DNA of 64,000 nt from Streptomyces sp. NL15-2K. GTDB lineage: Bacteria; Actinomycetota; Actinomycetes; Streptomycetales; Streptomycetaceae. Under the pieces are notes generated by a model. The model was not told where the DNA came from. It did not search any database and worked only from the letters and a program-made list of their open reading frames with translations. This document shows positions 1-64,000 of the stretch, in pieces (the first letter of the stretch is position 1; each line of letters begins with the position of its first letter). The stretch lies in contig NZ_CP130630.1 in the NCBI RefSeq assembly GCF_030551255.1, positions 8,555,001 to 8,619,000 on the forward strand. The letters are read 5' to 3'. A program made the position numbers and the translations under genes.

Positions 1-103
1 GTCTGTCTTCGGGTGCCGGCCCCAGTGAACTCCGGATCAATTCCGGGGGTGATGGGTGGCTGGTCGTTGTTTGAGAACTGCACAGTGGACGCGAGCATCT
101 GTG
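1..103 (+). other. 16S-23S internal transcribed spacer (3' part)
   Basis: This is the end of the rRNA-operon spacer; the 16S gene lies outside the window. It holds no tRNA gene. Positions 81-97 (CACAGTGGACGCGAGCA) are perfectly complementary to 3228-3244 just after the 23S gene. The two arms would form the long stem that RNase III-type enzymes cut to release pre-23S rRNA. Confidence 0.9.
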
Positions 104-3223
<3,120 letters not shown>

Positions 3224-3316
3224 CAGTTGCTCGCGTCCACTGTGTTGGTTCTGAAACCACGAACAGCCCCGTTGCCGGGCCACACGGCGATGGTGTGGCG
3301 TTCACAGTTTCATAGT

Positions 3317-3435
3317 GTTTCGGTGGTTATAGCGTGAGGGAAACGCCCGGTTACATTCCGAACCCGGAAGCTAAGCCTTACAGCGCCGATGGTACTGCAG
3401 GGGGGACCCTGTGGGAGAGTAGGACGCCGCCGAAC
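3317..3435 (+). rRNA. 5S ribosomal RNA
   Basis: An approximately 119-nt 5S rRNA with the usual closing helix (GTTTCGGTGG at the start, complementary to the end near 3430) and the conserved core CCGAACCCGGAAGCTAAG. It is the last gene of the rrn operon and is followed within 10 bp by a strong terminator. Ends are approximate to a few bases. Confidence 0.96.
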
Positions 3436-3444
3436 AATTATTCA

Positions 3445-3488
3445 AAGGGTTGGATCCTGAACTTCGGTTCGGGGTCCAGCCCTTTTTT
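3445..3488 (+). terminator. rrn operon terminator
   Basis: A GGGTTGGA-CC-GAAC arm pairs with GTTC-GG-TCCAGCCC around a TTCG tetraloop, and six T residues follow (3483-3488). This classic intrinsic terminator, with a U-run that is rare in this GC-rich window, ends the rRNA transcript. Confidence 0.93.
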
Positions 3489-3533
3489 GTTCTGCGTCAC
3501 TTGAAGTTCACGTTGCGCAACCACGATCGCCGT

Positions 3534-4211
3534 ATGGGTACTGCTGCAATGCTCAGGGCCGCCGGCGTCGGCATCGGTGACGAGGTTGTCGTACCGGCCT
3601 TCGGGAACGCGGACGTCGCCGAGGCCGTGGTCCTGGCGGGGGCGCTTCCGGTGTTCGCCGACATAGACCCGATGACCTACTGTCTGGACGCGTCCGCTGT
3701 CGAGGCGGCCGTAACTCCGCGGACGGCGGCTGTGGTTGTCGTACATCGATTCGGTCGGCCGGCCGACATGGTGCGGCTGCTCGGGGTCGGGGAGCGACGC
3801 GGGCTTCTCGTGCTCCAGCAGGGGGAGTCCGAGGCGCCGTACGACGAGGTCGCTCAGCGCAGGCAGCGGGCCACCTATCTCGATTCGAAGTTGAGGGGTG
3901 TGCGCACACCTGATGGTGGTGACGGGCACACCTATCAGCAGTACGTCGTGCGGGTGCCGGGGAACGGGCGGCCGGATCGGGATGCCTTCGCCCGGGCCGT
4001 GCGGGCCAGGGGCGTTGACTGCCGGGTGCCGGTGAAGACGCCTGTGCATCGTCTGCCGGAGTACCGGCGGTGTGTGGCGCTGCCGGAGACCGAGCGGGCC
4101 GCCGACGAGACGCTGGCGCTGCCCGTGGACGCCTCGTTGACGAAGCGGGACATGCAGCGGATCGTCGGGGCGTGCAATGCGCTCGGGGGACTGCTCCAGC
4201 CGGCCTTTTAG
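3534..4211 (+). CDS. Degenerate DegT/DnrJ/EryC1-type aminotransferase-like protein
   Basis: The 225-residue product resembles the two ends of sugar/DegT-family PLP aminotransferases. The N-terminal GVGIGDEVVVPAFG...AVVLAGALPVFADIDP segment is followed by a VVVVHRFGRPADM strand-loop, then a jump to the C-terminal QQYVVRVPG...VKTPVHRLPEY...LALPVDASLT segment. Family members run about 370-400 residues. The missing middle would carry the Schiff-base lysine, and no such lysine motif is visible, so transamination is unlikely. The start is taken at ATG 3534, because reading further upstream would run into the rRNA terminator; ATG 3549 is an alternative. It sits alone between the rrn terminator and tRNA-Thr. 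The frame is intact, so it may be a maintained non-enzymatic descendant or a deletion derivative; the role is unknown. Confidence 0.7.
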   Translation: MGTAAMLRAAGVGIGDEVVVPAFGNADVAEAVVLAGALPVFADIDPMTYCLDASAVEAAVTPRTAAVVVVHRFGRPADMVRLLGVGERRGLLVLQQGESEAPYDEVAQRRQRATYLDSKLRGVRTPDGGDGHTYQQYVVRVPGNGRPDRDAFARAVRARGVDCRVPVKTPVHRLPEYRRCVALPETERAADETLALPVDASLTKRDMQRIVGACNALGGLLQPAF

Positions 4212-4225
4212 GTTGGAACGGACGG

Positions 4226-4255
4226 TTCGGAGCAGCCGAGAATTGTGTGTATGAT
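4226..4255 (+). promoter_or_regulatory. Probable promoter of tRNA-Thr
   Basis: A -10-like TATGAT (4250-4255) lies 18 bp after a weak TTCGGA -35 (4226-4231). Transcription would begin about 35 bp before the tRNA. The spacing fits a housekeeping sigma promoter; this is inferred from sequence only. Confidence 0.5.
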
Positions 4256-4296
4256 CTATCCCGTCAACCGCGCGGGCGACCGCGAAAAGGTGACAA

Positions 4297-4372
4297 GCCC
4301 CTATAGCTCAGTCGGCAGAGCGTCTCCATGGTAAGGAGAAGGTCAACGGTTCGATTCCGTTTGGGGGCTCCA
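4297..4372 (+). tRNA. tRNA-Thr (anticodon GGT)
   Basis: A complete cloverleaf: acceptor GCCCCTA/TGGGGGC, D-stem GCTC/GAGC, anticodon stem TCTCC/GGAGA with loop ATGGTAA (anticodon GGT, decoding ACC/ACU), and T-stem AACGG/CCGTT with a TTCGATT loop. The discriminator base is T, followed by an encoded CCA (4370-4372). No integrase gene or duplicated 3' end was seen nearby, so there is no sign of an element using it as an attachment site. Confidence 0.97.
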
Positions 4373-4378
4373 CGAGAA

Positions 4379-4409
4379 AAGGCCCTCGCCCTTCCAGGCG
4401 GGGGCCTTT
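4379..4409. terminator. Bidirectional terminator between tRNA-Thr and osaC
   Basis: AAGGCCCTCGCC pairs with GGCGGGGGCCTT across a CTTCCA loop. It lies between the 3' ends of two convergent genes and has short A/T flanks on both sides, so it can end transcription from either direction. Confidence 0.85.
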
Positions 4410-4430
4410 CGCATGCCTTCCGCGGCCCTG

Positions 4431-7184
4431 TCAGTCCTTGTGGAGGCCGGGGACCCGCATCGCCAGGATCGCCATGTCGTCGGACGGGGCGTCCTGCGCG
4501 AAACGCTCCACCGCGCGCATGATGCGGGCCGCGACGGCGCCCGCCGTCAGGCCCGTGCAGGTCGTCAGGACGTCGGCGAGGCCGTCGTCGCCCAGCATGC
4601 GGGTGCCTTCGCGGCGCTCGGTGACGCCGTCCGTGACACACAGGAGGACGTCGCCCGGATCGAGGGTGACCGTCTGCTCGTAGAGTTCCAGGTCGTCCAT
4701 GACGCCGAGGAGCGGCTGCGGTTCGGCGGCCGGTTCGACCGTGCCGTCCTGGCGCAGGCGGAGTGGGAGGGGGTGGCCGGCGCAGACCACCTTCAGCTGG
4801 GCGCTGCCGTCCTCCTGGGGCCACAACTCGCCGTACAGGAGCGTCAGGAAGCGGCTGCGGGCGCCCTCGTCGAGGATCGCGGAGTTCAGGCGCTCCAGGA
4901 CGGCCGGGCCGCTCAGGCCCTCGCGGGCGAGCAACCTCAGGGCGTGGCGGGCCAGGCCCGTGACCGCCGCCGCGTTCGGGCCCGTGCCGCAGACGTCGCC
5001 GATGGCGAAGCCGTACGCGCCGTCGCGGATGGGGAAGAGGTCGTAGAAGTCGCCGCCGACCTCATTGCCCTCGCCGGCCGCGCGGTAGATGACCTCGACC
5101 TCCACGCCGTCGATCTCGGGGAGCTCGGGCGGCAGGAGGCTGCGCTGGAGGGACTGGCTGATGGCCGTGCGCTCGGAGTAGAGACGGGCGTTGTCGAGGG
5201 CGAGGGCGGCCCTGCGCGAGAGGTCCTCCGCCAACTCCAGGATTTCCTGGCGGAAGTGTTCGTCCGTGGGCTTGCCGAGGGTCAGCATGCCGATGACGCG
5301 GTTGCGGGCCACCAAGGGGAGGACCACCGTCTCGCCGCCCACCGCCGAGGCCGTGGCGAGGGTCGGGCCGATGCCCGAGGCGAGTTGGCGGGTGGGTCCG
5401 CCGCTGAGGCCGAGGCTGCGCATGGAGCTGCGCAGGGCCGCCTGGTGGGCGGCCTCGCCGGGGGCGGACCAGACGCGGGCGCCGGGGGTGGGGACCGGGT
5501 CCGGCGGGGCGATCTTGGAGAGGAGGGACTTGATGCCGTCGATCAGTTCCTCGTCCTCGTGCAGGACGTACGACAGGTACGGTTCCGAGGCCTGGTCGGC
5601 GATCGTGTAGACCGCGCACCAGGCGGCCAGGGTCGGGACCGTCATCTGGGCCATCAGGGCGAGGGTCTGGTCGCGGTCCAGGGTGCCGGCCAGGAGGTCG
5701 GAGGCTTCGACGAGGAAGCTCAGGGAGCCTCGGCGCAGGCGCTCGAGTTCGCCGAGGCGGGCGGATTCCACCGCCAACGCGATGCGGTCGGCGGCGAATT
5801 GGAGGCGCAGAGCCTCTTCGTTCGAATATCTGCCCGGGGCCTCGGCCGCCACGCCGAGGGAGCCGGTGAGGCGGCCCTCGACCTTCAGGGGGACCGTGAC
5901 GACCGAGCGCATGCCGGTGCCGCTCAGCAGCGGCACGGCGCCTGGTACGGCGGTGAGGTCGTCGTGGACGGCGGGCATGCGGGCCGAGCCGTAGCGGCCG
6001 GGACCCGCCTCGACGGGGACGCGGGCGAAGCGCTGGCGGGCGGAGGGCAGGCCGGTGGAGGCGCGGACCTCCAACTCCGTTTCGTCGTCGGTCGCGAGGA
6101 GGAGGAAGGCGGAGTCGCCGTCGAGCATGTCGCGGGCGCGTTCCACCGTGCGCTGGAGGAGGCCGTCGAGGTCGTCCGGGGCAGGAGAGCCGATGAACAC
6201 CTCGAAGGGGTCGGCGCTCTGGCCGTCGGCACCTGTGTTGGTGTCGGAGGCGGGGACCCGCAACGGGGTCTGCAGCACGGCCCGTTCGTGGTCGCGGACG
6301 AGGAGGCAGACCGTGGAGGGCTCGCCGGCCGTGTCGCGGACGCGGAGGTGGGAGGCGTACACGGAGATGATGCGGCCGTTGGCGTCCCTGATGCCGTAAC
6401 TGCCCTCCCAGCGCGAGAGTTGGAGGGCCTCGGCGATGCCCGTGCTGGTGCCGGGGGTGTGCGGCCAGGCCGCGAGGTCGGTGAGCGGTTTGCCGATGAC
6501 CTGTTCGTTGGCGTAGCCGAAGAGTTCCTCGCCGTCCTCGTTCCAGGCGGTGATGGCGCCCGTACGGTCGATCTGGACGACCGCGACGCGGACGCGGCCG
6601 TCGGCGAGCGGGAGGAGGTCGGCCGGCAGGGACGGGCCCGCGGCGCGGGTGCCCACGGGGCGCTCGGGGAGTGCGAGTTGGAACCAGACCTGCTTATGGG
6701 TGGGCGTGTACTCGACACCCCAGCGGCCGGCGAGGGCGGCGCAGAGCTGGAGGCCGCGACCGCCCTCGCGGTCGGGGCTGCCCATGTTGACGGCTTGACC
6801 CTGAAGGGGGATTTCGCGCTCCGGATACCGGTCGGCCACCTCGATCCGTACGCCGTCGTCACTCCGTAGGCACAGCACGTCCGCGGATGTGCCCGCGTGC
6901 ACCACGGCGTTGGTCACGAGTTCGCTCGTGAGGACGACGGCGTCATCGATGATGTCGGCGAAGCCCCAGCCCTGGAGGGTGTCGCGGACGAAGGAGCGGG
7001 CGCTAGCGACCGATCGCCCGACGGGCTCGAAGCTGGCGGCCGCGCGCGCGGTGATCACAGAACTCCTCGACCGGTTGTCGACGTGCAGGGCTGCCTGGCC
7101 GACCGGCTCTTGCCGCTGCTGCGGCAGGCCGCCCGTCGGCCGGGGGTCCGGGGGCTGTCCCCCGGGGATCAGTCCGGTGGTCAT
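4431..7184 (-). CDS. osaC: OsaC: multidomain anti-sigma kinase / PP2C (SpoIIE) phosphatase regulator
   Basis: The 917-residue soluble regulator has an RsbW-like HATPase domain first (about 45-175; TSELVTNAVVHAG). A PAS domain follows (about 190-300), then two GAF regions (about 320-470 and 500-660), then an RsbU-like linker (SLQRSLLPPELP) and a C-terminal PP2C/SpoIIE phosphatase. The phosphatase carries the metal-binding signatures GGDFYD, GDVCGTGP, DGVTE and SDDMAI. The start at 7184 is preceded by GGAGG at a workable distance; an in-frame ATG at 7268 lacks a good site. In S. coelicolor, OsaC is encoded divergently from osaA and restrains the osmotic-stress sigma factor SigB after shock. Identical domain order and position support that name here. 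It likely senses ligand or redox state through PAS/GAF and acts on anti-sigma/anti-anti-sigma partners encoded elsewhere. Confidence 0.9.
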   Translation of the reverse strand: MTTGLIPGGQPPDPRPTGGLPQQRQEPVGQAALHVDNRSRSSVITARAAASFEPVGRSVASARSFVRDTLQGWGFADIIDDAVVLTSELVTNAVVHAGTSADVLCLRSDDGVRIEVADRYPEREIPLQGQAVNMGSPDREGGRGLQLCAALAGRWGVEYTPTHKQVWFQLALPERPVGTRAAGPSLPADLLPLADGRVRVAVVQIDRTGAITAWNEDGEELFGYANEQVIGKPLTDLAAWPHTPGTSTGIAEALQLSRWEGSYGIRDANGRIISVYASHLRVRDTAGEPSTVCLLVRDHERAVLQTPLRVPASDTNTGADGQSADPFEVFIGSPAPDDLDGLLQRTVERARDMLDGDSAFLLLATDDETELEVRASTGLPSARQRFARVPVEAGPGRYGSARMPAVHDDLTAVPGAVPLLSGTGMRSVVTVPLKVEGRLTGSLGVAAEAPGRYSNEEALRLQFAADRIALAVESARLGELERLRRGSLSFLVEASDLLAGTLDRDQTLALMAQMTVPTLAAWCAVYTIADQASEPYLSYVLHEDEELIDGIKSLLSKIAPPDPVPTPGARVWSAPGEAAHQAALRSSMRSLGLSGGPTRQLASGIGPTLATASAVGGETVVLPLVARNRVIGMLTLGKPTDEHFRQEILELAEDLSRRAALALDNARLYSERTAISQSLQRSLLPPELPEIDGVEVEVIYRAAGEGNEVGGDFYDLFPIRDGAYGFAIGDVCGTGPNAAAVTGLARHALRLLAREGLSGPAVLERLNSAILDEGARSRFLTLLYGELWPQEDGSAQLKVVCAGHPLPLRLRQDGTVEPAAEPQPLLGVMDDLELYEQTVTLDPGDVLLCVTDGVTERREGTRMLGDDGLADVLTTCTGLTAGAVAARIMRAVERFAQDAPSDDMAILAMRVPGLHKD

Positions 7185-7558
7185 GTGTGCGGCCGCCTCC
7201 GATGCCCGCTCGTGCTCGTGCCACCGCCCAGGCCGGACGGACCGGCGCGGCTGGACAGCCGCATGCAAGGTTACTTACCTTCCCCGTCCATGCGGATGCC
7301 GGTCTGCAGTGTTTCCATCCGGAGGGTGTGCGGACGATGTGCGAAGCTGCCGAACTGTTATGGCCTGGTTCAGGCAGGGTGAAACACTGGGCAAGCTTCT
7401 GGTGAAGGTACTGGCAGGCTGAGTGTGGTTCGCCCGCGGTGGGCAGCAGCGCCCTGGTGTGGCCTGATATAGCGGGCATGAATACGCAGTAGTAACTGGT
7501 ACGCCGAGCAGTAGTACCCGACACAGCAGTAACGGTCGACCCCTGCGGGAGGGACACA
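7185..7558. promoter_or_regulatory. osaC-osaA divergent intergenic region
   Basis: These 374 bp must hold the promoters of both divergent genes. I see no convincing -35/-10 pair or clear SigB-type promoter. The osaA side carries a repeated word: GCAGTAGTA at 7486 and 7508, and GCAGTAAC at 7526. The osaA ribosome-binding site GCGGGAGGG ends about 6 nt before the GTG at 7559. Confidence 0.5.
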
Positions 7559-10500
7559 GTGGAGTCTGGCGCAGCGACGCGGGGCACTAAGACGCGCGCG
7601 AAAGGCGGACAGTCCCCGAGTAACCAGCGCAAGACGCGTGGCGGGACCACCGCGGTGGATACGGCTGCCCTGAACCGACTGATGGTGGCTCTCGTGGCGA
7701 TGCGCGACGGGAACTTCCGAAAGCGGCTCACGGTGTCCGGGGACGGCGTGATGTCGGAGATTGCTGCCGTTTTCAACGAGGTGGCGGACCGCAATCTTCA
7801 TTTGACGGGTGAGTTGGCGCGGGTCCGGCGCATGGTGGGGCGTGAGGGAAAGCTCACAGAACGGTTGGAAACGGGCCCCTCCGAGGGCTCGTGGGCGGCC
7901 GCCATCGACAACTCGAACGCGCTGGTGGACGACCTCGTGCGGCCCGTTTCCGAGGTCAGCCGGGTGCTGTCCGCGGTGGCCGAAGGTGATCTGTCGCCGC
8001 GTATGGAGCTGCGGACACAGACGCCGGAGGGGCCGGGGCATCCGCTGCGCGGGGAGTTCCTGAAGGTCGGACGGACCGTCAACAACCTGGTCGACCAGCT
8101 GTCGACGTTCACCGACGAGGTCACGCGCGTGGCCAGCGAGGTCGGTACCCAGGGCAAGCTGGGCGGGCAGGCCCGGGTGCGCGGTATGTCCGGTTCGTGG
8201 AAGGATCTCACCGAGTCCGTCAACACGATGGCGTACCGGCTGACGGCTCAGGTGCGGGACATCGCGCTCGTGACAACGGCGGTCGCCAAGGGTGACTTGT
8301 CCCGGAAGGTCACGGTTCATGTCGAAGGCGAGATGCTGGAGCTGAAGAACACCGTCAACACGATGGTGGACCAGCTGTCGTCGTTCTCCTCCGAGGTGAC
8401 CCGGGTGGCCCGCGAGGTCGGGGTCGAGGGCGAGCTGGGCGGTCAGGCGCAGGTGCCCGGTGTGGCCGGTGTGTGGAAGGACCTCACCGATTCGGTGAAT
8501 CTCATGGCCGGCAATCTGACGGCCCAGGTGCGCGGGATCTCGCAGGTGACGACCGCGGTCGCCAGCGGCGATCTGTCGCAGAAGGTGACGGTGTCGGCGC
8601 GCGGCGAGGTCGCGCAGCTCGCCGACACGATCAACCAGATGACCGAGACGCTGCGGACCTTCGCCGACGAGGTCACGCGCGTGGCCAACGAGGTCGGTGC
8701 CGAGGGACGGCTCGGCGGGCAGGCGAACGTGCCGGGAGCGGCGGGGACATGGAAGGACCTGACGGATTCCGTCAACACGGTCTTCCGGAACCTCACCATC
8801 CAGGTGCGGGACATCGCCCAGGTGACGACGGCCGTGGCCAGCGGTGACCTGTCGCAGAAGGTCACCGTCGACGTGGCCGGCGAGATGCTGGAGCTGAAGA
8901 ACACCGTCAACGGGATGGTGGACCAGCTGTCCGCGTTCGGCGCCGAGGTCACCCGCGTGGCCCGGGAGATCGGCGTCGAGGGTGAACTGGGCGGCCAGGC
9001 CCAGGTGCCCGGTGCGGCCGGTACGTGGAAGGACCTGACGGACTCCGTCAACACCGCGTTCCGCAACCTCACCGGACAGGTGAGGAACATCGCCCAGGTG
9101 ACCACGGCCGTGGCCAACGGCGACCTGTCCCAGAAGGTCACCGTGGATGTCTCCGGCGAGATGCTCCAGCTGAAGAACACCGTGAACACGATGGTGGACC
9201 AGCTCTCCGCGTTCGGCGCCGAGGTCACGCGCGTGGCCCGGGACGTGGGCACCGAGGGCCGGCTGGGCGGTCAGGCCCGTGTGGACGGCGTCTCCGGCAC
9301 GTGGAAGGAGCTCACCGACTCCGTCAACTTCATGGCGGGCAACCTCACCTCGCAGGTGCGGCAGATCGCCCAGGTGACGACGGCGGTGGCGCGGGGTGAC
9401 CTGTCGCAGAAGATCGACGTGGACGCGCGCGGGGAGATCCTGGAGCTGAAGAACACCCTCAACACGATGGTGGACCAGCTCTCCGCGTTTGCCGACCAGG
9501 TGACCCGGGTGGCCCGCGAGGTGGGTACGGAGGGCCGGCTGGGCGGTCAGGCACAGGTTCCCGGTGTCGCCGGTGTGTGGCGTGACCTGACCGATTCCGT
9601 GAACGGCATGGCGGGCAACCTCACCGCCCAGGTGCGCAACATCGCGCAGGTCGCGACGGCGGTGGCGCGGGGTGACCTGTCGCAGAAGATCGATGTGGAC
9701 GCGCGCGGGGAGATCCTGGAGCTGAAGAACACCCTCAACACGATGGTGGACCAGCTGTCGAGCTTCGCCGACCAGGTGACGCGGGTGGCGCGCGAGGTGG
9801 GCACGGAGGGCATCCTCGGCGGCCAGGCCGAGGTGCAGGGTGTCTCCGGCACCTGGAAGGACCTCACGCAGTCCGTGAACTTCATGGCGAACAACCTGAC
9901 CATCCAGGTGCGCAACATCGCCGAGGTCACGACCGCGGTCGCCAAGGGAGACCTGTCGAAGAAGATCACCGTCGACGCGAAGGGCGAGATCCTCGAACTC
10001 GTCAGCACCGTCAACACGATGGTGGACCAGCTGTCCTCCTTCGCGGAGCAGGTGACGCGGGTGGCGCGCGAGGTGGGTACGGAGGGCATCCTCGGCGGTC
10101 AGGCCCACGCGTCGGGCGTCACGGGCATCTGGAAGGACCTCACCGACAACGTCAATTTGATGGCCAACAACCTCACCGTGCAGGTGCGCAACATCTCCCA
10201 GGTCGCGTCGGCGGTCGCCAACGGTGACCTGACGCGGACGGTGACGATCGAGGCGCGCGGCGAGGTCGCGCAGCTCGCGGACACCTTCAACACCATGGTG
10301 AAGACGCTGAGTTCGTTCGCCGACCAGGTCACCAAGGTGGCCCGCGAGGTGGGCACGGACGGCATCCTCGGCGGTCAGGCGCGCGTGCCGGGTGTGGCCG
10401 GTACGTGGAAGGACCTCACCGAGTCCGTGAACCAGATGGCGTCCAACCTGACCGGTCAGGTGCGCAACATCGCCATGGTGACCACGGCGATCGCCAAGGG

Positions 10501-13027
10501 CGACCTGACCAAGAAGATCGACATTGACGCTCGCGGCGAGATTCTTGAGCTCAAGACGACGATCAACACGATGGTCGACCAGCTGTCGTCCTTCGCCGAG
10601 GAGGTCACCCGAGTCGCCCGCGAGGTGGGTACGGAGGGTCAGCTCGGCGGCCAGGCACGCGTGCGGGACGTCGACGGCACCTGGCGCGACCTCACCGAGT
10701 CGGTGAACGAGATGGCCGGGAACCTGACCCGGCAGGTGCGCGCCATCGCGCGCGTGGCGACCGCGGTGACCCGTGGCGACCTCAACCTGAAGATCGACGT
10801 GGACGCCTCCGGCGAGATCCAGGAACTTCAGGACTACATCAACAAGATGATCGCCAACCTGCGCGACACCACGATCGCCAACAAGGAGCAGGACTGGCTC
10901 AAGGGCAACCTGGCCCGTATCTCCGCGCTGATGCAGGGCCGCCGCGACCTCGAGGACGTGGCCTCCCTCATCATGAGCGAGCTGACACCGGTGGTGTCCG
11001 CGCAGCACGGCGCGTTCTTCCTGGCGATGCCGCTGGTCGACGGCAAGGACATGAACGCCGAGGGTGAGGACCAGTACGAGCTGCGGATGCTGGGGTCGTA
11101 CGCCTACTCGATGGGGTCCATGCCGACGTCGTTCCGGCCGGGGGAGGGACTGATCGGGACGGCCGCCATGGAGAAGCGCACGATCCTGGTGGAGAACGCG
11201 CCCAGCGGCTATCTGAAGATCTCCTCGGGGCTCGGTGAGGCGCCGCCCGCGCAGGTGATCGTCCTTCCTGTGCTGTTCGAGGGCAAGGTGCTCGGTGTCA
11301 TCGAGCTCGCCTCCTTCACTCCCTTCACGCAGATCCAGAAGGACTTCCTCAACCAGATCGCCGAGATGATCGCGACCAGCGTCAACACCATCTCCGTCAA
11401 CACCAAGACCGAGGTGCTGCTGAGGCAGTCGCAGGAGTTGACCGAGCAGCTGAGGGAGCGGTCGGAGGAGTTGGAGAACCGGCAGAAGGCCCTCCAGGCG
11501 TCCAACGCCGAACTTGAGGAGAAGGCCGAGCTGCTGGCCCAGCAGAACCGCGACATCGAGGTGAAGAACACCGAGATCGAGGAGGCGCGCCAGGTCCTGG
11601 AGGAGCGCGCCGAGCAGCTCGCTGTATCGATGCGCTACAAGAGCGAGTTCCTGGCCAACATGTCGCACGAGCTGCGTACGCCGCTCAACTCGCTGCTGAT
11701 TCTGGCCAAGTTGCTCGCCGACAACGCGGAGGGGAACCTCTCCCCGAAGCAGGTCGAGTTCGCCGAGACGATCCACGGGGCCGGCTCCGACCTGCTCCAG
11801 CTGATCAACGACATCCTCGACCTGTCGAAGGTCGAGGCGGGCAAGATGGACGTCTCCCCGACGCGTATCGCGCTCGTCCAGCTCGTCGACTACGTGGAGG
11901 CCACCTTCCGCCCGCTGACCGCGGAGAAGGGCCTGGACCTGTCCGTACGGGTGTCGCCGGAGCTGCCGGCCACCCTGCACACCGACGAGCAGCGGCTGCT
12001 TCAGGTGCTGCGCAACCTGCTGTCGAACGCGGTGAAGTTCACCGACTCCGGGGCCGTCGAGCTGGTCATCCGGCCCGCCGGCCGGGAAGTGCCGGCAGGG
12101 ATCCGGGAGCAGCTGCTGGAGACCGGTTCGCTGCGTGACCCGGATGCCGACCTGATCGCGTTCTCCGTGACCGACACCGGCATCGGTATCGCGGCCAGCA
12201 AGATGCGGGTGATCTTCGAGGCGTTCAAGCAGGCGGACGGTACGACGAGCCGCAAATACGGCGGTACGGGCCTCGGGCTGTCGATCTCGCGGGAGATCGC
12301 GCAGCTGCTCGGCGGTGAGATCCACGCGCAGAGCGAGCCGGGACGTGGATCCACGTTCACGCTGTATTTGCCGCTGCATCCGAGCGAACTGCCGCCGCAG
12401 GGCTATCAGCAGCTGGTGCCACCCGCCCTGGAGGCCGGGGACCTGATGGTGTCCTCGGGTCTGCCCGAGCTGCCCGAGGCGGAGACGCCGGCCGAGGTGA
12501 AGTCGTACCAGGAGACGCAGAACGGCGCGGCCGCGCTCTTCCGGCGCCGCCGCAGGCCTGTGGCGGAGATCGAACAGCGCCCCGCGCAGGCGGAGCAGTG
12601 GCCGGCCGCGGAGCAGCAGGCGGCGCCGAAGTCGCGCCGGGGCATCCGCTTCGGCGGGGAGAAGGTGCTGATCGTCGACGACGACATCCGCAACGTCTTC
12701 GCGCTCACCAGCGTCCTCGAACAGCACGGGCTGTCCGTCCTGTACGCGGAGAACGGCCGCGAGGGCATCGAGGTCCTGGAGCAGCACGACGACGTCGCGG
12801 TCGTCCTGATGGACATCATGATGCCCGAGATGGACGGATATGCGACGACCACGGCGATCCGCAGGATGCCGCAGTTCGCCGGGCTGCCGATCATCGCGTT
12901 GACCGCGAAGGCGATGAAGGGCGACCGGGAGAAGGCGATCGAGTCGGGCGCCTCCGACTACGTGACCAAGCCGGTCGACCCCGATCACCTGCTGGCGGTG
13001 ATGGAGCAGTGGATGCGTGGCGAGTGA
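7559..13027 (+). CDS. osaA: OsaA: poly-HAMP hybrid sensor histidine kinase
   Basis: A 1822-residue hybrid kinase with no obvious membrane segment. After a basic N-terminus come roughly eleven repeats of a 92-residue unit (about residues 115-1110) containing linked HAMP-type helices (QVR-I--VTTAVA-GDLS-K...[13 protein letters not shown]... [10 protein letters not shown]). A GAF domain (about 1140-1290), a coiled coil (about 1300-1360), HisKA with H1370 in [10 protein letters not shown], HATPase (N, G1, G2 boxes DTGIGI and GGTGLGLS) and a receiver with D1752 ([10 protein letters not shown]) follow. The GTG start has a strong GGGAGGG site. In S. coelicolor OsaA is partnered with OsaB in osmoadaptation. 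Long HAMP stacks are thought to relay conformational signals, here probably to the GAF/kinase core. Near-identical repeat units suggest recent internal duplication. Confidence 0.93.
8249..10820 (+). repeat. Tandem 276-bp coding repeats (HAMP array)
   Basis: The osaA coding sequence repeats with a 276-bp (92-codon) period; for example the same CAG-GTG-CG junction recurs at 8249 and 8525. About ten units are clear at both DNA and protein level. Internal units 6 and 7 (from about 9353 to 9900) are nearly identical in DNA, which points to recent duplication or gene conversion and makes copy-number change likely. Confidence 0.85.
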
Positions 13028-13345
13028 CGGGAACGGTCGGGCTTTGTTCGGGCTTCGTGACCATGTGGCGGGAACCTTCGGGGGGCGCGCGCAGTTGCTG
13101 ACTGAGGGTGGCCGAGGTCGTGTAGAAGTACGGGAATCAGGGAACCTTCTGGTCTCCCGCCGCGTTTCTGCTACGTGCACAGTGACATCGCGGTGACAGG
13201 GTGTGGCGACGGGCGGGGTGCGGCTACGATGACCGGCACAAGGACGGGCGACGCAAGGGAGTCGTCCTCTGGGGCGGCGCCCACCGGCGTCACCCCAAGT
13301 CCTGCGGACAGGGGAGGCCCCACGCCGGGGCGAGGAGGGCGGGCC
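13028..13345. other. osaA-osaB intergenic region
   Basis: A 318-bp non-coding gap between two genes on the same strand. It contains two direct copies of GGGAACCTTC (13070-13079 and 13140-13149). No clear terminator or promoter was recognised. osaB may therefore have its own promoter rather than rely on read-through from osaA. Confidence 0.5.
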
Positions 13346-14026
13346 ATGGTGCAGAAGGCCAAGATCCTCCTGGTCGATGACCGGCCGGAGAATCTGCTGG
13401 CGCTGGAGGCCATCCTCTCTGCGCTCGATCAGACGCTGGTGCGGGCATCGTCCGGGGAGGAAGCGCTCAAAGCACTGCTCACGGACGACTTCGCGGTCAT
13501 TCTGCTGGACGTCCAGATGCCGGGCATGGACGGTTTCGAAACGGCCGCGCACATCAAGCGGCGAGAACGCACTCGGGACATCCCGATCATCTTCCTCACC
13601 GCGATCAACCACGGACCGCATCACACGTTCCGGGGCTACGCGGCGGGCGCGGTGGACTACATCTCCAAGCCCTTCGACCCCTGGGTGCTGCGCGCGAAAG
13701 TCTCCGTCTTCGTCGAGCTGTACATGAAGAACTGCCAGCTGCGCGAGCAGGCGGCGCTGCTGCGGCTCCAGTTGGAGGGCGGCGACAAGGCGGCTGCCGG
13801 GGAGGCGAAGGAGCCGGCGGGGTTGCTCGCCGAACTGTCGGCGCGGCTCGCGGCGGTCGAGGAGCAGGCCGAGGCGCTGTCCAAGCAGCTGGACGACGAG
13901 TCGGCGGACGCGGCGGCGGTGGCCACGGCGGCCCATCTCGAACGCAAACTCACGGGGCTGCGGCGCGCGCTGGACGCTTTGGAGCCGGGCACGGGGAGTT
14001 CTTCCTCGGTGCCGTCGCAGAACTGA
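13346..14026 (+). CDS. osaB: OsaB: response regulator with coiled-coil tail
   Basis: A 226-residue protein with an N-terminal receiver domain: acidic pair D11-D12, phospho-acceptor D55 in VILLDVQMPGMDGF, and conserved lysine in YISKPFDP. A C-terminal predicted coiled coil rich in Ala/Glu/Leu (about 130-205) and a Ser/Gly tail follow. No DNA-binding domain is visible, so output is probably by protein contact. The start at 13346 follows GAGGAGG. In S. coelicolor, OsaB is required for aerial growth on high-osmolyte medium. It stands just after osaA, whose own receiver suggests a phosphorelay or branched signalling. Confidence 0.92.
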   Translation: MVQKAKILLVDDRPENLLALEAILSALDQTLVRASSGEEALKALLTDDFAVILLDVQMPGMDGFETAAHIKRRERTRDIPIIFLTAINHGPHHTFRGYAAGAVDYISKPFDPWVLRAKVSVFVELYMKNCQLREQAALLRLQLEGGDKAAAGEAKEPAGLLAELSARLAAVEEQAEALSKQLDDESADAAAVATAAHLERKLTGLRRALDALEPGTGSSSSVPSQN

Positions 14027-14184
14027 CGTGCGCCGTAGGCGTCGTGGCGCGCGGTCGTGCGTGAGCCCAGGCGGGGTTGCGTGCTTGAGCGTGCGTCAAC
14101 TCGACGCCTTTCCGGGGGCGACACGAACGGGTGAACCATCGGTCACACGTGTCCGCCGTCGTCTCCACCGGTAACCTCACACCT

Positions 14185-16896
14185 ATGGCCTCACGTCCCT
14201 CCGCAGCCAAGAAGCAGCCCGCGAAGAAGGCTGCCTCCGCGAAGGCTCCGGCGAAGAAGGCCGCCGCTGCGAAGAAAGCCCCGGCGAAGAAGGCGCCCGC
14301 CAAGAAGGCCGCGGCGAAGAAAGCCGCGCCGCCGAAGCCGGCGCCCAGTCCGACCGGGGGCATCTACCGGCTCGTGCGCGCCGTCTGGCTCGGGGTCGCG
14401 CACGCCGTCGGCGCGGTGTTCCGCGGCATAGGGCAGGGCGCGAAGAACCTCGACCCGGCTCACCGCAAGGACGGCGTCGCGCTGCTGCTGCTCGGCCTCG
14501 GGCTGATCGTCGCCGCCGGCACCTGGTCGAACCTGCGGGGTCCCGTCGGTGACCTCGTCGAGATCATCGTTACCGGCGCCTTCGGCCGGCTCGACCTGCT
14601 CGTGCCGATACTGCTCTCGGTCATCGCCGTGCGCTTCATCCGCCACCCCGAGCAGCCCGAGGCCAACGGCCGCATCGTCATCGGCCTGTCCGCGCTCGTC
14701 ATCGGCGTGCTCGGCCAGGTCCACATCGCCTGCGGCTCACCCGCCCGCAGCGACGGCATGCAGGCGATAAGGGACGCCGGCGGCCTCATCGGCTGGGGCG
14801 CGGCCACACCGCTGAAATACACCATGGGCGAGGTCCTCGCCGTACCGCTGCTCGTCCTGTTGACGATCTTCGGGCTGCTGGTGGTCACGGCCACTCCCGT
14901 CAACGCCATCCCGCAGCGGCTGCGGCTGCTCGGCGTGAAGCTCGGCATCGTGCACGACCCTGCCGAGGACGAGCTCGACGAGGACGACGAGCGGTACGAC
15001 GACCAGTGGCGCGAGGCGCTGCCCGCGCGCCCCCGCAGGCGCGGTCCGGCGCCCGAGGCTTACGACCCCGACAGCGCGGAGCAGGAGGCCCTCACACGGC
15101 GTCGTGGGCGCCCCAGGCGCTCCGCGGTGCCACAGCCCGAGCTGAACCGCCCCATGGACGCTGTGGACGTCGCAGCGGCCGCCGCGGCGGCGCTCGACGG
15201 TGCCGTCCTGCACGGCATGCCGCCCTCGCCGGTGGTCGCCGACCTCACTCAGGGCGTGAGCGTGGGGGACCGCCAGGAGACGACGCCGACGCCGACGCCC
15301 GTTCCGGCACCCGCCGCGCGCCCCAAGCAGGAGAAGCTCGACACGGGAGTCGCGGACCTCACCAAGGCCGCGCCCGAAGTGCCCCGCGAGCTGCCGGCGC
15401 GCGCGGAGCAGCTCCAGCTCTCCGGCGACATCACGTACGCGCTGCCTTCCCTGGACCTCCTGGAGCGCGGTGGCCCCGGCAAGACCCGCAGCGCCGCCAA
15501 CGACGCCATCGTCGCCTCGCTCACCAACGTCTTCACCGAGTTCAAGGTCGACGCCCGCGTCACCGGCTTCACGCGCGGGCCGACGGTCACGCGCTACGAG
15601 GTCGAACTCGGCCCCGCCGTGAAGGTCGAGCGGATCACCGCACTGGCCAAGAACATCGCGTACGCCGTCGCCAGCCCGGACGTACGGATCATCAGCCCGA
15701 TCCCCGGCAAGTCGGCGGTCGGCATCGAGATCCCGAACACCGACCGGGAGATGGTCAACCTCGGTGACGTACTGCGCCTCGCGGCCGCCGCCGAGGACGA
15801 CCATCCGATGCTGGTCGCGCTCGGCAAGGACGTCGAGGGCGGCTACGTGATGGCGAACATGGCGAAGATGCCGCATGTGCTCGTTGCCGGTGCGACCGGT
15901 TCGGGTAAGTCGTCCTGCATCAACTGCCTGATCACCTCGGTCATGATGCGGGCGACCCCGGAGGATGTCCGCATGGTCCTCGTCGACCCCAAGCGCGTCG
16001 AGCTGACCGCGTACGAGGGCATCCCGCACCTGATCACGCCGATCATCACCAACCCGAAGCGGGCCGCCGAGGCACTGCAGTGGGTCGTACGGGAGATGGA
16101 TCTGCGCTACGACGACCTGGCGGCGTACGGCTACCGGCACATCGACGACTTCAACGAAGCCGTGCGAAACGGCAAGGTGACGGCGCCGGAGGGCAGTGAG
16201 CGCGAGCTCCAGCCGTACCCCTACCTGCTGGTGATCGTCGACGAGCTCGCCGACCTGATGATGGTCGCCCCGCGCGATGTCGAGGACTCGATCGTGCGCA
16301 TCACCCAGCTCGCGCGCGCGGCCGGCATCCATCTGGTGCTGGCCACGCAGCGGCCGTCCGTGGACGTCGTCACCGGTCTGATCAAGGCGAACGTGCCCTC
16401 GCGGCTCGCCTTCGCCACCTCCTCGCTCGCGGACTCGCGGGTCATCCTCGACCAGCCCGGTGCCGAGAAGCTGATCGGCAAGGGTGACGGGCTCTTCCTG
16501 CCGATGGGCGCCAACAAGCCCACCCGTATGCAGGGAGCCTTCGTGACCGAGGAAGAGGTCGCGGTGGTCGTCCAGCACTGCAAGGACCAGATGGCGCCCG
16601 TCTTCCGGGACGACGTCACCGTGGGCACCAAGCAGAAGAAGGAGATCGACGAGGACATCGGCGACGACCTCGACCTGCTGTGCCAGGCGGCCGAACTGGT
16701 CGTCTCCACGCAGTTCGGGTCGACGTCCATGCTGCAGCGCAAGCTGCGGGTCGGGTTCGCCAAGGCCGGGCGGCTGATGGACCTCATGGAGTCCCGGGGG
16801 ATCGTCGGACCGAGCGAGGGGTCCAAGGCTCGTGATGTTCTTGTGAAACCTGACGAGCTGGACGGCGTGCTCGCGGTGATACGCGGGGAGTCTTGA
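14185..16896 (+). CDS. ftsK: FtsK/SpoIIIE-family DNA translocase
   Basis: A 903-residue septal DNA pump that moves chromosomes through closing septa during sporulation. The first about 50 residues are a Lys/Ala-rich, histone H1-like tail (AKKAPAKKAPAKKAAAKK). Four hydrophobic segments follow (about 95-250), then an acidic/Pro-rich linker. The motor has Walker A GATGSGKSS near residue 570, Walker B LLVIVDELADLMM, and a C-terminal winged-helix gamma domain (TSMLQRKLRVGFAKAGRLMD) that reads polar chromosome motifs. The chosen ATG lies 7 nt after TAACCT, a likely -10 box, which suggests a leaderless mRNA. It is followed by a 230-bp gap before the next gene. Confidence 0.95.
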   Translation: MASRPSAAKKQPAKKAASAKAPAKKAAAAKKAPAKKAPAKKAAAKKAAPPKPAPSPTGGIYRLVRAVWLGVAHAVGAVFRGIGQGAKNLDPAHRKDGVALLLLGLGLIVAAGTWSNLRGPVGDLVEIIVTGAFGRLDLLVPILLSVIAVRFIRHPEQPEANGRIVIGLSALVIGVLGQVHIACGSPARSDGMQAIRDAGGLIGWGAATPLKYTMGEVLAVPLLVLLTIFGLLVVTATPVNAIPQRLRLLGVKLGIVHDPAEDELDEDDERYDDQWREALPARPRRRGPAPEAYDPDSAEQEALTRRRGRPRRSAVPQPELNRPMDAVDVAAAAAAALDGAVLHGMPPSPVVADLTQGVSVGDRQETTPTPTPVPAPAARPKQEKLDTGVADLTKAAPEVPRELPARAEQLQLSGDITYALPSLDLLERGGPGKTRSAANDAIVASLTNVFTEFKVDARVTGFTRGPTVTRYEVELGPAVKVERITALAKNIAYAVASPDVRIISPIPGKSAVGIEIPNTDREMVNLGDVLRLAAAAEDDHPMLVALGKDVEGGYVMANMAKMPHVLVAGATGSGKSSCINCLITSVMMRATPEDVRMVLVDPKRVELTAYEGIPHLITPIITNPKRAAEALQWVVREMDLRYDDLAAYGYRHIDDFNEAVRNGKVTAPEGSERELQPYPYLLVIVDELADLMMVAPRDVEDSIVRITQLARAAGIHLVLATQRPSVDVVTGLIKANVPSRLAFATSSLADSRVILDQPGAEKLIGKGDGLFLPMGANKPTRMQGAFVTEEEVAVVVQHCKDQMAPVFRDDVTVGTKQKKEIDEDIGDDLDLLCQAAELVVSTQFGSTSMLQRKLRVGFAKAGRLMDLMESRGIVGPSEGSKARDVLVKPDELDGVLAVIRGES

Positions 16897-17130
16897 AAGA
16901 GAGTCCCCGGGCCGGTACTCGATCGTGACTCACCTGTAAGGGATCATTGAGCAACCGTTTCCCGTCGGCGTACGTCAAGTTGAGGGAAGCGCAAAGCGCG
17001 TGCCCCACCATCGGCGTGTCCGGCCATTCCGATGGCGTACAAAGTCCCACCGCCCGGTTGCCCCACCCTTTTGCACCCCCCCTAGACTGAACCTCCAGCA
17101 CAGGTGGCTAAACGCTCGAAAGGCGCCCCC

Positions 17131-17970
17131 GTGTCCATCGGCAACTCCCCTGAAGACGAGCGTCCGTTCGAAGACGATCGTGAGGATGCCCGCCCTTCGA
17201 TCGGCCGTGCCCTCCAGCAGGCGCGCATCGCGGCCGGGCTGACCGTCGACGATGTCAGTTCCGCCACCCGAGTCCGCCTCCCCATCGTGCACGCCATCGA
17301 GGCGGACGACTTCGCCGCGTGCGGCGGAGACGTCTACGCCCGCGGTCACATCCGGACCCTGGCCAAGGCCGTCCACCTCGATCCCGCCCCGCTGCTCGCC
17401 CAGTACGACGCCGATCACGGCGGCCGTCCGGCTCCGACGCCGGCCGCACCCCTGTTCGAGGCGGAGCGCATCCGTCCGGAGCGGCGGGGGCCCAACTGGA
17501 CCGCTGCCATGGTCGCCGCGATCGTCGCCGTGGTCGGCTTCGTCGGCTTCACCGCGTTCAAGGGCGGTGACGGCGACTCCGGCGCCAAGACACAGGTCGC
17601 GGAGGGCTCCAAGCCCGCGACCAAGTCCCCCACGCCCACGCCCAAGAACGACAAGCCCGAGGACCCGAAGCCGGAGCCGTCGGACAGCGCCATCGCCGCC
17701 GCTCCCCAGGACAAGGTGACCGTCCAGCTCAGCGCCGCCGACGGAAAGAGCTGGATCTCGGTCAAGGACAACAACGGCATGCGATTGTTCGACGGGCTGC
17801 TCAAGGAGGGCGAGACCAAGACCTTCCAGGACGACGAGAAGATCAACCTGGTCCTCGGCGACGCCGGGGCGATCGATCTGTATGTGAACGGCAAGAAGAT
17901 CGAGGACGACTTCCGGCCCGGGGCCGTGGAGCGGCTGACGTACACGAAGGGCGATCCGCAGGTCGGTTAA
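17131..17970 (+). CDS. RodZ-like helix-turn-helix membrane protein
   Basis: A 279-residue single-pass protein. A cytoplasmic Xre-type HTH of the RodZ kind occupies about residues 22-95 (SIGRALQQARIAAGLTVDDVSSATRVR). One membrane helix follows (about 122-142, AAMVAAIVAVVGFVGF), then a Pro/Lys-rich linker and an extracytoplasmic beta domain resembling the RodZ C-terminal domain (DUF4115; SWISVKDNNGMRLFDGLLKEGE). The GTG at 17131 has AAAGG 8 nt upstream; an in-frame GTG at 17104 is the alternative. RodZ homologues link the cytoskeleton to the cell envelope, but this protein's role in Streptomyces is not settled. It lies between ftsK and rimO and ends at a strong hairpin. Confidence 0.82.
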   Translation: MSIGNSPEDERPFEDDREDARPSIGRALQQARIAAGLTVDDVSSATRVRLPIVHAIEADDFAACGGDVYARGHIRTLAKAVHLDPAPLLAQYDADHGGRPAPTPAAPLFEAERIRPERRGPNWTAAMVAAIVAVVGFVGFTAFKGGDGDSGAKTQVAEGSKPATKSPTPTPKNDKPEDPKPEPSDSAIAAAPQDKVTVQLSAADGKSWISVKDNNGMRLFDGLLKEGETKTFQDDEKINLVLGDAGAIDLYVNGKKIEDDFRPGAVERLTYTKGDPQVG

Positions 17971-17994
17971 ACGGCTTCTTCGGATGAGTGGGTA

Positions 17995-18022
17995 CGGGGT
18001 TGGCCAAGATCGGCCAACCCCG
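17995..18022. terminator. Hairpin terminator before rimO
   Basis: CGGGGTTGGCC (17995-18005) and GGCCAACCCCG (18012-18022) form a perfect 11-bp stem with a 6-nt loop, 25 bp after the RodZ-like gene. No T-run follows, as is usual for Streptomyces terminators. Confidence 0.8.
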
Positions 18023-18062
18023 TCGACGTGGGGTGTCAGCGGGACGAAGTAGTCTTGAGCCC

Positions 18063-19535
18063 ATGCCTGAACGCCGTACCGTCGCACTCGTCACTCTTGG
18101 CTGCGCCCGCAACGAGGTGGACTCGGAGGAGCTCGCAGGCCGTTTGGAGGCGGACGGCTGGCAGCTCGTGAAGGACGCCGAGGACGCCGACGTCGCCGTC
18201 GTCAACACCTGTGGCTTCGTCGACGCCGCCAAGAAGGACTCCGTCGACGCCCTCCTGGAGGCCAACGACCTCAAGGGGCACGGCAGAACCCAGGCCGTCG
18301 TGGCGGTGGGCTGCATGGCCGAGCGGTACGGCAAGGAGCTCGCCGAGGCCCTCCCCGAGGCCGACGGCGTGCTCGGCTTCGACGACTACACCGACATCTC
18401 CGACCGCCTGCAGACCATCCTGAACGGCGGCATCCACGCCGCGCACACCCCGCGCGACCGGCGCAAGCTGCTGCCGATCAGCCCCGCCGAGCGGCAGTCG
18501 GTGTCCGACGTCGCCCTCCCCGGGCACGGTGCCCCGTCCGACCTGCCGGAGGGCGTGGCTCCGGTGTCCGGCCCCCGTGCGCCCCTGCGCCGCCGCCTCG
18601 ACGGCGCCCCGGTCGCCTCGGTGAAGCTCGCCTCCGGCTGCGACCGGCGCTGCTCCTTCTGCGCCATCCCGTCCTTCCGCGGCTCCTTCATCTCGCGCCG
18701 CCCGAGCGACGTGCTGAACGAGACACGGTGGCTGGCCGAGCAGGGCGTCAAGGAGATCATGCTGGTCTCCGAGAACAACACCTCGTACGGCAAGGACCTG
18801 GGCGACATCCGTCTGCTGGAGTCGCTGCTGCCCGAGCTCGCGGAGGTCGACGGCATCGAGCGGGTGCGCGTCAGCTACCTCCAGCCGGCCGAGATGCGCC
18901 CCGGTCTGATCGACGTGCTCACCTCCACCCCGAAGATCGCGCCCTACTTCGACCTGTCCTTCCAGCACTCCGCCCCCGGTGTGCTGCGCGCGATGCGCCG
19001 CTTCGGCGACACCGACCGCTTCCTGGAACTGCTCGACACGATCCGGAACAAGGCGCCCCAGGCCGGCGTCCGCTCCAACTTCATCGTGGGTTTCCCCGGC
19101 GAGTCCGAGGACGACCTGGCCGAGCTGGAGCGGTTCCTGAACGGCGCGCGGCTGGACGCCATCGGCGTCTTCGGGTACTCCGACGAGGAGGGCACGGAAG
19201 CGGCGACGTACGACAACAAGCTCGACGAGGACGTCGTCGCCGAGCGGCTGGCACGTGTCTCCCGGCTCGCCGAGGAGCTCGTCTCGCAGCGGGCCGAGGA
19301 GCGGCTCGGCGAGACGCTTCAGGTGCTGGTCGAGTCCGTGGACTCCGCCGAGGGCGTGTACGGCCGTGGGGCGCACCAGGCGCCGGAGACGGACGGCCAG
19401 GTCCTGCTCACGAGCGGCGAAGGGCTGAGCGTCGGTCGTATGGTCGAGGCCAAGGTGGTCGGTACGGAAGGTGTCGACCTGGTGGCCGAGCCGCTGCAGG
19501 GCTCGCTCACGTGTAGTGAGGAGGCGGGCAGATGA
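18063..19535 (+). CDS. rimO: RimO: ribosomal protein S12 methylthiotransferase
   Basis: A 490-residue radical-SAM methylthiotransferase that adds a methylthio group to the conserved aspartate of ribosomal protein S12. The N-terminal UPF0004 domain holds the cluster cysteines in [13 protein letters not shown] and VGCMAE. The radical-SAM motif is CDRRCSFC (about residues 194-201), and a C-terminal TRAM domain follows. The [10 protein letters not shown] signature separates RimO from MiaB, which is encoded 40 kb away in this window. ATG 18063 lies 7 nt after TAGTCT, so a leaderless start is likely. Its stop overlaps the pgsA start by ATGA, giving translational coupling. Confidence 0.95.
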
Positions 19536-20296
19536 CCGGAGTACCGGCATCGGCGGCGGGTGGCCCCTCCGGTGCGAAGCGTGCGTCCGCGCCTGCTGCC
19601 TCCGTCCCCGCGTCGCCCGGCGGGGCGGGTTCCTCCGGTGCCTCGCCCGGCTCGTCCGAGGGGGCCAAGTCCGCGCGTGGCGGGAAGCTGGCCGCCGCAG
19701 CCGTCAACCAGGCCAGCGTCTGGAACGTCGCCAATCTGCTGACCATGCTCCGGCTGCTGCTCGTGCCCGGCTTCGTCGCGCTGATGCTGGCCGACGGCGG
19801 ATACGACCCGGCTTGGCGCTCGCTCGCCTGGGCGGCGTTCGCCATCGCCATGATCACCGACCTGTTCGACGGGCATCTGGCGCGGACGTACAACCTCGTC
19901 ACCGACTTCGGGAAGATCGCCGACCCCATCGCCGACAAAGCGATCATGGGGGCGGCGCTGATCTGTCTGTCGGCGCTCGGTGACCTGCCGTGGTGGGTGA
20001 CGGCCGTCATCCTCGGCCGGGAACTCGGGATCACGCTGCTGCGTTTCCTGGTCATCCGGTACGGCGTCATTCCCGCGAGCCGCGGCGGCAAGCTCAAGAC
20101 CCTCACGCAGGGCGTCGCTGTGGGGATGTACGTCCTGGCGCTGACGGGGTGGCTGGCCACCCTGAGGTTCTGGGTGATGGCGGCGGCGGTCGTGCTGACC
20201 GTCGTGACCGGACTCGACTATGTGAGACAGGCCATTGTGTTGCGCCGGCAGGGAATCGCCGAGCGCAAGGCCGCGTTGGAGGAGACGGAAGCGTGA
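19532..20296 (+). CDS. pgsA: PgsA: CDP-diacylglycerol-glycerol-3-phosphate 3-phosphatidyltransferase
   Basis: A 254-residue integral membrane enzyme of the CDP-alcohol phosphatidyltransferase family that makes phosphatidylglycerol-phosphate, the precursor of PG and cardiolipin. The family motif D-G-x2-A-R-x8-G-x3-D-x3-D is intact as [20 protein letters not shown] plus ADPIADK. An about 55-residue Ala/Ser/Pro-rich tail precedes the first helix and is unusual for the family, though common in Streptomyces proteins. Start and stop overlap rimO (ATGA) and cinA (GTGA), so the three genes form one translationally coupled operon. Confidence 0.94.
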
Positions 20297-20850
20297 GTTC
20301 CCCGGCCGCCGAAACGGCCGTAGAAGTGGTGCGACTACTCAAGGTGAAGGGTGAGACGCTCGCTGTCGCCGAATCGCTCACGGGCGGACTGGTTGCGGCG
20401 GACATCACAGCGGTTCCCGGGGCGTCCCATGTGTTCCGGGGTTCGGTGACCGCCTACGCCACCGAGCTGAAGCACCAGTTGCTGGGAGTCGACGCCACCC
20501 TGCTGGCGGAGCGCGGGCCGGTGGATCCGCAGGTCGCGGCCCAGATGGCGACCGGAGTGCGTAAGGCGCTCGGTGCCGACTGGGGCATCGCTACCACTGG
20601 GGTCGCCGGTCCGGAACCCCAGGACGGCAAGCCTGTCGGGACGGTGTTCGTGGCCGTCGACGGGCCATCGGCAGTGACGCCGGCGGTGCCCGGTGGCGGG
20701 AAGGTGACCGCGTTGCGGTTGAACGGCGACCGTGCGGACATTCGTATGGAGAGTGTACGGAGCGTACTCGCACTGCTCCTGGAGGGGCTTGCGAGCGAAC
20801 AGACTGGGAATGAGCGGGCACAGGATACGGAACGGAACGGGGGGTTTTGA
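20293..20850 (+). CDS. cinA: CinA C-terminal domain protein (nicotinamide-nucleotide amidase family)
   Basis: A 185-residue stand-alone CinA C-terminal (PncC-type) domain. Family members deamidate nicotinamide mononucleotide to nicotinate mononucleotide in pyridine-nucleotide salvage. The signatures AESLTGGLVA, GSVTAYA and GIATTGVAGP are present; the N-terminal MoCF-like domain of full CinA is absent. The GTG start is fused to the pgsA stop (GTGA). A Ser/Arg/Glu-rich 20-residue tail follows the domain. Competence-related function is not implied. Confidence 0.9.
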   Translation: MSSPAAETAVEVVRLLKVKGETLAVAESLTGGLVAADITAVPGASHVFRGSVTAYATELKHQLLGVDATLLAERGPVDPQVAAQMATGVRKALGADWGIATTGVAGPEPQDGKPVGTVFVAVDGPSAVTPAVPGGGKVTALRLNGDRADIRMESVRSVLALLLEGLASEQTGNERAQDTERNGGF

Positions 20851-20959
20851 TGTTTGCAGCCCTGAGTGAACACGACATCGCTCCCCGCACGGCCGCGGCG
20901 CAAGGCGGTACGGTGGGGCGTAATGGATGCGGCTACGCGGTCCGAGGAGGGAGCCACCG

Positions 20960-21340
20960 ATGATTCTGCTCCGTCGCCTGCTGGGTGACGTGCTGCGTCG
21001 GCAGCGCCAGCGCCAGGGCCGTACTCTGCGCGAAGTCTCCTCGTCCGCCCGAGTCTCACTCGGCTATCTCTCCGAGGTGGAGCGGGGGCAGAAGGAGGCT
21101 TCCTCCGAGCTGCTCTCCGCCATCTGCGACGCGTTGGACGTACGGATGTCCGAGCTCATGCGGGAAGTGAGCGACGAGCTCGCCCTCGCCGAGCTGGCCC
21201 AGTCTGCTGCTGCCACCCCCAGCGAGCCTGTGCCCACGCCGGTTCGCCCCATGCTGGGTTCCGTATCGGTGACCGGTGTGCCACCGGAACGGGTGACGAT
21301 CAAGGCGCCCGCCGAAGCGGTGGACGTGGTCGCCGCGTGA
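20960..21340 (+). CDS. clgR: ClgR: XRE-family activator of Clp/Lon protease genes
   Basis: A 126-residue transcription factor with an XRE helix-turn-helix (about residues 10-65; [29 protein letters not shown]) that closely matches ClgR. Streptomyces ClgR activates the clpP1P2, clpC and lon genes, and is itself destroyed by ClpP through its last two alanines. This protein ends ...VDVVAA, keeping that degron. A strong GAGGAGGGAG ribosome site precedes the ATG. The 109-bp gap after cinA may hold a promoter of its own; the family is autoregulated, but I could not identify a clear ClgR box. Confidence 0.9.
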
Positions 21341-21403
21341 GGTTCACGCGGGTGTGAGCGTGAGCTGACGCTGCGCTGAGGAAGTGTGCGGGGCCCCGCC
21401 GGG

Positions 21404-21443
21404 GCCTCTCCGGATGATCTGGACACAGGTGATCCGGAGAGGC
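21404..21443. terminator. Long hairpin downstream of clgR
   Basis: GCCTCTCCGGAT (21404-21415) is perfectly complementary to ATCCGGAGAGGC (21432-21443), with a 16-nt loop that can pair further. It lies 63 bp after clgR and is the likely transcription end. The remaining gap to 21672 is G-rich non-coding DNA with a GGGGCTTTCGTGC direct repeat at 21451 and 21517. Confidence 0.7.
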
Positions 21444-21672
21444 GCTGGTCGGGGCTTTCGTGCGTTGTGGGGCGGTGGCGGTTGGGGCCCGGGTGGATCG
21501 TGGGGAAGCGCCGCTTGGGGCTTTCGTGCATCGTGGGGAGGCGGGGCCGCTGTTTTTCGGTTCGGCGCGGTCGTGTGGACGTCGCGCGGCCTCACTGGTG
21601 CGACCGTGTGCCGCCGGTGCGCCCTCCCCGTGGGTGAGCAGGGCGGTCTAGCGTCGGGCTGGAGGTGGGTCC

Positions 21673-21960
21673 ATGGCACGGCCGATAGTGCGCTGGGGGG
21701 CCTGGGGCGCGGTTATGGGGCTCGGGGTGTTCTGGTGGTGGGCCGTGGTGCGGCTCGTGGTGTCACCCGGCGCCGGGGCGCTGGAGGGGGCGGTCGCGGC
21801 CGGGGGATGGGGGCTGAGTCTGTTGCCGGTGCACTGTGTGCCCAAGGCGCGGGCCGTGGGAGCGGTCGGCGCGGAGCGGTGGGCGCGGGCATGGCGGGCC
21901 GCCCGGGCTACCACGGCATCGCCACACCTCCGTTCGGACGCAGGATCTGGCCCGTCGTGA
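21673..21960 (+). CDS. Small membrane protein, function unknown
   Basis: A 95-residue protein with two hydrophobic stretches (about 8-30, WGAVMGLGVFWWWAVVRLVV, and about 38-52) and a short basic/Ala-rich tail. A GGAGG site lies 8 nt before the ATG. The last about 50 bp overlap the 3' end of the convergent SDR gene, so the true C-terminus deserves checking. I do not recognise a family; the position between clgR and the SDR gene gives no functional hint. Confidence 0.6.
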   Translation: MARPIVRWGAWGAVMGLGVFWWWAVVRLVVSPGAGALEGAVAAGGWGLSLLPVHCVPKARAVGAVGAERWARAWRAARATTASPHLRSDAGSGPS

Positions 21961-22672
21961 AGGACGAGGCGTCACAGGCCAGGTAGAGGACGGCCTGAGC
22001 GACCTCCTCCGGTTCGCCGACCCGGCCCAGGGGTGACATCCGGGACATCAGCGCCTCGGTGTGCGCCTGAGCCTCGGCATCGTGGCGGTCGGTCATGGGC
22101 GTACGGATCCAGCCCGGCGCGACCGCGTTGACCCGGATGCCGTGTCGGCCGACCTCTCCGGCCAGTGTCTTCGTCAGCTGGACGACGGCCGCCTTGGCCG
22201 CGCCGTAACAGAGCAGACCGGGGCCGCCGGTGTCCACGGCGCCGGAGGCCATGGTGACGATGCTGCCTCTGATCCGCTGCGCGAGCATCAGCCGGGCGGC
22301 CTCCTGGCAGGCGTACAGCACTCCCTTGAAGTTGACGGCCAGCACCCGGTCCAGGTCCTCGTCGCGGGTCTCCAGGACCGGGCTGCTGTGCATGATCCCG
22401 GCGATCGCGGCCATCACGTCGAGGCGCTCGCAGGAGGCCACGGCCCGGCGGACCCGGTCGCGGTCGGTGACGTCAAGGGGGTGCGTGTGGGCGGTGCCGC
22501 CGGCGTCCTTGATGGTTCTCGCCGTCTCGCCGAGGCCCGGTGCGTCGAGGTCCGCGCAGTGCACGGTGGCGCCCGCCTCGGCGAGCAGTACGGCCGAGGC
22601 GCGGCCGATGCCGCCGGCGGCGCCGGTGACGAACGCGGTGCGGCCTGTGAGGTCGTACGCCTTGACGGGCAT
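21908..22672 (-). CDS. SDR-family NAD(P)-dependent oxidoreductase
   Basis: A 254-residue classical short-chain dehydrogenase. It has TGAAGGIGRA for cofactor binding near residue 12, an AIAGI element in place of NNAG, and catalytic Ser plus Y-x3-K in CYGAAKAA. An aspartate after beta-2 (HCADLDAPG) suggests NAD preference. The substrate is unknown; the fold is shared with FabG and polyol or steroid dehydrogenases. ATG 22672 sits 6 nt after TACGGT (reverse strand), consistent with leaderless initiation. It is downstream of nei2 on the same strand but separated by 131 bp. Confidence 0.85.
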   Translation of the reverse strand: MPVKAYDLTGRTAFVTGAAGGIGRASAVLLAEAGATVHCADLDAPGLGETARTIKDAGGTAHTHPLDVTDRDRVRRAVASCERLDVMAAIAGIMHSSPVLETRDEDLDRVLAVNFKGVLYACQEAARLMLAQRIRGSIVTMASGAVDTGGPGLLCYGAAKAAVVQLTKTLAGEVGRHGIRVNAVAPGWIRTPMTDRHDAEAQAHTEALMSRMSPLGRVGEPEEVAQAVLYLACDASSFTTGQILRPNGGVAMPW

Positions 22673-22803
22673 GAAGGGACCGTACGAGCGTTTCTGACGG
22701 CCCGTCAATTAGTGGTCGTCGATTAGTGGTCGTCAACGGTCGTCGATTGGTCGTGCCGTGTGGAGTTCGGGGCCGGGTGGATGTGCGGTGTGGCGATCTG
22801 CGG

Positions 22804-23640
22804 TCAACCGGTCGTACGGCGTGGGGTTCTGCGGGGTGGTGCGGTGCGTGGTGCCGGGCCCTTCTGGCAGTTCGGGCACCAGTACGTGGGGCGCTCGCGG
22901 GAGCCGTCGCCCTGGTCGGCCGCGCGGACGGGCGTGTGGCAGCGCAGGCAGGGGCGGGGAGCTCGGCCGTACACGAACAGGTCCTGGCCTCGGCGGCCCG
23001 TCGTACTGCGGATCGGGCGGTCGCGGTTGGTTTCCAGGAGCTTCTTGGCGAGCGTGGGCAGCTGTGCCGCGCGGTCGGTGGGGAGGGCGCCGACGGGCAG
23101 CCATGGGGTGGCGCCGAGGAGGAAGCAGAGCTCGCTCTTGTAGACATTGCCGATGCCGGCGAGGTTGCGCTGGTCGAGCAGGGCTTCGCCGAGGGAACGG
23201 GCGGGGTCGGCGAGAAGGTTGGTCAGGGCCCGCTCCGGGTCCCAGTCCGGGCCCAGGAGGTCGGGGCCGAGGTGGCCGATGACGCGGTGCTCGTCGGGGG
23301 TGCGCAGGAGTTCGAGTACGGGGAGGCGGTAGCCGACGGCCGTGCGGTCGGCGGTGCCCAGGATCGCGCGGATCTGGTGGGTGGGGCCGCCGGTCCAGCG
23401 CTGGTGGTTGGCGTACACCTTCCAGGAGCCGTCCATCCGCAGGTGCGAGTGGAGGGTCAGGCCGCCCTCGACGCGGGTGAGGAGGTGCTTGCCGCGCGGA
23501 ATCACGTCCAGGACCGTGCGGCCCGTGAGGTCGGCCGTGGCGTACCGGGGCACCCGGAGGTCGCTTCGGGTCAGCACCTTGCCCGCGAGGGCGCCGTGCA
23601 GGCGCCTCGCGGCCTGCCAGACCGTGTCTCCTTCGGGCAT
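22804..23640 (-). CDS. nei2: Nei2-type formamidopyrimidine/endonuclease VIII DNA glycosylase
   Basis: A 278-residue base-excision repair enzyme of the Fpg/Nei family. After Met removal, the catalytic proline and glutamate are present (MPEGDTV). A helix-two-turn-helix occurs in LLDQRNLAGIGNVYKSE, and a C-terminal zinc finger has CLRC and CPNC. Such enzymes excise oxidised pyrimidines and cleave the abasic site. The tail after the zinc finger is Arg/Thr/Pro-rich. The gene follows lhr by 44 bp; the lhr-nei pair is also adjacent in mycobacteria, suggesting a shared repair role. Confidence 0.92.
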   Translation of the reverse strand: MPEGDTVWQAARRLHGALAGKVLTRSDLRVPRYATADLTGRTVLDVIPRGKHLLTRVEGGLTLHSHLRMDGSWKVYANHQRWTGGPTHQIRAILGTADRTAVGYRLPVLELLRTPDEHRVIGHLGPDLLGPDWDPERALTNLLADPARSLGEALLDQRNLAGIGNVYKSELCFLLGATPWLPVGALPTDRAAQLPTLAKKLLETNRDRPIRSTTGRRGQDLFVYGRAPRPCLRCHTPVRAADQGDGSRERPTYWCPNCQKGPAPRTAPPRRTPRRTTG

Positions 23641-23684
23641 GGGTCAAGAGTGGCACGCGACGGGCGGGGGCGACGTCGGTGCGG

Positions 23685-26600
23685 TCACGCTCGTAGCCGC
23701 AGGCCGCGAGGTGTCGCGATGAAGCCCGCTCCTTCCAGGAGGGTGCCTATGGGGGAGGTGAGGGCCGAGGCGCCGTTGACGCGCTCCACCGTGACCGTGC
23801 CGAGGGAGCCGGCCTTGGCGGCCGCGGCCAGGGCTTCCGCCGCCGCTTGCAGGCGTGGGTCCTCGGTGGCCGTACCGTCCGGAGTGGAGGGCCAGGCCAG
23901 CAGGGTCTTGCCGCCGCGCTCCATGTAGAGCGTCAGCTCGCCGTCGACGAGAACCACCAGGGAACCGGCCTTGCGGCCCGGTTTGTGGCCGGCGCCGGTC
24001 GGGGGCTCCGGCCAGGGGAGGGCCGCCCCGTACGCGTTCGCGGGGTCGGCGGCGGCGAGGACGACGGCTCGGGAGTCGGGGGCGGGTCGGGTACGGCGGC
24101 CGGCGAAGGCGGAGCCGTACGCGGAACCGCCGGGGGCGGGCCCGGGGCCGGTCTGCTGGGGCTGGGCGAAGTCGCGGGGTGAGGTCCATTCGCTCCGCGT
24201 GGTGGGGGTGGGGAAGGGGTCCCAGTCGTCGCCGAAGCCGGGACCGGTCCCGGCGGGGTGGCCCTCGGACGGATCCGAACCGTCGCCTGCGAGGGCGTCG
24301 GGGGAGCCGATGCCGTACGGTCCCGCGGTCGTGGACGGGTCGACGTCGTTCGGTGGCCAGTCCGTGGAGGGGCCGAAGTCGTACGGCGACGAGGCCCCGG
24401 GTGGGCCGAAAGCGTCCGGTGCGCCGTCACTGTGGGGCGGGGCGGGCAGTGCTTCGCCCCGGTCGCGGGCGTTGGCCACCGCGCGGAGGCGGTCGACCGC
24501 GCCGTCCATCGCGAACTGGGCGGCGCCGAGGCCCTCGACCACATAGCCGCGTCGTGCCTGGCCGCTGTCCTCGAAGGCGGACAGCACGCGGTACGTCGCC
24601 GAGAAGCCGCCCTCGACGCCCTCCGCGGAGACGGCTCCCCGGGTCACCACGCCGTGCCGGTCGAGCAGGACGCGGGCCAGCGCGTGGGCGCGCACGGTGG
24701 GGTCCGCCTCCTGCTCCGGAAGCAGGGACCAGCGGCCGGCGACGGTCGGCGGGCCGGTGCGGGAGGCGGGGCGGGCGGCGGCCGTGAGGGAGCCGTAGCG
24801 CCCGCGCGGGATCGTTCGCTTGGCGCGGTGGGCGGTGGAGCCCACGGTGCGGCCCGAGCCGAGGAGGGAGCGCATGGGCGCGAGGGTGTCGTTCGTGAGC
24901 CGTCCGGACCAGGCCAGGTCCCAGACGGCGTCGGCCAGTTGGGGATCGGTGACGTCGGGGTGGGTGGTGGCGCGGACCTGGTCGCCGATCTGGCGGAAGA
25001 ACAGGCCGTAGCCCCCGGAGAGGACGTCCAGGACGGACTGGTGGAGCGCCGTCAGCTCGAGGGGGTGGGGAGGGGGCAGCAGCAGGGGGGCCGCGTCCGC
25101 CACGCACAGGGAGACCCAGCCGTCCTTGCCGGGGAGCGCCCCTGCGCCTGCCCAGACGATCTCGCCGGCCGCGGTGAGCTCGTCGAGCATCGCGGGGGTG
25201 TAGTTCGCGACGCGGGACGGCAGGACGAGCTTCTCCAGGGCGGACGCGGGCACGGACGCGCCCTGCAACTGCTCGACCGCCCGCACCAGCCCGTCGATGC
25301 CGCGCAGTCCGTGCCCCTTGCCGATGTGCTGCCACTGAGGGAGGAACTGGGCGAGTGCGGGCGGTGGCACCGGTTCCAGTTCGTGCCGCAGGGCGGCGAG
25401 AGAGCGGCGACGAAGGCGGCGGAGGACGGCCGCGTCACACCACTCCTGGCCGATCCCGGCCGGGTGGAACTCGCCCTGTACGACCCTGCCCGTCGCCGCC
25501 AGCCGCTGGAGGGCGCCGTCGGTGACCGCCACGCCCAGGCCGAAGCGGGCGGCTGCCGTGGCCGACGTGAACGGGCCGTGAGTGCGGGCGTAGCGCGCGA
25601 GGAGGTCGCCGAGCGGGTCCTTGACGGGCTCCATGAAGGCCTCGGGGACGCCGACCGGCAGCGCCGTGCCGAGCGCGTCGCGCAGGCGGCCCGCGTCCTC
25701 GATCGCCGCCCAGTGGTCGGTGCCGGCGACGCGGACCCGGATCGCACGGCGGGCGGAGGCCAGCTCCTGGGCCCACTGCGGCTCGGCGCCCCGCTCGCCC
25801 AGCTCGGCGGCGGTGAGCGGGCCGAGCAGCCGCAGCAGGTCGGCGACGCCTTCGGCGTCCTTGACGCGGCGGTCCTCGGTGAGCCACTGGAGCTCCCGCT
25901 CCAGCTCGGTCAGTACCTCGGCGTCGAGCAGTTCGCGCAGCTCCGCCTGGCCGAGGAGCTCGGACAGCAGCCGCGAGTCCAGGGAGAGGGCGGCGGCGCG
26001 GCGCTCGGCGAGGGGTGAGTCTCCCTCGTACAGGAACTGGGCGACGTACCCGAAGAGGAGGGAGCGGGCGAAGGGGGAGGGCTCTGGGGTGGTGACCTCG
26101 ACGAGGCGCACCTTGCGGGACTCCAGGTCGCCCATCAGCTCGACCAGACCGGGCACGTCGAAGACGTCCTGGAGGCACTCGCGGACCGCCTCCAGGACGA
26201 TCGGGAACGAGCCGAACTCGCTGGCCACCTGGAGGAGTTGAGAGGCACGCTGACGCTGCTGCCACAGCGGGGTGCGCTTGCCGGGGTTGCGGCGCGGCAG
26301 CAGCAGCGCGCGGGCGGCGCACTCGCGGAAGCGGGACGCGAAGAGGGCCGAGCTGCCGACCTGGTCGGTGACGACCTGGTCGACCTCGCCCTTGTCGAAG
26401 ACGACGTCCGCCGCGCCGACGGGAGCCTGGTCCGCGTCGTACTCCGTGCCGAGCTTTGTCGGTTCCTGGTCCAGCAGGTCCAGGCCCATCAGGTCGGCGT
26501 CGGGCAGCCGTAGGACGATGCCGTCGTCGGCGTGCATGACCTGGGCGTCCATGCCGTACCGCTCGGAGAGCTTGGCGCCGAGCGCCAGAGCCCAGGGGGC

Positions 26601-28700
26601 GTGCACCTGGGCGCCGAAGGGGGAGTGCACGACGACCCGCCAGTCGCCCAGTTCGTCGCGGAAGCGCTCCACGACGATCGTGCGGTCGTCCGGGACGTGG
26701 CCGCAGGCCTCGCGCTGCTCGTCGAGGTAGGACAGGACATTGTCCGCGGCCCAGGCGTCCAGGCCCGCGGCGAGGAGGCGGAGGCGGGCGTCCTCCTTGG
26801 TGAGGGATCCGACCTCGCGCAGGAACGCGCCCACCGCGCGGCCCAGTTCCAGCGGGCGGCCCAGTTGGTCGCCCTTCCAGAAGGGGAGCCTGCCCGGGAC
26901 GCCCGGGGCGGGGGAGACCAGGACGCGGTCGCGGGTGATGTCCTCGATGCGCCAGGAGCTGGTGCCGAGGGTGAAGACATCGCCGACTCGGGACTCGTAG
27001 ACCATCTCCTCGTCGAGTTCGCCTACCCGGCCGCCGCCCTTCTTGGGGTCGGAACCGGCGAGGAAGACCCCGAAGAGGCCACGGTCGGGGATCGTGCCGC
27101 CGGAGGTGACGGCGAGGCGCTGGGCGCCGGGGCGGCCGGTGATCGTGCCGGCGACCCGGTCCCAGACCACGCGCGGGCGTAGTTCCGCGAAGGCGTCGGA
27201 CGGGTAGCGGCCGGCGAGCATGTCGAGGACCGCCGTGAAGGCGGACTCGGGGAGCGAGGCGAAGGGGGCGGCTCGGCGGACCATGGCGAGCAGGTCGTCC
27301 AGCTGCCAGGTGTCCATCGCCGTCATGGCGACGACTTGCTGCGCCAGGACGTCCAGCGGGTTCGCGGGGACCTTCAAGGACTCGATGGCGCCGGTGCGCA
27401 TGCGCTCGGTGACGACTGCCGCCTGCACCAGGTCGCCGCGGTACTTCGGGAAGACCACGCCGGTGGAGACGGCTCCGACCTGGTGTCCCGCACGGCCGAC
27501 GCGTTGCAGGCCGGAGGCCACGGAGGGCGGGGATTCGACCTGGACCACGAGGTCCACGGCGCCCATGTCGATGCCGAGTTCGAGGCTGGAGGTGGCGACC
27601 ACGGCGGGGAGGCGGCCCGCCTTGAGGTCTTCTTCGACGAGGGCGCGCTGTTCCTTCGACACCGAGCCGTGGTGGGCGCGGGCGATGACCGGGGGTGCGC
27701 CCTGGGCCGCGCCGGAGCCGCCCATGAGTTCGGCGGGGGCGTGGTGTTCGTCCAGGGGCTCGCCGGTGGCCCGTTCGTACGCGATCTCGTTCAGGCGGTT
27801 GCAAAGGCGCTCCGCGAGGCGGCGGGAGTTGGCGAACACGATCGTCGAGCGGTGGGCCTGGACCAGGTCGGCGATCCGCTCCTCGACGTGCGGCCAGATC
27901 GACGGACGCTCCGCGCCGTCCGTGGCGTCGGCCACCGGGGAGCCGCCCAGTTCGCCCAGGTCCTCGACCGGGACGACGACGGAGAGGTCGAACTCCTTGC
28001 CGGACTTCGGCTGGACGACCTCCACCTTGCGGCGGGGGGAGAGGTAGCGGGCGACCTCGTCGACCGGGCGGACCGTGGCCGACAGGCCGATGCGGCGGGC
28101 CGGCTTGGGGAGGAGCTCGTCCAAGCGCTCCAGAGTGAGGGCGAGGTGGGCGCCGCGCTTGGTGCCGGCGACCGCGTGTACCTCGTCGAGGATCACTGTG
28201 TCGATGCCGGTCAGCGCGTCGCGTGTGGCCGACGTCAGCATCAGGAACAGGGACTCCGGGGTGGTGATCAGGATGTCCGGGGGGCGGGTGGCCAGGGCGC
28301 GGCGCTCTGCGGCGGGGGTGTCGCCGGAGCGGATGCCGACCTTGACCTCCGGTTCGGGCATGCCCAGGCGGACGGATTCCTGACGGATGCCGGTCAGGGG
28401 GCTGCGGAGGTTGCGCTCCACGTCTACGGCGAGGGCCTTGAGCGGGGAGACGTACAGGACGCGGCAGCGTTTCTTGGGGTCTGCGGGTGGGGGTGTCGAG
28501 GCGAGCTGGTCCAGGGCGGCGAGGAAGGCGGCGAGGGTCTTGCCGGAGCCGGTGGGGGCTACCACCAGGACGTCCGAGCCCTGCGCGATGGCCTGCCAGG
28601 CGCCTGCCTGGGCTGCGGTGGGCGCGGAGAAGGCCCCCGTGAACCAGCCGCGGGTCGCGGGGGAGAAGGCTGCGAGGGCTCGGTGTGTGGAGCTGGCCAT
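23685..28700 (-). CDS. lhr: Lhr: long DEAD/DEAH-box 3'-5' helicase
   Basis: A 1671-residue ATP-dependent helicase of the full-length bacterial Lhr type. The core has Walker A APTGSGKT near residue 55, the DEVH box near 170, SATVRP, and motif VI QRVGRAGHQ. The Lhr winged-helix/beta-barrel core and a long C-terminal domain follow. Mycobacterial Lhr loads on ssDNA and unwinds RNA:DNA hybrids and is DNA-damage induced. About 130 residues near the C-terminus (DNA 24,050-24,440) are a Pro/Gly/Ser/Asp-rich, low-complexity insertion that most likely forms a disordered loop. Start ATG 28700 is chosen because homology begins at once; ATG 28715 is possible. Confidence 0.94.
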   Translation of the reverse strand: MASSTHRALAAFSPATRGWFTGAFSAPTAAQAGAWQAIAQGSDVLVVAPTGSGKTLAAFLAALDQLASTPPPADPKKRCRVLYVSPLKALAVDVERNLRSPLTGIRQESVRLGMPEPEVKVGIRSGDTPAAERRALATRPPDILITTPESLFLMLTSATRDALTGIDTVILDEVHAVAGTKRGAHLALTLERLDELLPKPARRIGLSATVRPVDEVARYLSPRRKVEVVQPKSGKEFDLSVVVPVEDLGELGGSPVADATDGAERPSIWPHVEERIADLVQAHRSTIVFANSRRLAERLCNRLNEIAYERATGEPLDEHHAPAELMGGSGAAQGAPPVIARAHHGSVSKEQRALVEEDLKAGRLPAVVATSSLELGIDMGAVDLVVQVESPPSVASGLQRVGRAGHQVGAVSTGVVFPKYRGDLVQAAVVTERMRTGAIESLKVPANPLDVLAQQVVAMTAMDTWQLDDLLAMVRRAAPFASLPESAFTAVLDMLAGRYPSDAFAELRPRVVWDRVAGTITGRPGAQRLAVTSGGTIPDRGLFGVFLAGSDPKKGGGRVGELDEEMVYESRVGDVFTLGTSSWRIEDITRDRVLVSPAPGVPGRLPFWKGDQLGRPLELGRAVGAFLREVGSLTKEDARLRLLAAGLDAWAADNVLSYLDEQREACGHVPDDRTIVVERFRDELGDWRVVVHSPFGAQVHAPWALALGAKLSERYGMDAQVMHADDGIVLRLPDADLMGLDLLDQEPTKLGTEYDADQAPVGAADVVFDKGEVDQVVTDQVGSSALFASRFRECAARALLLPRRNPGKRTPLWQQRQRASQLLQVASEFGSFPIVLEAVRECLQDVFDVPGLVELMGDLESRKVRLVEVTTPEPSPFARSLLFGYVAQFLYEGDSPLAERRAAALSLDSRLLSELLGQAELRELLDAEVLTELERELQWLTEDRRVKDAEGVADLLRLLGPLTAAELGERGAEPQWAQELASARRAIRVRVAGTDHWAAIEDAGRLRDALGTALPVGVPEAFMEPVKDPLGDLLARYARTHGPFTSATAAARFGLGVAVTDGALQRLAATGRVVQGEFHPAGIGQEWCDAAVLRRLRRRSLAALRHELEPVPPPALAQFLPQWQHIGKGHGLRGIDGLVRAVEQLQGASVPASALEKLVLPSRVANYTPAMLDELTAAGEIVWAGAGALPGKDGWVSLCVADAAPLLLPPPHPLELTALHQSVLDVLSGGYGLFFRQIGDQVRATTHPDVTDPQLADAVWDLAWSGRLTNDTLAPMRSLLGSGRTVGSTAHRAKRTIPRGRYGSLTAAARPASRTGPPTVAGRWSLLPEQEADPTVRAHALARVLLDRHGVVTRGAVSAEGVEGGFSATYRVLSAFEDSGQARRGYVVEGLGAAQFAMDGAVDRLRAVANARDRGEALPAPPHSDGAPDAFGPPGASSPYDFGPSTDWPPNDVDPSTTAGPYGIGSPDALAGDGSDPSEGHPAGTGPGFGDDWDPFPTPTTRSEWTSPRDFAQPQQTGPGPAPGGSAYGSAFAGRRTRPAPDSRAVVLAAADPANAYGAALPWPEPPTGAGHKPGRKAGSLVVLVDGELTLYMERGGKTLLAWPSTPDGTATEDPRLQAAAEALAAAAKAGSLGTVTVERVNGASALTSPIGTLLEGAGFIATPRGLRLRA

Positions 28701-29335
28701 GCGTCCATCCTGCACCTCGGGACTGACAATGCGTCTGCCTCCGGCGGTGGGGCGGTGGGGCGGGGGCCCGTGGGTGCCTTCGGCGGTTGGCGCGGGGGTG
28801 CCGGTGGGCGTCTGCGGCGGTGGGGCGCGGGTGCGGTGGCGTCTGCGGCGGTTTGACCGGGGGAGGGGCCCTCCTGCGGCTGGGTGGGTGCGGGGCTCTC
28901 CGGCGGCTGGGTGGGTGCCTTCGGTGGTTTGGCCGGGTGCGGATGCCTGCGGATGCCTGCGGCGGCCTGTGCGGGTTCGGTGGGGGCGTGTGTAGCGCCT
29001 TGTGTTGCGGGGCGGGTCGGGGACGTGTCGGGGGGGTGTCCGTCCTCGGAACGGCGCGGAATCGGTTCGCTGGCGAGGTGCTCGTGTTGACGCGCCAACC
29101 GCTGCGGGCGGACACCCCCCGACACGTCCCCTTGCCGCCGTACGCGGCTGCGGGTCCGCGGGGGAGTGCCCGTCCTGCTGCTGCCCTCGCGGCGCCGGTC
29201 AGCCGGCTGTGGCTCCTCGTCAGGCATCTCGCGGCGCTGCTGCCCGTGACGCTGCTCACGGCCCAGCAGACCTTCGCCGGGGGGCGGGCGCCGGTGGCGT
29301 GGGCGGTACGCGGGTGAGTCCGGCGACGCGGTGTG
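28701..29335. other. Non-coding G-rich region upstream of lhr
   Basis: This 635-bp stretch has no credible gene. The + strand is open for long distances but encodes only Gly/Arg/Trp-rich low complexity with no ribosome site. Imperfect repeats of GGCTGGGTGGGTGC occur around 28,880-28,920, and a long inverted repeat lies at 29019-29131. The lhr promoter should lie near 28,701-28,800 on the minus strand. Confidence 0.6.
29019..29131. repeat. Long inverted repeat (23-24 bp arms)
   Basis: GGGGACGTGTCG followed by GGGGGGTGTCCG (29019-29042) is complementary to 29109-29131, differing only by one G in a homopolymer run. The spacer is about 66 bp, and imperfect complementarity extends about 10 bp beyond each arm. 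It could form a cruciform or RNA hairpin; the function is unknown. Confidence 0.8.
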
Positions 29336-30280
29336 TCAGGTCAGGGCGCGGCCGTGGGACCTCAGGGTGCGCAGTGCTTCGATCGTCACGATGGGGCGGG
29401 CCTCCAGAGCGGTGCCCGGAGCCCACTGGCGCCAGCGGATCGGCCAGCCCCCGTCGTCCTGCTGGTCGCCTGCGAGGAAGTCCAGGGAGCGGGTCATTTC
29501 GTCGTCCGTGAACCACGCGCGCGCGAGGGAGCCCGGCGTCTTCGCGTAGTCGTGCGGGAAGTGGTGCTCGCCGGGGGCGTAGCCCGGGGCCACCGGGTAC
29601 GCGTCGAGGCGGTCCGGGTCCAGGACCGCGAGCCGGTGCTCGCGTACCAGACGACCCAGGCGGTCGGCGGCCGCCTCCGCGCGGGGGCGGTCGGGAACGG
29701 AGTCCAGGAAGGCCACGGCGGCCTGGATCTCGTACGGGTGGGACTGTCGCAGGGACTCGACCGTGTGCCAGCAGAAGTCCGTGGCCCTGAACAGCCAGGC
29801 GTGCCACACCTCGTTGCGGTGCAGGAGACCGACCACCGGTCCCGTGGAGAGGAGTTCGCTCGGCGGGTCGTCCACGATCGGGATGAAGGGGGCCGCCGGG
29901 TAGCCGCGCTGGCTGGGATGGATCGCCGGGAGCGCGCCGTCCGGTGTGGAGACCGAGGTCAGATACCGGCATACGCGCTCCACGCGCTGTCCGCCGCAGC
30001 GTCCCACGGCGTCCAGCACCCGCAGTGCGTGACCGGTGTGCAGCGGCTGACTGACCGGGCCGCGCAGGTCGGGTTCCAGCGCGTGGCCGTATCCGCCGTC
30101 CTCGTTGCGATAGGCGTCCAGCGCCGTCTCCACGGGGTCGGGGCTTCCGCTCAGGAAGTGGTACGCGAAGAGGCGCTGCTCCAGCACCCGCGCGGTGAGC
30201 CAGACGAAGTGCTCGGCGCGCGCGAGCGGAGAGTGCGCCGGGGGCGTCGGGGGGAGTGGGGAAGCTCCTGTTTCGGCCAT
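29336..30280 (-). CDS. Prenyltransferase/squalene-oxidase-repeat-like protein
   Basis: A 314-residue soluble protein with alpha-alpha barrel features of the terpene-cyclase/prenyltransferase repeat superfamily: AYRNEDGGYGHALEPDLRGP, LRVLDAVG and the C-terminal DDGGWPIRW. No DxDD class II catalytic motif or DxxTA is seen, so cyclase activity is not implied. ATG 30280 lies 7 nt after TACGGT on the reverse strand, suggesting a leaderless start. It is divergent from the DUF3046 gene with only 80 bp between them. Function unknown. Confidence 0.75.
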   Translation of the reverse strand: MAETGASPLPPTPPAHSPLARAEHFVWLTARVLEQRLFAYHFLSGSPDPVETALDAYRNEDGGYGHALEPDLRGPVSQPLHTGHALRVLDAVGRCGGQRVERVCRYLTSVSTPDGALPAIHPSQRGYPAAPFIPIVDDPPSELLSTGPVVGLLHRNEVWHAWLFRATDFCWHTVESLRQSHPYEIQAAVAFLDSVPDRPRAEAAADRLGRLVREHRLAVLDPDRLDAYPVAPGYAPGEHHFPHDYAKTPGSLARAWFTDDEMTRSLDFLAGDQQDDGGWPIRWRQWAPGTALEARPIVTIEALRTLRSHGRALT

Positions 30281-30360
30281 GTGTCAGACCGTAGGACGGA
30301 AAGCGGTGTCGGCAAGCGGTCCCGGCTCAGGCCCACCCTCAGGGGCGGGATACTGGAGTC

Positions 30361-30555
30361 ATGCGGTTGACGGTCTTCTGGCAGCGAATGGCGGACCACT
30401 TCGGTCCAGGCTACGCCGACACCTTCGCGCGCGACCATGTGATGTCGGAGCTCGGCGGGCGCACGGTGCACGAGGCGCTGGACGTCGGCTGGGACGCGAA
30501 GGACGTGTGGCGTGTGGTCTGCACAGTCATGAACGTTCCGAGGGAAAAGCACTGA
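30361..30555 (+). CDS. DUF3046 family small protein
   Basis: A 64-residue protein that matches DUF3046, a family found near recA in actinobacteria (for example next to mycobacterial recA/recX). Conserved features visible are FWQRMADHFG, YADTFARDHVMSELGGRTV and ALDVGWDAKDVWRAVC-like residues. Its biochemical role is unknown. GATACT lies 6 nt before the ATG, consistent with a leaderless transcript. It precedes the AI-2E-type gene by 41 bp and may be co-transcribed. Confidence 0.9.
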   Translation: MRLTVFWQRMADHFGPGYADTFARDHVMSELGGRTVHEALDVGWDAKDVWRVVCTVMNVPREKH

Positions 30556-30596
30556 TCGGTCACGAAGATCGCAGGACCGCAGCCGATGTCGGCCAC

Positions 30597-31865
30597 ATGG
30601 GCGAAACTTGCACTGTGGCACCCACTGACGAGACCGGCCAGGCCGTCCAGCACGACTCCCCGTTCGGTACGACGCCGCCCACCCGGCCCCCGGCCGACGG
30701 CGCCGCGGGGCCGAACGCCCGCATGCCGCGCTGGCTGCCGCGCGCCATGGTGCTCGCGCTCGCCCTCATCGCCGTGTTCCAACTGGGCAGTTGGGCCTTC
30801 CATCAGCTCACCGGCCTGTTGATCAACATTCTCATCGCGTTCTTCCTGGCCCTGGCCATCGAGCCCGCGGTGAGCTGGATGGCCGCGCGTGGCATGCGCA
30901 GAGGCCTGGCCACCGCCATCGTCTTCCTCGGCGTGATCATCGTCGCGGCGGGCTTCGTCACGCTGCTCGGCTCCATGCTCGCGGGCCAGATCATCAAGAT
31001 CGTCGAGGACTTCCCGGCCTACCTCGACTCCGTCATCAACTGGATCAACACACACTTCAACACCGACCTGAAACGGGTGGACGTCCAAGAGGGCCTGCTC
31101 CGCTCCGACTGGCTGCGCAATTACGTGCAGAACAGCGCCACCGGCGTTCTGGACGTGTCCGCCCAGGTCCTCGGGGGGCTCTTCCAGCTGCTGACGATCG
31201 CCCTGTTCTCGTTCTACTTCGCCGCGGACGGCCCACGGCTGCGCCGCGCGCTCTGCTCCGTCCTGCCGCCCGCCAAGCAGGCCGAGGTGCTGCGCGCGTG
31301 GGAGATCGCCGTGAACAAGACCGGCGGCTACATCTACTCGCGCGGCCTGATGGCAGTCATCTCCGGAATAGCGCACTACATCCTGCTGGAGTTCCTGGAT
31401 GTGCCGTACGCGCCCGTGCTCGCCGTGTGGGTGGGGCTGGTCTCGCAGTTCATCCCCACCATCGGCACCTATCTCGCGGGCGCTCTGCCGATGTTGATCG
31501 CCTTCACGGTCGATCCCTGGTACGCGCTCTGGGTGCTGATCTTCGTCGTGGTCTACCAGCAGTTCGAGAACTACGTGCTGCAGCCCAAGCTGACCTCGAA
31601 GACCGTCGACATCCATCCCGCGGTCGCCTTCGGCTCGGTCATCGCCGGCACCGCCCTCCTCGGCGCCGTCGGAGCGCTGATCGCCATCCCGGCGGTGGCC
31701 ACGCTGCAGGCCTTCCTCGGGGCGTATGTGAAGCGGTATGCCGTCACGGACGACCCCCGGGTGCACGGACACCGGAGAGGGGCGGGACCCGGACTGCTCA
31801 CGCGCGCGCGTGAGCTGTGGGCGCGCCGGCCGGGGGCACAGGACTCCGCCGACGGCTCCTCCTGA
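30597..31865 (+). CDS. AI-2E family transporter-like membrane protein
   Basis: A 422-residue polytopic membrane protein of the AI-2E/PerM family. It has an about 40-residue polar N-terminus, two or three helices (about 43-125), a soluble loop with a hydrophobic hairpin, then the conserved C-terminal block (GLVSQFIPTIGTYLAGALPML, VYQQFENYVLQPKL, HPAVAFGSVIAG). Family members export small molecules or act as Na+/H+ antiporters; autoinducer transport should not be assumed. The start at 30597 has no clear ribosome site; ATG 30723 is a possible alternative. Confidence 0.85.
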   Translation: MGETCTVAPTDETGQAVQHDSPFGTTPPTRPPADGAAGPNARMPRWLPRAMVLALALIAVFQLGSWAFHQLTGLLINILIAFFLALAIEPAVSWMAARGMRRGLATAIVFLGVIIVAAGFVTLLGSMLAGQIIKIVEDFPAYLDSVINWINTHFNTDLKRVDVQEGLLRSDWLRNYVQNSATGVLDVSAQVLGGLFQLLTIALFSFYFAADGPRLRRALCSVLPPAKQAEVLRAWEIAVNKTGGYIYSRGLMAVISGIAHYILLEFLDVPYAPVLAVWVGLVSQFIPTIGTYLAGALPMLIAFTVDPWYALWVLIFVVVYQQFENYVLQPKLTSKTVDIHPAVAFGSVIAGTALLGAVGALIAIPAVATLQAFLGAYVKRYAVTDDPRVHGHRRGAGPGLLTRARELWARRPGAQDSADGSS

Positions 31866-32091
31866 GGGACCGGCTGCCGTCCAGCGGTTCGTGCGCCGGA
31901 TCGGCCGGCCCGCCGCCACGAGCGACACCACGGCATCCGGCGGCACGGTGGGGCGGCACGGTGGGACGGTCCGCGCCGGCGGAGGTCCGGCCGCCGATGA
32001 ACCGCCCATGATCCGGAACGTACGGGGAGTGTTGCTACCCGGCGCAGGTCGATCCGCACGAGGCGGGCCGCCGAGAGCCAGGGCTGATCTG

Positions 32092-32664
32092 TCAGCGCAG
32101 GTCGAGCCGCATCAGGACCCTGGGATGACCGGCCAGCACGGAGGTGGTGTCGGCGGCGTGGACGAACCCCGCGCGTTCGAAGTTCTTGCGGATCCCGGCG
32201 TACGCCATCGTCAGGTCGACCTTGGCGTCATCGTTGTCGAGGGGATACGCCTCGATCGCCGGTGCTCCGTGGGCGCGGGCGAACTCGACCGCGCCGGCGA
32301 TGAGGGCATGCGAGATTCCGTTCTTCCGGTGACCGGGGCGCACGCGGATGCACCACAGCGACCAGACCGGCAGGTCGTCGACGTGCGGGATCTTACGGTT
32401 GCGCGCGAAGGAGGTGTCCGAGCGCGGTGCCACGGCGGCCCAGCCGACCGGCTCGTCGCCGTCGTATGCGAGCACCCCCGGAGGGGGCTCCGCACGGCAC
32501 AGCTCGGCGACGTAGTCACCGCGGGCCGGCCCGCGAAGCTCGTTGTTGAGCTTGGACGGGATCCGGTAGCTCAGGCACCAGCAGACGTTGGCCCCCGGTG
32601 ACTTCGGGCCGAGCACGGCACGGACATCCTCGAAGACTGAAGCCGGGCGAACCTCGATGGCCAT
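32092..32664 (-). CDS. GNAT family N-acetyltransferase
   Basis: A 190-residue acetyl-CoA-dependent acyltransferase. The acetyl-CoA pyrophosphate loop appears as IRVRPGHRKNGISHALI (about 105-121). A cysteine-containing N-terminal GANVCWCLSYRI and the C-terminal FERAGF motif are typical of this GNAT subgroup. The substrate is unknown. It lies between the AI-2E gene (convergent, 226-bp gap) and recA (divergent). Confidence 0.82.
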   Translation of the reverse strand: MAIEVRPASVFEDVRAVLGPKSPGANVCWCLSYRIPSKLNNELRGPARGDYVAELCRAEPPPGVLAYDGDEPVGWAAVAPRSDTSFARNRKIPHVDDLPVWSLWCIRVRPGHRKNGISHALIAGAVEFARAHGAPAIEAYPLDNDDAKVDLTMAYAGIRKNFERAGFVHAADTTSVLAGHPRVLMRLDLR

Positions 32665-32807
32665 GGCACCACGATGTCACGGCGTACATGGCGGCGCCGC
32701 TCAGCTTCCGGTGCCACGGACCCGCATCCACCAGGGGGGGGCGATGGCACGCGCCCGGCCTTCGGTGACGCGGGACGCCGTAGTCTCGGAGGTGCCACGT
32801 GGTGCGC

Positions 32808-32837
32808 TTGACACAAAAATCGAACATCCATTCTTAT
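32808..32837 (+). promoter_or_regulatory. recA promoter with SOS-like operator in the spacer
   Basis: A consensus -35 TTGACA (32808-32813) is followed about 18 bp later by TCTTAT (32832-32837) as -10. CGAACATCCATTCT (32821-32834) lies between them and overlaps the -10; it resembles the actinobacterial LexA box CGAAC-N4-GTTCG with a degenerate right half. LexA bound there would block RNA polymerase. The remaining 160 bp to recA form an untranslated leader. Confidence 0.8.
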
Positions 32838-32996
32838 GGAGGCTCCGGCGACGCTCTCGACGGGGTTTCGACATGGTTTTGACGGAGATGTGCCCCAGTT
32901 ATCCACAGGCCGGACGAGCGTCGGGGCGCATTGTCAGTGGCAGGCGTTAGCGTCTGAGACGTGAAGCGATCGACTCAAGCAAATCGGGTGGAACCC

Positions 32997-34121
32997 ATGG
33001 CAGGAACCGACCGCGAGAAGGCCCTGGACGCCGCCCTCGCACAGATTGAACGGCAATTCGGCAAGGGCGCGGTCATGCGCATGGGCGACCGCTCGAAGGA
33101 GCCCATCGAGGTCATCCCGACCGGGTCGACCGCGCTCGACGTGGCCCTCGGCGTCGGCGGTCTGCCGCGCGGCCGCGTCATCGAGGTCTACGGCCCCGAG
33201 TCCTCGGGTAAGACGACCCTGACCCTGCACGCGGTGGCGAACGCACAGAAGGCCGGAGGCCAGGTCGCGTTCGTGGACGCGGAGCACGCCCTCGACCCCG
33301 AGTACGCGCAGAAGCTCGGCGTCGACATCGACAACCTGATCCTGTCCCAGCCGGACAACGGCGAGCAGGCCCTGGAGATCGTGGACATGCTGGTCCGCTC
33401 CGGCGCCCTCGACCTCATCGTCATCGACTCCGTCGCCGCGCTCGTCCCGCGCGCGGAGATCGAGGGCGAGATGGGCGACAGTCACGTCGGTCTGCAGGCC
33501 CGCCTGATGAGCCAGGCCCTGCGGAAGATCACCAGCGCGCTCAACCAGTCCAAGACCACCGCGATCTTCATCAACCAGCTCCGCGAGAAGATCGGCGTGA
33601 TGTTCGGCTCCCCGGAGACCACGACCGGTGGCCGGGCACTGAAGTTCTACGCCTCGGTGCGACTCGACATCCGACGCATCGAGACGCTGAAGGACGGCAC
33701 CGATGCGGTCGGCAACCGCACCCGCGTCAAGGTCGTCAAGAACAAGGTCGCGCCGCCCTTCAAGCAGGCCGAGTTCGACATCCTCTACGGCCACGGCATC
33801 AGTCGCGAGGGCGGCCTGATCGACATGGGCGTGGAGCACGGCTTCGTCCGCAAGGCAGGCGCCTGGTACACGTACGAGGGCGACCAGCTGGGCCAGGGCA
33901 AGGAGAACGCGCGCAACTTCCTGAAGGACAACCCCGACCTCGCCAACGAGATCGAGAAGAAGATCAAGGAGAAGCTGGGCGTCGGAGTCCGGCCGGAGGT
34001 GCCGGCCGTCGAGCCGGGTGCGGACGCCGCGGTCTCCGCCGCAGCGGACGACGCCGCGAAGGCGGTGCCCGCTCCGGCGGCCAAGGCTGCCAAGACCAAG
34101 GCCGCGGCGGTCAAGAGCTGA
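32997..34121 (+). CDS. recA: RecA recombinase
   Basis: A 374-residue RecA that forms filaments on ssDNA, drives strand exchange, and stimulates LexA self-cleavage. Walker A is GPESSGKTT near residue 69; the Walker B strand [13 protein letters not shown]1/L2 loop residues and the polymerisation motif are intact. The last about 45 residues form the Ala/Lys-rich tail ([13 protein letters not shown]) typical of Streptomyces RecA. ATG 32997 is preceded by GGGTGG. recX follows after 9 bp, forming the recA-recX operon. Confidence 0.98.
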
Positions 34122-34130
34122 TCCATAACC

Positions 34131-34964
34131 GTGCCTGATTCAAATGCATGGCGAACCGGCTCCACGAACGCCGGGGTGAACGACGGCGAACCGGCCCACG
34201 GCATGGACGGGGCACACAACCGCAGGGCGTCGTACGGCAGGGGCGGGTCGTACGGCGACGAGCCGGGCGGTGGACAGCGGCTGGACGGAGGGCCGGACGA
34301 CGGCTCGGCGTTCGGCGCCGATGCGCACGCCGGTGGCTCGCGCCGGGGCGGGACCCGTGGCGCGGGCGGCGCACGCGGACGCCGTCGGCGCGGCCGTCCG
34401 GAGCCGTCCGGTGAGGACGGAGGCACCTCCTCTTCGTCGAGGGCCGGGCAGGGGGAGCCTTCAGGGGACCCGGTGGAGCAGGCACGGGCGATCTGTCTGC
34501 GCCTGCTCACCGGGACCCCACGCACGCGGAAACAGCTCGCGGACGCCCTGCGCAAACGGGAGATCCCGGATGACGCCGCCGAGGAGGTGCTGTCGCGGTT
34601 CGAGGAGGTCGGCCTGATCAACGACAGCGCGTTCGCCGACGCCTGGGTGGAGTCCCGGCACCACGGCAGGGGACTGGCGCGGCGCGCACTCGTCCAGGAA
34701 CTGCGGACCAAGGGCGTCGACTCCACCCTGATCGACGCGGCCGTCGCCCAGCTCGACTCCGAGCAGGAGGAGGCGACCGCGCGCGAGCTCGTCGTCCGCA
34801 AGCTGCGCTCCACCCGCGGCCTGGACCGCGACAAGCGGCTGCGCCGCCTCGCGGGGATGCTCGCTCGCAAGGGCTATCCCGAGGGCATGGCCCTGCGGGT
34901 GGTCCGGCAGGCGCTGGAGGAGGAGGGCGAGGACACGGAGTTCCTCGGGGACGAGGGGTTCTGA
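34131..34964 (+). CDS. recX: RecX: regulator of RecA filaments
   Basis: A 277-residue protein. The RecX three-helix repeats occupy the C-terminal about 155 residues (QARAICLRLLTGTPRTRKQL ADALRKR; VGLINDSAFADAWVESR; LARRALVQELRTKGVD; LARKGYP). RecX caps or dismantles RecA filaments. The first about 120 residues are a Gly/Arg/Ser-rich disordered extension much longer than in typical RecX. The GTG start lies 9 nt after the recA stop, with no clear ribosome site, implying coupling to recA translation. Confidence 0.92.
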   Translation: MPDSNAWRTGSTNAGVNDGEPAHGMDGAHNRRASYGRGGSYGDEPGGGQRLDGGPDDGSAFGADAHAGGSRRGGTRGAGGARGRRRRGRPEPSGEDGGTSSSSRAGQGEPSGDPVEQARAICLRLLTGTPRTRKQLADALRKREIPDDAAEEVLSRFEEVGLINDSAFADAWVESRHHGRGLARRALVQELRTKGVDSTLIDAAVAQLDSEQEEATARELVVRKLRSTRGLDRDKRLRRLAGMLARKGYPEGMALRVVRQALEEEGEDTEFLGDEGF

Positions 34965-35478
34965 ACGAGGCTTTCGGGGGCGGATGCGTTCCGACCGAGT
35001 CTTCGGGGGCGAGGGCTCGGAACGGCGAGAGGGTTGCGTGGCTCGGCGGCCCGGACACGGTGGACGCGCGGGGGCGCCCATCGCGTTCGGGAGCCGGGCC
35101 ACGCCGCGGAGCACGTCCGCTCGTCCCTCGCCGGCTTCCTCGTACGCCGGTTTCCAGCGCCGAGGTGGGGCTGACCCCCGGCTGAAGACGCCGGGGCACC
35201 GCAGTGCACGGAGACCTGTGCACAGACGACTGTGTACGCATGCCACAGGAACCCGGTGCAGAGCGAGAACCGCACACCTCCGCCCAGGAGCCGCAGGCCC
35301 CCATGACGGGCCGCGCCGCACCGGCGGTCACGCCCTTGGTGTACGTCGGTGTCGTGGCCGGCGCGGGTCTGCTCGCCCTCGCCGCCACCGCCGTACCCGG
35401 TCGCACCGCGCTCAGGGCCCGGCCGGTGACGGCGACCACGGCGAAGGAGTAGGCAGACCGTGGCAAGGGGCAGAGGTC
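34965..35478. other. Gap between recX and the rhodanese gene
   Basis: About 510 bp, mostly non-coding. Right after recX there is a direct repeat of CTTTCGGGGGCG / TCTTCGGGGGCG (near 34972 and 34998). A 7-bp stem CCCCGGC/GCCGGGG (35176-35196) could end transcription from either side. A doubtful small reading frame occupies 35204-35452. Confidence 0.5.
35204..35452 (+). CDS. Possible small membrane protein (doubtful)
   Basis: An 82-codon frame from GTG, or 70 codons from ATG 35240. It ends in one hydrophobic segment (VTPLVYVGVVAGAGLLALAATAVPG) and a short basic tail, after a polar Glu/Pro-rich N-terminus. No ribosome-binding site is seen before either start and I recognise no family. The coherent membrane helix is the only argument for coding. 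Confidence 0.3.
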   Translation: MHGDLCTDDCVRMPQEPGAEREPHTSAQEPQAPMTGRAAPAVTPLVYVGVVAGAGLLALAATAVPGRTALRARPVTATTAKE

Positions 35479-35880
35479 CTACGACGTCACCGGAAGCCCG
35501 GCTGCCTTCCACGCCTGGAATCCGCCGACAAGATCGGTGGCCCGGCGCAGCCCCAGCCGATGCAGGGACTCGGCCGCCAGGCTGGAGGCGTAGCCCTCGT
35601 TGCAGATCACCACGACCCGCAGGCCGTGGCCGGTGGCCTCGGGGGCGCGGTGGCTGCCCCGCGGATCGAGGCGCCACTCGAGCTCGTTGCGCTCCACCAC
35701 GAGGGCGCCGGGGATCAGGCCGTCCCGCTCGCGCAGGGCCGCGTAGCGGATGTCCACCAGCAGCGCGTCCCCGGCCCGGACGGCGTCGTACGCATCCTGT
35801 GGCTCGATCCGCTCGTATCCCTCGCGGACCCGCTCCAGCAACTCGTCGATACCGACCGCTCGTTCGTCCAGGCCGCTCAT
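35479..35880 (-). CDS. Rhodanese-like domain protein
   Basis: A 133-residue single-domain rhodanese. The active-site loop reads VVVICNEGYASSLAA with the catalytic cysteine; the family elements DALLVDIR and DLVGGFQAWKAAGLPV are present. Such proteins move sulfane sulfur. It lies 47 bp downstream of cysteine dioxygenase on the same strand, so the pair probably forms a sulfur-metabolism operon under the cysteine leader. ATG 35880 is chosen; the domain begins soon after. Confidence 0.88.
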   Translation of the reverse strand: MSGLDERAVGIDELLERVREGYERIEPQDAYDAVRAGDALLVDIRYAALRERDGLIPGALVVERNELEWRLDPRGSHRAPEATGHGLRVVVICNEGYASSLAAESLHRLGLRRATDLVGGFQAWKAAGLPVTS

Positions 35881-35927
35881 CGCCGACCCTCCGTTTCTCC
35901 CGTTCCGGTCACTGTCTCGCGTCCCGC

Positions 35928-36467
35928 TCACTGCCAGTCCTCCGGGCGTTCCACCTGCTCCAGGTGCAGGATCTGACCGGTGCGGCTGTAGCGGCGGATT
36001 CGTGGCAGCGGCGGGTAGTAGGCGTGGACGGAGATCGCGTGCCGCTCGGGGGACTCGTTGAGGACCTCATGGACGTGGTGGCGGCCGAAGGCGCGGCCCT
36101 TTCCGGCCAGCAGCCGGCGCTCCCGGTCCACGCCCTCGGTCAGTTCCAGCGTCTTCCAGCCGTCGGTGGGCAGCCGTGCGGCGAGTGAGTTCTCCTTGAG
36201 CTCGCCGGAGGCGGTGAGGAAGGCGCCGACCGAATCGGCGTGGTCGTGCCAGCCGGTGCCGCTGCCGGGCGGCCAGCCGATCAGCCAGGCCTCGCTGCCG
36301 CCGGGCCCCTCCAGCCGTACCCAGGTACGGCCCTCCGGGTCGAGCGGGAGCGAGGCGATCAACTCGGTGTCGGCGGCCGTACGACGTACGAAGTCGAGCA
36401 GGTCCGCCTGCGTGGGGGCGGTGACTTCGGCAGATCCGCCGGGGGAGAGAAGGGGAGACACAGACAC
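35928..36467 (-). CDS. Cysteine dioxygenase (type I, cupin)
   Basis: A 179-residue cupin that oxidises cysteine to cysteine sulfinate with Fe(II) and O2. The three-histidine iron site is visible as H74-D-H76 in GTGWHDHADS and the later HHVHE (about 130-134). Flanking GAFLTASGELKE and VHAYYPPL fit the family. Starts are ambiguous because GTGTCT repeats three times (36473, 36467, 36461); GTG 36467 has AGGA 8 nt upstream and is preferred. A cysteine-rich leader peptide, promoter and operator lie 80-240 bp upstream, pointing to control by cysteine supply. The rhodanese gene follows. Confidence 0.9.
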   Translation of the reverse strand: MSVSPLLSPGGSAEVTAPTQADLLDFVRRTAADTELIASLPLDPEGRTWVRLEGPGGSEAWLIGWPPGSGTGWHDHADSVGAFLTASGELKENSLAARLPTDGWKTLELTEGVDRERRLLAGKGRAFGRHHVHEVLNESPERHAISVHAYYPPLPRIRRYSRTGQILHLEQVERPEDWQ

Positions 36468-36497
36468 AGACACCGTCCTGAAGAAGCGTTCGCGAGG

Positions 36498-36528
36498 AGC
36501 GCGCGGCAACGCGGGAGCGGCGCGCGCT
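36498..36528 (-). promoter_or_regulatory. Hairpin in the cysteine dioxygenase leader region
   Basis: AGCGCGCG (36498-36505) pairs with CGCGCGCT (36521-36528). It lies between the stop of the leader peptide and the dioxygenase start, where a translation-dependent attenuation structure would be expected. No U-run follows, so it could act on translation or as a Rho-type signal; this is inference. Confidence 0.5.
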
Positions 36529-36549
36529 TTGAGAAAGGGGGATGCGAAT

Positions 36550-36636
36550 TCAGCAGGACGGGCGACACACGCAGCCCGCGTAGCGGACGAGGTCCATGTG
36601 GACCCTCCGCCACAGGCGCACACAGGTGTCGGTCAT
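36550..36636 (-). CDS. Cysteine-rich leader peptide upstream of cysteine dioxygenase
   Basis: A 28-residue peptide whose second half reads MDLVRYAGCVCRPSC; the first half has another cysteine (MTDTC...) and the R-R-V-H segment. This matches the RxH(V/M)DLxR...C pattern of short 'putative leader peptides' found before sulfur-metabolism genes in Streptomyces. Three of the last seven residues are Cys, so ribosome stalling would report Cys-tRNA supply. There is no Shine-Dalgarno, but a -10 box ends 7 nt before the ATG, so the mRNA is predicted to be leaderless. The cysteine dioxygenase start is 83 nt beyond the stop. Confidence 0.8.
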   Translation of the reverse strand: MTDTCVRLWRRVHMDLVRYAGCVCRPSC

Positions 36637-36643
36637 GATCCGG

Positions 36644-36672
36644 AGTACACCACGACGGTGCGGACCGGTCAA
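36644..36672 (-). promoter_or_regulatory. Promoter of the leader peptide-cysteine dioxygenase operon
   Basis: On the minus strand, TTGACC (-35, 36667-36672) and TGTACT (-10, 36644-36649) are 17 bp apart. Transcription would start at or next to the leader ATG (36634-36636). The ideal spacing and the match to the leaderless start support it. Confidence 0.75.
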
Positions 36673-36708
36673 CTCACTGTCACTATGTGGACGCAGCGTG
36701 ACAGTGAG
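36673..36708. promoter_or_regulatory. Palindromic operator upstream of the cysteine dioxygenase promoter
   Basis: CTCACTGTCAC (36673-36683) and GTGACAGTGAG (36698-36708) form a perfect 11-bp inverted repeat with a 14-bp spacer, directly upstream of the -35 box. Arm centres are about 25 bp apart. This is the layout of a binding site for a dimeric or tetrameric regulator, most simply an activator; the protein is unknown. Confidence 0.7.
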
Positions 36709-36738
36709 CCCGGAAACAGGCAGGACGAGTACGGAGCG

Positions 36739-38382
36739 TTATCGCGAACCGGCCCCCGCGCCCGCTTCCGCCTTGGCCGGCCCGCCCAGTGCCGCCTCGG
36801 CCGCCGTGTACAGGTCGGCCGGCCGTACCCCGGTCAGCGCCGTGACCAGGTGACCGTCGGGCCGTACGAGAAGGACGGTGTGGGGGGCGGCGCCCGGGTA
36901 CTCCTCGGCGACCAGCAGCTCGGCCGGGTGCGGCAGCGCGGTCACCGCCGCGGCCAGACGGGGCATGATCCCGGCGGTCACCCAGTGCTTGCGCTCCCAC
37001 ACGCCCGTGCCCGGCGCGATCAGTACGACGAGCAGCGCGCAGCGACCGAGGCGGTCCCGCAGCCGTACGAAGGAGCCGTCCTCCGCGGTGACCCGCACAT
37101 CGGTGACCTGCGCCCCGGGCGGAGTGTCGACGGGGGTCTCGCCTTCGAGGTGCGGGGGTGCGAGCGGCGATTTGGCGTACGCCCCCGGCGCACCGAGCGT
37201 GCCGCGCCCCAAGTGACCTTCCGTGAGGAGCGCGTCGTGGCCACGGGCCGAGCCGGGGACGTAGGCGCGCAGGCCTCCGCCGCCGCGCAGCAACGGCAGT
37301 GCCTGGTCGGCGGCGCGCAGGCGGGCGGCGACGACCGCGCGCCGCTCGGTCTGGTAGCTGTCGAGCAGCGCCTCGTGCGGCCCGTGGTGCCAGGCCAGCG
37401 CCAGCTTCCAGGCGAGGTTGTCGGCGTCCCGCAGCCCCTCGTCCAGCCCCTGTGTGCCGAGCGCCCCGAGCAGGTGTGCCGCGTCCCCGGCGAGGAACAC
37501 TCGGCCGGCGCGCCAGCGGCGGGCCACTCGGTGGTGGACCGTGTGCACGCCGGTGTCGAGGAGTTCGTACGGCGGTGTCGAGCCGCCGGTCCAGCCGGCC
37601 AGGGTCTCCCGGACGCGTCCCACCAGCAGCTCGGGCGTGACCAGGTCCTTGCCCGGGGGCAGCAGCCAGTCCAGTCGCCACATTCCGTCCGGCAGGGGGC
37701 GTCCGGTGATCTCGCCGGCCGACGGGCCGGAGGTCCGCCACGGCGGCATCCGGTGCAGCAACGCTTCACCGGGCCAGGGGAGTTCCGCGCGCAGTGTGGC
37801 CACGGCTTGTCGCTCCACCGCCGTACGGCCCGGGAAGCGGATGTCCTGGAGCTTGCGTACCGTCGAGCGGATGCCGTCGCAGCCGACCAGGTAACTGCCG
37901 CGCCACCAGGTGCCCTTGGGGCCGCGGGTGTGGGCCGTGACGCCTGAAGGTTCCTGCTCGATGGAGTCGAGGCGGCTGTCCACGGCGATCTTGACGAGGG
38001 GCTGGCCGGCGACGGCGGCGCGCAGGGCGCCGGTGAGCAGGTGCTGGGCGATGTGGAGCGGGGCGGGGCCGGCACTGAGGAGGTCCGTGTCGCCGTCGGC
38101 GGCGGTGTCGTCCGTGCCGCCGAACGTGACCTTGCGCATCACCTGCTTGCGCCGCATCGACCTCCATCCGGCCCAGTGGACGCCGGCCTCGGCGAGCGGC
38201 ACGCCGGTCAGCCGCTCCATCAGGGCAGTGGTGTCCTCGCGCAGCACCACCGTGCGCGCGAGACGCGGTTCGTCCTTGCCCGGTCCCTCGTCGAGGACGA
38301 CGGAGGGCACCTCCTGACGGGCCAGCGCCAGGGCGAGCGTGAGCCCGACGGGCCCCGCTCCGACGATGATCACCGGATCCAC
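36739..38382 (-). CDS. FAD-dependent monooxygenase (PheA/TfdB, aromatic hydroxylase type)
   Basis: A 547-residue class A flavoprotein. The FAD-binding GxGxxG is at the extreme N-terminus (VIIVGAGPVGLTLA). The second FAD motif DG appears in LVGCDGIRSTVR, and the GD motif in VFLAGDAAHLLGALGTQGLDE. A C-terminal thioredoxin-like region follows. Substrates of such enzymes are phenols, polyketide aromatics or antibiotics; none can be assigned. The GTG start (38382) is chosen because the Rossmann motif begins at residue 4. It is upstream of the cysteine dioxygenase operon on the same strand but is separated by that operon's own promoter. Confidence 0.87.
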   Translation of the reverse strand: MDPVIIVGAGPVGLTLALALARQEVPSVVLDEGPGKDEPRLARTVVLREDTTALMERLTGVPLAEAGVHWAGWRSMRRKQVMRKVTFGGTDDTAADGDTDLLSAGPAPLHIAQHLLTGALRAAVAGQPLVKIAVDSRLDSIEQEPSGVTAHTRGPKGTWWRGSYLVGCDGIRSTVRKLQDIRFPGRTAVERQAVATLRAELPWPGEALLHRMPPWRTSGPSAGEITGRPLPDGMWRLDWLLPPGKDLVTPELLVGRVRETLAGWTGGSTPPYELLDTGVHTVHHRVARRWRAGRVFLAGDAAHLLGALGTQGLDEGLRDADNLAWKLALAWHHGPHEALLDSYQTERRAVVAARLRAADQALPLLRGGGGLRAYVPGSARGHDALLTEGHLGRGTLGAPGAYAKSPLAPPHLEGETPVDTPPGAQVTDVRVTAEDGSFVRLRDRLGRCALLVVLIAPGTGVWERKHWVTAGIMPRLAAAVTALPHPAELLVAEEYPGAAPHTVLLVRPDGHLVTALTGVRPADLYTAAEAALGGPAKAEAGAGAGSR

Positions 38383-38895
38383 GGCGCGGCGCCCCCTGCC
38401 CGCAGCGGTGTCCCGAGGGACGTGAGTGAACAGGAAGGTGGAGCAGGGTGCACGATCACGGAACGTATGCAACCTATTGCCGGTGCTTGCGTCAAGTGAC
38501 GGTGACCTCGGCATGGCTGAGCGTTGTTCAGCTGGTGACGGCTCGCCCATGGCCGAGGACGCCACGGCTGGTGTGCCGGCCCTCCATCCGGCCCTCCATC
38601 CGGTCCTCTGTCCGGTCCTCCATCCGGTCCTCTGTCCGGTCCTCCATTCGGTCCTTTGTCCGGTCCTCCTGGGCGGCCCGGGACGGGCCCGGGCGGCCTG
38701 CCTGAGCGGTGGGCCTCAGACCGGCAGAGCGGCAGAGCGGCAGAGCGGCGACGCCGGGCGCGCCGCCGCGAAGGGGGTCACATCTACGACACCTACGAAT
38801 CGAAGGCAACGGTGCCCTGCCCTCGCCGCCGCGACAGGCAGGACACCGCGCCCGGTCATACCGGGAAGGCCGGCCGGAAGTTCACCGGCCGCCGG
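38383..38895. other. Repeat-containing gap between the monooxygenase and gluD
   Basis: About 510 bp without a supported gene. It contains a 12-bp tandem repeat (38576-38671) and a shorter 8-bp repeat (CGGCAGAG, three copies from about 38722). A polar frame crossing the repeats is repetitive on both strands and has no ribosome site. Confidence 0.6.
38576..38671. repeat. 12-bp tandem repeat array
   Basis: Eight exact-length 12-bp units of the form CCGG(T/C)CCTC(C/T)(A/G)T. Units 3-6 alternate CCGGTCCTCTGT and CCGGTCCTCCAT, giving a 24-bp higher-order period. This is a minisatellite likely to vary in copy number between strains. Confidence 0.9.
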
Positions 38896-39843
38896 TTACT
38901 TCCCGGGGCGGTCCGTGGTGTCGCCGTCGACGGGGCCGAGGGGCCCCTCGGCGACGTCGAGGACTCCCGGCTGTTCGGCCGGCTCGGCGGCCGCGGCCAC
39001 CGCGACACCGGTCTTCGCACGGCGCCCGCGCCGTTCGATCCAGGTGGCGAGCGAGGAGAGCGCGAGGCACATCGCGATGTAGATCGCGCCGACCACGATG
39101 GTGACCGCCGTGAACGGGTTCTCGCCGTTCACGATGATGTTGTTGGCCATCGTGCGCGTGGCGAAGAGCAGCTCCGTGTACGTGATGATGTAGCCGAGCG
39201 ACGTGTCCTTGAGGGTGACCACGAGCTGGCTGATCATCGTCGGCAGCATGGAACGCACCGCCTGCGGAAGCAACAGGGTGGTCATCACCTGGTACTTGCG
39301 CAGTCCGAGCGCGTAGGCCGCCTCGACCTGTCCGCGCGGCACCGCGTTGATTCCCGCGCGGAACACCTCGGCCTGGACCGAACCGTTGTAGACGGTCAGG
39401 CCGATGACCAGGCCCCAGAAGCCGGTGTTGTCGCCGATGGCCCCGAGGTCGTTCTTGTAGGTGAGGAACAGCACCCACAGGGCGTAGATCGTGATCAGCA
39501 GGGGTACCGCGCGGAACACCTCGATGAACGTCGTGGCGAACCAGCGGACGGGCTTGTGCTCGGATACCCGGGCGATGGCGAGCAGCAGACCGAGCACGAG
39601 GGACAGCACGCCGGCGACGGCGAACACCTTCAAGGTGGTCAGCAGGCCGTCACGGATGTTGGCCCGCACGCCGGCGTTGTTGAAGATGTCCCACACCTCG
39701 GGCTCCAACTGGCCCTTGGCGTCCATCCGATACACGACAAAGACGATCAGACCGACCACGGCCAGGGAGCCGACCACCGTGTAGAGGCGGTTGCGCAGCC
39801 GAGCCCGAGGCCCCGGCGCGTCGTAGAGAACACTCGAGCTCAT
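38896..39843 (-). CDS. gluD: GluD: glutamate-type ABC transporter permease
   Basis: A 315-residue inner-membrane subunit of a polar amino acid (glutamate) importer. The His/Glu/Gln permease domain has helices between about 25 and 275 and the EAA loop AGINAVPRGQVEAAYALGLRK. An about 45-residue Ala/Pro/Glu-rich cytoplasmic tail follows. Start and gluC stop overlap as ATGA, so translation is coupled. It is the last gene of gluA-B-C-D. Confidence 0.92.
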   Translation of the reverse strand: MSSSVLYDAPGPRARLRNRLYTVVGSLAVVGLIVFVVYRMDAKGQLEPEVWDIFNNAGVRANIRDGLLTTLKVFAVAGVLSLVLGLLLAIARVSEHKPVRWFATTFIEVFRAVPLLITIYALWVLFLTYKNDLGAIGDNTGFWGLVIGLTVYNGSVQAEVFRAGINAVPRGQVEAAYALGLRKYQVMTTLLLPQAVRSMLPTMISQLVVTLKDTSLGYIITYTELLFATRTMANNIIVNGENPFTAVTIVVGAIYIAMCLALSSLATWIERRGRRAKTGVAVAAAAEPAEQPGVLDVAEGPLGPVDGDTTDRPGK

Positions 39844-40487
39844 CGTGCGACCCCCAGCCGCCGCTCCACCAGGCGGAAGAAACCGCTGATGGAGAAAGTG
39901 ATGACGAGGTAGCCCAGGGCCACCCACAGGAAGATCCAGGCGATGGCGAAGCCCTGATCGCTGAGGAGCTTCTGTACGCCGAACAGTTCAGTGACGCTGA
40001 ACGCGCCCGCGATCGCGGAGTTCTTCGTCAGGGCGATGAAGATCGAGCTCAACGGTGGAATCACGGTGCGCGTGGCCTGGGGCAGCACGATCAGACGCAG
40101 CGTCTGCGTGAAGGTCATGCCGATGGAGCGGGCGGCCTCGGCCTGTCCCACGGGCACGGTGTTGATACCCGAGCGGATGGCCTCGCAGACGAAGGCCGAG
40201 GTGTAGAAGCCCAGCGCCAGGAGGGCCTTCGTCCACGGGCTGAGGCCCGGCACGAAGATCACGGGTATGACGAACCACGCGACGAGGAAGAGCAACGTCA
40301 GAGGAGTGTTCCGGAAGAGCGTGACCCAGGCGGTGCCGAACAGCCGCAGCGGAGGCACGGGAGAGACGCGGAACCCGGCGATGATGACACCCAGCACCAT
40401 CGCGAGAAGTCCGCTGGCGAGGGTCAGCAGGACGGTGCCGATGAACCCCTCACGGAATTCCGTGAGATGGTCGAGCAATACGTTCAC
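39840..40487 (-). CDS. gluC: GluC: glutamate-type ABC transporter permease
   Basis: A 215-residue permease with about five membrane helices and the EAA loop SGINTVPVGQAEAARSIGMTF that docks on the GluA ATPase. Downstream FIALTKNSAIAGAFSVTELF is typical of this family. GTG 40487 is used because AGGA lies 11 nt upstream and the first helix begins about residue 14. It is separated from gluB by 130 bp containing two strong hairpins, and overlaps gluD by ATGA. Confidence 0.92.
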   Translation of the reverse strand: MNVLLDHLTEFREGFIGTVLLTLASGLLAMVLGVIIAGFRVSPVPPLRLFGTAWVTLFRNTPLTLLFLVAWFVIPVIFVPGLSPWTKALLALGFYTSAFVCEAIRSGINTVPVGQAEAARSIGMTFTQTLRLIVLPQATRTVIPPLSSIFIALTKNSAIAGAFSVTELFGVQKLLSDQGFAIAWIFLWVALGYLVITFSISGFFRLVERRLGVAR

Positions 40488-40528
40488 GGAGAAGGTCCTC
40501 GTGGGCGGCGTACGGGCAGGGACGGCAC

Positions 40529-40610
40529 CGTCCCGGGCGCATCGGTAGCGCACGCCCGGGACGGACGGTTGGTGACGGTCGGGTCGGGCGCCCCGGTCGC
40601 GGCGCCCGAC
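40529..40610 (-). promoter_or_regulatory. Tandem hairpins between gluB and gluC
   Basis: Directly after gluB there are two perfect 11-bp stems: GGTCGGGCGCC/GGCGCCCGACC (40582-40592 with 40601-40611) and CGTCCCGGGCG/CGCCCGGGACG (40529-40539 with 40553-40563). Neither has a U-run. They probably stabilise the gluA-gluB 3' end or partly terminate, giving more binding protein than permease. Confidence 0.8.
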
Positions 40611-40617
40611 CGATGCC

Positions 40618-41532
40618 TCAGTAGCGCTCGATGGCCGGGGGCGCGGTGAACGCGGAGCCGGACAGGCCGAGCGTGGCGTCGTACGCCTTCTTGTAGTCGC
40701 CGTTCTTCTCGTGCGCCTCGAGGGCGTCGCTGACGGCGTCGCGCAGTGCCTTGTCGTCCTTGTTCATGCCGACGCCGTACGGCTCCTTGGTGAACGGCTT
40801 GCCGACCACCTTCAGCTTGGTCGGACGCTGAGCGGCGTACCCCTTGAGGATCGCGTCGTCGGTCGTGACCGCGTCGACCTCGTTGTTGAGCAGCTGCTGC
40901 ACGCACTCCGAGTACTTGGACAGCTCGATGGTCTTGGCACCGTACTTGGGCTTCTTGATCTCCTGAAGCGGAGTCGAGCCCTTGATGGAACAGACCGTCT
41001 TGCCCTTGAGCGAGTCGGGGCCGGTGATGGCCGTGTCGTCCTTGCGGACGAGCAGGTCGGCGCCCGCCAGGAAGTACGGGCCCGCGAAGCCGACCTGCTT
41101 CTTGCGCTCGTCGTTGATCGTGTACGTACCCACGTAGAGGTCGACTTCGCCCTTGGAGATGGTGGTCTCGCGGACGTTCGAGTCCACCGTCTTGAACTCG
41201 ATCTGCGAGGGCTTGAAGCCGAGGTCGGCCGCCACCATCTTGGCGATCTCGATGTCGAAGCCGGAACGCTTGCCGTCGGTGTCCTCGAAGCCCAGGTACG
41301 GCTGGTCGTTCTTCGCGCCGACGACGAGCTTCCCGGCCTGCTGCGCCTGCTTCAGCGTGGGGGAGTCGATCTTGACGTCCGTGGCGACGGTGTACGTCGG
41401 AAGCTTCGGCTGGGTCTTGCCGCCGGTTTCGCCGGGCGCGTCACCGGCGTTGCCGGACTCGCCGCCACAGGCCGAGACGGTCAGTGCGAGAACGGCGATT
41501 ACCGCCGCGGAGGCGGACTTGCGGAGCTTCAT
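40618..41532 (-). CDS. gluB: GluB: glutamate-binding lipoprotein of the ABC importer
   Basis: A 304-residue extracytoplasmic solute-binding protein of the family 3 type. A lipoprotein signal peptide ends in LTVSAC with lipidated C22. The two-lobed domain shows LVVGAKNDQPYLGFED, GFDIEIAKMVAADLG and a C-terminal YGVGMNKDDKAL. AAAGGATG lies about 9 nt before the ATG. It binds the amino acid outside and delivers it to GluC/GluD. Downstream hairpins separate it from the permease genes. Confidence 0.93.
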   Translation of the reverse strand: MKLRKSASAAVIAVLALTVSACGGESGNAGDAPGETGGKTQPKLPTYTVATDVKIDSPTLKQAQQAGKLVVGAKNDQPYLGFEDTDGKRSGFDIEIAKMVAADLGFKPSQIEFKTVDSNVRETTISKGEVDLYVGTYTINDERKKQVGFAGPYFLAGADLLVRKDDTAITGPDSLKGKTVCSIKGSTPLQEIKKPKYGAKTIELSKYSECVQQLLNNEVDAVTTDDAILKGYAAQRPTKLKVVGKPFTKEPYGVGMNKDDKALRDAVSDALEAHEKNGDYKKAYDATLGLSGSAFTAPPAIERY

Positions 41533-41605
41533 GGTGGGAACATCCTTTGTCTGTGAGGAGATGCCGTCAGGGGCGGTGACGCAGGTCGAAAGGCGGCGTA
41601 CGCCG

Positions 41606-42382
41606 TCAGTGATGCAGGATCTTCGACAGGAAGTCCTTGGCGCGGTCGCTGCGCGGGTTGCCGAAGAACTGGTCGGGCGTGGCCTGTTCGACGATGCGGC
41701 CGTCCGCCATGAACACCACCCTGTTGGCGGCCGAACGAGCGAAGCCCATCTCGTGGGTGACGACGACCATGGTCATGCCGTCCTGGGCGAGCTGCCGCAT
41801 GACCTCCAGGACCTCGTTGATCATCTCGGGGTCGAGCGCCGACGTGGGCTCGTCGAAGAGCATGACCTTGGGGTCCATGGCCAGGGCGCGCGCGATGGCC
41901 ACGCGCTGCTGCTGGCCGCCGGAGAGCTGTGCGGGGTACTTGTCCGCCTGGTTGGCGACACCGACCCGGTCGAGCAACTGGCGGGCCTTCTCCTCGGCCT
42001 TCTTCTTGTCGGCCTTGCGGACCTTGATCTGGCCCAGCATCACGTTCTCGAGCACGGTCTTGTGCGCGAACAGGTTGAAGGACTGGAAGACCATCCCTAC
42101 GTCGGCGCGCAGTCGGGCCAGCTCCTTGCCCTCCTGGGGCAGCGGCTTGCCGTCGATGGCGATCGTGCCGGAGTCGATCGTCTCCAGGCGGTTGATGGCG
42201 CGGCACAGGGTGGACTTTCCGGACCCGGAGGGTCCGATGACCACGACAACCTCGCCGCGGTCGATCGTCAGGTCGATGTCCTGGAGCACGTGCAACGCGC
42301 CGAAATGCTTGTTGACGCTCTTCAGGACGACCAGTTCTCCGGTCGCGGCCACATCTTCCTTGGCCACCGATACTTCGGTCAT
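41606..42382 (-). CDS. gluA: GluA: ATP-binding subunit of glutamate-type ABC importer
   Basis: A 258-residue ABC ATPase that powers the importer. Walker [10 protein letters not shown] (about 48-56), Q-loop VFQSFNLF, signature LSGGQQQR, Walker B VMLFDEP and switch His in VVTHEMGFA are all present. ATG 42382 is chosen; a 7-bp stem (42397-42403/42412-42418) whose 3' arm includes GGAGGAC lies about 15 nt upstream and could modulate initiation. It is the first gene of gluABCD and diverges from the response regulator at 42668. Confidence 0.93.
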
Positions 42383-42667
42383 CGCTCTCTGGCTCCGTCC
42401 TCCTCGGTTTCGGAGGACCTTAGTAACCCACGCCACCAGCGTCATTACATCTGAGGGGAATCTGAGGATCACGATCCGATAGCAATCGGACACCTGTCGT
42501 AGCACTTATGAGCTGGGCGCGTATCGGCCGGGTAACGGAAGCGGCGCGCAACCGGAACCCTCTTGACGCCGTCCTCATTCATCAGCGTCACTGCCATGTG
42601 CACGCGCGCGTGCCCGCGTTTTTCTACCCATCCAGTTCGTACGTCCGATGAACCGAAGGGGGCCCGG

Positions 42668-43354
42668 ATGAGACTGCTCCTCGTCGAGGACGACAACCAT
42701 GTCGCAGCCGCCCTGTCCGCGGTCCTGGCGCGGCACGGTTTCGACGTCACGCACGCCCGCAGTGGCGAGGAGGCCCTCCAGGCCCTCGTCCCGGAAGGCG
42801 CCGGCTTCGGAGTCGTCCTCCTCGACCTGGGGCTGCCCGACCAGGACGGATACGAGGTCTGCGGCAAGATCCGCAAGCGCACCAGCACGCCGGTGATCAT
42901 GGTCACCGCGCGTTCCGACGTCCGCTCCCGCATCCACGGCCTCAACCTCGGCGCCGACGACTACGTGGTCAAGCCGTACGACACCGGAGAGCTGCTCGCC
43001 CGGATCCACGCCGTCAGCAGGCGCACCGCCCACGAGGACGCCTCGGAGGGCGCCGAGACCGCGCTGCGCCTCGGTCCGGTGCACATCGAACTGCCCACCC
43101 GCCAGGTCAGCGTGGACGGTTCGGTCATCCAACTCACCCGCAAGGAGTTCGACCTCCTCGCCCTGCTGGCCCAGCGGCCCGGCGTGGTCTTCCGGCGGGA
43201 GCAGATCATCAGTGAGGTGTGGCGCACCAGTTGGGAGGGGACGGGACGCACCCTGGAGGTGCACGTCGCCTCCCTGCGGGCCAAGCTGCGCATGCCGGCC
43301 CTGATCGAGACCGTACGCGGCGTGGGCTACCGGCTCGTCGCCCCGGGCTCGTAG
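42668..43354 (+). CDS. OmpR/PhoB-family response regulator
   Basis: A 228-residue regulator. The receiver has acidic E7-D8-D9 in LLLVEDDNH, the phospho-acceptor Asp in VVLLDLGLPDQDG and Lys in YVVKPYD. The C-terminal winged helix (about 130-225) has LTRKEFDLLALL and GRTLEVHVASLRAKL. GAAGGGGG precedes the ATG. The sensor kinase gene follows by 9 bp. Divergence from gluA makes regulation of that importer a natural but unproven idea. Confidence 0.93.
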   Translation: MRLLLVEDDNHVAAALSAVLARHGFDVTHARSGEEALQALVPEGAGFGVVLLDLGLPDQDGYEVCGKIRKRTSTPVIMVTARSDVRSRIHGLNLGADDYVVKPYDTGELLARIHAVSRRTAHEDASEGAETALRLGPVHIELPTRQVSVDGSVIQLTRKEFDLLALLAQRPGVVFRREQIISEVWRTSWEGTGRTLEVHVASLRAKLRMPALIETVRGVGYRLVAPGS

Positions 43355-43363
43355 CGGGGCCGG

Positions 43364-44755
43364 GTGCGCACACGTCTCCTCCCGCTGCTCATCGTCCTGA
43401 TGGCGGCCGTGCTGCTCGCCCTGGGCATCCCGCTGGCCGGCAGCGTGGCCGCGGCCCAGCAGCAGACAGTGGTCGTCGACCGGATCGACGACACGGCACG
43501 CTTCGCCGCCCTCGCCCAGTTCGTCACCGACACCCCCGGCGAGGCGAACGGGCGCAGGGAGACGCTGGCCAGCGAACTCACCAGCTACCACGAGGTCTAC
43601 GGCATCCGGGCCGGTGTCTTCTACCGCAACCGCATCCCCATGGCGAAGGCGCCGTCGAGCTTGGTCCTCCCCGCGGCGGGCGAGATACGCGACGCGTTCG
43701 ACGAGGCGCTGCTCAGCCGGCGCAGCCACGACCCCAAGCAGGTGTGGCCCTGGCAGCGCAACCGTCTCGTCGTCGCCTCGCCGGTGATCCGGGACGGTGA
43801 CGTCATGGCGGTCGTCGTCACCGATTCGCCCACCGGACAGATGCGGTCACGGATCCTGCACGGCTGGCTGGTCATAGGAGTGGGCGAGACCGCCGCGATG
43901 CTGCTGGCCGTCGGCGCCGCCCTGCGGCTGACGGGCTGGGTCCTCAGGCCCGTACGCGTCCTCGACGCCACCACCCACGACATCGCCACCGGCCGCCTGA
44001 AGTCCCGGGTGGCGGTCGCCGGCGGCCCGCCGGAACTTCGCAGGCTGGCCCGGTCCTTCAATGAGATGGCGGACAACGTCGAGGACGTCCTGGAGCAGCA
44101 GCGCGCCTTCGTCGCCGACGCCTCGCACCAGCTGCGCAACCCGCTCGCGGCGCTGCTGCTGCGCATCGAACTGCTCGCTTTCGAACTCCCGGAGGGCAAT
44201 CAGGAGATCGCCTCGGTCCAGGCCGAGGGCAAGCGCCTGGCGCAGGTTCTCGACGACCTGCTCGACCTCGCCCTGGCCGAGCACACCGAGGCGGACCTGA
44301 GGGTCACCGACATCGGCGCGCTGACCGCCGAGCGCGTCGCGGCCTGGACGCCGACCGCCGAGGCCAAGGGCGTACGGCTGGTGGGCGACTGCCCGCCCAC
44401 CACCGCCTGGGCCGACCCGGTCACCCTGTCCAGCGCGCTGGACGCGGTGATCGACAACGCGCTGAAGTTCACGCCGAAGGACGAGATCGTCGAGGTCACG
44501 GTCGCCTCCGACGGCGACACCTCCACCGTGGTGGTCACCGACAACGGCCCGGGCCTGACCGACGAGGAACTCGTCCGCATCGGCGACCGCTTCTGGCGCA
44601 GCGGTCGCCACCAGAACGTCAAGGGGTCCGGCCTCGGCCTGTCCATCTCGCGGGCCCTGCTCGCGGCGGGCGGCGGCTCGATCGCGTACGACCACCACGA
44701 GCCGCACGGGCTGACGGTGACGGTGAAAGTACCCCGGTCGAGGCCGGTGGCGTGA
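43364..44755 (+). CDS. Sensor histidine kinase
   Basis: A 463-residue membrane kinase paired with the upstream regulator. One N-terminal helix (about 5-27), a periplasmic domain (about 28-160), a second helix (about 168-190) and HAMP precede the H-box FVADASHQLRNPLAALLLRI. The ATPase boxes N (DNALKFTP), G1 (DNGPGLTD) and G2 (GSGLGLSIS) follow. The GTG start comes 9 nt after the regulator stop. It ends convergent with the TAXI gene after 142 bp. Confidence 0.92.
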   Translation: MRTRLLPLLIVLMAAVLLALGIPLAGSVAAAQQQTVVVDRIDDTARFAALAQFVTDTPGEANGRRETLASELTSYHEVYGIRAGVFYRNRIPMAKAPSSLVLPAAGEIRDAFDEALLSRRSHDPKQVWPWQRNRLVVASPVIRDGDVMAVVVTDSPTGQMRSRILHGWLVIGVGETAAMLLAVGAALRLTGWVLRPVRVLDATTHDIATGRLKSRVAVAGGPPELRRLARSFNEMADNVEDVLEQQRAFVADASHQLRNPLAALLLRIELLAFELPEGNQEIASVQAEGKRLAQVLDDLLDLALAEHTEADLRVTDIGALTAERVAAWTPTAEAKGVRLVGDCPPTTAWADPVTLSSALDAVIDNALKFTPKDEIVEVTVASDGDTSTVVVTDNGPGLTDEELVRIGDRFWRSGRHQNVKGSGLGLSISRALLAAGGGSIAYDHHEPHGLTVTVKVPRSRPVA

Positions 44756-44897
44756 GGTCGTGTGCGCACAACGCCGTACGGCGAATCGCGACGCGCTCCT
44801 GAGGTTTCCCTACGTCGCGCGTCCGGCTCGTACGGCGTACGGCTGAGGCGGCGTACGACGCTTCCCGGACCCCGTGCAACGGTCCGCGTGAGGCTTC

Positions 44898-45893
44898 CTA
44901 CGGCTTGACGGAGCGGTAGTAGCGCCGGGCGCCGTCGTGCAGGGCCAGCGGGTCGGTGTAGATCGCCGTGCGCACGTCGACCAGCTGGGCGGAGTGGACG
45001 GTCGAGCCGATGTTGTCCCGGCTGTTGATCACGGTCCGGGTGAGCCACTCGGTGACCCGGGGGTCCATGTCCTTGCGCGCCACCAAGAGGTTGGACACCG
45101 CCAGCGTCGGCACGGGGGCACCGTTCTGGATGGTGGGATACGCCGACTCCGGCATGTCGGTGGCGCGGTAGTAGCGCGCGGCACCGCCCTGCTTGTGCAG
45201 CTTGGCGACGAAGGCGGCGTCGATGGGCACGAATCGGAAGGTCGAATTCTTGGCGAGCCGTGCCAGCCCGCCCGTGGGCAGCCCGCCCGACCAGAAGAAC
45301 GCGTCGAGGCCGTGTCCCAGCCGCTTGGGTCCGGTGTCGATGCCGTCCGACGAGGGCGTGATGTCCTTCTCCGGGTCGATGCCGGCCGCCCTGAGCACCG
45401 CGTTGGCGATCAGCCGTACACCCGAGTCGGGCAGCCCTATGGCCACCCGCTTGCCCCGCAGGTCCGCGACGGAACGAATGTCCGAGTCCGGCGGGACGAC
45501 GAGCTGGACGTAGTCGTCGTAGAGGCGGGCGACACCGCGCAACCGGTCGGCGCCGGTGCTGCCGTCGATCTTGTACGTCTCCACCGCGTCGGCCGCGGCG
45601 ATCGCGAAGTCGGCCGTCCCGGTCGCCACGCGTGCGACGTTCTCCTGCGACCCGTGGCTGGTCAGCAACTCCACCTTCAGATCCGGCATGTTCTTGTGGA
45701 GCGCGGTGCGCAGGAGGTCGCCGTACGCGTAGTACACCCCCGAGCGGGTGCCGGTGCTGAACGTGATCGTCCCGCCCGGCGGCTCCTCGCCCCAGGGCCG
45801 CAGCCACCACAGCAGCAGCCCGAGGACCACGAGGCCGGCCGCCGAGCCCTGCAGGGCCCGACGCCTGCCGATACGGGGCAACACCTTGGACAT
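44898..45893 (-). CDS. TAXI-family TRAP-type solute-binding protein
   Basis: A 331-residue binding protein. A short basic N-terminus (MSKVLPRIGRRRALQGS) precedes one hydrophobic segment that could be a signal anchor; no lipobox is clear. The TAXI signature region TGTRSGVYYAYGDLLRTAL and the SHGSQENVARVATGTADFAI element mark the family, which normally feeds C4-dicarboxylate or glutamate-like substrates to TRAP permeases. No TRAP permease gene is nearby, so it may serve a distant permease or act as a sensory partner of the adjacent kinase. Confidence 0.85.
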   Translation of the reverse strand: MSKVLPRIGRRRALQGSAAGLVVLGLLLWWLRPWGEEPPGGTITFSTGTRSGVYYAYGDLLRTALHKNMPDLKVELLTSHGSQENVARVATGTADFAIAAADAVETYKIDGSTGADRLRGVARLYDDYVQLVVPPDSDIRSVADLRGKRVAIGLPDSGVRLIANAVLRAAGIDPEKDITPSSDGIDTGPKRLGHGLDAFFWSGGLPTGGLARLAKNSTFRFVPIDAAFVAKLHKQGGAARYYRATDMPESAYPTIQNGAPVPTLAVSNLLVARKDMDPRVTEWLTRTVINSRDNIGSTVHSAQLVDVRTAIYTDPLALHDGARRYYRSVKP

Positions 45894-46010
45894 GCGCGTG
45901 ATCCTGCCAGCCCTTGTGCCCGCTGACCAGCATGGGGATCGGAAGGCGGGTGCCGGGGGTGGTGCGGCCACGGGTGAGGGGCTGTCCGAGGCGGCCGCTA
46001 CAGTCGCCGT

Positions 46011-46415
46011 ATGAGCTCCTCGCCCGCCGACCTCGTCCGTGAATTCCACCTCGCGTTCGGGCTGGACGCCCGCGCCGTACCGACCGAGATCTCACCCGAA
46101 CTCGCCGCCCACCGCGGTGAACTGCTCGCCGAGGAGGCGGCCGAGGTCGCCGAGGTGTCGGTGAAGGGCCCGCTCGACCGGCTCGCCCACGAACTGGCCG
46201 ACGTCGTCTACGTCGCGTACGGCACGGCCCTTGTGCACGGCATAGACCTGGACGCGGTGATCGCCGAGATCCACCGCTCCAACATGACCAAGCTGGGCCC
46301 CGACGGCCAGGTCGCCCGCCGTGCCGACGGCAAGGTCCTCAAGGGCGACCACTACGAGGCTCCGGACGTGTCGGCGGTGCTGCGCCGTCAGGGATGGGAG
46401 GCCGACGGCGCGTGA
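46011..46415 (+). CDS. MazG-like nucleotide pyrophosphohydrolase
   Basis: A 134-residue all-alpha NTP pyrophosphatase. The metal-binding pattern E-E-x2-E ... E-x2-D is visible in LLAEEAAEVAEV and HELADVVYVAYG. Homologues hydrolyse (d)NTPs or phosphoribosyl-ATP; the exact substrate is unknown. TACAGT is 6 nt before the ATG, predicting a leaderless mRNA. It converges on the antiporter gene with a 25-bp gap. Confidence 0.85.
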   Translation: MSSSPADLVREFHLAFGLDARAVPTEISPELAAHRGELLAEEAAEVAEVSVKGPLDRLAHELADVVYVAYGTALVHGIDLDAVIAEIHRSNMTKLGPDGQVARRADGKVLKGDHYEAPDVSAVLRRQGWEADGA

Positions 46416-46440
46416 CGGTCCCCACCCCGGGGTCTGTGAG

Positions 46441-47670
46441 TCACTCGCCGCCCACCGACGCCCCCGCCCCCGCCGACCGCGACGAGCCCTCACCGGCCTC
46501 CGGTCGTTCGCCGGAGCGGCGCGCCCACCAGGACGCCAACGGCTCCGTGTAGCGCGCCGTGAGCGGCCCGAGGATGACCAGGATGAGGACGTACGCCGTG
46601 GCCAGCGGGCCGAGGGACGGTTCGATGCCCGCGCTCACCGCCAGCCCGGCGATCACGATCGAGAACTCGCCGCGCGCCACGAGGGCACCGCCCGCGCGCC
46701 AGCGGCCCTTGACGGAGATCCCCGCCCGCCGTGCCGCCCAGTACCCGGTGGCGATCTTCGTCGCGGCGGTGACGACCGCCAGCGCGAGGGCGGGCAGCAG
46801 CACGGGCGGGATGCTGGCCGGGTCGGTGTGCAGCCCGAAGAAGACGAAGAAGACGGCGGCGAACAGGTCCCGCAGTGGGCTCAGCAGGGTGTGCGCGCCC
46901 TCCGCGACCTCCCCGGACAGCGCGATGCCCACCAGGAACGCGCCCACGGCCGCCGACACCTGGAGCTGCTGGGCCACGCCCGCCACCAGGATCGTCAGGC
47001 CCAGCACGACGAGCAGCAGCTTCTCCGGGTCGTCGCTCGACACGAAACGGGAGATGACCCGGCCGTAGCGGACCGCCACGAACAGCACGAGCCCCGCCGC
47101 CCCCAGTGCGATCGCCAGCGTCATGCTCCCGGCCAGCAGTCCGGCGCCGGCCACCAGCGCCGTCACGATGGGCAGGTACACCGCCATCGCCAGGTCCTCC
47201 AGGACCAGGACACTGAGGATCACCGGGGTCTCCCGGTTGCCGACGCGGCCCAGGTCGCCCAGCACCTTCGCGATGACCCCGGACGACGAGATCCAGGTGA
47301 CTCCGGCCAGGACGACGGCGGCCACCGGACCCCAGCCCAGCAGCAGTGCCGCCGCCGCGCCCGGCAGGGCGTTGAGCGCGCCGTCGACGAGCCCGGACGG
47401 GTAGTGCGCCTTGAGGTTGGTGACCAGGTCACCGGCCGAGTACTCCAGGCCGAGCATCAACAGCAGCAGGATGACGCCGATCTCGGCACCCGTGGCGACG
47501 AACTCCTCGCTCGCCCCGAGCGGCAGCAGACCCCCCTCGCCGAAGGCCAGACCGGCGAGCAGGTACAGCGGAATCGGGGAGAGCCGGAACCGGGCGGCGA
47601 ACCGGCCGAGCAGGCCGAGGCCGAGGATGATGGAACCGAACTCGATCAGCATGACCGCGGACGAGTGCAC
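46441..47670 (-). CDS. CPA2-family monovalent cation:proton antiporter
   Basis: A 409-residue membrane protein with about 12 helices of the KefB/KhtU type. It has LLLMLGLEYSAGDL, VLEDLAMAVYLPI and ALVARGEFSIVIAGLAV. It would exchange K+ or Na+ for H+. The GTG start (47670) has GGGAG 7 nt upstream and lies 4 nt after the stop of the TrkA-C gene. That gene encodes the likely cytosolic gating subunit, as in the Bacillus KhtT-KhtU pair. It may support ion balance together with the osmotic-stress genes, though it is 33 kb from them. Confidence 0.9.
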   Translation of the reverse strand: MHSSAVMLIEFGSIILGLGLLGRFAARFRLSPIPLYLLAGLAFGEGGLLPLGASEEFVATGAEIGVILLLLMLGLEYSAGDLVTNLKAHYPSGLVDGALNALPGAAAALLLGWGPVAAVVLAGVTWISSSGVIAKVLGDLGRVGNRETPVILSVLVLEDLAMAVYLPIVTALVAGAGLLAGSMTLAIALGAAGLVLFVAVRYGRVISRFVSSDDPEKLLLVVLGLTILVAGVAQQLQVSAAVGAFLVGIALSGEVAEGAHTLLSPLRDLFAAVFFVFFGLHTDPASIPPVLLPALALAVVTAATKIATGYWAARRAGISVKGRWRAGGALVARGEFSIVIAGLAVSAGIEPSLGPLATAYVLILVILGPLTARYTEPLASWWARRSGERPEAGEGSSRSAGAGASVGGE

Positions 47671-47674
47671 CGGA

Positions 47675-48160
47675 TCACTCCCGCCCGAGTATCGCCGCTG
47701 CGGCGTCGACGCCCTCACGGGTGCCGATCACGATCAGGGTGTCACCGCCCGCGAGCCGGAAGTCCGGCGCCGGCGACGGGATCGCCTCGGCTCGCCGCAG
47801 CACCGCCACCACGGACGCCCCCGTCTCGGTCCGTATCCGGGTGTCACCCAGGACCCGGCCGTTCCACCGCGAGGTCGCGGCGACCTCCACGCGCTCGGCG
47901 ACCAGCCCGAGATCCGTGGTGTACAGCAGGCTCGCACTGTGGTGGGACGGCTTCAGCGCGTCGATCAGCGCGCCCGCCTCGGAGCCGGTCAGCCGCACGG
48001 ACTGCGCACAGGAATCGGGATCGTCGGCCCGGTACACGCTCACCGTCCGGCCGCCGTCGCGGTGCGCCACCACGGACAGATGGCGGTGTTCCCGGGTGAC
48101 GAGGTCGTACTGGACCCCGATGCCCGGCAGCGGCGTCGCCCTCAGGCGTGGAGCAGACAC
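47675..48160 (-). CDS. TrkA-C domain regulatory subunit of the antiporter
   Basis: A 161-residue soluble protein. The N-terminal half is a small alpha/beta region. The C-terminal about 75 residues are a TrkA-C (RCK_C) domain (GRVLGDTRIRTETGASVVAV... GDTLIVIGTREGVDAAAAIL). In KhtT this domain binds nucleotide or Ca2+ and gates the antiporter. GGGGAAG precedes the GTG. It is the first gene of a two-gene operon. Confidence 0.88.
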   Translation of the reverse strand: MSAPRLRATPLPGIGVQYDLVTREHRHLSVVAHRDGGRTVSVYRADDPDSCAQSVRLTGSEAGALIDALKPSHHSASLLYTTDLGLVAERVEVAATSRWNGRVLGDTRIRTETGASVVAVLRRAEAIPSPAPDFRLAGGDTLIVIGTREGVDAAAAILGRE

Positions 48161-48256
48161 GATTCTTCCCCTTGCTGGTCGATGTGCGTTCGTCGGTGCG
48201 CTTGGTGATCACAACGGGCCGCTCTGCATGCTGCCATCCGCCCGTACGGTGGCGAC

Positions 48257-49264
48257 ATGGGTGTCGTCACGGATATACGCGGTCGGGGCAGGGCCGCGAA
48301 GCTCAGAAGTGTGTCGCTGTTCTGGCGGATCTTCTCGCTCAACGCCGTCGGCCTGATCGTGGCCGCCGCCCTGCTGCTGGGCCCGGTCACCGTGTCGACC
48401 CCGGTCCTGCCGGTCGAGGCACTGATGGTCGTGGGCGGCCTCGCGGCCCTGCTCGTCGGCAACGCCCTCGTCCTGCGCATCGGCCTCGCCCCGCTCCAGC
48501 GGCTGGGCCGGGCCATGGCCACCGCCGACCTGCTGCACCCCGGAGCGCGCGCCCCCGTCTCAGGTCCCGTGGAAACGGCCGCGCTGATCACGACGTACAA
48601 CACGATGCTCGACCGGCTGGAGGCCGAACGCGCCGCCGGTGCGGCCCGCGCGCTCTCCGCCCAGGAGCGCGAACGCCACCGCATCGCCCGCGAACTCCAC
48701 GACGAGGTCGGCCAGACCCTGACCGCCGTCCTCCTCCAGCTCAAGCGCGTCGCCGACCGGGCGCCCGAGGAGCTGCGCGAGGAAGTGAGCCAGGCGCAGG
48801 AGGCCACCCGCGCGGGACTCGACGAGATCCGCCGTATCGCGCGCCGCCTGCGCCCCGGCGTACTGGAGGAACTCGGCCTGACCAGCGCCCTGCGCTCCCT
48901 CGCCGGCGAGTTCACCACGGATGGCCTGACCGTCCGCCACCACGTCTGCGGCAATCTGCCTCACCTGACCGAGGAGTCCGAACTCGTGCTCTACCGAGTG
49001 GCCCAGGAGGGCCTGACCAACACCGCACGGCATGCCGCCGCCGACCGCGCGGAGGTCCGGCTGCGGCCGGTGGCCGAGGGCGTCGAGCTCCTCGTACGTG
49101 ACAACGGCAGGGGCCTCGACGGGGCGCCGGAGGGCTCCGGGATCAGCGGCATGCGCGAACGCGCCCTGCTGATAGGCGCCACGTTCTCCCTCGCACCCGC
49201 CCCCGGCCGGGGCACGGACATACGCCTGCGCGTCCCCGCCGGGACCGAGGGCGGTCGCCGATGA
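48257..49264 (+). CDS. NarL-type sensor histidine kinase (HisKA_3)
   Basis: A 335-residue membrane kinase. Two hydrophobic segments (about 23-45 and 52-75) are followed by HAMP-like residues, then a HisKA_3 dimerisation helix with phospho-His in RHRIARELHDEVGQTL and a C-terminal ATPase (VAQEGLTNTARHAAA; DNGRGLDG). A long extracytoplasmic sensor is absent, so it may sense membrane state. TACGGT lies 6 nt before ATG 48257, suggesting a leaderless mRNA. It overlaps the regulator gene by ATGA. Confidence 0.92.
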   Translation: MGVVTDIRGRGRAAKLRSVSLFWRIFSLNAVGLIVAAALLLGPVTVSTPVLPVEALMVVGGLAALLVGNALVLRIGLAPLQRLGRAMATADLLHPGARAPVSGPVETAALITTYNTMLDRLEAERAAGAARALSAQERERHRIARELHDEVGQTLTAVLLQLKRVADRAPEELREEVSQAQEATRAGLDEIRRIARRLRPGVLEELGLTSALRSLAGEFTTDGLTVRHHVCGNLPHLTEESELVLYRVAQEGLTNTARHAAADRAEVRLRPVAEGVELLVRDNGRGLDGAPEGSGISGMRERALLIGATFSLAPAPGRGTDIRLRVPAGTEGGRR

Positions 49265-49950
49265 CGAGCCGGCCACTGATCACGACTCAGCCGCCGGCGA
49301 CGCCGGCCATCCGTGTCCTGCTCGCCGACGACCACACCCTCGTACGCCGAGGAGTGCGCCTCATCCTGGAGAGCGAGCCGGACCTGGAGGTCGTGGCCGA
49401 GGCCGGCGACGGGGCGGAGGCGGTCGACCTGGCACGCGCGCGTGCCGTCGACCTGGCGGTCCTGGACATCGCCATGCCCCGCATGACCGGACTCCAGGCG
49501 GCCCGCGAACTCTCCCGCCGACTGCCCGGCCTGCACCTGCTGGTCCTCACGATGTACGACAACGAGCAGTACTTCTTCGAGGCCCTGAAGGCGGGCGCCA
49601 GCGGCTACGTCCTCAAGTCCGTGGCCGACCGCGACCTCGTCGAGGCGTGCCGTGCGGCCGTGCGCGACGAGCCGTTCATCTACCCGGGCGCGGAGCGCGC
49701 GCTCGTCCGCTCGTACCTGGACCGCCTCCACCGGGGCGACGGCCTGCCCGAGCGGGCCATCACCGAACGCGAGGAGGAGATCCTCAAACTCGTCGCCGAG
49801 GGACACACCTCCAAGGAGATCGGCGAACTCCTCTTCATCAGTGCCAAGACGGTCGAGCGCCACCGCGCGAACCTCCTCCAGAAACTCGGCATGCGCGACC
49901 GCCTGGAACTCACCCGCTATGCGATCCGCGCGGGCCTCATCGATCCCTGA
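49261..49950 (+). CDS. NarL/FixJ-family response regulator
   Basis: A 229-residue regulator with receiver (D-D in VLLADDHTLV, phospho-Asp in LAVLDIAMPRMTG, Lys in YVLKSVAD) and a LuxR-type HTH (about 165-225; ITEREEEILKLVAEGHTSKE IGELLFISAKTVERHRANLL). It is translationally coupled (ATGA) to its kinase and is its obvious partner. Targets are unknown. Confidence 0.94.
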   Translation: MTSRPLITTQPPATPAIRVLLADDHTLVRRGVRLILESEPDLEVVAEAGDGAEAVDLARARAVDLAVLDIAMPRMTGLQAARELSRRLPGLHLLVLTMYDNEQYFFEALKAGASGYVLKSVADRDLVEACRAAVRDEPFIYPGAERALVRSYLDRLHRGDGLPERAITEREEEILKLVAEGHTSKEIGELLFISAKTVERHRANLLQKLGMRDRLELTRYAIRAGLIDP

Positions 49951-50164
49951 GATCGAAATCCGCCAGGTCCGTGAGGCTCTCCGTGTCGTGGAACCGGCCC
50001 GCTCCGTAGTCGAGGCGTCGTGCGGTGTCCACGAGGGAGGCAAGCGGGTCCCGCTCGACCGGGTCCCTCTCCAAGAGGAGGAACCGGCGCAGCGAAGCGC
50101 TTGCCCCGCGCAGCTGCTCCGGCCACGTCCGTGGAAGCCGGACACGGGCCCACGTATTCGCCAC
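49937..50164 (-). CDS. Small hypothetical protein
   Basis: A 75-residue Arg/Leu-rich polar protein from GTG 50164, with GGAAGGGGTGG about 10 nt upstream. Features include LRRFLLLERDPVERDPLASL and an acidic end DLADFDLRDR. It overlaps the 3' end of the convergent response regulator gene by 14 bp. Frame-specific codon use appears acceptable but no family is recognised. Confidence 0.45.
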   Translation of the reverse strand: MANTWARVRLPRTWPEQLRGASASLRRFLLLERDPVERDPLASLVDTARRLDYGAGRFHDTESLTDLADFDLRDR

Positions 50165-50287
50165 GGTTCGCCACCCCTTCCGGGAAATAGAAATATCTAC
50201 CAGCATGAACGCGCCGGGGCCGGCCGTCCCGGCATTTCGGGGAAGTGCGTCCCGCTTGCGCGGGCCTATACATCCGGGAGGCACACC

Positions 50288-50809
50288 TTGCGAACAGTTA
50301 CGCGGCAGGCCGTGGAATGGCTCGCCGCCGCAGCGACCGATCCGCGGGACTGCAAACGGCAGTGGAGCGGTGAGACCGGGGCGGCGGTACTGGCTTGCGG
50401 GCGCTTCTGGGACGTACTCAGCGTGCCGGAGGACCTGGGCCTGCCGGCCCTCGACGCCCTGCTGAGCATCCCTCAGGCGCCCGGCCCCGCGCTCGCGGAC
50501 ACGGCGTCCCGCAGAGTCGCCTTCTTCCTGCCGCCGGACCCCGCGGGCCGCTGGATCGGCTCGGGCATCCGGTACGCGGGCAAGGGCGCGTGGATCGCGG
50601 TGCCCGCCCCGCATCGGGCCGCGGGGCGACTGCGCTGGCTGGTCCCGCCGGACGGCACCGGGGCGCTGTTCGTTCCCGCAGCCGTGGAACTGGCCCTGCA
50701 ACTGGCCCTCGGCAGACGCGCCGCGCAGGCCGGGCCGAGACAGCGGTGCCCGATGTGCGGGGTGCCCGCCGCCGGACCCCGTGTCCCGGATGCCGGCCGG
50801 CCGGGCTGA
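50288..50809 (+). CDS. Hypothetical protein resembling small Streptomyces primase/polymerase-like proteins
   Basis: A 173-residue soluble protein. It starts at TTG 50288, chosen because GGGAGG lies 6 nt upstream. The opening VEWLAAAATDPRDCKRQW and WDVLSVPEDLGLPALDALL recall short proteins annotated as bifunctional DNA primase/polymerase N-terminal-like in streptomycetes, but catalytic acidic residues are not evident. A lone CPMCG motif is near the end. The assignment is tentative. Confidence 0.6.
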   Translation: MRTVTRQAVEWLAAAATDPRDCKRQWSGETGAAVLACGRFWDVLSVPEDLGLPALDALLSIPQAPGPALADTASRRVAFFLPPDPAGRWIGSGIRYAGKGAWIAVPAPHRAAGRLRWLVPPDGTGALFVPAAVELALQLALGRRAAQAGPRQRCPMCGVPAAGPRVPDAGRPG

Positions 50810-50853
50810 CACCGGCGCACCCGTGCACAACCGATTCACCGCGCCCGGTGTCC

Positions 50854-51096
50854 TCAGCGCGTGGTGACCAACTCGGCCCGGTGGCCGCGGGGCAGTGCGA
50901 CGGCCCGTTCCCACCGGCCGGGGCGCGGCGTGCTCGCCCACTCGTGGAGCTGCCCGGTCATGGCCGGACTGACCGAGGTGAGGATGGTCCACTGCGCGTC
51001 CCGCGCGCCGGGCAGCATCCGGTCGTCGGCCTGCCACTCCCTGACGAGGGCGGCATAGATCGGCGAGTCCGCCTGGAAGGTCTTGGTGCGATTCAT
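50854..51096 (-). CDS. Small hypothetical protein
   Basis: An 80-residue polar protein, convergent with the previous gene. AAGGGC lies about 6 nt before the ATG (CAT at 51094-51096). Residues such as PIYAALVREWQADDRMLPG and WERAVALPRG suggest a small folded domain, but I know no family for it. Confidence 0.55.
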   Translation of the reverse strand: MNRTKTFQADSPIYAALVREWQADDRMLPGARDAQWTILTSVSPAMTGQLHEWASTPRPGRWERAVALPRGHRAELVTTR

Positions 51097-51249
51097 GCCC
51101 TTGCAACGCTCCCACGCGCGCGGGTGCTACGCCTTCGCCCCGGCGTGGCCCCATCTGATGAGGCTGGGTCCCTCGTTCGGGGCCATGTGGTAGTCGGACA
51201 ACAGTATGGAGATATGGAGCGGGTGCGGGGCTGTTGTCCGGGACATCCC

Positions 51250-51447
51250 TTACGGGCCGGACCAACCGGCCTCCCACTCCTCGCTCTGCTCGCTCCTCTT
51301 CCTGTCCTCGTCCTCGGCGTCCTCGCGCTCCGCCTGCGAAGGGGTCGTCCGGGGTACGTCACGGTGACCGGGCGTTTCCTGCTGGTCGTCCGGCGAGGTC
51401 TGCTGCCGCCGCTCGCCTTCCGCCTGGGACGGGGTCGGCTCGCTCAT
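51250..51447 (-). CDS. Small acidic hydrophilic protein
   Basis: A 65-residue protein rich in Glu, Gln, Ser and Arg, predicted to be disordered. The sequence TPSQAE occurs twice, a small internal repeat. GGAGG lies 6 nt before the ATG. It is divergent from the monooxygenase gene at 51656 across a palindrome-containing region. Function unknown. Confidence 0.55.
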   Translation of the reverse strand: MSEPTPSQAEGERRQQTSPDDQQETPGHRDVPRTTPSQAEREDAEDEDRKRSEQSEEWEAGWSGP

Positions 51448-51542
51448 GGTCGGCCTCCATGTCGGGTGTCGGATGTTCGGCGTCAGGGGCGCTCACGCCG
51501 TGCCGGGAGTGCCCTGACCCCATGGGCCAGCTCTTCGCGTGG

Positions 51543-51597
51543 CCGGCCGGGTACCCCGGGCCGGGTGTCCTCACTCCGGCCCGGGGTACCCGGCTGG
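51543..51597. repeat. Perfect 19-bp palindrome in a divergent intergenic region
   Basis: GCCGGGTACCCCGGGCCGG pairs with its complement at 51578-51596 after about 11 nt. The core 51546-51564/51576-51594 is perfect, and the stem extends to about 22 bp with a G-T pair. It lies between the start sites of two divergent genes, not at 3' ends, so a plain terminator is unlikely. Confidence 0.8.
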
Positions 51598-51655
51598 ACC
51601 ACGTCGCCTGAACCACCTGGCTCGGCAGCGCCACCCCCAGCACTACGGTGGATTC

Positions 51656-53185
51656 ATGACGGCACCCTTGGACGTGCTGGTGGTCGGCGCGGGGCCCACC
51701 GGGCTCGCGCTCGCCGCGCAACTGCGCACGTACAGGGCCGATTTCCGGATCGTCGACCGTTCCCTCGACCGGGTCCACGAGTCACGCGCGTTGGGTGTCC
51801 AGCCGCGCACCCTGGAGGCGCTCGCCGGGTTCGGGGTGACGGACGAGCTGGTGGCGCGCGGCAACCCTGCGATGCGGCTGAGGATGCATCTGCCGGGACG
51901 AGTGGTGCGGATGCCGTTGTTCGACATCGGGCTGGCCGATACCGCGTACCCCTTCCTGCTGTTCCTGTCGCAGGCGGAGACGGAGAGCGTCCTCGCGGAG
52001 CATCTGGCGGGGCAGGACGTGGCCCTGGAGCGCGGCACGGAGCTGGTCCATCTGGAACGGACGGGTTCATCCGTGTCCTGTCGGCTTCGGCGCGGCGACG
52101 GTACCGAGGAGACCGTGGAGGCGCGCTACGTGGTGGGGTGCGACGGCGCGCACAGCACGGTCCGGGCTCAGGCGGGCATCGGATTCGAGGGCCACGCCTA
52201 TCCGCAGACCTTCCTGCTCGCCGACCTCGATGTCGACGGACTGGAAGCCGGTGCCGTCCACACGTACATGACCGGTTCCGGGATGCTGTTCTTCTTTCCG
52301 CTCGGCTCGCCGGCCCCTTGGCGGGTGCTCGCGATGCGGCCGCCCGGCGCCCCGCAGGCCGAGGTGACGCTGGGCCTCCTGCAGGAGATCGCCGACGCGT
52401 ACACCGGGGACCGGCTGGTGCTGCGGGACCCGGTGTGGATGACCGACTTCCGGCTCCACAACCGCGGCGCGGCGCACCATCGCTCCGGGCCCTTTTTCCT
52501 CGCCGGGGACGCGGCTCACATCCACAGCCCGGCCGGCGCCCAGGGCATGAACACCGGCATCCAGGACGCCCTCAACCTCGGCTGGAAGCTCGCCCTCGTG
52601 TGCGACGGCAGGGCGCCGGAGGAACTGCTGGAGACGTACGAAGCCGAGCGCGCCCCCGTCGGCCGCAGCGTGCTGCGCTTCACCGACCGCGCCTTCACCC
52701 TCGCCACCAGCGGCAACCCGGTCATCCGCTTCGCCCGCACCCGACTCGCGCCGCGCCTGGCCCCGTTGGCGCTGCGCGCGAGCGGACCGCGCGGACTGGT
52801 CTTCCGTACGGTGTCGGAGCTGGGCATCCACTACCGGCGCAGCCCTGCCACGACCGGGGGCTCGCGGCCGCCGAGGCGTGGTCCGCGAGCCGGTGACCGA
52901 CTGCCCGATCTGCCGCGCGGACTCCAGGCGCGGACCGCGGGGCCGGGCTGGCACCTGCTCCTGTCCGGTCCGCCCGCGCTCTGGAGCGATGAACCTCTCG
53001 CCTCAGTCGTGCGCGGACGGGACGACCTGGTCGGCGTGCACCGGCTCGGTGGGAAGAGCCCGTGGCCGTCTGTGGCCCACGGACTCGTCCGCCCCGACGG
53101 CTACTTCGGCTACGTCTCTCGCGGAGCGCACCTGGAAGGGCTGCGCGAGTACCTCGACCACTGGCTACCCGCCCAACAGGGTTGA
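51656..53185 (+). CDS. FAD-dependent monooxygenase (aromatic hydroxylase type)
   Basis: A 509-residue class A flavoprotein monooxygenase. GxGxxG occurs in VLVVGAGPTGLALA near residue 8, the DG motif in YVVGCDGAHSTVR, and the GD motif in FFLAGDAAHIHSPAGAQGMN. A Rossmann/thioredoxin-like C-terminus (about 400-505) follows. It resembles hydroxylases of aromatic polyketides or rifampicin-type drugs; the substrate is unknown. TACGGT is 6 nt before ATG 51656, suggesting leaderless initiation. No biosynthetic genes surround it. Confidence 0.88.
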   Translation: MTAPLDVLVVGAGPTGLALAAQLRTYRADFRIVDRSLDRVHESRALGVQPRTLEALAGFGVTDELVARGNPAMRLRMHLPGRVVRMPLFDIGLADTAYPFLLFLSQAETESVLAEHLAGQDVALERGTELVHLERTGSSVSCRLRRGDGTEETVEARYVVGCDGAHSTVRAQAGIGFEGHAYPQTFLLADLDVDGLEAGAVHTYMTGSGMLFFFPLGSPAPWRVLAMRPPGAPQAEVTLGLLQEIADAYTGDRLVLRDPVWMTDFRLHNRGAAHHRSGPFFLAGDAAHIHSPAGAQGMNTGIQDALNLGWKLALVCDGRAPEELLETYEAERAPVGRSVLRFTDRAFTLATSGNPVIRFARTRLAPRLAPLALRASGPRGLVFRTVSELGIHYRRSPATTGGSRPPRRGPRAGDRLPDLPRGLQARTAGPGWHLLLSGPPALWSDEPLASVVRGRDDLVGVHRLGGKSPWPSVAHGLVRPDGYFGYVSRGAHLEGLREYLDHWLPAQQG

Positions 53186-53319
53186 TCCGTACGGCCGGGG
53201 GCCCGCGTCGGCGGCGGCATCTTCCACGCCCGTTCACGCATCAGCCCGCCCGACCCGGAAACCCGTGGGGGGAGATGGGGGGCGATATGGGGATACAAGG
53301 GAAGAAAGAGGGTCTTGTC

Positions 53320-54060
53320 ATGGCTGACGACCTCATCACCATGGTCACCACCGACCACCGCGAGCTGAAGCGCCTGTTCGACATGATGCAGAACGACAGG
53401 AGTTCCCGGCCGCTGGCGCTCCCCCTGGCCGTGGCCATGCTGGAGGCGCACAGTGAGGCCGAGGAGGACCGGGTGTACCCCGCGGTCGCCCGCGAGGCCG
53501 GTGAGAAGGAAGAGGCCGAGCACGCCGCCGAGGAGCACCATCAGGCCGAGGACCTCGGCAAGCATCTGCTCGAGATGGACTGGGAGAGCAAGGCGTTCGA
53601 CCGCGCTCTGGACGAATGGGTCGGTGCCGTTCTGCACCATGTCGAGGAGGAGGAGAACGAGATCCTCCCGGCGCTGGGCGAAGCCGTCGGTTCCGACCGG
53701 CTGCGCGAACTGGGCCTGGAGTTCGCCACCCGGCGGGCCCGGAAACTCGCGGGGCAGCCCCTGAGCCACGTCGGCGACAGCACCGGCGCCAAGCGTCAGC
53801 CGACCACTTCGGGCGGCGCCAAGGCTACGGCGGGCGGCGCCAGGGCTACGGCGAGCAGGGCCAAGGCCACCGCGGGCGGGGCGAAGGCCACTGCGGGCGG
53901 GACCAAAGCCACCGCGGGCGGCGCCAAGGCCACCGTAGGCGGGACCAGGGCGGAGCTGTACGAGAAGGCCCGGGAACTGGGCATCGAGGGCAGGTCCTCC
54001 ATGAGCAAGGAGGAACTCGCCCAGCAGGTGAAAAAGGCCCAGGGGCGCAGGAAGCGCTGA
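53320..54060 (+). CDS. Hemerythrin-domain protein with Ala-Lys repeats and SAP-like tail
   Basis: A 246-residue protein in three parts. A hemerythrin HHE four-helix bundle (about 1-145) has iron ligands in TTDHRELKRLF, EAHSEAEEDRVYP, EEHHQAEDL and LHHVEEEENEILP. A repeat linker follows with about six (G)GAKATA-type heptads (about 165-212). The C-terminal helix pair ELYEKARELGIEGRSSMSKE ELAQQVKKAQ resembles SAP/Rho-N nucleic-acid-binding modules. The start at 53320 has GAGGG upstream; an ATG 33 bp earlier is possible. A role in oxygen/NO sensing near DNA is a guess. Confidence 0.8.
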   Translation: MADDLITMVTTDHRELKRLFDMMQNDRSSRPLALPLAVAMLEAHSEAEEDRVYPAVAREAGEKEEAEHAAEEHHQAEDLGKHLLEMDWESKAFDRALDEWVGAVLHHVEEEENEILPALGEAVGSDRLRELGLEFATRRARKLAGQPLSHVGDSTGAKRQPTTSGGAKATAGGARATASRAKATAGGAKATAGGTKATAGGAKATVGGTRAELYEKARELGIEGRSSMSKEELAQQVKKAQGRRKR

Positions 54061-54257
54061 ATCCACCCCGGACGAGGGCCGACCCCGGCGGGCGCGGCCA
54101 CGCGTGTCCCGCACGCGGGAGCGGAGCGCGGACCCAGTAGCGCGCACCCGCATCCGGGGTCGGCCCACGACGGCCGTACGCGGGCCGGACGGGATGTGGT
54201 TCTTCGCCGGACGTGCCCGCCGCCGAGTGCCTGCCCGCACCGCCCCCCGGGGCCGTG

Positions 54258-54800
54258 TCACCTCTCCAGGAACGCGGCCCCGACCTGCCGACCGCGCAGT
54301 TCCTCGAGCCTGCTCTGCTGGCGCCGGGCCCGTGCGCGCAGGTCGTCGAGCAGCTGCGGGTCGAGGCGTTCTTCGGTGGCGGCGAGCTCGCGGAGCGTCT
54401 CCCAGGCGGCCGTCTTGCCCTCCACCCCCAGCCGCAGCATCTCCAGCTCCAGCAGCGGGCTCAGCGGGGAACGCCGTACGAGGCGGCCGTTGCTCTTCAA
54501 CCGACCCACCCGCTCGGCCACCCGGCCGGCATAGACCTTGTAGTGCCGCACCGGGATGTCGAGCCGCTTCATGATGCCGATCAGGCTCGCCCGGTCCTCG
54601 GCGATCTCGGCGGCGATCGGCCCCATCGCCGCGGCGAGGGCCGTACCGCGGTACGACCGCACCATGTGACGGGCCCGCTCGGTCCCGGTGGTGGACCCCG
54701 CCAGGTGGTCATTGAGGTAGACGCCCAGGAGGGAGGAAACGGTGTCCCGGGTCCGCCCGGGGTGACGCGTGGCGGAGCGCGTTCGCATGTTCATGTTCAT
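54258..54800 (-). CDS. Hypothetical helical protein coupled to DUF4383 gene
   Basis: A 180-residue charged, largely alpha-helical protein. It has an N-terminal basic MNMNMRTRSATRHPGRTRD, ALAAAMGPIAAEIAEDRASL, and a helix-rich middle and C-terminus (ELEMLRLGVEGKTAAWETLR; RARARRQQSRLEELRG). I do not recognise a family. The start overlaps the DUF4383 stop as ATGA, so both are made together. It is convergent with the hemerythrin gene, about 200 bp apart. Confidence 0.7.
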   Translation of the reverse strand: MNMNMRTRSATRHPGRTRDTVSSLLGVYLNDHLAGSTTGTERARHMVRSYRGTALAAAMGPIAAEIAEDRASLIGIMKRLDIPVRHYKVYAGRVAERVGRLKSNGRLVRRSPLSPLLELEMLRLGVEGKTAAWETLRELAATEERLDPQLLDDLRARARRQQSRLEELRGRQVGAAFLER

Positions 54801-55258
54801 CGCGTGTCCCTTTCGCCGGCCGCGCGCGGCCCGGGGAGCAGGACGCCCAGGGCGATCATGCCGAGGGCCAGGGCGAAGTGCAGCCAGTTGTCGGCCGTGT
54901 TGACCGGTACGAAGTTGGCCGTGCTGTCGCGGTCGATGACCAGGCCGTAGATCCCGAGGGCGAGGTAGACGTGGCCGCCGCCGACGAGGAATGTGCGTGC
55001 CGTCGAGACGGTGCCCGCCATGGCGGCTCCGGCGATGCCGAACAGCAGGTGCACGAGGTTGTGCAGGACCGACACCTGGAAGACGCCCAGCAACTCGGCG
55101 TCCGAGTCGTGTTCGGCGAACTTCAGCGCGTCGTGGTCGGTGGTGACCCCGGGGACGAAGCCCAGGACACCGACCAGCAGGAAGACCACCCCCATCAGGA
55201 GCGCGGCCCACTGGACCGGAGTCCGTGCGCTCGGTGTCTTGCGGTGTGTGCCGGCCAT
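54797..55258 (-). CDS. DUF4383 membrane protein
   Basis: A 153-residue protein with four predicted membrane helices (QWAALLMGVVFLLVGVLGFV; LHNLVHLLFGIAGAAMAG; YLALGIYGLVI; LHFALALGMIALGVLLPG). Conserved residues N and H in LLGVFQVSVLHNLVHLLFG match DUF4383. Function unknown; such proteins are often near stress genes. The ATG 55258 start is favoured over an upstream frame with no family similarity. Confidence 0.86.
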   Translation of the reverse strand: MAGTHRKTPSARTPVQWAALLMGVVFLLVGVLGFVPGVTTDHDALKFAEHDSDAELLGVFQVSVLHNLVHLLFGIAGAAMAGTVSTARTFLVGGGHVYLALGIYGLVIDRDSTANFVPVNTADNWLHFALALGMIALGVLLPGPRAAGERDTR

Positions 55259-55360
55259 GAGCGGAGCCTTTCTGGCGGAGACGGCCCCAGGCGTGCCCGC
55301 CTCGGTACGCCGCTCACCGGGTACCCCTCGCACGCTTCCCCAGCAGTGCCTCCCGGTCCG

Positions 55361-56338
55361 TCAATGGGTGCGGGCCCGCCGTGCGACGCCCGCCGCCGCG
55401 CCCGCGAGCAGCGTGGCGGCGGTCAGCCGGCGCATCGCGGTGCGCCGGCGTCCGCCCCATCCGCCGTGGGTCGCGCCCGGCCCGGGCGCCGGTACGTGCA
55501 GGTTGCCGTGGCCGGCCGGAGCGGGCTCCTTGCGGGACAGGTGGGTCCGGTCCGCCTGGCGGGCCGTCATCCGCTCGGCCACTCCCGGCGCCACCCTGGA
55601 CTGCAGCACGAGGGAACGGCCCACCGGCCCCACCACGACCTCGCGCCGGGGGACACGCACCAGGTCCACGACGGTCCGGGCGACGCGTTCGGGGCTGTAG
55701 ACCGGCGGCATCGGCACGGGCTTGCGCCCGGTGTAGTTCGCCGCGTGCTCGAACAGCGGGGTGTCGATGCTGGCCGGCAGCACGGTGCAGACGTGGATGT
55801 GCTTGGCCTTCTCCAGTTCGAGCTCCTGCCGCAGACTCGCGCTCAGGGACCGGATCGCGTGCTTGGACATGCCGTACGCATGGGTGTACGGCTGACTCAC
55901 CACGCCGGTGACCGACGAGACGTTCACCAGCGTCCCCCGGCCCTGCTCCCGCATCACGCGAAGGGCGGCGCGGCAACCGTGCACGTACCCCATGACGTTG
56001 ACGTCCATGACCTTGCGGAAGTCCTCCAGGGGAGTCTCCTGGAAGGGGCCGAACACGGTCACGGCAGCGGCGTTGACCCACACGTCGATGCGGCCGAAAT
56101 GCTGCACCGCGCGCCGGGCCAGATCCTCGACCGCCTTGGAGTCCGTGACGTCGGTCGGCACGACGAGGGCCTGAGCGCCACGGTGGCGTTCACACTCCTG
56201 GCGGACCGCCTCCAGCGCCTCCTCCCGCCGTGCGGCCAGCACCACCGGGCATCCCCTGCGGGCGAACGCGACGGCGGTGGCCCGCCCGATGCCGCTGGAC
56301 GCGCCGGTGATCACAACGACGGAATCGCGCACTCGCAT
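55361..56338 (-). CDS. SDR-family oxidoreductase with C-terminal extension
   Basis: A 325-residue short-chain dehydrogenase. The cofactor motif TGASSGIGRA, NAAA in place of NNAG, catalytic Ser (NVSSVTG) and Y-x3-K (YGMSKHA) are intact. About 75 basic residues follow the fold and end in a weak hydrophobic Ala-rich segment, perhaps membrane-associated. AAGGAG precedes the ATG. A 15-bp tandem repeat array lies in its upstream region. Substrate unknown. Confidence 0.87.
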   Translation of the reverse strand: MRVRDSVVVITGASSGIGRATAVAFARRGCPVVLAARREEALEAVRQECERHRGAQALVVPTDVTDSKAVEDLARRAVQHFGRIDVWVNAAAVTVFGPFQETPLEDFRKVMDVNVMGYVHGCRAALRVMREQGRGTLVNVSSVTGVVSQPYTHAYGMSKHAIRSLSASLRQELELEKAKHIHVCTVLPASIDTPLFEHAANYTGRKPVPMPPVYSPERVARTVVDLVRVPRREVVVGPVGRSLVLQSRVAPGVAERMTARQADRTHLSRKEPAPAGHGNLHVPAPGPGATHGGWGGRRRTAMRRLTAATLLAGAAAGVARRARTH

Positions 56339-56356
56339 GGACGGCTCCTTCTCCTC

Positions 56357-56446
56357 GCGCTGCCTGTCCTAGCACTGTCTGTCCTAGCACTGTCTGTCCT
56401 GGCACTGCCTGTCCTAGCGGTGCCAGTCCTCGCACTGCCTGTCCGA
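56357..56446. repeat. 15-bp tandem repeat array upstream of the SDR gene
   Basis: Six 15-bp units based on GCACTG(T/C)CTGTCCTA, ending 18 bp before the SDR start on the minus strand. Adjacent units are identical or differ at 1-4 positions. It probably sits in the 5' leader or promoter of the SDR gene. Confidence 0.88.
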
Positions 56447-56602
56447 TGAGTCACTCAACCACTGGACGGTCTCCCTCGCCGCTCGACGAGTGCTCCCGGG
56501 TGATTCCCCACGGCCGCCGGGGGAGACACCGGGCGCCCCGGCTGCCGACCGGTGGAGGTGTCGCACCCCAGCCGCCCGGCAGCCGGCCGGCGGAGGTGCC
56601 GC

Positions 56603-57328
56603 TCAGCCTTCGACGCCGGTGGCGGAGTGGGATGCGCCGACGGGTTTCGACTCCGGTGATCCGCGTTGCCTCAGGTAGATGGAGAGGACGGCCATGGAGG
56701 CGACGGCGAGTAGTTCGGACTGCCAGTTCTGCAGGGTGCGGCTCCAGAAGTCCGCGGAGGAGAGGTATTCGGGCCAGCTGGTCGGGGCCTGGAGCTGTCG
56801 CAGTTGCTGTTCGTTGTAGGCGGCGACGCCGGTGACGGACTGGGTCAGCCAGGACAGCAGGAAGACACTGCCCATGACCAGCCCAAGGGAGCGCGAGTAG
56901 AGCAGTCCACGCCAGTCCGTGTGTGCGGCCCAGCGGGGTGAGTCGGGCCTGGCGTGCCTGCCGACCAGCTGGTCCCTGTCCGACTCGGGGCCGGCCTTGT
57001 GGAGCTCCTTGGATTCGGGCGAGCCGTGTTGCAGCAGCCAGACGGTGCCGAAGATGTAGAGGAAGAACTGCAGGTACTCCGACTGCCAGTTCTCGGTGAC
57101 GTCGACGGCGAAGTCCGAAGAGGTCAGGTACGCGGCGAAGCCGGCCGGCGCCAGCCCGTCGGCGACGAGCTGGTTGTTGAACTCGGCGCGCCCGGCGACG
57201 GTCTGTCCCACCAGGGCGATCAGGAACGTGACCAGGAAGAACAGACCGAGGCTGTTGTGCCGCAGGAAGCGCCCTACGCGGTGGCGGACCGGTGCGGTGC
57301 CGTTGCCGGGGTCCGTCCTGGCGGTCAC
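56603..57328 (-). CDS. DUF6766-like membrane protein with internal duplication
   Basis: A 241-residue membrane protein with about four helices. It is built from two similar halves, each with a loop, a block (A)YL-S-DF followed by NWQSE(Y/L)L, a hydrophobic helix, and L-Q-GSPESK. The first copy is near residues 60-115 and the second near 180-235. GTG 57328 is chosen because it overlaps the stop of the small peptide gene as GTGA. It resembles the DUF6766 family; function unknown. It is the last gene of a three-gene operon. Confidence 0.78.
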   Translation of the reverse strand: MTARTDPGNGTAPVRHRVGRFLRHNSLGLFFLVTFLIALVGQTVAGRAEFNNQLVADGLAPAGFAAYLTSSDFAVDVTENWQSEYLQFFLYIFGTVWLLQHGSPESKELHKAGPESDRDQLVGRHARPDSPRWAAHTDWRGLLYSRSLGLVMGSVFLLSWLTQSVTGVAAYNEQQLRQLQAPTSWPEYLSSADFWSRTLQNWQSELLAVASMAVLSIYLRQRGSPESKPVGASHSATGVEG

Positions 57329-57408
57329 CGGTGCGTCAGCCCCAGCGTCATGAAGTAGGCCAAGCCGCCGGTGATCACCAGCAGGGTCGAGACGAACAGT
57401 GTCCTCAC
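57325..57408 (-). CDS. 27-residue membrane peptide
   Basis: A very small gene: GTG 57408, preceded by a strong GAGGGGGC site, encodes MRTLFVSTLLVITGGLAYFM plus TLGLTHR. It is one membrane helix with a basic start and end. Its stop is embedded in the GTG of the DUF6766-like gene (GTGA), and it starts 6 nt after the lipoprotein stop. Tight packing on both sides and the ribosome site argue that it is real. It may be a small subunit of the DUF6766 protein. Confidence 0.72.
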   Translation of the reverse strand: MRTLFVSTLLVITGGLAYFMTLGLTHR

Positions 57409-57414
57409 GCCCCC

Positions 57415-57837
57415 TCACCTGCCCTTGATCTCGCACTGGTACGGCTGCTGGGGGCGGGGCCGGCATCCGGCGGCCGTCACTCTCCACCCGGTGGGGAAGC
57501 GCGCGAGGAACACGGTGTCGTGGTCCAGCACCACCCGGGCCTGGCCCCCGTACACATCGACCTCTCGCACGGCACCGGCCGCAGGGAGCTCCTCCTCCTC
57601 GACCGCCTGCCCGATCGCCCGGTCGCACCCGCTCTTGGCCGACTGTTCCAGTTCCTCCCGGGTGGCGGGCGCCAGCGCGGCGCACAGCCGGTCGTGCTGT
57701 CCGGCGTCCAACGCCTGCTCGAACCGGATGACTTCTGTCTCGACCGCGTCACGCCGCTCGGAAAGCGAGCTGCAGGCGCTGACTGCGACGCATACGACCA
57801 CGGCCGCGCCCCCAGGGCCGTACCACCGTCGTCGCAT
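57415..57837 (-). CDS. Putative lipoprotein, function unknown
   Basis: A 140-residue secreted lipoprotein: basic start MRRRWYGPGG, hydrophobic core and lipobox AVSAC with Cys at about residue 23. The mature part has two more cysteine pairs (RLCAALAP, SGCDRA, AAGCRP, YQCEIK) that could form disulfides, and a beta-rich end. GGGAGG is 5 nt before the ATG, so start 57837 is secure. It heads the operon with the 27-residue peptide and the DUF6766-like gene. Confidence 0.8.
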   Translation of the reverse strand: MRRRWYGPGGAAVVVCVAVSACSSLSERRDAVETEVIRFEQALDAGQHDRLCAALAPATREELEQSAKSGCDRAIGQAVEEEELPAAGAVREVDVYGGQARVVLDHDTVFLARFPTGWRVTAAGCRPRPQQPYQCEIKGR

Positions 57838-58065
57838 CCTGCCTCCCGGCGGCCCGGGCGCATCGGGCACACCCGGTCGCCCCTGCGAAATGCGGTTACC
57901 CGCCCCATGGGACATCCACGCCCATAGGGGCCGCAACCGGGACGCGGTCGACGTTGCTCCGCCCGGGGCTTCCCCGGCCCGCGGCCCGCTCTTCTGGCGG
58001 ACGACGGGAATTTGGCGACAGGGCCTAGGCCAGAAGGCTCTCCCCACAGCGCCTACTCTTGACGC

Positions 58066-59595
58066 ATGACCAGCAGCAGCGACCGGAGCCCGGCAGTGGA
58101 TGTTCGATCATCTAAGACCTACGAAATCCGCACCTACGGGTGTCAGATGAACGTCCACGACTCCGAGCGATTGTCCGGGCTGCTCGAAGAGGCCGGTTAC
58201 ATCCGCGCGCCCGAGGGCTCGAACGGCGACGCGGACGTCGTCGTCTTCAACACCTGCGCGGTCCGCGAGAACGCCGACAACAAGCTGTACGGCAACCTCG
58301 GCCACCTCGCCCCGAAGAAGGCGAAGCGCCCGGGCATGCAGATCGCGGTCGGCGGCTGCCTCGCGCAGAAGGACCGCGACACCATCGTGAAGAAGGCTCC
58401 TTGGGTGGACGTCGTCTTCGGCACGCACAACATCGGCAAGCTGCCGGTCCTGCTGGAGCGCGCCCGCGTACAGGAAGAGGCGCAGGTCGAGATCGCCGAG
58501 TCACTGGAGGCGTTCCCGTCCACCCTGCCGACGCGGCGCGAGAGCGCGTACGCGGCCTGGGTGTCGATCTCCGTCGGCTGCAACAACACCTGCACCTTCT
58601 GCATCGTCCCGGCGCTGCGCGGCAAGGAGAAGGACCGCCGCCCCGGCGACATCCTCGCCGAGGTCGAGGCCCTGGTCGCCGAGGGAGTCAGTGAGATCAC
58701 GCTGCTCGGCCAGAACGTCAACGCGTACGGCAGCGACATCGGCGACCGCGAGGCCTTCAGCAAGCTGCTGCGGGCCTGCGGCACGATCGAGGGCCTGGAG
58801 CGCGTGCGCTTCACCTCCCCGCACCCGCGCGACTTCACCGACGACGTGATCGCCGCCATGGCCGAGACGCCGAACGCGATGCCGCAACTGCACATGCCCC
58901 TGCAGTCCGGCTCCGACACGGTGCTGAAGGCGATGCGCCGCTCCTACCGCCAGGAGCGCTACCTGGGGATCATCGAGAAGGTGCGCGCCGCCATCCCGCA
59001 CGCGGCGATCACCACCGACATCATCGTGGGCTTCCCCGGCGAGACCGAGGAGGACTTCGAGCAGACGCTGCACGTCGTGCGCGAGGCCCGCTTCGCGCAG
59101 GCGTACACCTTCCAGTACTCCAAGCGGCCCGGCACCCCGGCCGCGACCATGGAGAACCAGATCCCCAAGGACGTCGTCCAGGCGCGGTACGAGCGTCTCG
59201 TCGCCCTCCAGGAGGAGATCTCCTGGGAGGAGAACAAGAAGCAGGTCGGCCGCACGCTCGAACTCATGGTCGCCGAGGGCGAGGGCCGCAAGGACGGCTC
59301 CACCCACCGCCTCTCCGGCCGCGCCCCCGACAACCGCCTGGTCCACTTCACCAAGCCCGAGCAGGAGGTGCGCCCCGGCGACGTCGTGACGGTCGCGATC
59401 ACCTACGCCGCCCCGCACCACCTCCTCGCCGAGGGTCCCGTCCTCGATGTGCGCCGCACGCGCGCGGGGGACGCCTGGGAGAAGCGCAACGTCGAGAAGG
59501 CGGCCGAGCCGGCGGGTGTGATGCTGGGCCTGCCGAAGATCGGGGTGCCTCAGCCGCTGCCGGTGGTCACGGGAAGCGGCTGCGGCTGCGACTGA
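58066..59595 (+). CDS. miaB: MiaB: tRNA-2-methylthio-N6-dimethylallyladenosine synthase
   Basis: A 509-residue radical-SAM methylthiotransferase that modifies A37 of tRNAs after MiaA prenylation. Cluster cysteines appear in [20 protein letters not shown] and GGCLAQKD; the radical-SAM motif is CNNTCTFC; a TRAM domain follows. The QMNVHDSE element is MiaB-specific. TACTCT lies 6 nt before the ATG, so the mRNA is probably leaderless. miaA lies 3 kb downstream. The about 50-residue C-terminal tail ends in SGCGCD. Confidence 0.96.
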
Positions 59596-59630
59596 GGGCC
59601 TGCCACAATACGGGCGGAAAGGAGCATTGC

Positions 59631-59900
59631 ATGTTGCCGTACAGGGTCACGTTCACCGAAGAAGCCGCCCAGGTGCGCGACAGCCTGCCCGCCGACCGGC
59701 GTGACGTGCTGGAGCGTGGCCTGGCCATCCTGGTGACCGACCCGCGGCACAAGCTCTCCCACCCCGTCCGCGGCGACGAGGCGACGCGGGAGATCGCCCT
59801 CTCGCGCAACCTCTTCATCGAGTACGTCATCAGCGACGGCAAGCTCGTGGTTCTCCTCCTGACAGTGATCGACCTGACCGACGTGCTGATCGAGGACTGA
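59631..59900 (+). CDS. ParE/RelE-like small protein without adjacent antitoxin
   Basis: An 89-residue protein with the layout of RelE/ParE toxins: MLPYRVTFTEEAAQVRDSLP start, helix pair, then LSHPVRGDE, TREIALSRNLFIEYVISDG and a final strand VVLLLTVIDLTDVL. AAAGGAG precedes the ATG. It starts 36 bp after miaB and no antitoxin gene precedes it, so it may be a solitary or domesticated member. Toxicity should not be assumed. Confidence 0.65.
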   Translation: MLPYRVTFTEEAAQVRDSLPADRRDVLERGLAILVTDPRHKLSHPVRGDEATREIALSRNLFIEYVISDGKLVVLLLTVIDLTDVLIED

Positions 59901-59954
59901 CGGCTCGAGGATTGACGGCCGGCCGCGGCGGCGCCCCGGGTTACCCTGCCGATC

Positions 59955-60668
59955 ATGCTTGTCGCCGCCGCAGTCTGCCCCTGCCCGCCCCTGCTCGTGC
60001 CCGAGGTCGCCGCCGGCGCCGGACCCGAGCTGGACGCCGCGCGCGCCGCCTGCGGGGACGCGCTCGCCGTCCTCGCCACGGCCCGGCCCGACCGGCTCGT
60101 GGTCGTCGGGCCGGCCGAGGAGAGCGGGCGCGGGACGCATCCGGAGGGCGCGCGGGGCTCGTTCCGGGGATTCGGCGTGGACGTCGACGTCCGCCTGGGC
60201 GCGGACCGGGGCACAGAACCCGAGCGCCCGCTTCCGCCCTCGCTGGCCGTGGCCGCGTGGCTGCTGGAGAGCACCGGATGGACCGATGCCCCGGTCGAGG
60301 GACTCGGCGTGGGGGAACCGCTCGCGGCCGAGCGGTGTATTCAAGTCGGACGGGACATCGCCGCCGGAGCCGAGCGGGTGGCGCTGCTGGTGATGGGCGA
60401 CGCCAGCGCGTGCCGCACGCTCAAGGCGCCCGGCTATCTCGACGAGCGGGCGGCGCCGTTCGACGCGGCGGTCGCGCGTGCGCTGGGCGCGGCGGACGTG
60501 GCGGCGCTCAGGACGCTGGACGCCGACGTGGCGTGCGAGCTGCAGGCGTCCGGCCGGGCTCCCTGGCAGGTCCTCGCGGGTGCGGCCGAGGGCGCGGGCC
60601 TCAGCGGCGCCCTGCTGTACGAGGCCGCGCCGTACGGCGTGGGGTACGTGGTCGCGGCCTGGTCGTGA
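59955..60668 (+). CDS. LigB-like class III extradiol dioxygenase-family protein
   Basis: A 237-residue protein of the class III extradiol ring-cleavage dioxygenase (LigB/MEMO-like) superfamily: VCPCPPLLVPEVA, LVVVGPAEESG, LLVMGDASACRTLK. The usual metal-binding His pair of LigB is not clear, so dioxygenase activity is uncertain. TACCCT lies 7 nt before the ATG, predicting a leaderless mRNA. It is conserved next to miaB/miaA in streptomycetes. Confidence 0.72.
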   Translation: MLVAAAVCPCPPLLVPEVAAGAGPELDAARAACGDALAVLATARPDRLVVVGPAEESGRGTHPEGARGSFRGFGVDVDVRLGADRGTEPERPLPPSLAVAAWLLESTGWTDAPVEGLGVGEPLAAERCIQVGRDIAAGAERVALLVMGDASACRTLKAPGYLDERAAPFDAAVARALGAADVAALRTLDADVACELQASGRAPWQVLAGAAEGAGLSGALLYEAAPYGVGYVVAAWS

Positions 60669-60693
60669 GGTCCTTGGCTCAGGGGCGCGCACA

Positions 60694-60735
60694 CGGCGGA
60701 CGGCCGCGAGCGTCGTGCTCCGCGGCCGTCCGCCG
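60694..60735. terminator. Bidirectional terminator between convergent genes
   Basis: CGGCGGACGGCCGCG (60694-60708) and CGCGGCCGTCCGCCG (60721-60735) form a perfect 15-bp stem with a 12-nt loop. It lies between the 3' ends of the LigB-like and MT0933-like genes, the expected place for a shared terminator. Confidence 0.92.
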
Positions 60736-60752
60736 ATGTGCCGTGCCGGTGT

Positions 60753-61052
60753 TCAGGAGGTCGGTGGGGGTGAAGTGGGCGGCGGCGAGGCCGGGGGCGG
60801 TGCGGTCGGTGGTGTGCCTTCAGCGCCGCCCGGGTCCGTACCGTCCTTGTGCGCGAGGCGGTCCATGGCGTTCTTGGCCTTGCCTGTGCCCGACTGGATC
60901 TTGCCGCTGTACTTGCCCTTGGTCTTCTCGTCGGCGATCTTCGCGGCTTTGTCGAGGCCGTGATCGATCTTGGCCCCGTGTTCCTTGGCGAGGTCGGAGA
61001 CCTTGTCCTTGGCCGGGGCGAGCTTGGCCTTCAAACTGTCCAGAAAACCCAT
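60753..61052 (-). CDS. MT0933-like antitoxin-family protein
   Basis: A 99-residue hydrophilic protein that matches the actinobacterial MT0933-like antitoxin family in its first about 70 residues (MGFLDSLKAKLAPAKDKVSD LAKEHGAKIDHGLDKAAK; GKYSGKIQSGTGKAKNAMDRL). A Pro/Ser/Thr-rich repeat tail (PPP-SPPPTS) follows. GGAAGGTG precedes the ATG. No cognate toxin gene is adjacent; the family name is historical and the function unclear. Confidence 0.8.
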   Translation of the reverse strand: MGFLDSLKAKLAPAKDKVSDLAKEHGAKIDHGLDKAAKIADEKTKGKYSGKIQSGTGKAKNAMDRLAHKDGTDPGGAEGTPPTAPPPASPPPTSPPPTS

Positions 61053-61078
61053 GGTTCACCTTCCCACACGGCGGTCGG

Positions 61079-61366
61079 CTACGTGCGGGCGCTCTCGCCG
61101 GCCTCCCTGTCGGTCGCCCCATCGGCGGACTGCTGCTTGGGGATCTCGACGCCCTCGTCGGCGGCGTCCGTGTCGGCCTCGGGCGCCGTGGCCTTCCCCG
61201 CGTCCTCGGTCGTGGCCTCGGTCGACCCCTTCGCCTCGGTCGACCCCTTCGCCTCTGCCGCCTCCTGAACCGCGGGCTCGGCCGTCGGCGTATCGGCCTT
61301 CGCCTCGGCGGTTGACGCCTCCTCCGTGGCCTTTGACCTCCGGAGAAGTCGTGCGAAAACGCCCAT
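61079..61366 (-). CDS. Ala/Glu/Thr-rich hydrophilic protein
   Basis: A 95-residue low-complexity protein. A short basic head (MGVFARLLRRSK) is followed by an acidic Ala/Thr/Glu/Lys tail with AEAKGSTEAKGSTEATTEDA repeats. GGAG is about 6 nt before ATG 61366; GTG 61372 is possible. Similar Streptomyces proteins are called 'gliding motility proteins' without evidence. It ends 26 bp before the MT0933-like gene start, so they may be one operon. Confidence 0.65.
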   Translation of the reverse strand: MGVFARLLRRSKATEEASTAEAKADTPTAEPAVQEAAEAKGSTEAKGSTEATTEDAGKATAPEADTDAADEGVEIPKQQSADGATDREAGESART

Positions 61367-61550
61367 ATCCACTCCATACGTTACTCGTGCGGGCGAAATC
61401 CCGCGTCGTCCGGTGCGTCCGATTGCGCCGCCCGGGCCGCCGCCTCTCGCATGCGGGCGGCGGAAAACCTCGCAACTGGCAACGACCCCGGTCCCGGACC
61501 GTCACGTAACTCGTTCGAGACCACGGACCGAGGTTTGCGAGACTGGGGCG

Positions 61551-62489
61551 GTGAGCAGCGCACCCCCCGCCCCCCGCGTCATCGCCGTCGTCGGACCGAC
61601 CGCGGCCGGAAAGTCCGATCTGGGCGTTTTCCTGGCCCAGCGGCTCGGCGGCGAGGTCGTCAACGCCGACTCCATGCAGCTCTACCGCGGGATGGACATC
61701 GGCACCGCCAAGCTGACGCCCGAGGAGCGCGCCGGCATCCCGCATCACCTGCTGGACATCTGGGACGTGACCGTCACGGCGTCCGTCGCCGAGTACCAGC
61801 GGCTCGCGCGGGAGCGGATCGACGCGCTGCTCGCCGAGGGGCGCTGGCCGATCCTGGTCGGCGGCTCCGGCCTGTACGTCCGCGGGGCCGTCGACAACCT
61901 GGAGTTCCCCGGCACCGACCCCGAGGTCAGGACCCGGCTGGAGGAGGAGCTGACCCTGCGCGGCTCCGGCGCGCTGCACGCCCGCCTGGCGGCCGCCGAC
62001 CCCGAGGCCGGGCAGGCCATCCTGCCCAGCAACGGCCGCCGTATCGTCCGGGCCCTCGAAGTGATCGAGATCACCGGCAAGCCCTTCACCGCCAACCTCC
62101 CGGGTCACGACTCCGTCTATGACACCGTCCAGATCGGTGTCGACGTGGCCCGCCCCGAGCTCGACGAGCGCATCGCACGCCGGGTGGACCGGATGTGGGA
62201 GGCGGGCCTCGTGGACGAAGTGCGCGCACTGGAGGCGCAGGGGTTGCGCCAGGGGCGTACGGCGTCGCGCGCGCTCGGCTACCAGCAGGTGCTCGCGGCG
62301 CTCACCGGGGAGTGCGGCATGGAGGAGGCGCGGGCCGAGACCGTACGTGCCACCAAGCGCTTCGCGCGCCGTCAGGATTCATGGTTCAGGCGCGATCCCC
62401 GGGTGCACTGGTTGAGTGGGGCTGCGGCGGATCTCACAGAACTTCCGCACCTCGCGCTGGCATTGCTCGAACGACCGGTCACAGCCTGA
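61551..62489 (+). CDS. miaA: MiaA: tRNA dimethylallyltransferase
   Basis: A 312-residue enzyme that transfers a dimethylallyl group to A37 of tRNAs reading UNN codons. P-loop GPTAAGKSDL (about 13-22), catalytic region NADSMQLYRGMDIGTAK, and SNGRRIVRALE plus RRQDSWFRRDP match MiaA. The GTG start at 61551 is preceded by GAGACT 6 nt upstream, a possible leaderless arrangement. MiaB, encoded upstream, adds the next modification to the same base. Confidence 0.95.
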   Translation: MSSAPPAPRVIAVVGPTAAGKSDLGVFLAQRLGGEVVNADSMQLYRGMDIGTAKLTPEERAGIPHHLLDIWDVTVTASVAEYQRLARERIDALLAEGRWPILVGGSGLYVRGAVDNLEFPGTDPEVRTRLEEELTLRGSGALHARLAAADPEAGQAILPSNGRRIVRALEVIEITGKPFTANLPGHDSVYDTVQIGVDVARPELDERIARRVDRMWEAGLVDEVRALEAQGLRQGRTASRALGYQQVLAALTGECGMEEARAETVRATKRFARRQDSWFRRDPRVHWLSGAAADLTELPHLALALLERPVTA

Positions 62490-62597
62490 TCACGTCCTGG
62501 CATCGGGACGCTCCGGCCGCCGTCCCGGCCTTCGGCGCCGTGCCATCATCGAGCTTCGATCGACCAAGTGGAATCCGAGTTGGGAGGGCGCGTGGCG

Positions 62598-63101
62598 ATG
62601 GAGGCCGGCCCTCGCGACACCGCACGAAGCACCGAGCCCCTCACCGCCGGAGGCGGTGAAACGGAGCAGGACGGAGACCGTCTGAGCCCCGACGGGCCCG
62701 ACGAGACGCAGGGCGGAGTGACCGACGACGGCCCCGAGCCCGAGGAGATGTTCCCGGGCGGGCCGGAGGTCGAGGTCGAGCTCCGTCCGCAGTGGCGGCT
62801 GCGCATCTGGCAGCTCGCGCCCATCGTGTCCCTGGCCGCGGTCGGCTCCTTGATGTTCGCGTTCCCGCTCGCCTTCGACTTCGGCGACAGCGGGGCCGTG
62901 ATCGCCATGCTCGGGCTGCTGATCTGCTCGTGTGCGGCGGGATGGGGCATGACCGCCGCCCGCCGGGTCGGTCACACGTGGCCCGGGCTGCCGCAGCGGG
63001 GCTCCGGGCGCCGGCCGGACTGGCGGGTCGTCCTCGCGTACGCGCTGGTCGTGGTCGTCGTGGTGGTGCTGGCCGTCTGGCGCGTGGCCCGGCTGCGCTG
63101 A
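62598..63101 (+). CDS. Membrane protein, function unknown
   Basis: A 167-residue protein. About 65 acidic/Gly-rich residues precede WRLRIWQLAPIVSLAAVGSL, a second helix (VIAMLGLLICSCAAGWGM) and a last one (VVLAYALVVVVVVVLAVW). GGGAGGG lies 8 nt before ATG 62598; GTG 62568 is a weaker option. It sits between miaA and dapF in Streptomyces; no family function is known. Confidence 0.75.
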   Translation: MEAGPRDTARSTEPLTAGGGETEQDGDRLSPDGPDETQGGVTDDGPEPEEMFPGGPEVEVELRPQWRLRIWQLAPIVSLAAVGSLMFAFPLAFDFGDSGAVIAMLGLLICSCAAGWGMTAARRVGHTWPGLPQRGSGRRPDWRVVLAYALVVVVVVVLAVWRVARLR

Positions 63102-63149
63102 CCCCCCGGTGGGCGCCGCGGTGTCGTAGGGGCACCGTACGATCGAGGC

Positions 63150-64000
63150 ATGAGCACGCGGATCGCCTTCCTCAAGGGTCACGGCACCGAGAACGACTTC
63201 GTGATCGTCCCGGACCCCGAGAACACCGTCGACCTGCCCCCGGCCGCCGTCGCCGCCCTGTGCGACCGCCGCGCGGGCATCGGCGGTGACGGCCTGCTGC
63301 ACGTGGTGCGGTCCGCAGCGCACCCCGAGGCCAGGGACATGGCGGCCGAGGCGGAGTGGTTCATGGACTATCGCAACGGCGACGGCTCGATCGCGGAGAT
63401 GTGCGGCAACGGCGTGCGGGTGTTCGCGCGCTACCTCCAGCGCGCCGGGCACGCCGGTGAGGGCGACCTCGCGGTCGCCACGCGCGCGGGCGTGAAGACC
63501 GTGCACATCGCCAAGGAGGGTGACATCACCGTCGGCATGGGCAGGGCGCTGCTCCCCGATGGGGACGTCACGGTGAGTGTCGGCGAGCGCAGCTGGCCCG
63601 CGCGGAACGTGAACATGGGCAACCCGCACGCGGTGGCCTTCGTGGACGATCTCGCGGACGCGGGCAACCTGTACTCCCCGCCGCCGTTCAGCCCGGCCTC
63701 CGCATACCCGGAGGGGGTCAACGTCGAGTTCGTCGTCGACCGCGGCCCCCGGCACGTCGCCCTGCGCGTGCACGAGCGCGGCGCCGGCGAGACCCGCTCG
63801 TGCGGCACGGGCGCGTGTGCCGTCGCCGTGGCCGCCGCCCGCCGGGACGGCGCCGATCCGGCCGTCACCGGTGCGCCGGCGACGTACACCGTCGACCTGC
63901 CCGGCGGCACCCTGTTGATCACCGAGCGGCCCGACGGCGAGATCGAGATGACCGGCCCCGCGGTGATCGTCGCCGAGGGCGAGATCGATACGGAGTGGCT
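63150..64000 (+). CDS. dapF: DapF: diaminopimelate epimerase (3' end outside window)
   Basis: Converts LL- to meso-diaminopimelate for lysine and peptidoglycan synthesis. 283 codons are visible of about 290, without a stop before the window ends. Both catalytic cysteines are present: C85 in EMCGNGVR and C218 in SCGTGACA, plus GHGTENDFVIV at the start. ATG 63150 lies 6 nt after TACGAT, consistent with a leaderless mRNA. Streptomyces walls use LL-DAP, so this enzyme serves mainly lysine supply. Confidence 0.96.
   Translation, partial: MSTRIAFLKGHGTENDFVIVPDPENTVDLPPAAVAALCDRRAGIGGDGLLHVVRSAAHPEARDMAAEAEWFMDYRNGDGSIAEMCGNGVRVFARYLQRAGHAGEGDLAVATRAGVKTVHIAKEGDITVGMGRALLPDGDVTVSVGERSWPARNVNMGNPHAVAFVDDLADAGNLYSPPPFSPASAYPEGVNVEFVVDRGPRHVALRVHERGAGETRSCGTGACAVAVAAARRDGADPAVTGAPATYTVDLPGGTLLITERPDGEIEMTGPAVIVAEGEIDTEW

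Follow-up and report, generated by a model that had tools for sequence, protein, structure and literature searches.

A predicted cysteine-linked leader-peptide attenuator ahead of a cysteine dioxygenase-type gene in Streptomyces

The tryptophanase leader TnaC precedes an amino-acid-degrading enzyme and responds to excess. Cysteine-linked leader peptides are already known from mycobacteria; in work of Canestrari from 2020, a ribosome stalled on a mycobacterial Cys sORF is said to free a sequestered ribosome-binding site. Leaderless cysteine-rich sORFs precede the mycobacterial genes cysA2, nirA, and Rv0485 (PMC4633059), and uORFC-8-2 precedes cysS in Rhodobacterales (PMC8632094). The metL leader of Streptomyces lividans, reported to be methionine-dependent, has a Cys-rich end, CMCRRMCAF (PMC8079986, Table 4). 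It may be a cysteine leader, and metNIQ is listed as co-induced with cysteine genes in PMC4991794.

The locus described here lies in a 64,000-nucleotide stretch of Streptomyces sp. NL15-2K DNA (contig NZ_CP130630.1), which was analyzed as a whole and is referred to as the window. All of its elements are on the minus strand (Table 1). The locus resembles those of the mycobacterial sORFs in its terminal Cys codons and the sulfur genes downstream, and promoter geometry predicts a leaderless arrangement here as well; it differs from them in lacking a Cys run and in its target, a dioxygenase. Like uORFC-8-2, it has a short upstream ORF with Cys codons within a stem, whereas tandem Cys codons that are mostly UGC, an intrinsic terminator, and occurrence in alpha-proteobacteria are features of uORFC-8-2 itself. 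The placement of a leader peptide before an amino-acid-degrading enzyme recalls TnaC, but sister leaders and expression data indicate a response to shortage here. The locus carries a conserved cysteine-linked leader of a known family before an unusual target, with a predicted sign opposite to that proposed in an earlier reading of the same sequence (hereafter, the original prediction).

Table 1 Features of the leader locus and its neighboring genes (window coordinates).
Feature	Position	Strand	Remark
FAD monooxygenase	36739-38505	-	tandem, upstream of leader
Inverted repeat, upstream arm CTCACTGTCAC	36698..36708	-	perfect 11-bp repeat
Inverted repeat, downstream arm GTGACAGTGAG	36673..36683	-	adjoins -35 box
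-35 box TTGACC	36667..36672	-	read from sequence
-10 box TGTACT	36644..36649	-	17-nt spacer from -35
Leader ORF MTDTCVRLWRRVHMDLVRYAGCVCRPSC + TGA	36550..36636	-	28 codons; TGA 36552-36550
Leader-internal hairpin TGGCGGAGGGTCC/GGACCTCGTCCGCTA	36580..36612	-	codons 9-19
Cys22 codon TGC	36571..36573	-	Cys in 206/207
Cys24 codon TGT	36565..36567	-	11 residues after His13; 207/207
Cys28 codon TGC	36553..36555	-	Cys in 189/207; else F, R, H, others
Anti-Shine-Dalgarno strand CCGTCCTG	36554..36561	-	leader codons 26-28, CCG TCC TG
Inner stem TTCGC (36548-36544) / GCGAA (36493-36489)	36489..36548	-	encloses pyrimidine-rich loop and GC-rich hairpin
Dioxygenase Shine-Dalgarno region CAGGACGG	36473..36480	-	AGGACGG in 199/207
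Cysteine dioxygenase (PF05995)	35928..36467	-	likely start GTG 36467; alternatives 36473, 36461
Rhodanese-domain protein	35479..35931	-	overlaps dioxygenase stop

The gene behind the leader, originally predicted to be a cysteine dioxygenase, matched PF05995 (cysteine dioxygenase type I) with 168.5 bits (gathering score, 23), and its best solved chains are labeled cysteine dioxygenase (E 1.4e-11). By these matches it encodes a cysteine-dioxygenase-type cupin, with L-cysteine as the putative substrate. An assignment to an "Arg type" of cysteine dioxygenase was argued by eye only and is not relied on. In-frame GTG starts with a usable Shine-Dalgarno sequence are found at 36467 and 36461. The rhodanese gene follows on the same strand at 106 of the 108 loci with enough DNA. 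Where the available DNA exceeds 2 kb, the FAD monooxygenase gene upstream of the leader is kept, in tandem, at 109 of 110 loci.

The leader peptide matched the NCBIfam model NF042934 (cis_reg_atten, "putative leader peptide") with 37.1 bits against a curated cut-off of 27. It carries R-x-H-x-D-L-x-R and a Cys 11 residues after the His (H+11), a combination that was derived in this survey and is not a curated definition, and it stands directly upstream of a sulfur-metabolism operon (dioxygenase and rhodanese), as do most of its sister leaders. By this match, the leader belongs with the actinobacterial leader peptides of the R-x-H-x-D-L family, in agreement with the cysteine-rich RxHVDL type that had been recognized. 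It shares with NF042934 members the motif, the Cys at +11, and a score above the cut-off, and is set apart by its Cys residues at 22, 24, and 28 and by the thiol dioxygenase that it precedes. The score for the mycobacterial Ms5788A family (NF042933) lay below the curated cut-off (17.9 vs 45 bits). Three matches only were obtained from Rfam, each below its gathering score, and the single result of a plasmid search was a short Streptomyces match.

Conservation was examined at 210 loci, consisting of the window, the best 80 of 515 confirmed relatives (titled Streptomyces throughout except for one "Actinobacteria bacterium"), and 129 loci of the same genus. Among 150 genomes of the genus, that of the window aside, 18 had only distant paralogs, one had no match, and one (G130, at a contig end) was left out. 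The leader was present upstream of the dioxygenase at 207 of the 210 loci; of the other three, L181 is on a truncated contig, the match in L209 starts at residue 39, and L210 is a homolog with 50% identity. As DNA, the 207 leaders comprise 144 different sequences, and as peptides 78, with duplicates between the sets kept. In 10 genomes from other genera of the order, the leader lies ahead of 6/6 close orthologs (59–70% identical), two of which (L257 and L258) were missed by the script motif and read by eye. At the other loci in these 10 genomes, with homologs of up to about 43% identity, the script detected no family leader except at L259, where a leader-like ORF, MNPGTFLVCRLHVDLRRQASDMCAC, precedes a distant dioxygenase homolog by approximately 380 nt.

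The start codon of the leader is GTG at 146 loci and ATG at 61, and the stop codon is TGA at all 207. Distinct codon variants in the leader frame were 25 synonymous and 26 nonsynonymous, against 25% synonymous expected (p = 2e-4, phylogeny ignored); the other two frames gave no synonymous excess (16:34 and 12:39). Changes in length, seen at 11 of the 207 loci, always comprised whole codons, though the parser demanded an open frame. With the codon usage of 28 window ORFs as the reference, the invariant TGT of Cys24 compares with a TGT usage of 19%, Arg11 is coded AGG in 96% (vs 5% usage), with AGG kept at 192 of the 207 loci, Val12 is GTC at all 207, and Ser27 is TCC in 98%. From these codon patterns, the leader looks like a translated frame with an RNA constraint superimposed. 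The 28-codon frame of the original prediction and the conservation of its Cys codons in a Streptomyces alignment, which had been proposed as a check, were thus both borne out.

The promoter sequence TTGACC-N17-TGTACT, from which a start at the leader ATG had been predicted, is also present; TTGACC was found in register at 162 and TGTACT at 145 of the 207 leader loci of the genus. Seven bases separate TGTACT, which ends at 36644, from the leader ATG at 36636. This geometry predicts a promoter of the leaderless type, with the leader ATG coinciding with the expected transcription start. The perfect 11-bp inverted repeat beside the −35 box is likewise present, and its full motif has a single site in the genome. 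Its conservation was confirmed in part: perfect arms of at least 8 bp abutting the −35 box occur at 41/207 loci (0/207 in shuffled controls), but the repeat as written is patchily conserved, being confined to a minority of loci. Between loci the arms vary yet stay complementary. GTGAC-n6-TTGA, at 111/207 loci, is commoner than the perfect repeat; a block GTCCRCAT is held in a fixed place relative to the −35 box at 89/207 loci, and GTCAC occurs 20–36 nt upstream of this box at 71/207.

A DNA operator at the inverted repeat is plausible from the sequence, and we rate it slightly above the reading of the repeat as a terminator of the upstream FAD monooxygenase gene. Because the end of that gene lies a short way upstream at almost every locus, the terminator has to be taken seriously, though we hold it to be somewhat short of probable. 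The repeat begins about 30 bp past the monooxygenase stop codon, and complementarity is kept where the arms change, both of which suit a terminator. On the other hand, the repeat is not followed by a T-run, and GTGAC-n6-TTGA and GTCCRCAT keep their places relative to the −35 box despite a widely varying distance to the monooxygenase gene. As to what an operator might bind, GTGAC-n6-TTGAC is similar, with one mismatch, to the published GlnR-type GTnAC-n6-GTnAC (PMC3087709), and GlnR may be considered a candidate. In S. venezuelae, nitrogen starvation raises expression of the dioxygenase homolog more than 5-fold, and this induction depends on GlnR (PMC3087709); therefore, some transcriptional layer exists. 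The name SCO5772, given there to a putative cysteine dioxygenase, occurs once in the main text, in the expression table, and so not in the ChIP table (PMC3087709). Of the DNA-binding regulator in the original prediction, the transcriptional layer is upheld by the S. venezuelae homolog, while the operator is a plausible candidate. Control at the promoter, perhaps tied to nitrogen, would be a second and less certain layer.

A hairpin had been predicted between the leader and the dioxygenase gene; it is present and GC-rich, and the inner hairpin has a mean z of −2.37 in mononucleotide shuffles, with z below −1 at 173 of 203 loci. The hairpin at 36528–36498 is followed by CCTCGCGAACGCTTCTTC, and no T-run, as in a classical attenuator, was read from the sequence before the dioxygenase gene. 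A long-range complementarity that is absent from the original prediction connects 36561–36554 with 36480–36473. In the minimum free energy (MFE) fold of the leader and spacer, which was matched by 0/200 shuffles (z −3.2), the leader tail is paired with the Shine-Dalgarno sequence of the dioxygenase gene. With G-U pairs allowed, CCGTCCTG and CAGGACGG formed all eight pairs at 160 of the 207 loci, seven at 30, six at 15, and five at 2. At least 6/8 pairs are thereby formed at 205/207 loci, and 16 of 4140 random 8-mers formed 8/8. The Shine-Dalgarno sequence was located by an AGGACGG-like motif (207/207, exact in 199), a search that favors complementarity; the site picked in L048 is inside the gene and probably wrong.

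Ensemble folding of the free RNA gave a mean unpaired probability of 0.05 for the Shine-Dalgarno sequence and a leader-tail pairing above 0.5 at 185/207 loci. A ribosome was modeled by masking an assumed footprint of −18 to +15. Placing Cys24 in the A site brought tail pairing to nearly zero and raised the unpaired probability to 0.28, the values for Cys22, Cys24, Cys28, or the stop codon being 0.24–0.31; when Cys22 was placed there, pairing of the tail persisted at 26/207 loci. Accessibility remained modest under the mask, the Shine-Dalgarno sequence being more than half open at 1 (free), 3 (Cys22), 6 (Cys24), 12 (Cys28), and 12 (stop codon) of the 207 loci. For the window sequence, opening it cost 11.0 kcal/mol in the free RNA and 5.7 (Cys24) or 6.1 kcal/mol (stop codon) under the mask. 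Because in this model the site opens as readily under a ribosome at the stop codon as under one at Cys24, the fold alone is no proof of Cys dependence. Any ribosome bound to the tail helps to open the site, and therefore only a prolonged pause on the tail should count; such a pause would be expected at the Cys codons.

RNAalifold, applied to a 72-sequence alignment with a gappy middle, found the 5' hairpin and did not report the Shine-Dalgarno stem. Covariation is uninformative for this stem because both strands are nearly invariant, and own strand pairs had no folding advantage over exchanged pairs (−21.7 vs −21.3). Sequestration of the ribosome-binding site by a leader strand, comparable to that in the mycobacterial attenuators, is accordingly a prediction from folding and complementarity. 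In the leader-internal hairpin, 1 of 19 pairs showed two-sided change in the same alignment. This modeled hairpin may explain part of the codon fixation, including that of Arg11 AGG.

In the genome of the window, NF042934 gave 10 matches over the cut-off, including the dioxygenase leader. Sulfur genes were found in seven of the nine other operons behind leaders that pass the cut-off: ThiS with cysteine synthase, a sulfite/nitrite-reductase-type gene, an SsuA-family protein, an SsuC-like permease, the dimethylsulfone monooxygenase SfnG, a rhodanese followed by a DUF1416 protein, and a DmoA-type monooxygenase (just under its own cut-off). A peptide-type binding protein and a PAP2-domain protein make up the remaining two. 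Weaker leader matches precede a ROK-family regulator (L221; 26.0 bits, cut-off 27) and a flavin reductase (L222). A 2014 title by Lyubetsky reportedly ties PF00480 (ROK) proteins to sulfur metabolism.

Pairing between the leader tail and the Shine-Dalgarno sequence was considered as a rule for all leaders and rejected, as among 10 leaders folded from this genome it is dominant only at the dioxygenase (0.85 of Shine-Dalgarno bases); L212 shows partial pairing (0.37), and the other leaders at most 0.12. At the nine other leader operons of this folding set, the Shine-Dalgarno sequence is not mainly paired with the tail, and masking hardly alters its opening energy. In L222, the Shine-Dalgarno sequence pairs with the 5' part of the leader (0.97) and not with the tail, which in this model is perhaps another output. 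In L222 and most other sister leaders, opening became no easier when a ribosome was masked at the key Cys. The L212 leader, ahead of the DmoA-type monooxygenase gene, ends in TTCCTGA, which is complementary to TCAGGAA at the Shine-Dalgarno sequence of that gene.

The most surprising result is a constant UGU codon. At the position 11 residues beyond the H/A of R-[HA]-x-D-L-x-R, the Cys codon is TGT in 97/97 scripted leaders from 57 genomes and 24 families. The count was 40/40 in a first set (29 class-survey loci and 11 from the genome of the window) and 57/57 among those parsed of 60 more, which were chosen by hand; the three unparsed leaders also have TGT at the key Cys, as read by eye from the match frames. 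Other Cys codons in the 97 leaders are TGC in 96 and TGT in 21 cases (96/117 TGC). The sample consists of the better-scoring matches among those listed for 98 genomes, 68 of which had a match over the cut-off. Since the survey model is protein-based, the codons were unselected; the counts are uncorrected for relatedness. A first, stricter parse read 9 of the 29 loci, all with TGT, and a looser one favored Cys at +11; the reported count comes from a parse without this preference. The surveyed loci are L270-L298 and L306-L365, with L211-L222, L299, and L300 from the genome of the window. The other motif codons vary, and the bases flanking the key TGT are not fixed. The peptide sequence cannot account for UGU over UGC, and the constant codon therefore points to UGU decoding itself. 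No mention of an invariant UGU was found in the largely open-access literature that was searched.

Taken together, we regard the interval as probably a ribosome-operated translational attenuator that turns the dioxygenase-rhodanese operon on when Cys-tRNA is scarce. From the promoter geometry, RNA polymerase would start at the leader ATG, and ribosomes would therefore translate the leader from its 5' end. In the free RNA, CCG TCC TG would pair with CAGGACGG, aided by TTCGC:GCGAA and the inner hairpin, and the operon is predicted to be off. At a shortage of Cys-tRNA, the ribosome would wait at Cys22 or Cys24, the latter always UGU, and its footprint would hide the anti-Shine-Dalgarno strand, so that the Shine-Dalgarno sequence opens and the operon is translated. 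The motif R-x-H-x-D-L-x-R, at a fixed distance before the Cys, probably strengthens the stall from the exit tunnel. The operon would thus share its cysteine-limitation response with the operons for cysteine and sulfur acquisition behind sister leaders.

Because a ribosome at a Cys codon masks the strand that sequesters the Shine-Dalgarno sequence, stalling should activate, as in biosynthetic attenuators, and induction is therefore expected under cysteine shortage. The oddity is that a cysteine-destroying enzyme is predicted to be induced when cysteine is short. The original prediction had proposed the reverse of biosynthetic logic, with high cysteine turning degradation on. In S. coelicolor, SCO5772 was up 8.0-fold after H2O2 in RNA-seq, in a list with ssuABC, cysNDC, cysH, cysI, cysA, cysM, and metNIQ, plus several sulfur-unrelated genes (PMC4991794). 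That induction was a response to H2O2 stress at the mRNA level and depended on the hbpS-senS-senR genes (PMC4991794). S. violaceoruber (L071) has the dioxygenase leader; the leaders themselves were read in the window genome, not in S. coelicolor. From its annotation and synteny, we take SCO5772 to be the probable ortholog of the window dioxygenase. With those limits, the operons of the leader type move together with the biosynthetic sign, and the RNA-seq agrees in sign. Reverse logic is thus the less likely option. Of the Cys-tRNA-sensitive translation proposed originally, the coding signature of the leader and the suitable placement of its Cys codons stand, and the direction of control is not supported. 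If a presumed cysteine degrader follows biosynthetic genes in sign, the role of the dioxygenase in Streptomyces comes into question.

Rho-dependent polarity is a different account of the leader, in which ribosome release at TGA exposes a pyrimidine-rich stretch that loads Rho, transcription ends before the dioxygenase gene, and a stall or structure prevents this. Such a stretch was seen by eye past TGA in the 72-sequence alignment, and the published change in SCO5772 is at the mRNA level (PMC4991794); for mycobacterial cys leaders a role of Rho has been proposed, as a rather weak prediction according to its authors (PMC1262725). We consider it unlikely for this locus, as it leaves the near-invariant complementarity between leader tail and Shine-Dalgarno sequence unexplained, and a stall upstream of the pyrimidine-rich stretch would leave that stretch uncovered. 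Reverse logic in mechanistic form would be TnaC-like: the nascent peptide and free cysteine or thiol arrest the ribosome at excess, the Shine-Dalgarno sequence opens, and surplus cysteine is removed. The dioxygenase is catabolic by family, the peptide is very strongly conserved, and Shine-Dalgarno accessibility rises with a ribosome masked at any of the positions between Cys22 and the stop codon inclusive, as this account would have it. It is nevertheless rather improbable, given that sister leaders ahead of biosynthetic genes share the motif and the UGU codon, that SCO5772 is listed as co-induced with biosynthetic genes (PMC4991794), and that the distinction between UGU and UGC is a matter of decoding and not of the peptide. 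Least credible, and in our view very improbable, is a structured cis element in which the internal hairpin and the Shine-Dalgarno stem act and the Cys codons are incidental; it would fit the strong synonymous constraint (Arg11 AGG, Val12 GTC, Ser27 TCC) and the consensus 5' hairpin in 72 sequences, but the synonymous excess is confined to the leader frame, Cys24 is invariant with its motif at the family level, and length changes come in whole codons, with the above-mentioned reservation on the parser.

Attenuation by a ribosome waiting at the Cys codons, the reading we prefer, can be extended to the family in a more tentative form, which we hold possible without calling it probable. The leader family would be a codon-specific arrest device, in which R-[HA]-x-D-L-x-R in the exit tunnel confers hypersensitivity to Cys-tRNA at the UGU at +11 and UGC is no substitute. 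One module would then serve many outputs, among them Shine-Dalgarno release before a thiol dioxygenase, induced by cysteine shortage. If this is true, the dioxygenase, a thiol-oxidizing enzyme, serves sulfur salvage and not disposal. Changing UGU to the synonymous UGC keeps the peptide and offers a sharp and cheap test of a single codon as a sensor; if the swap abolishes regulation, codon identity is the signal receiver.

A minor feature within the leader is GGAGG shortly before an ATG (Met14) at 36608-36595 on the minus strand, a possible internal start. Residue 14 is Met at 185 of the 207 loci and otherwise Leu or Val.
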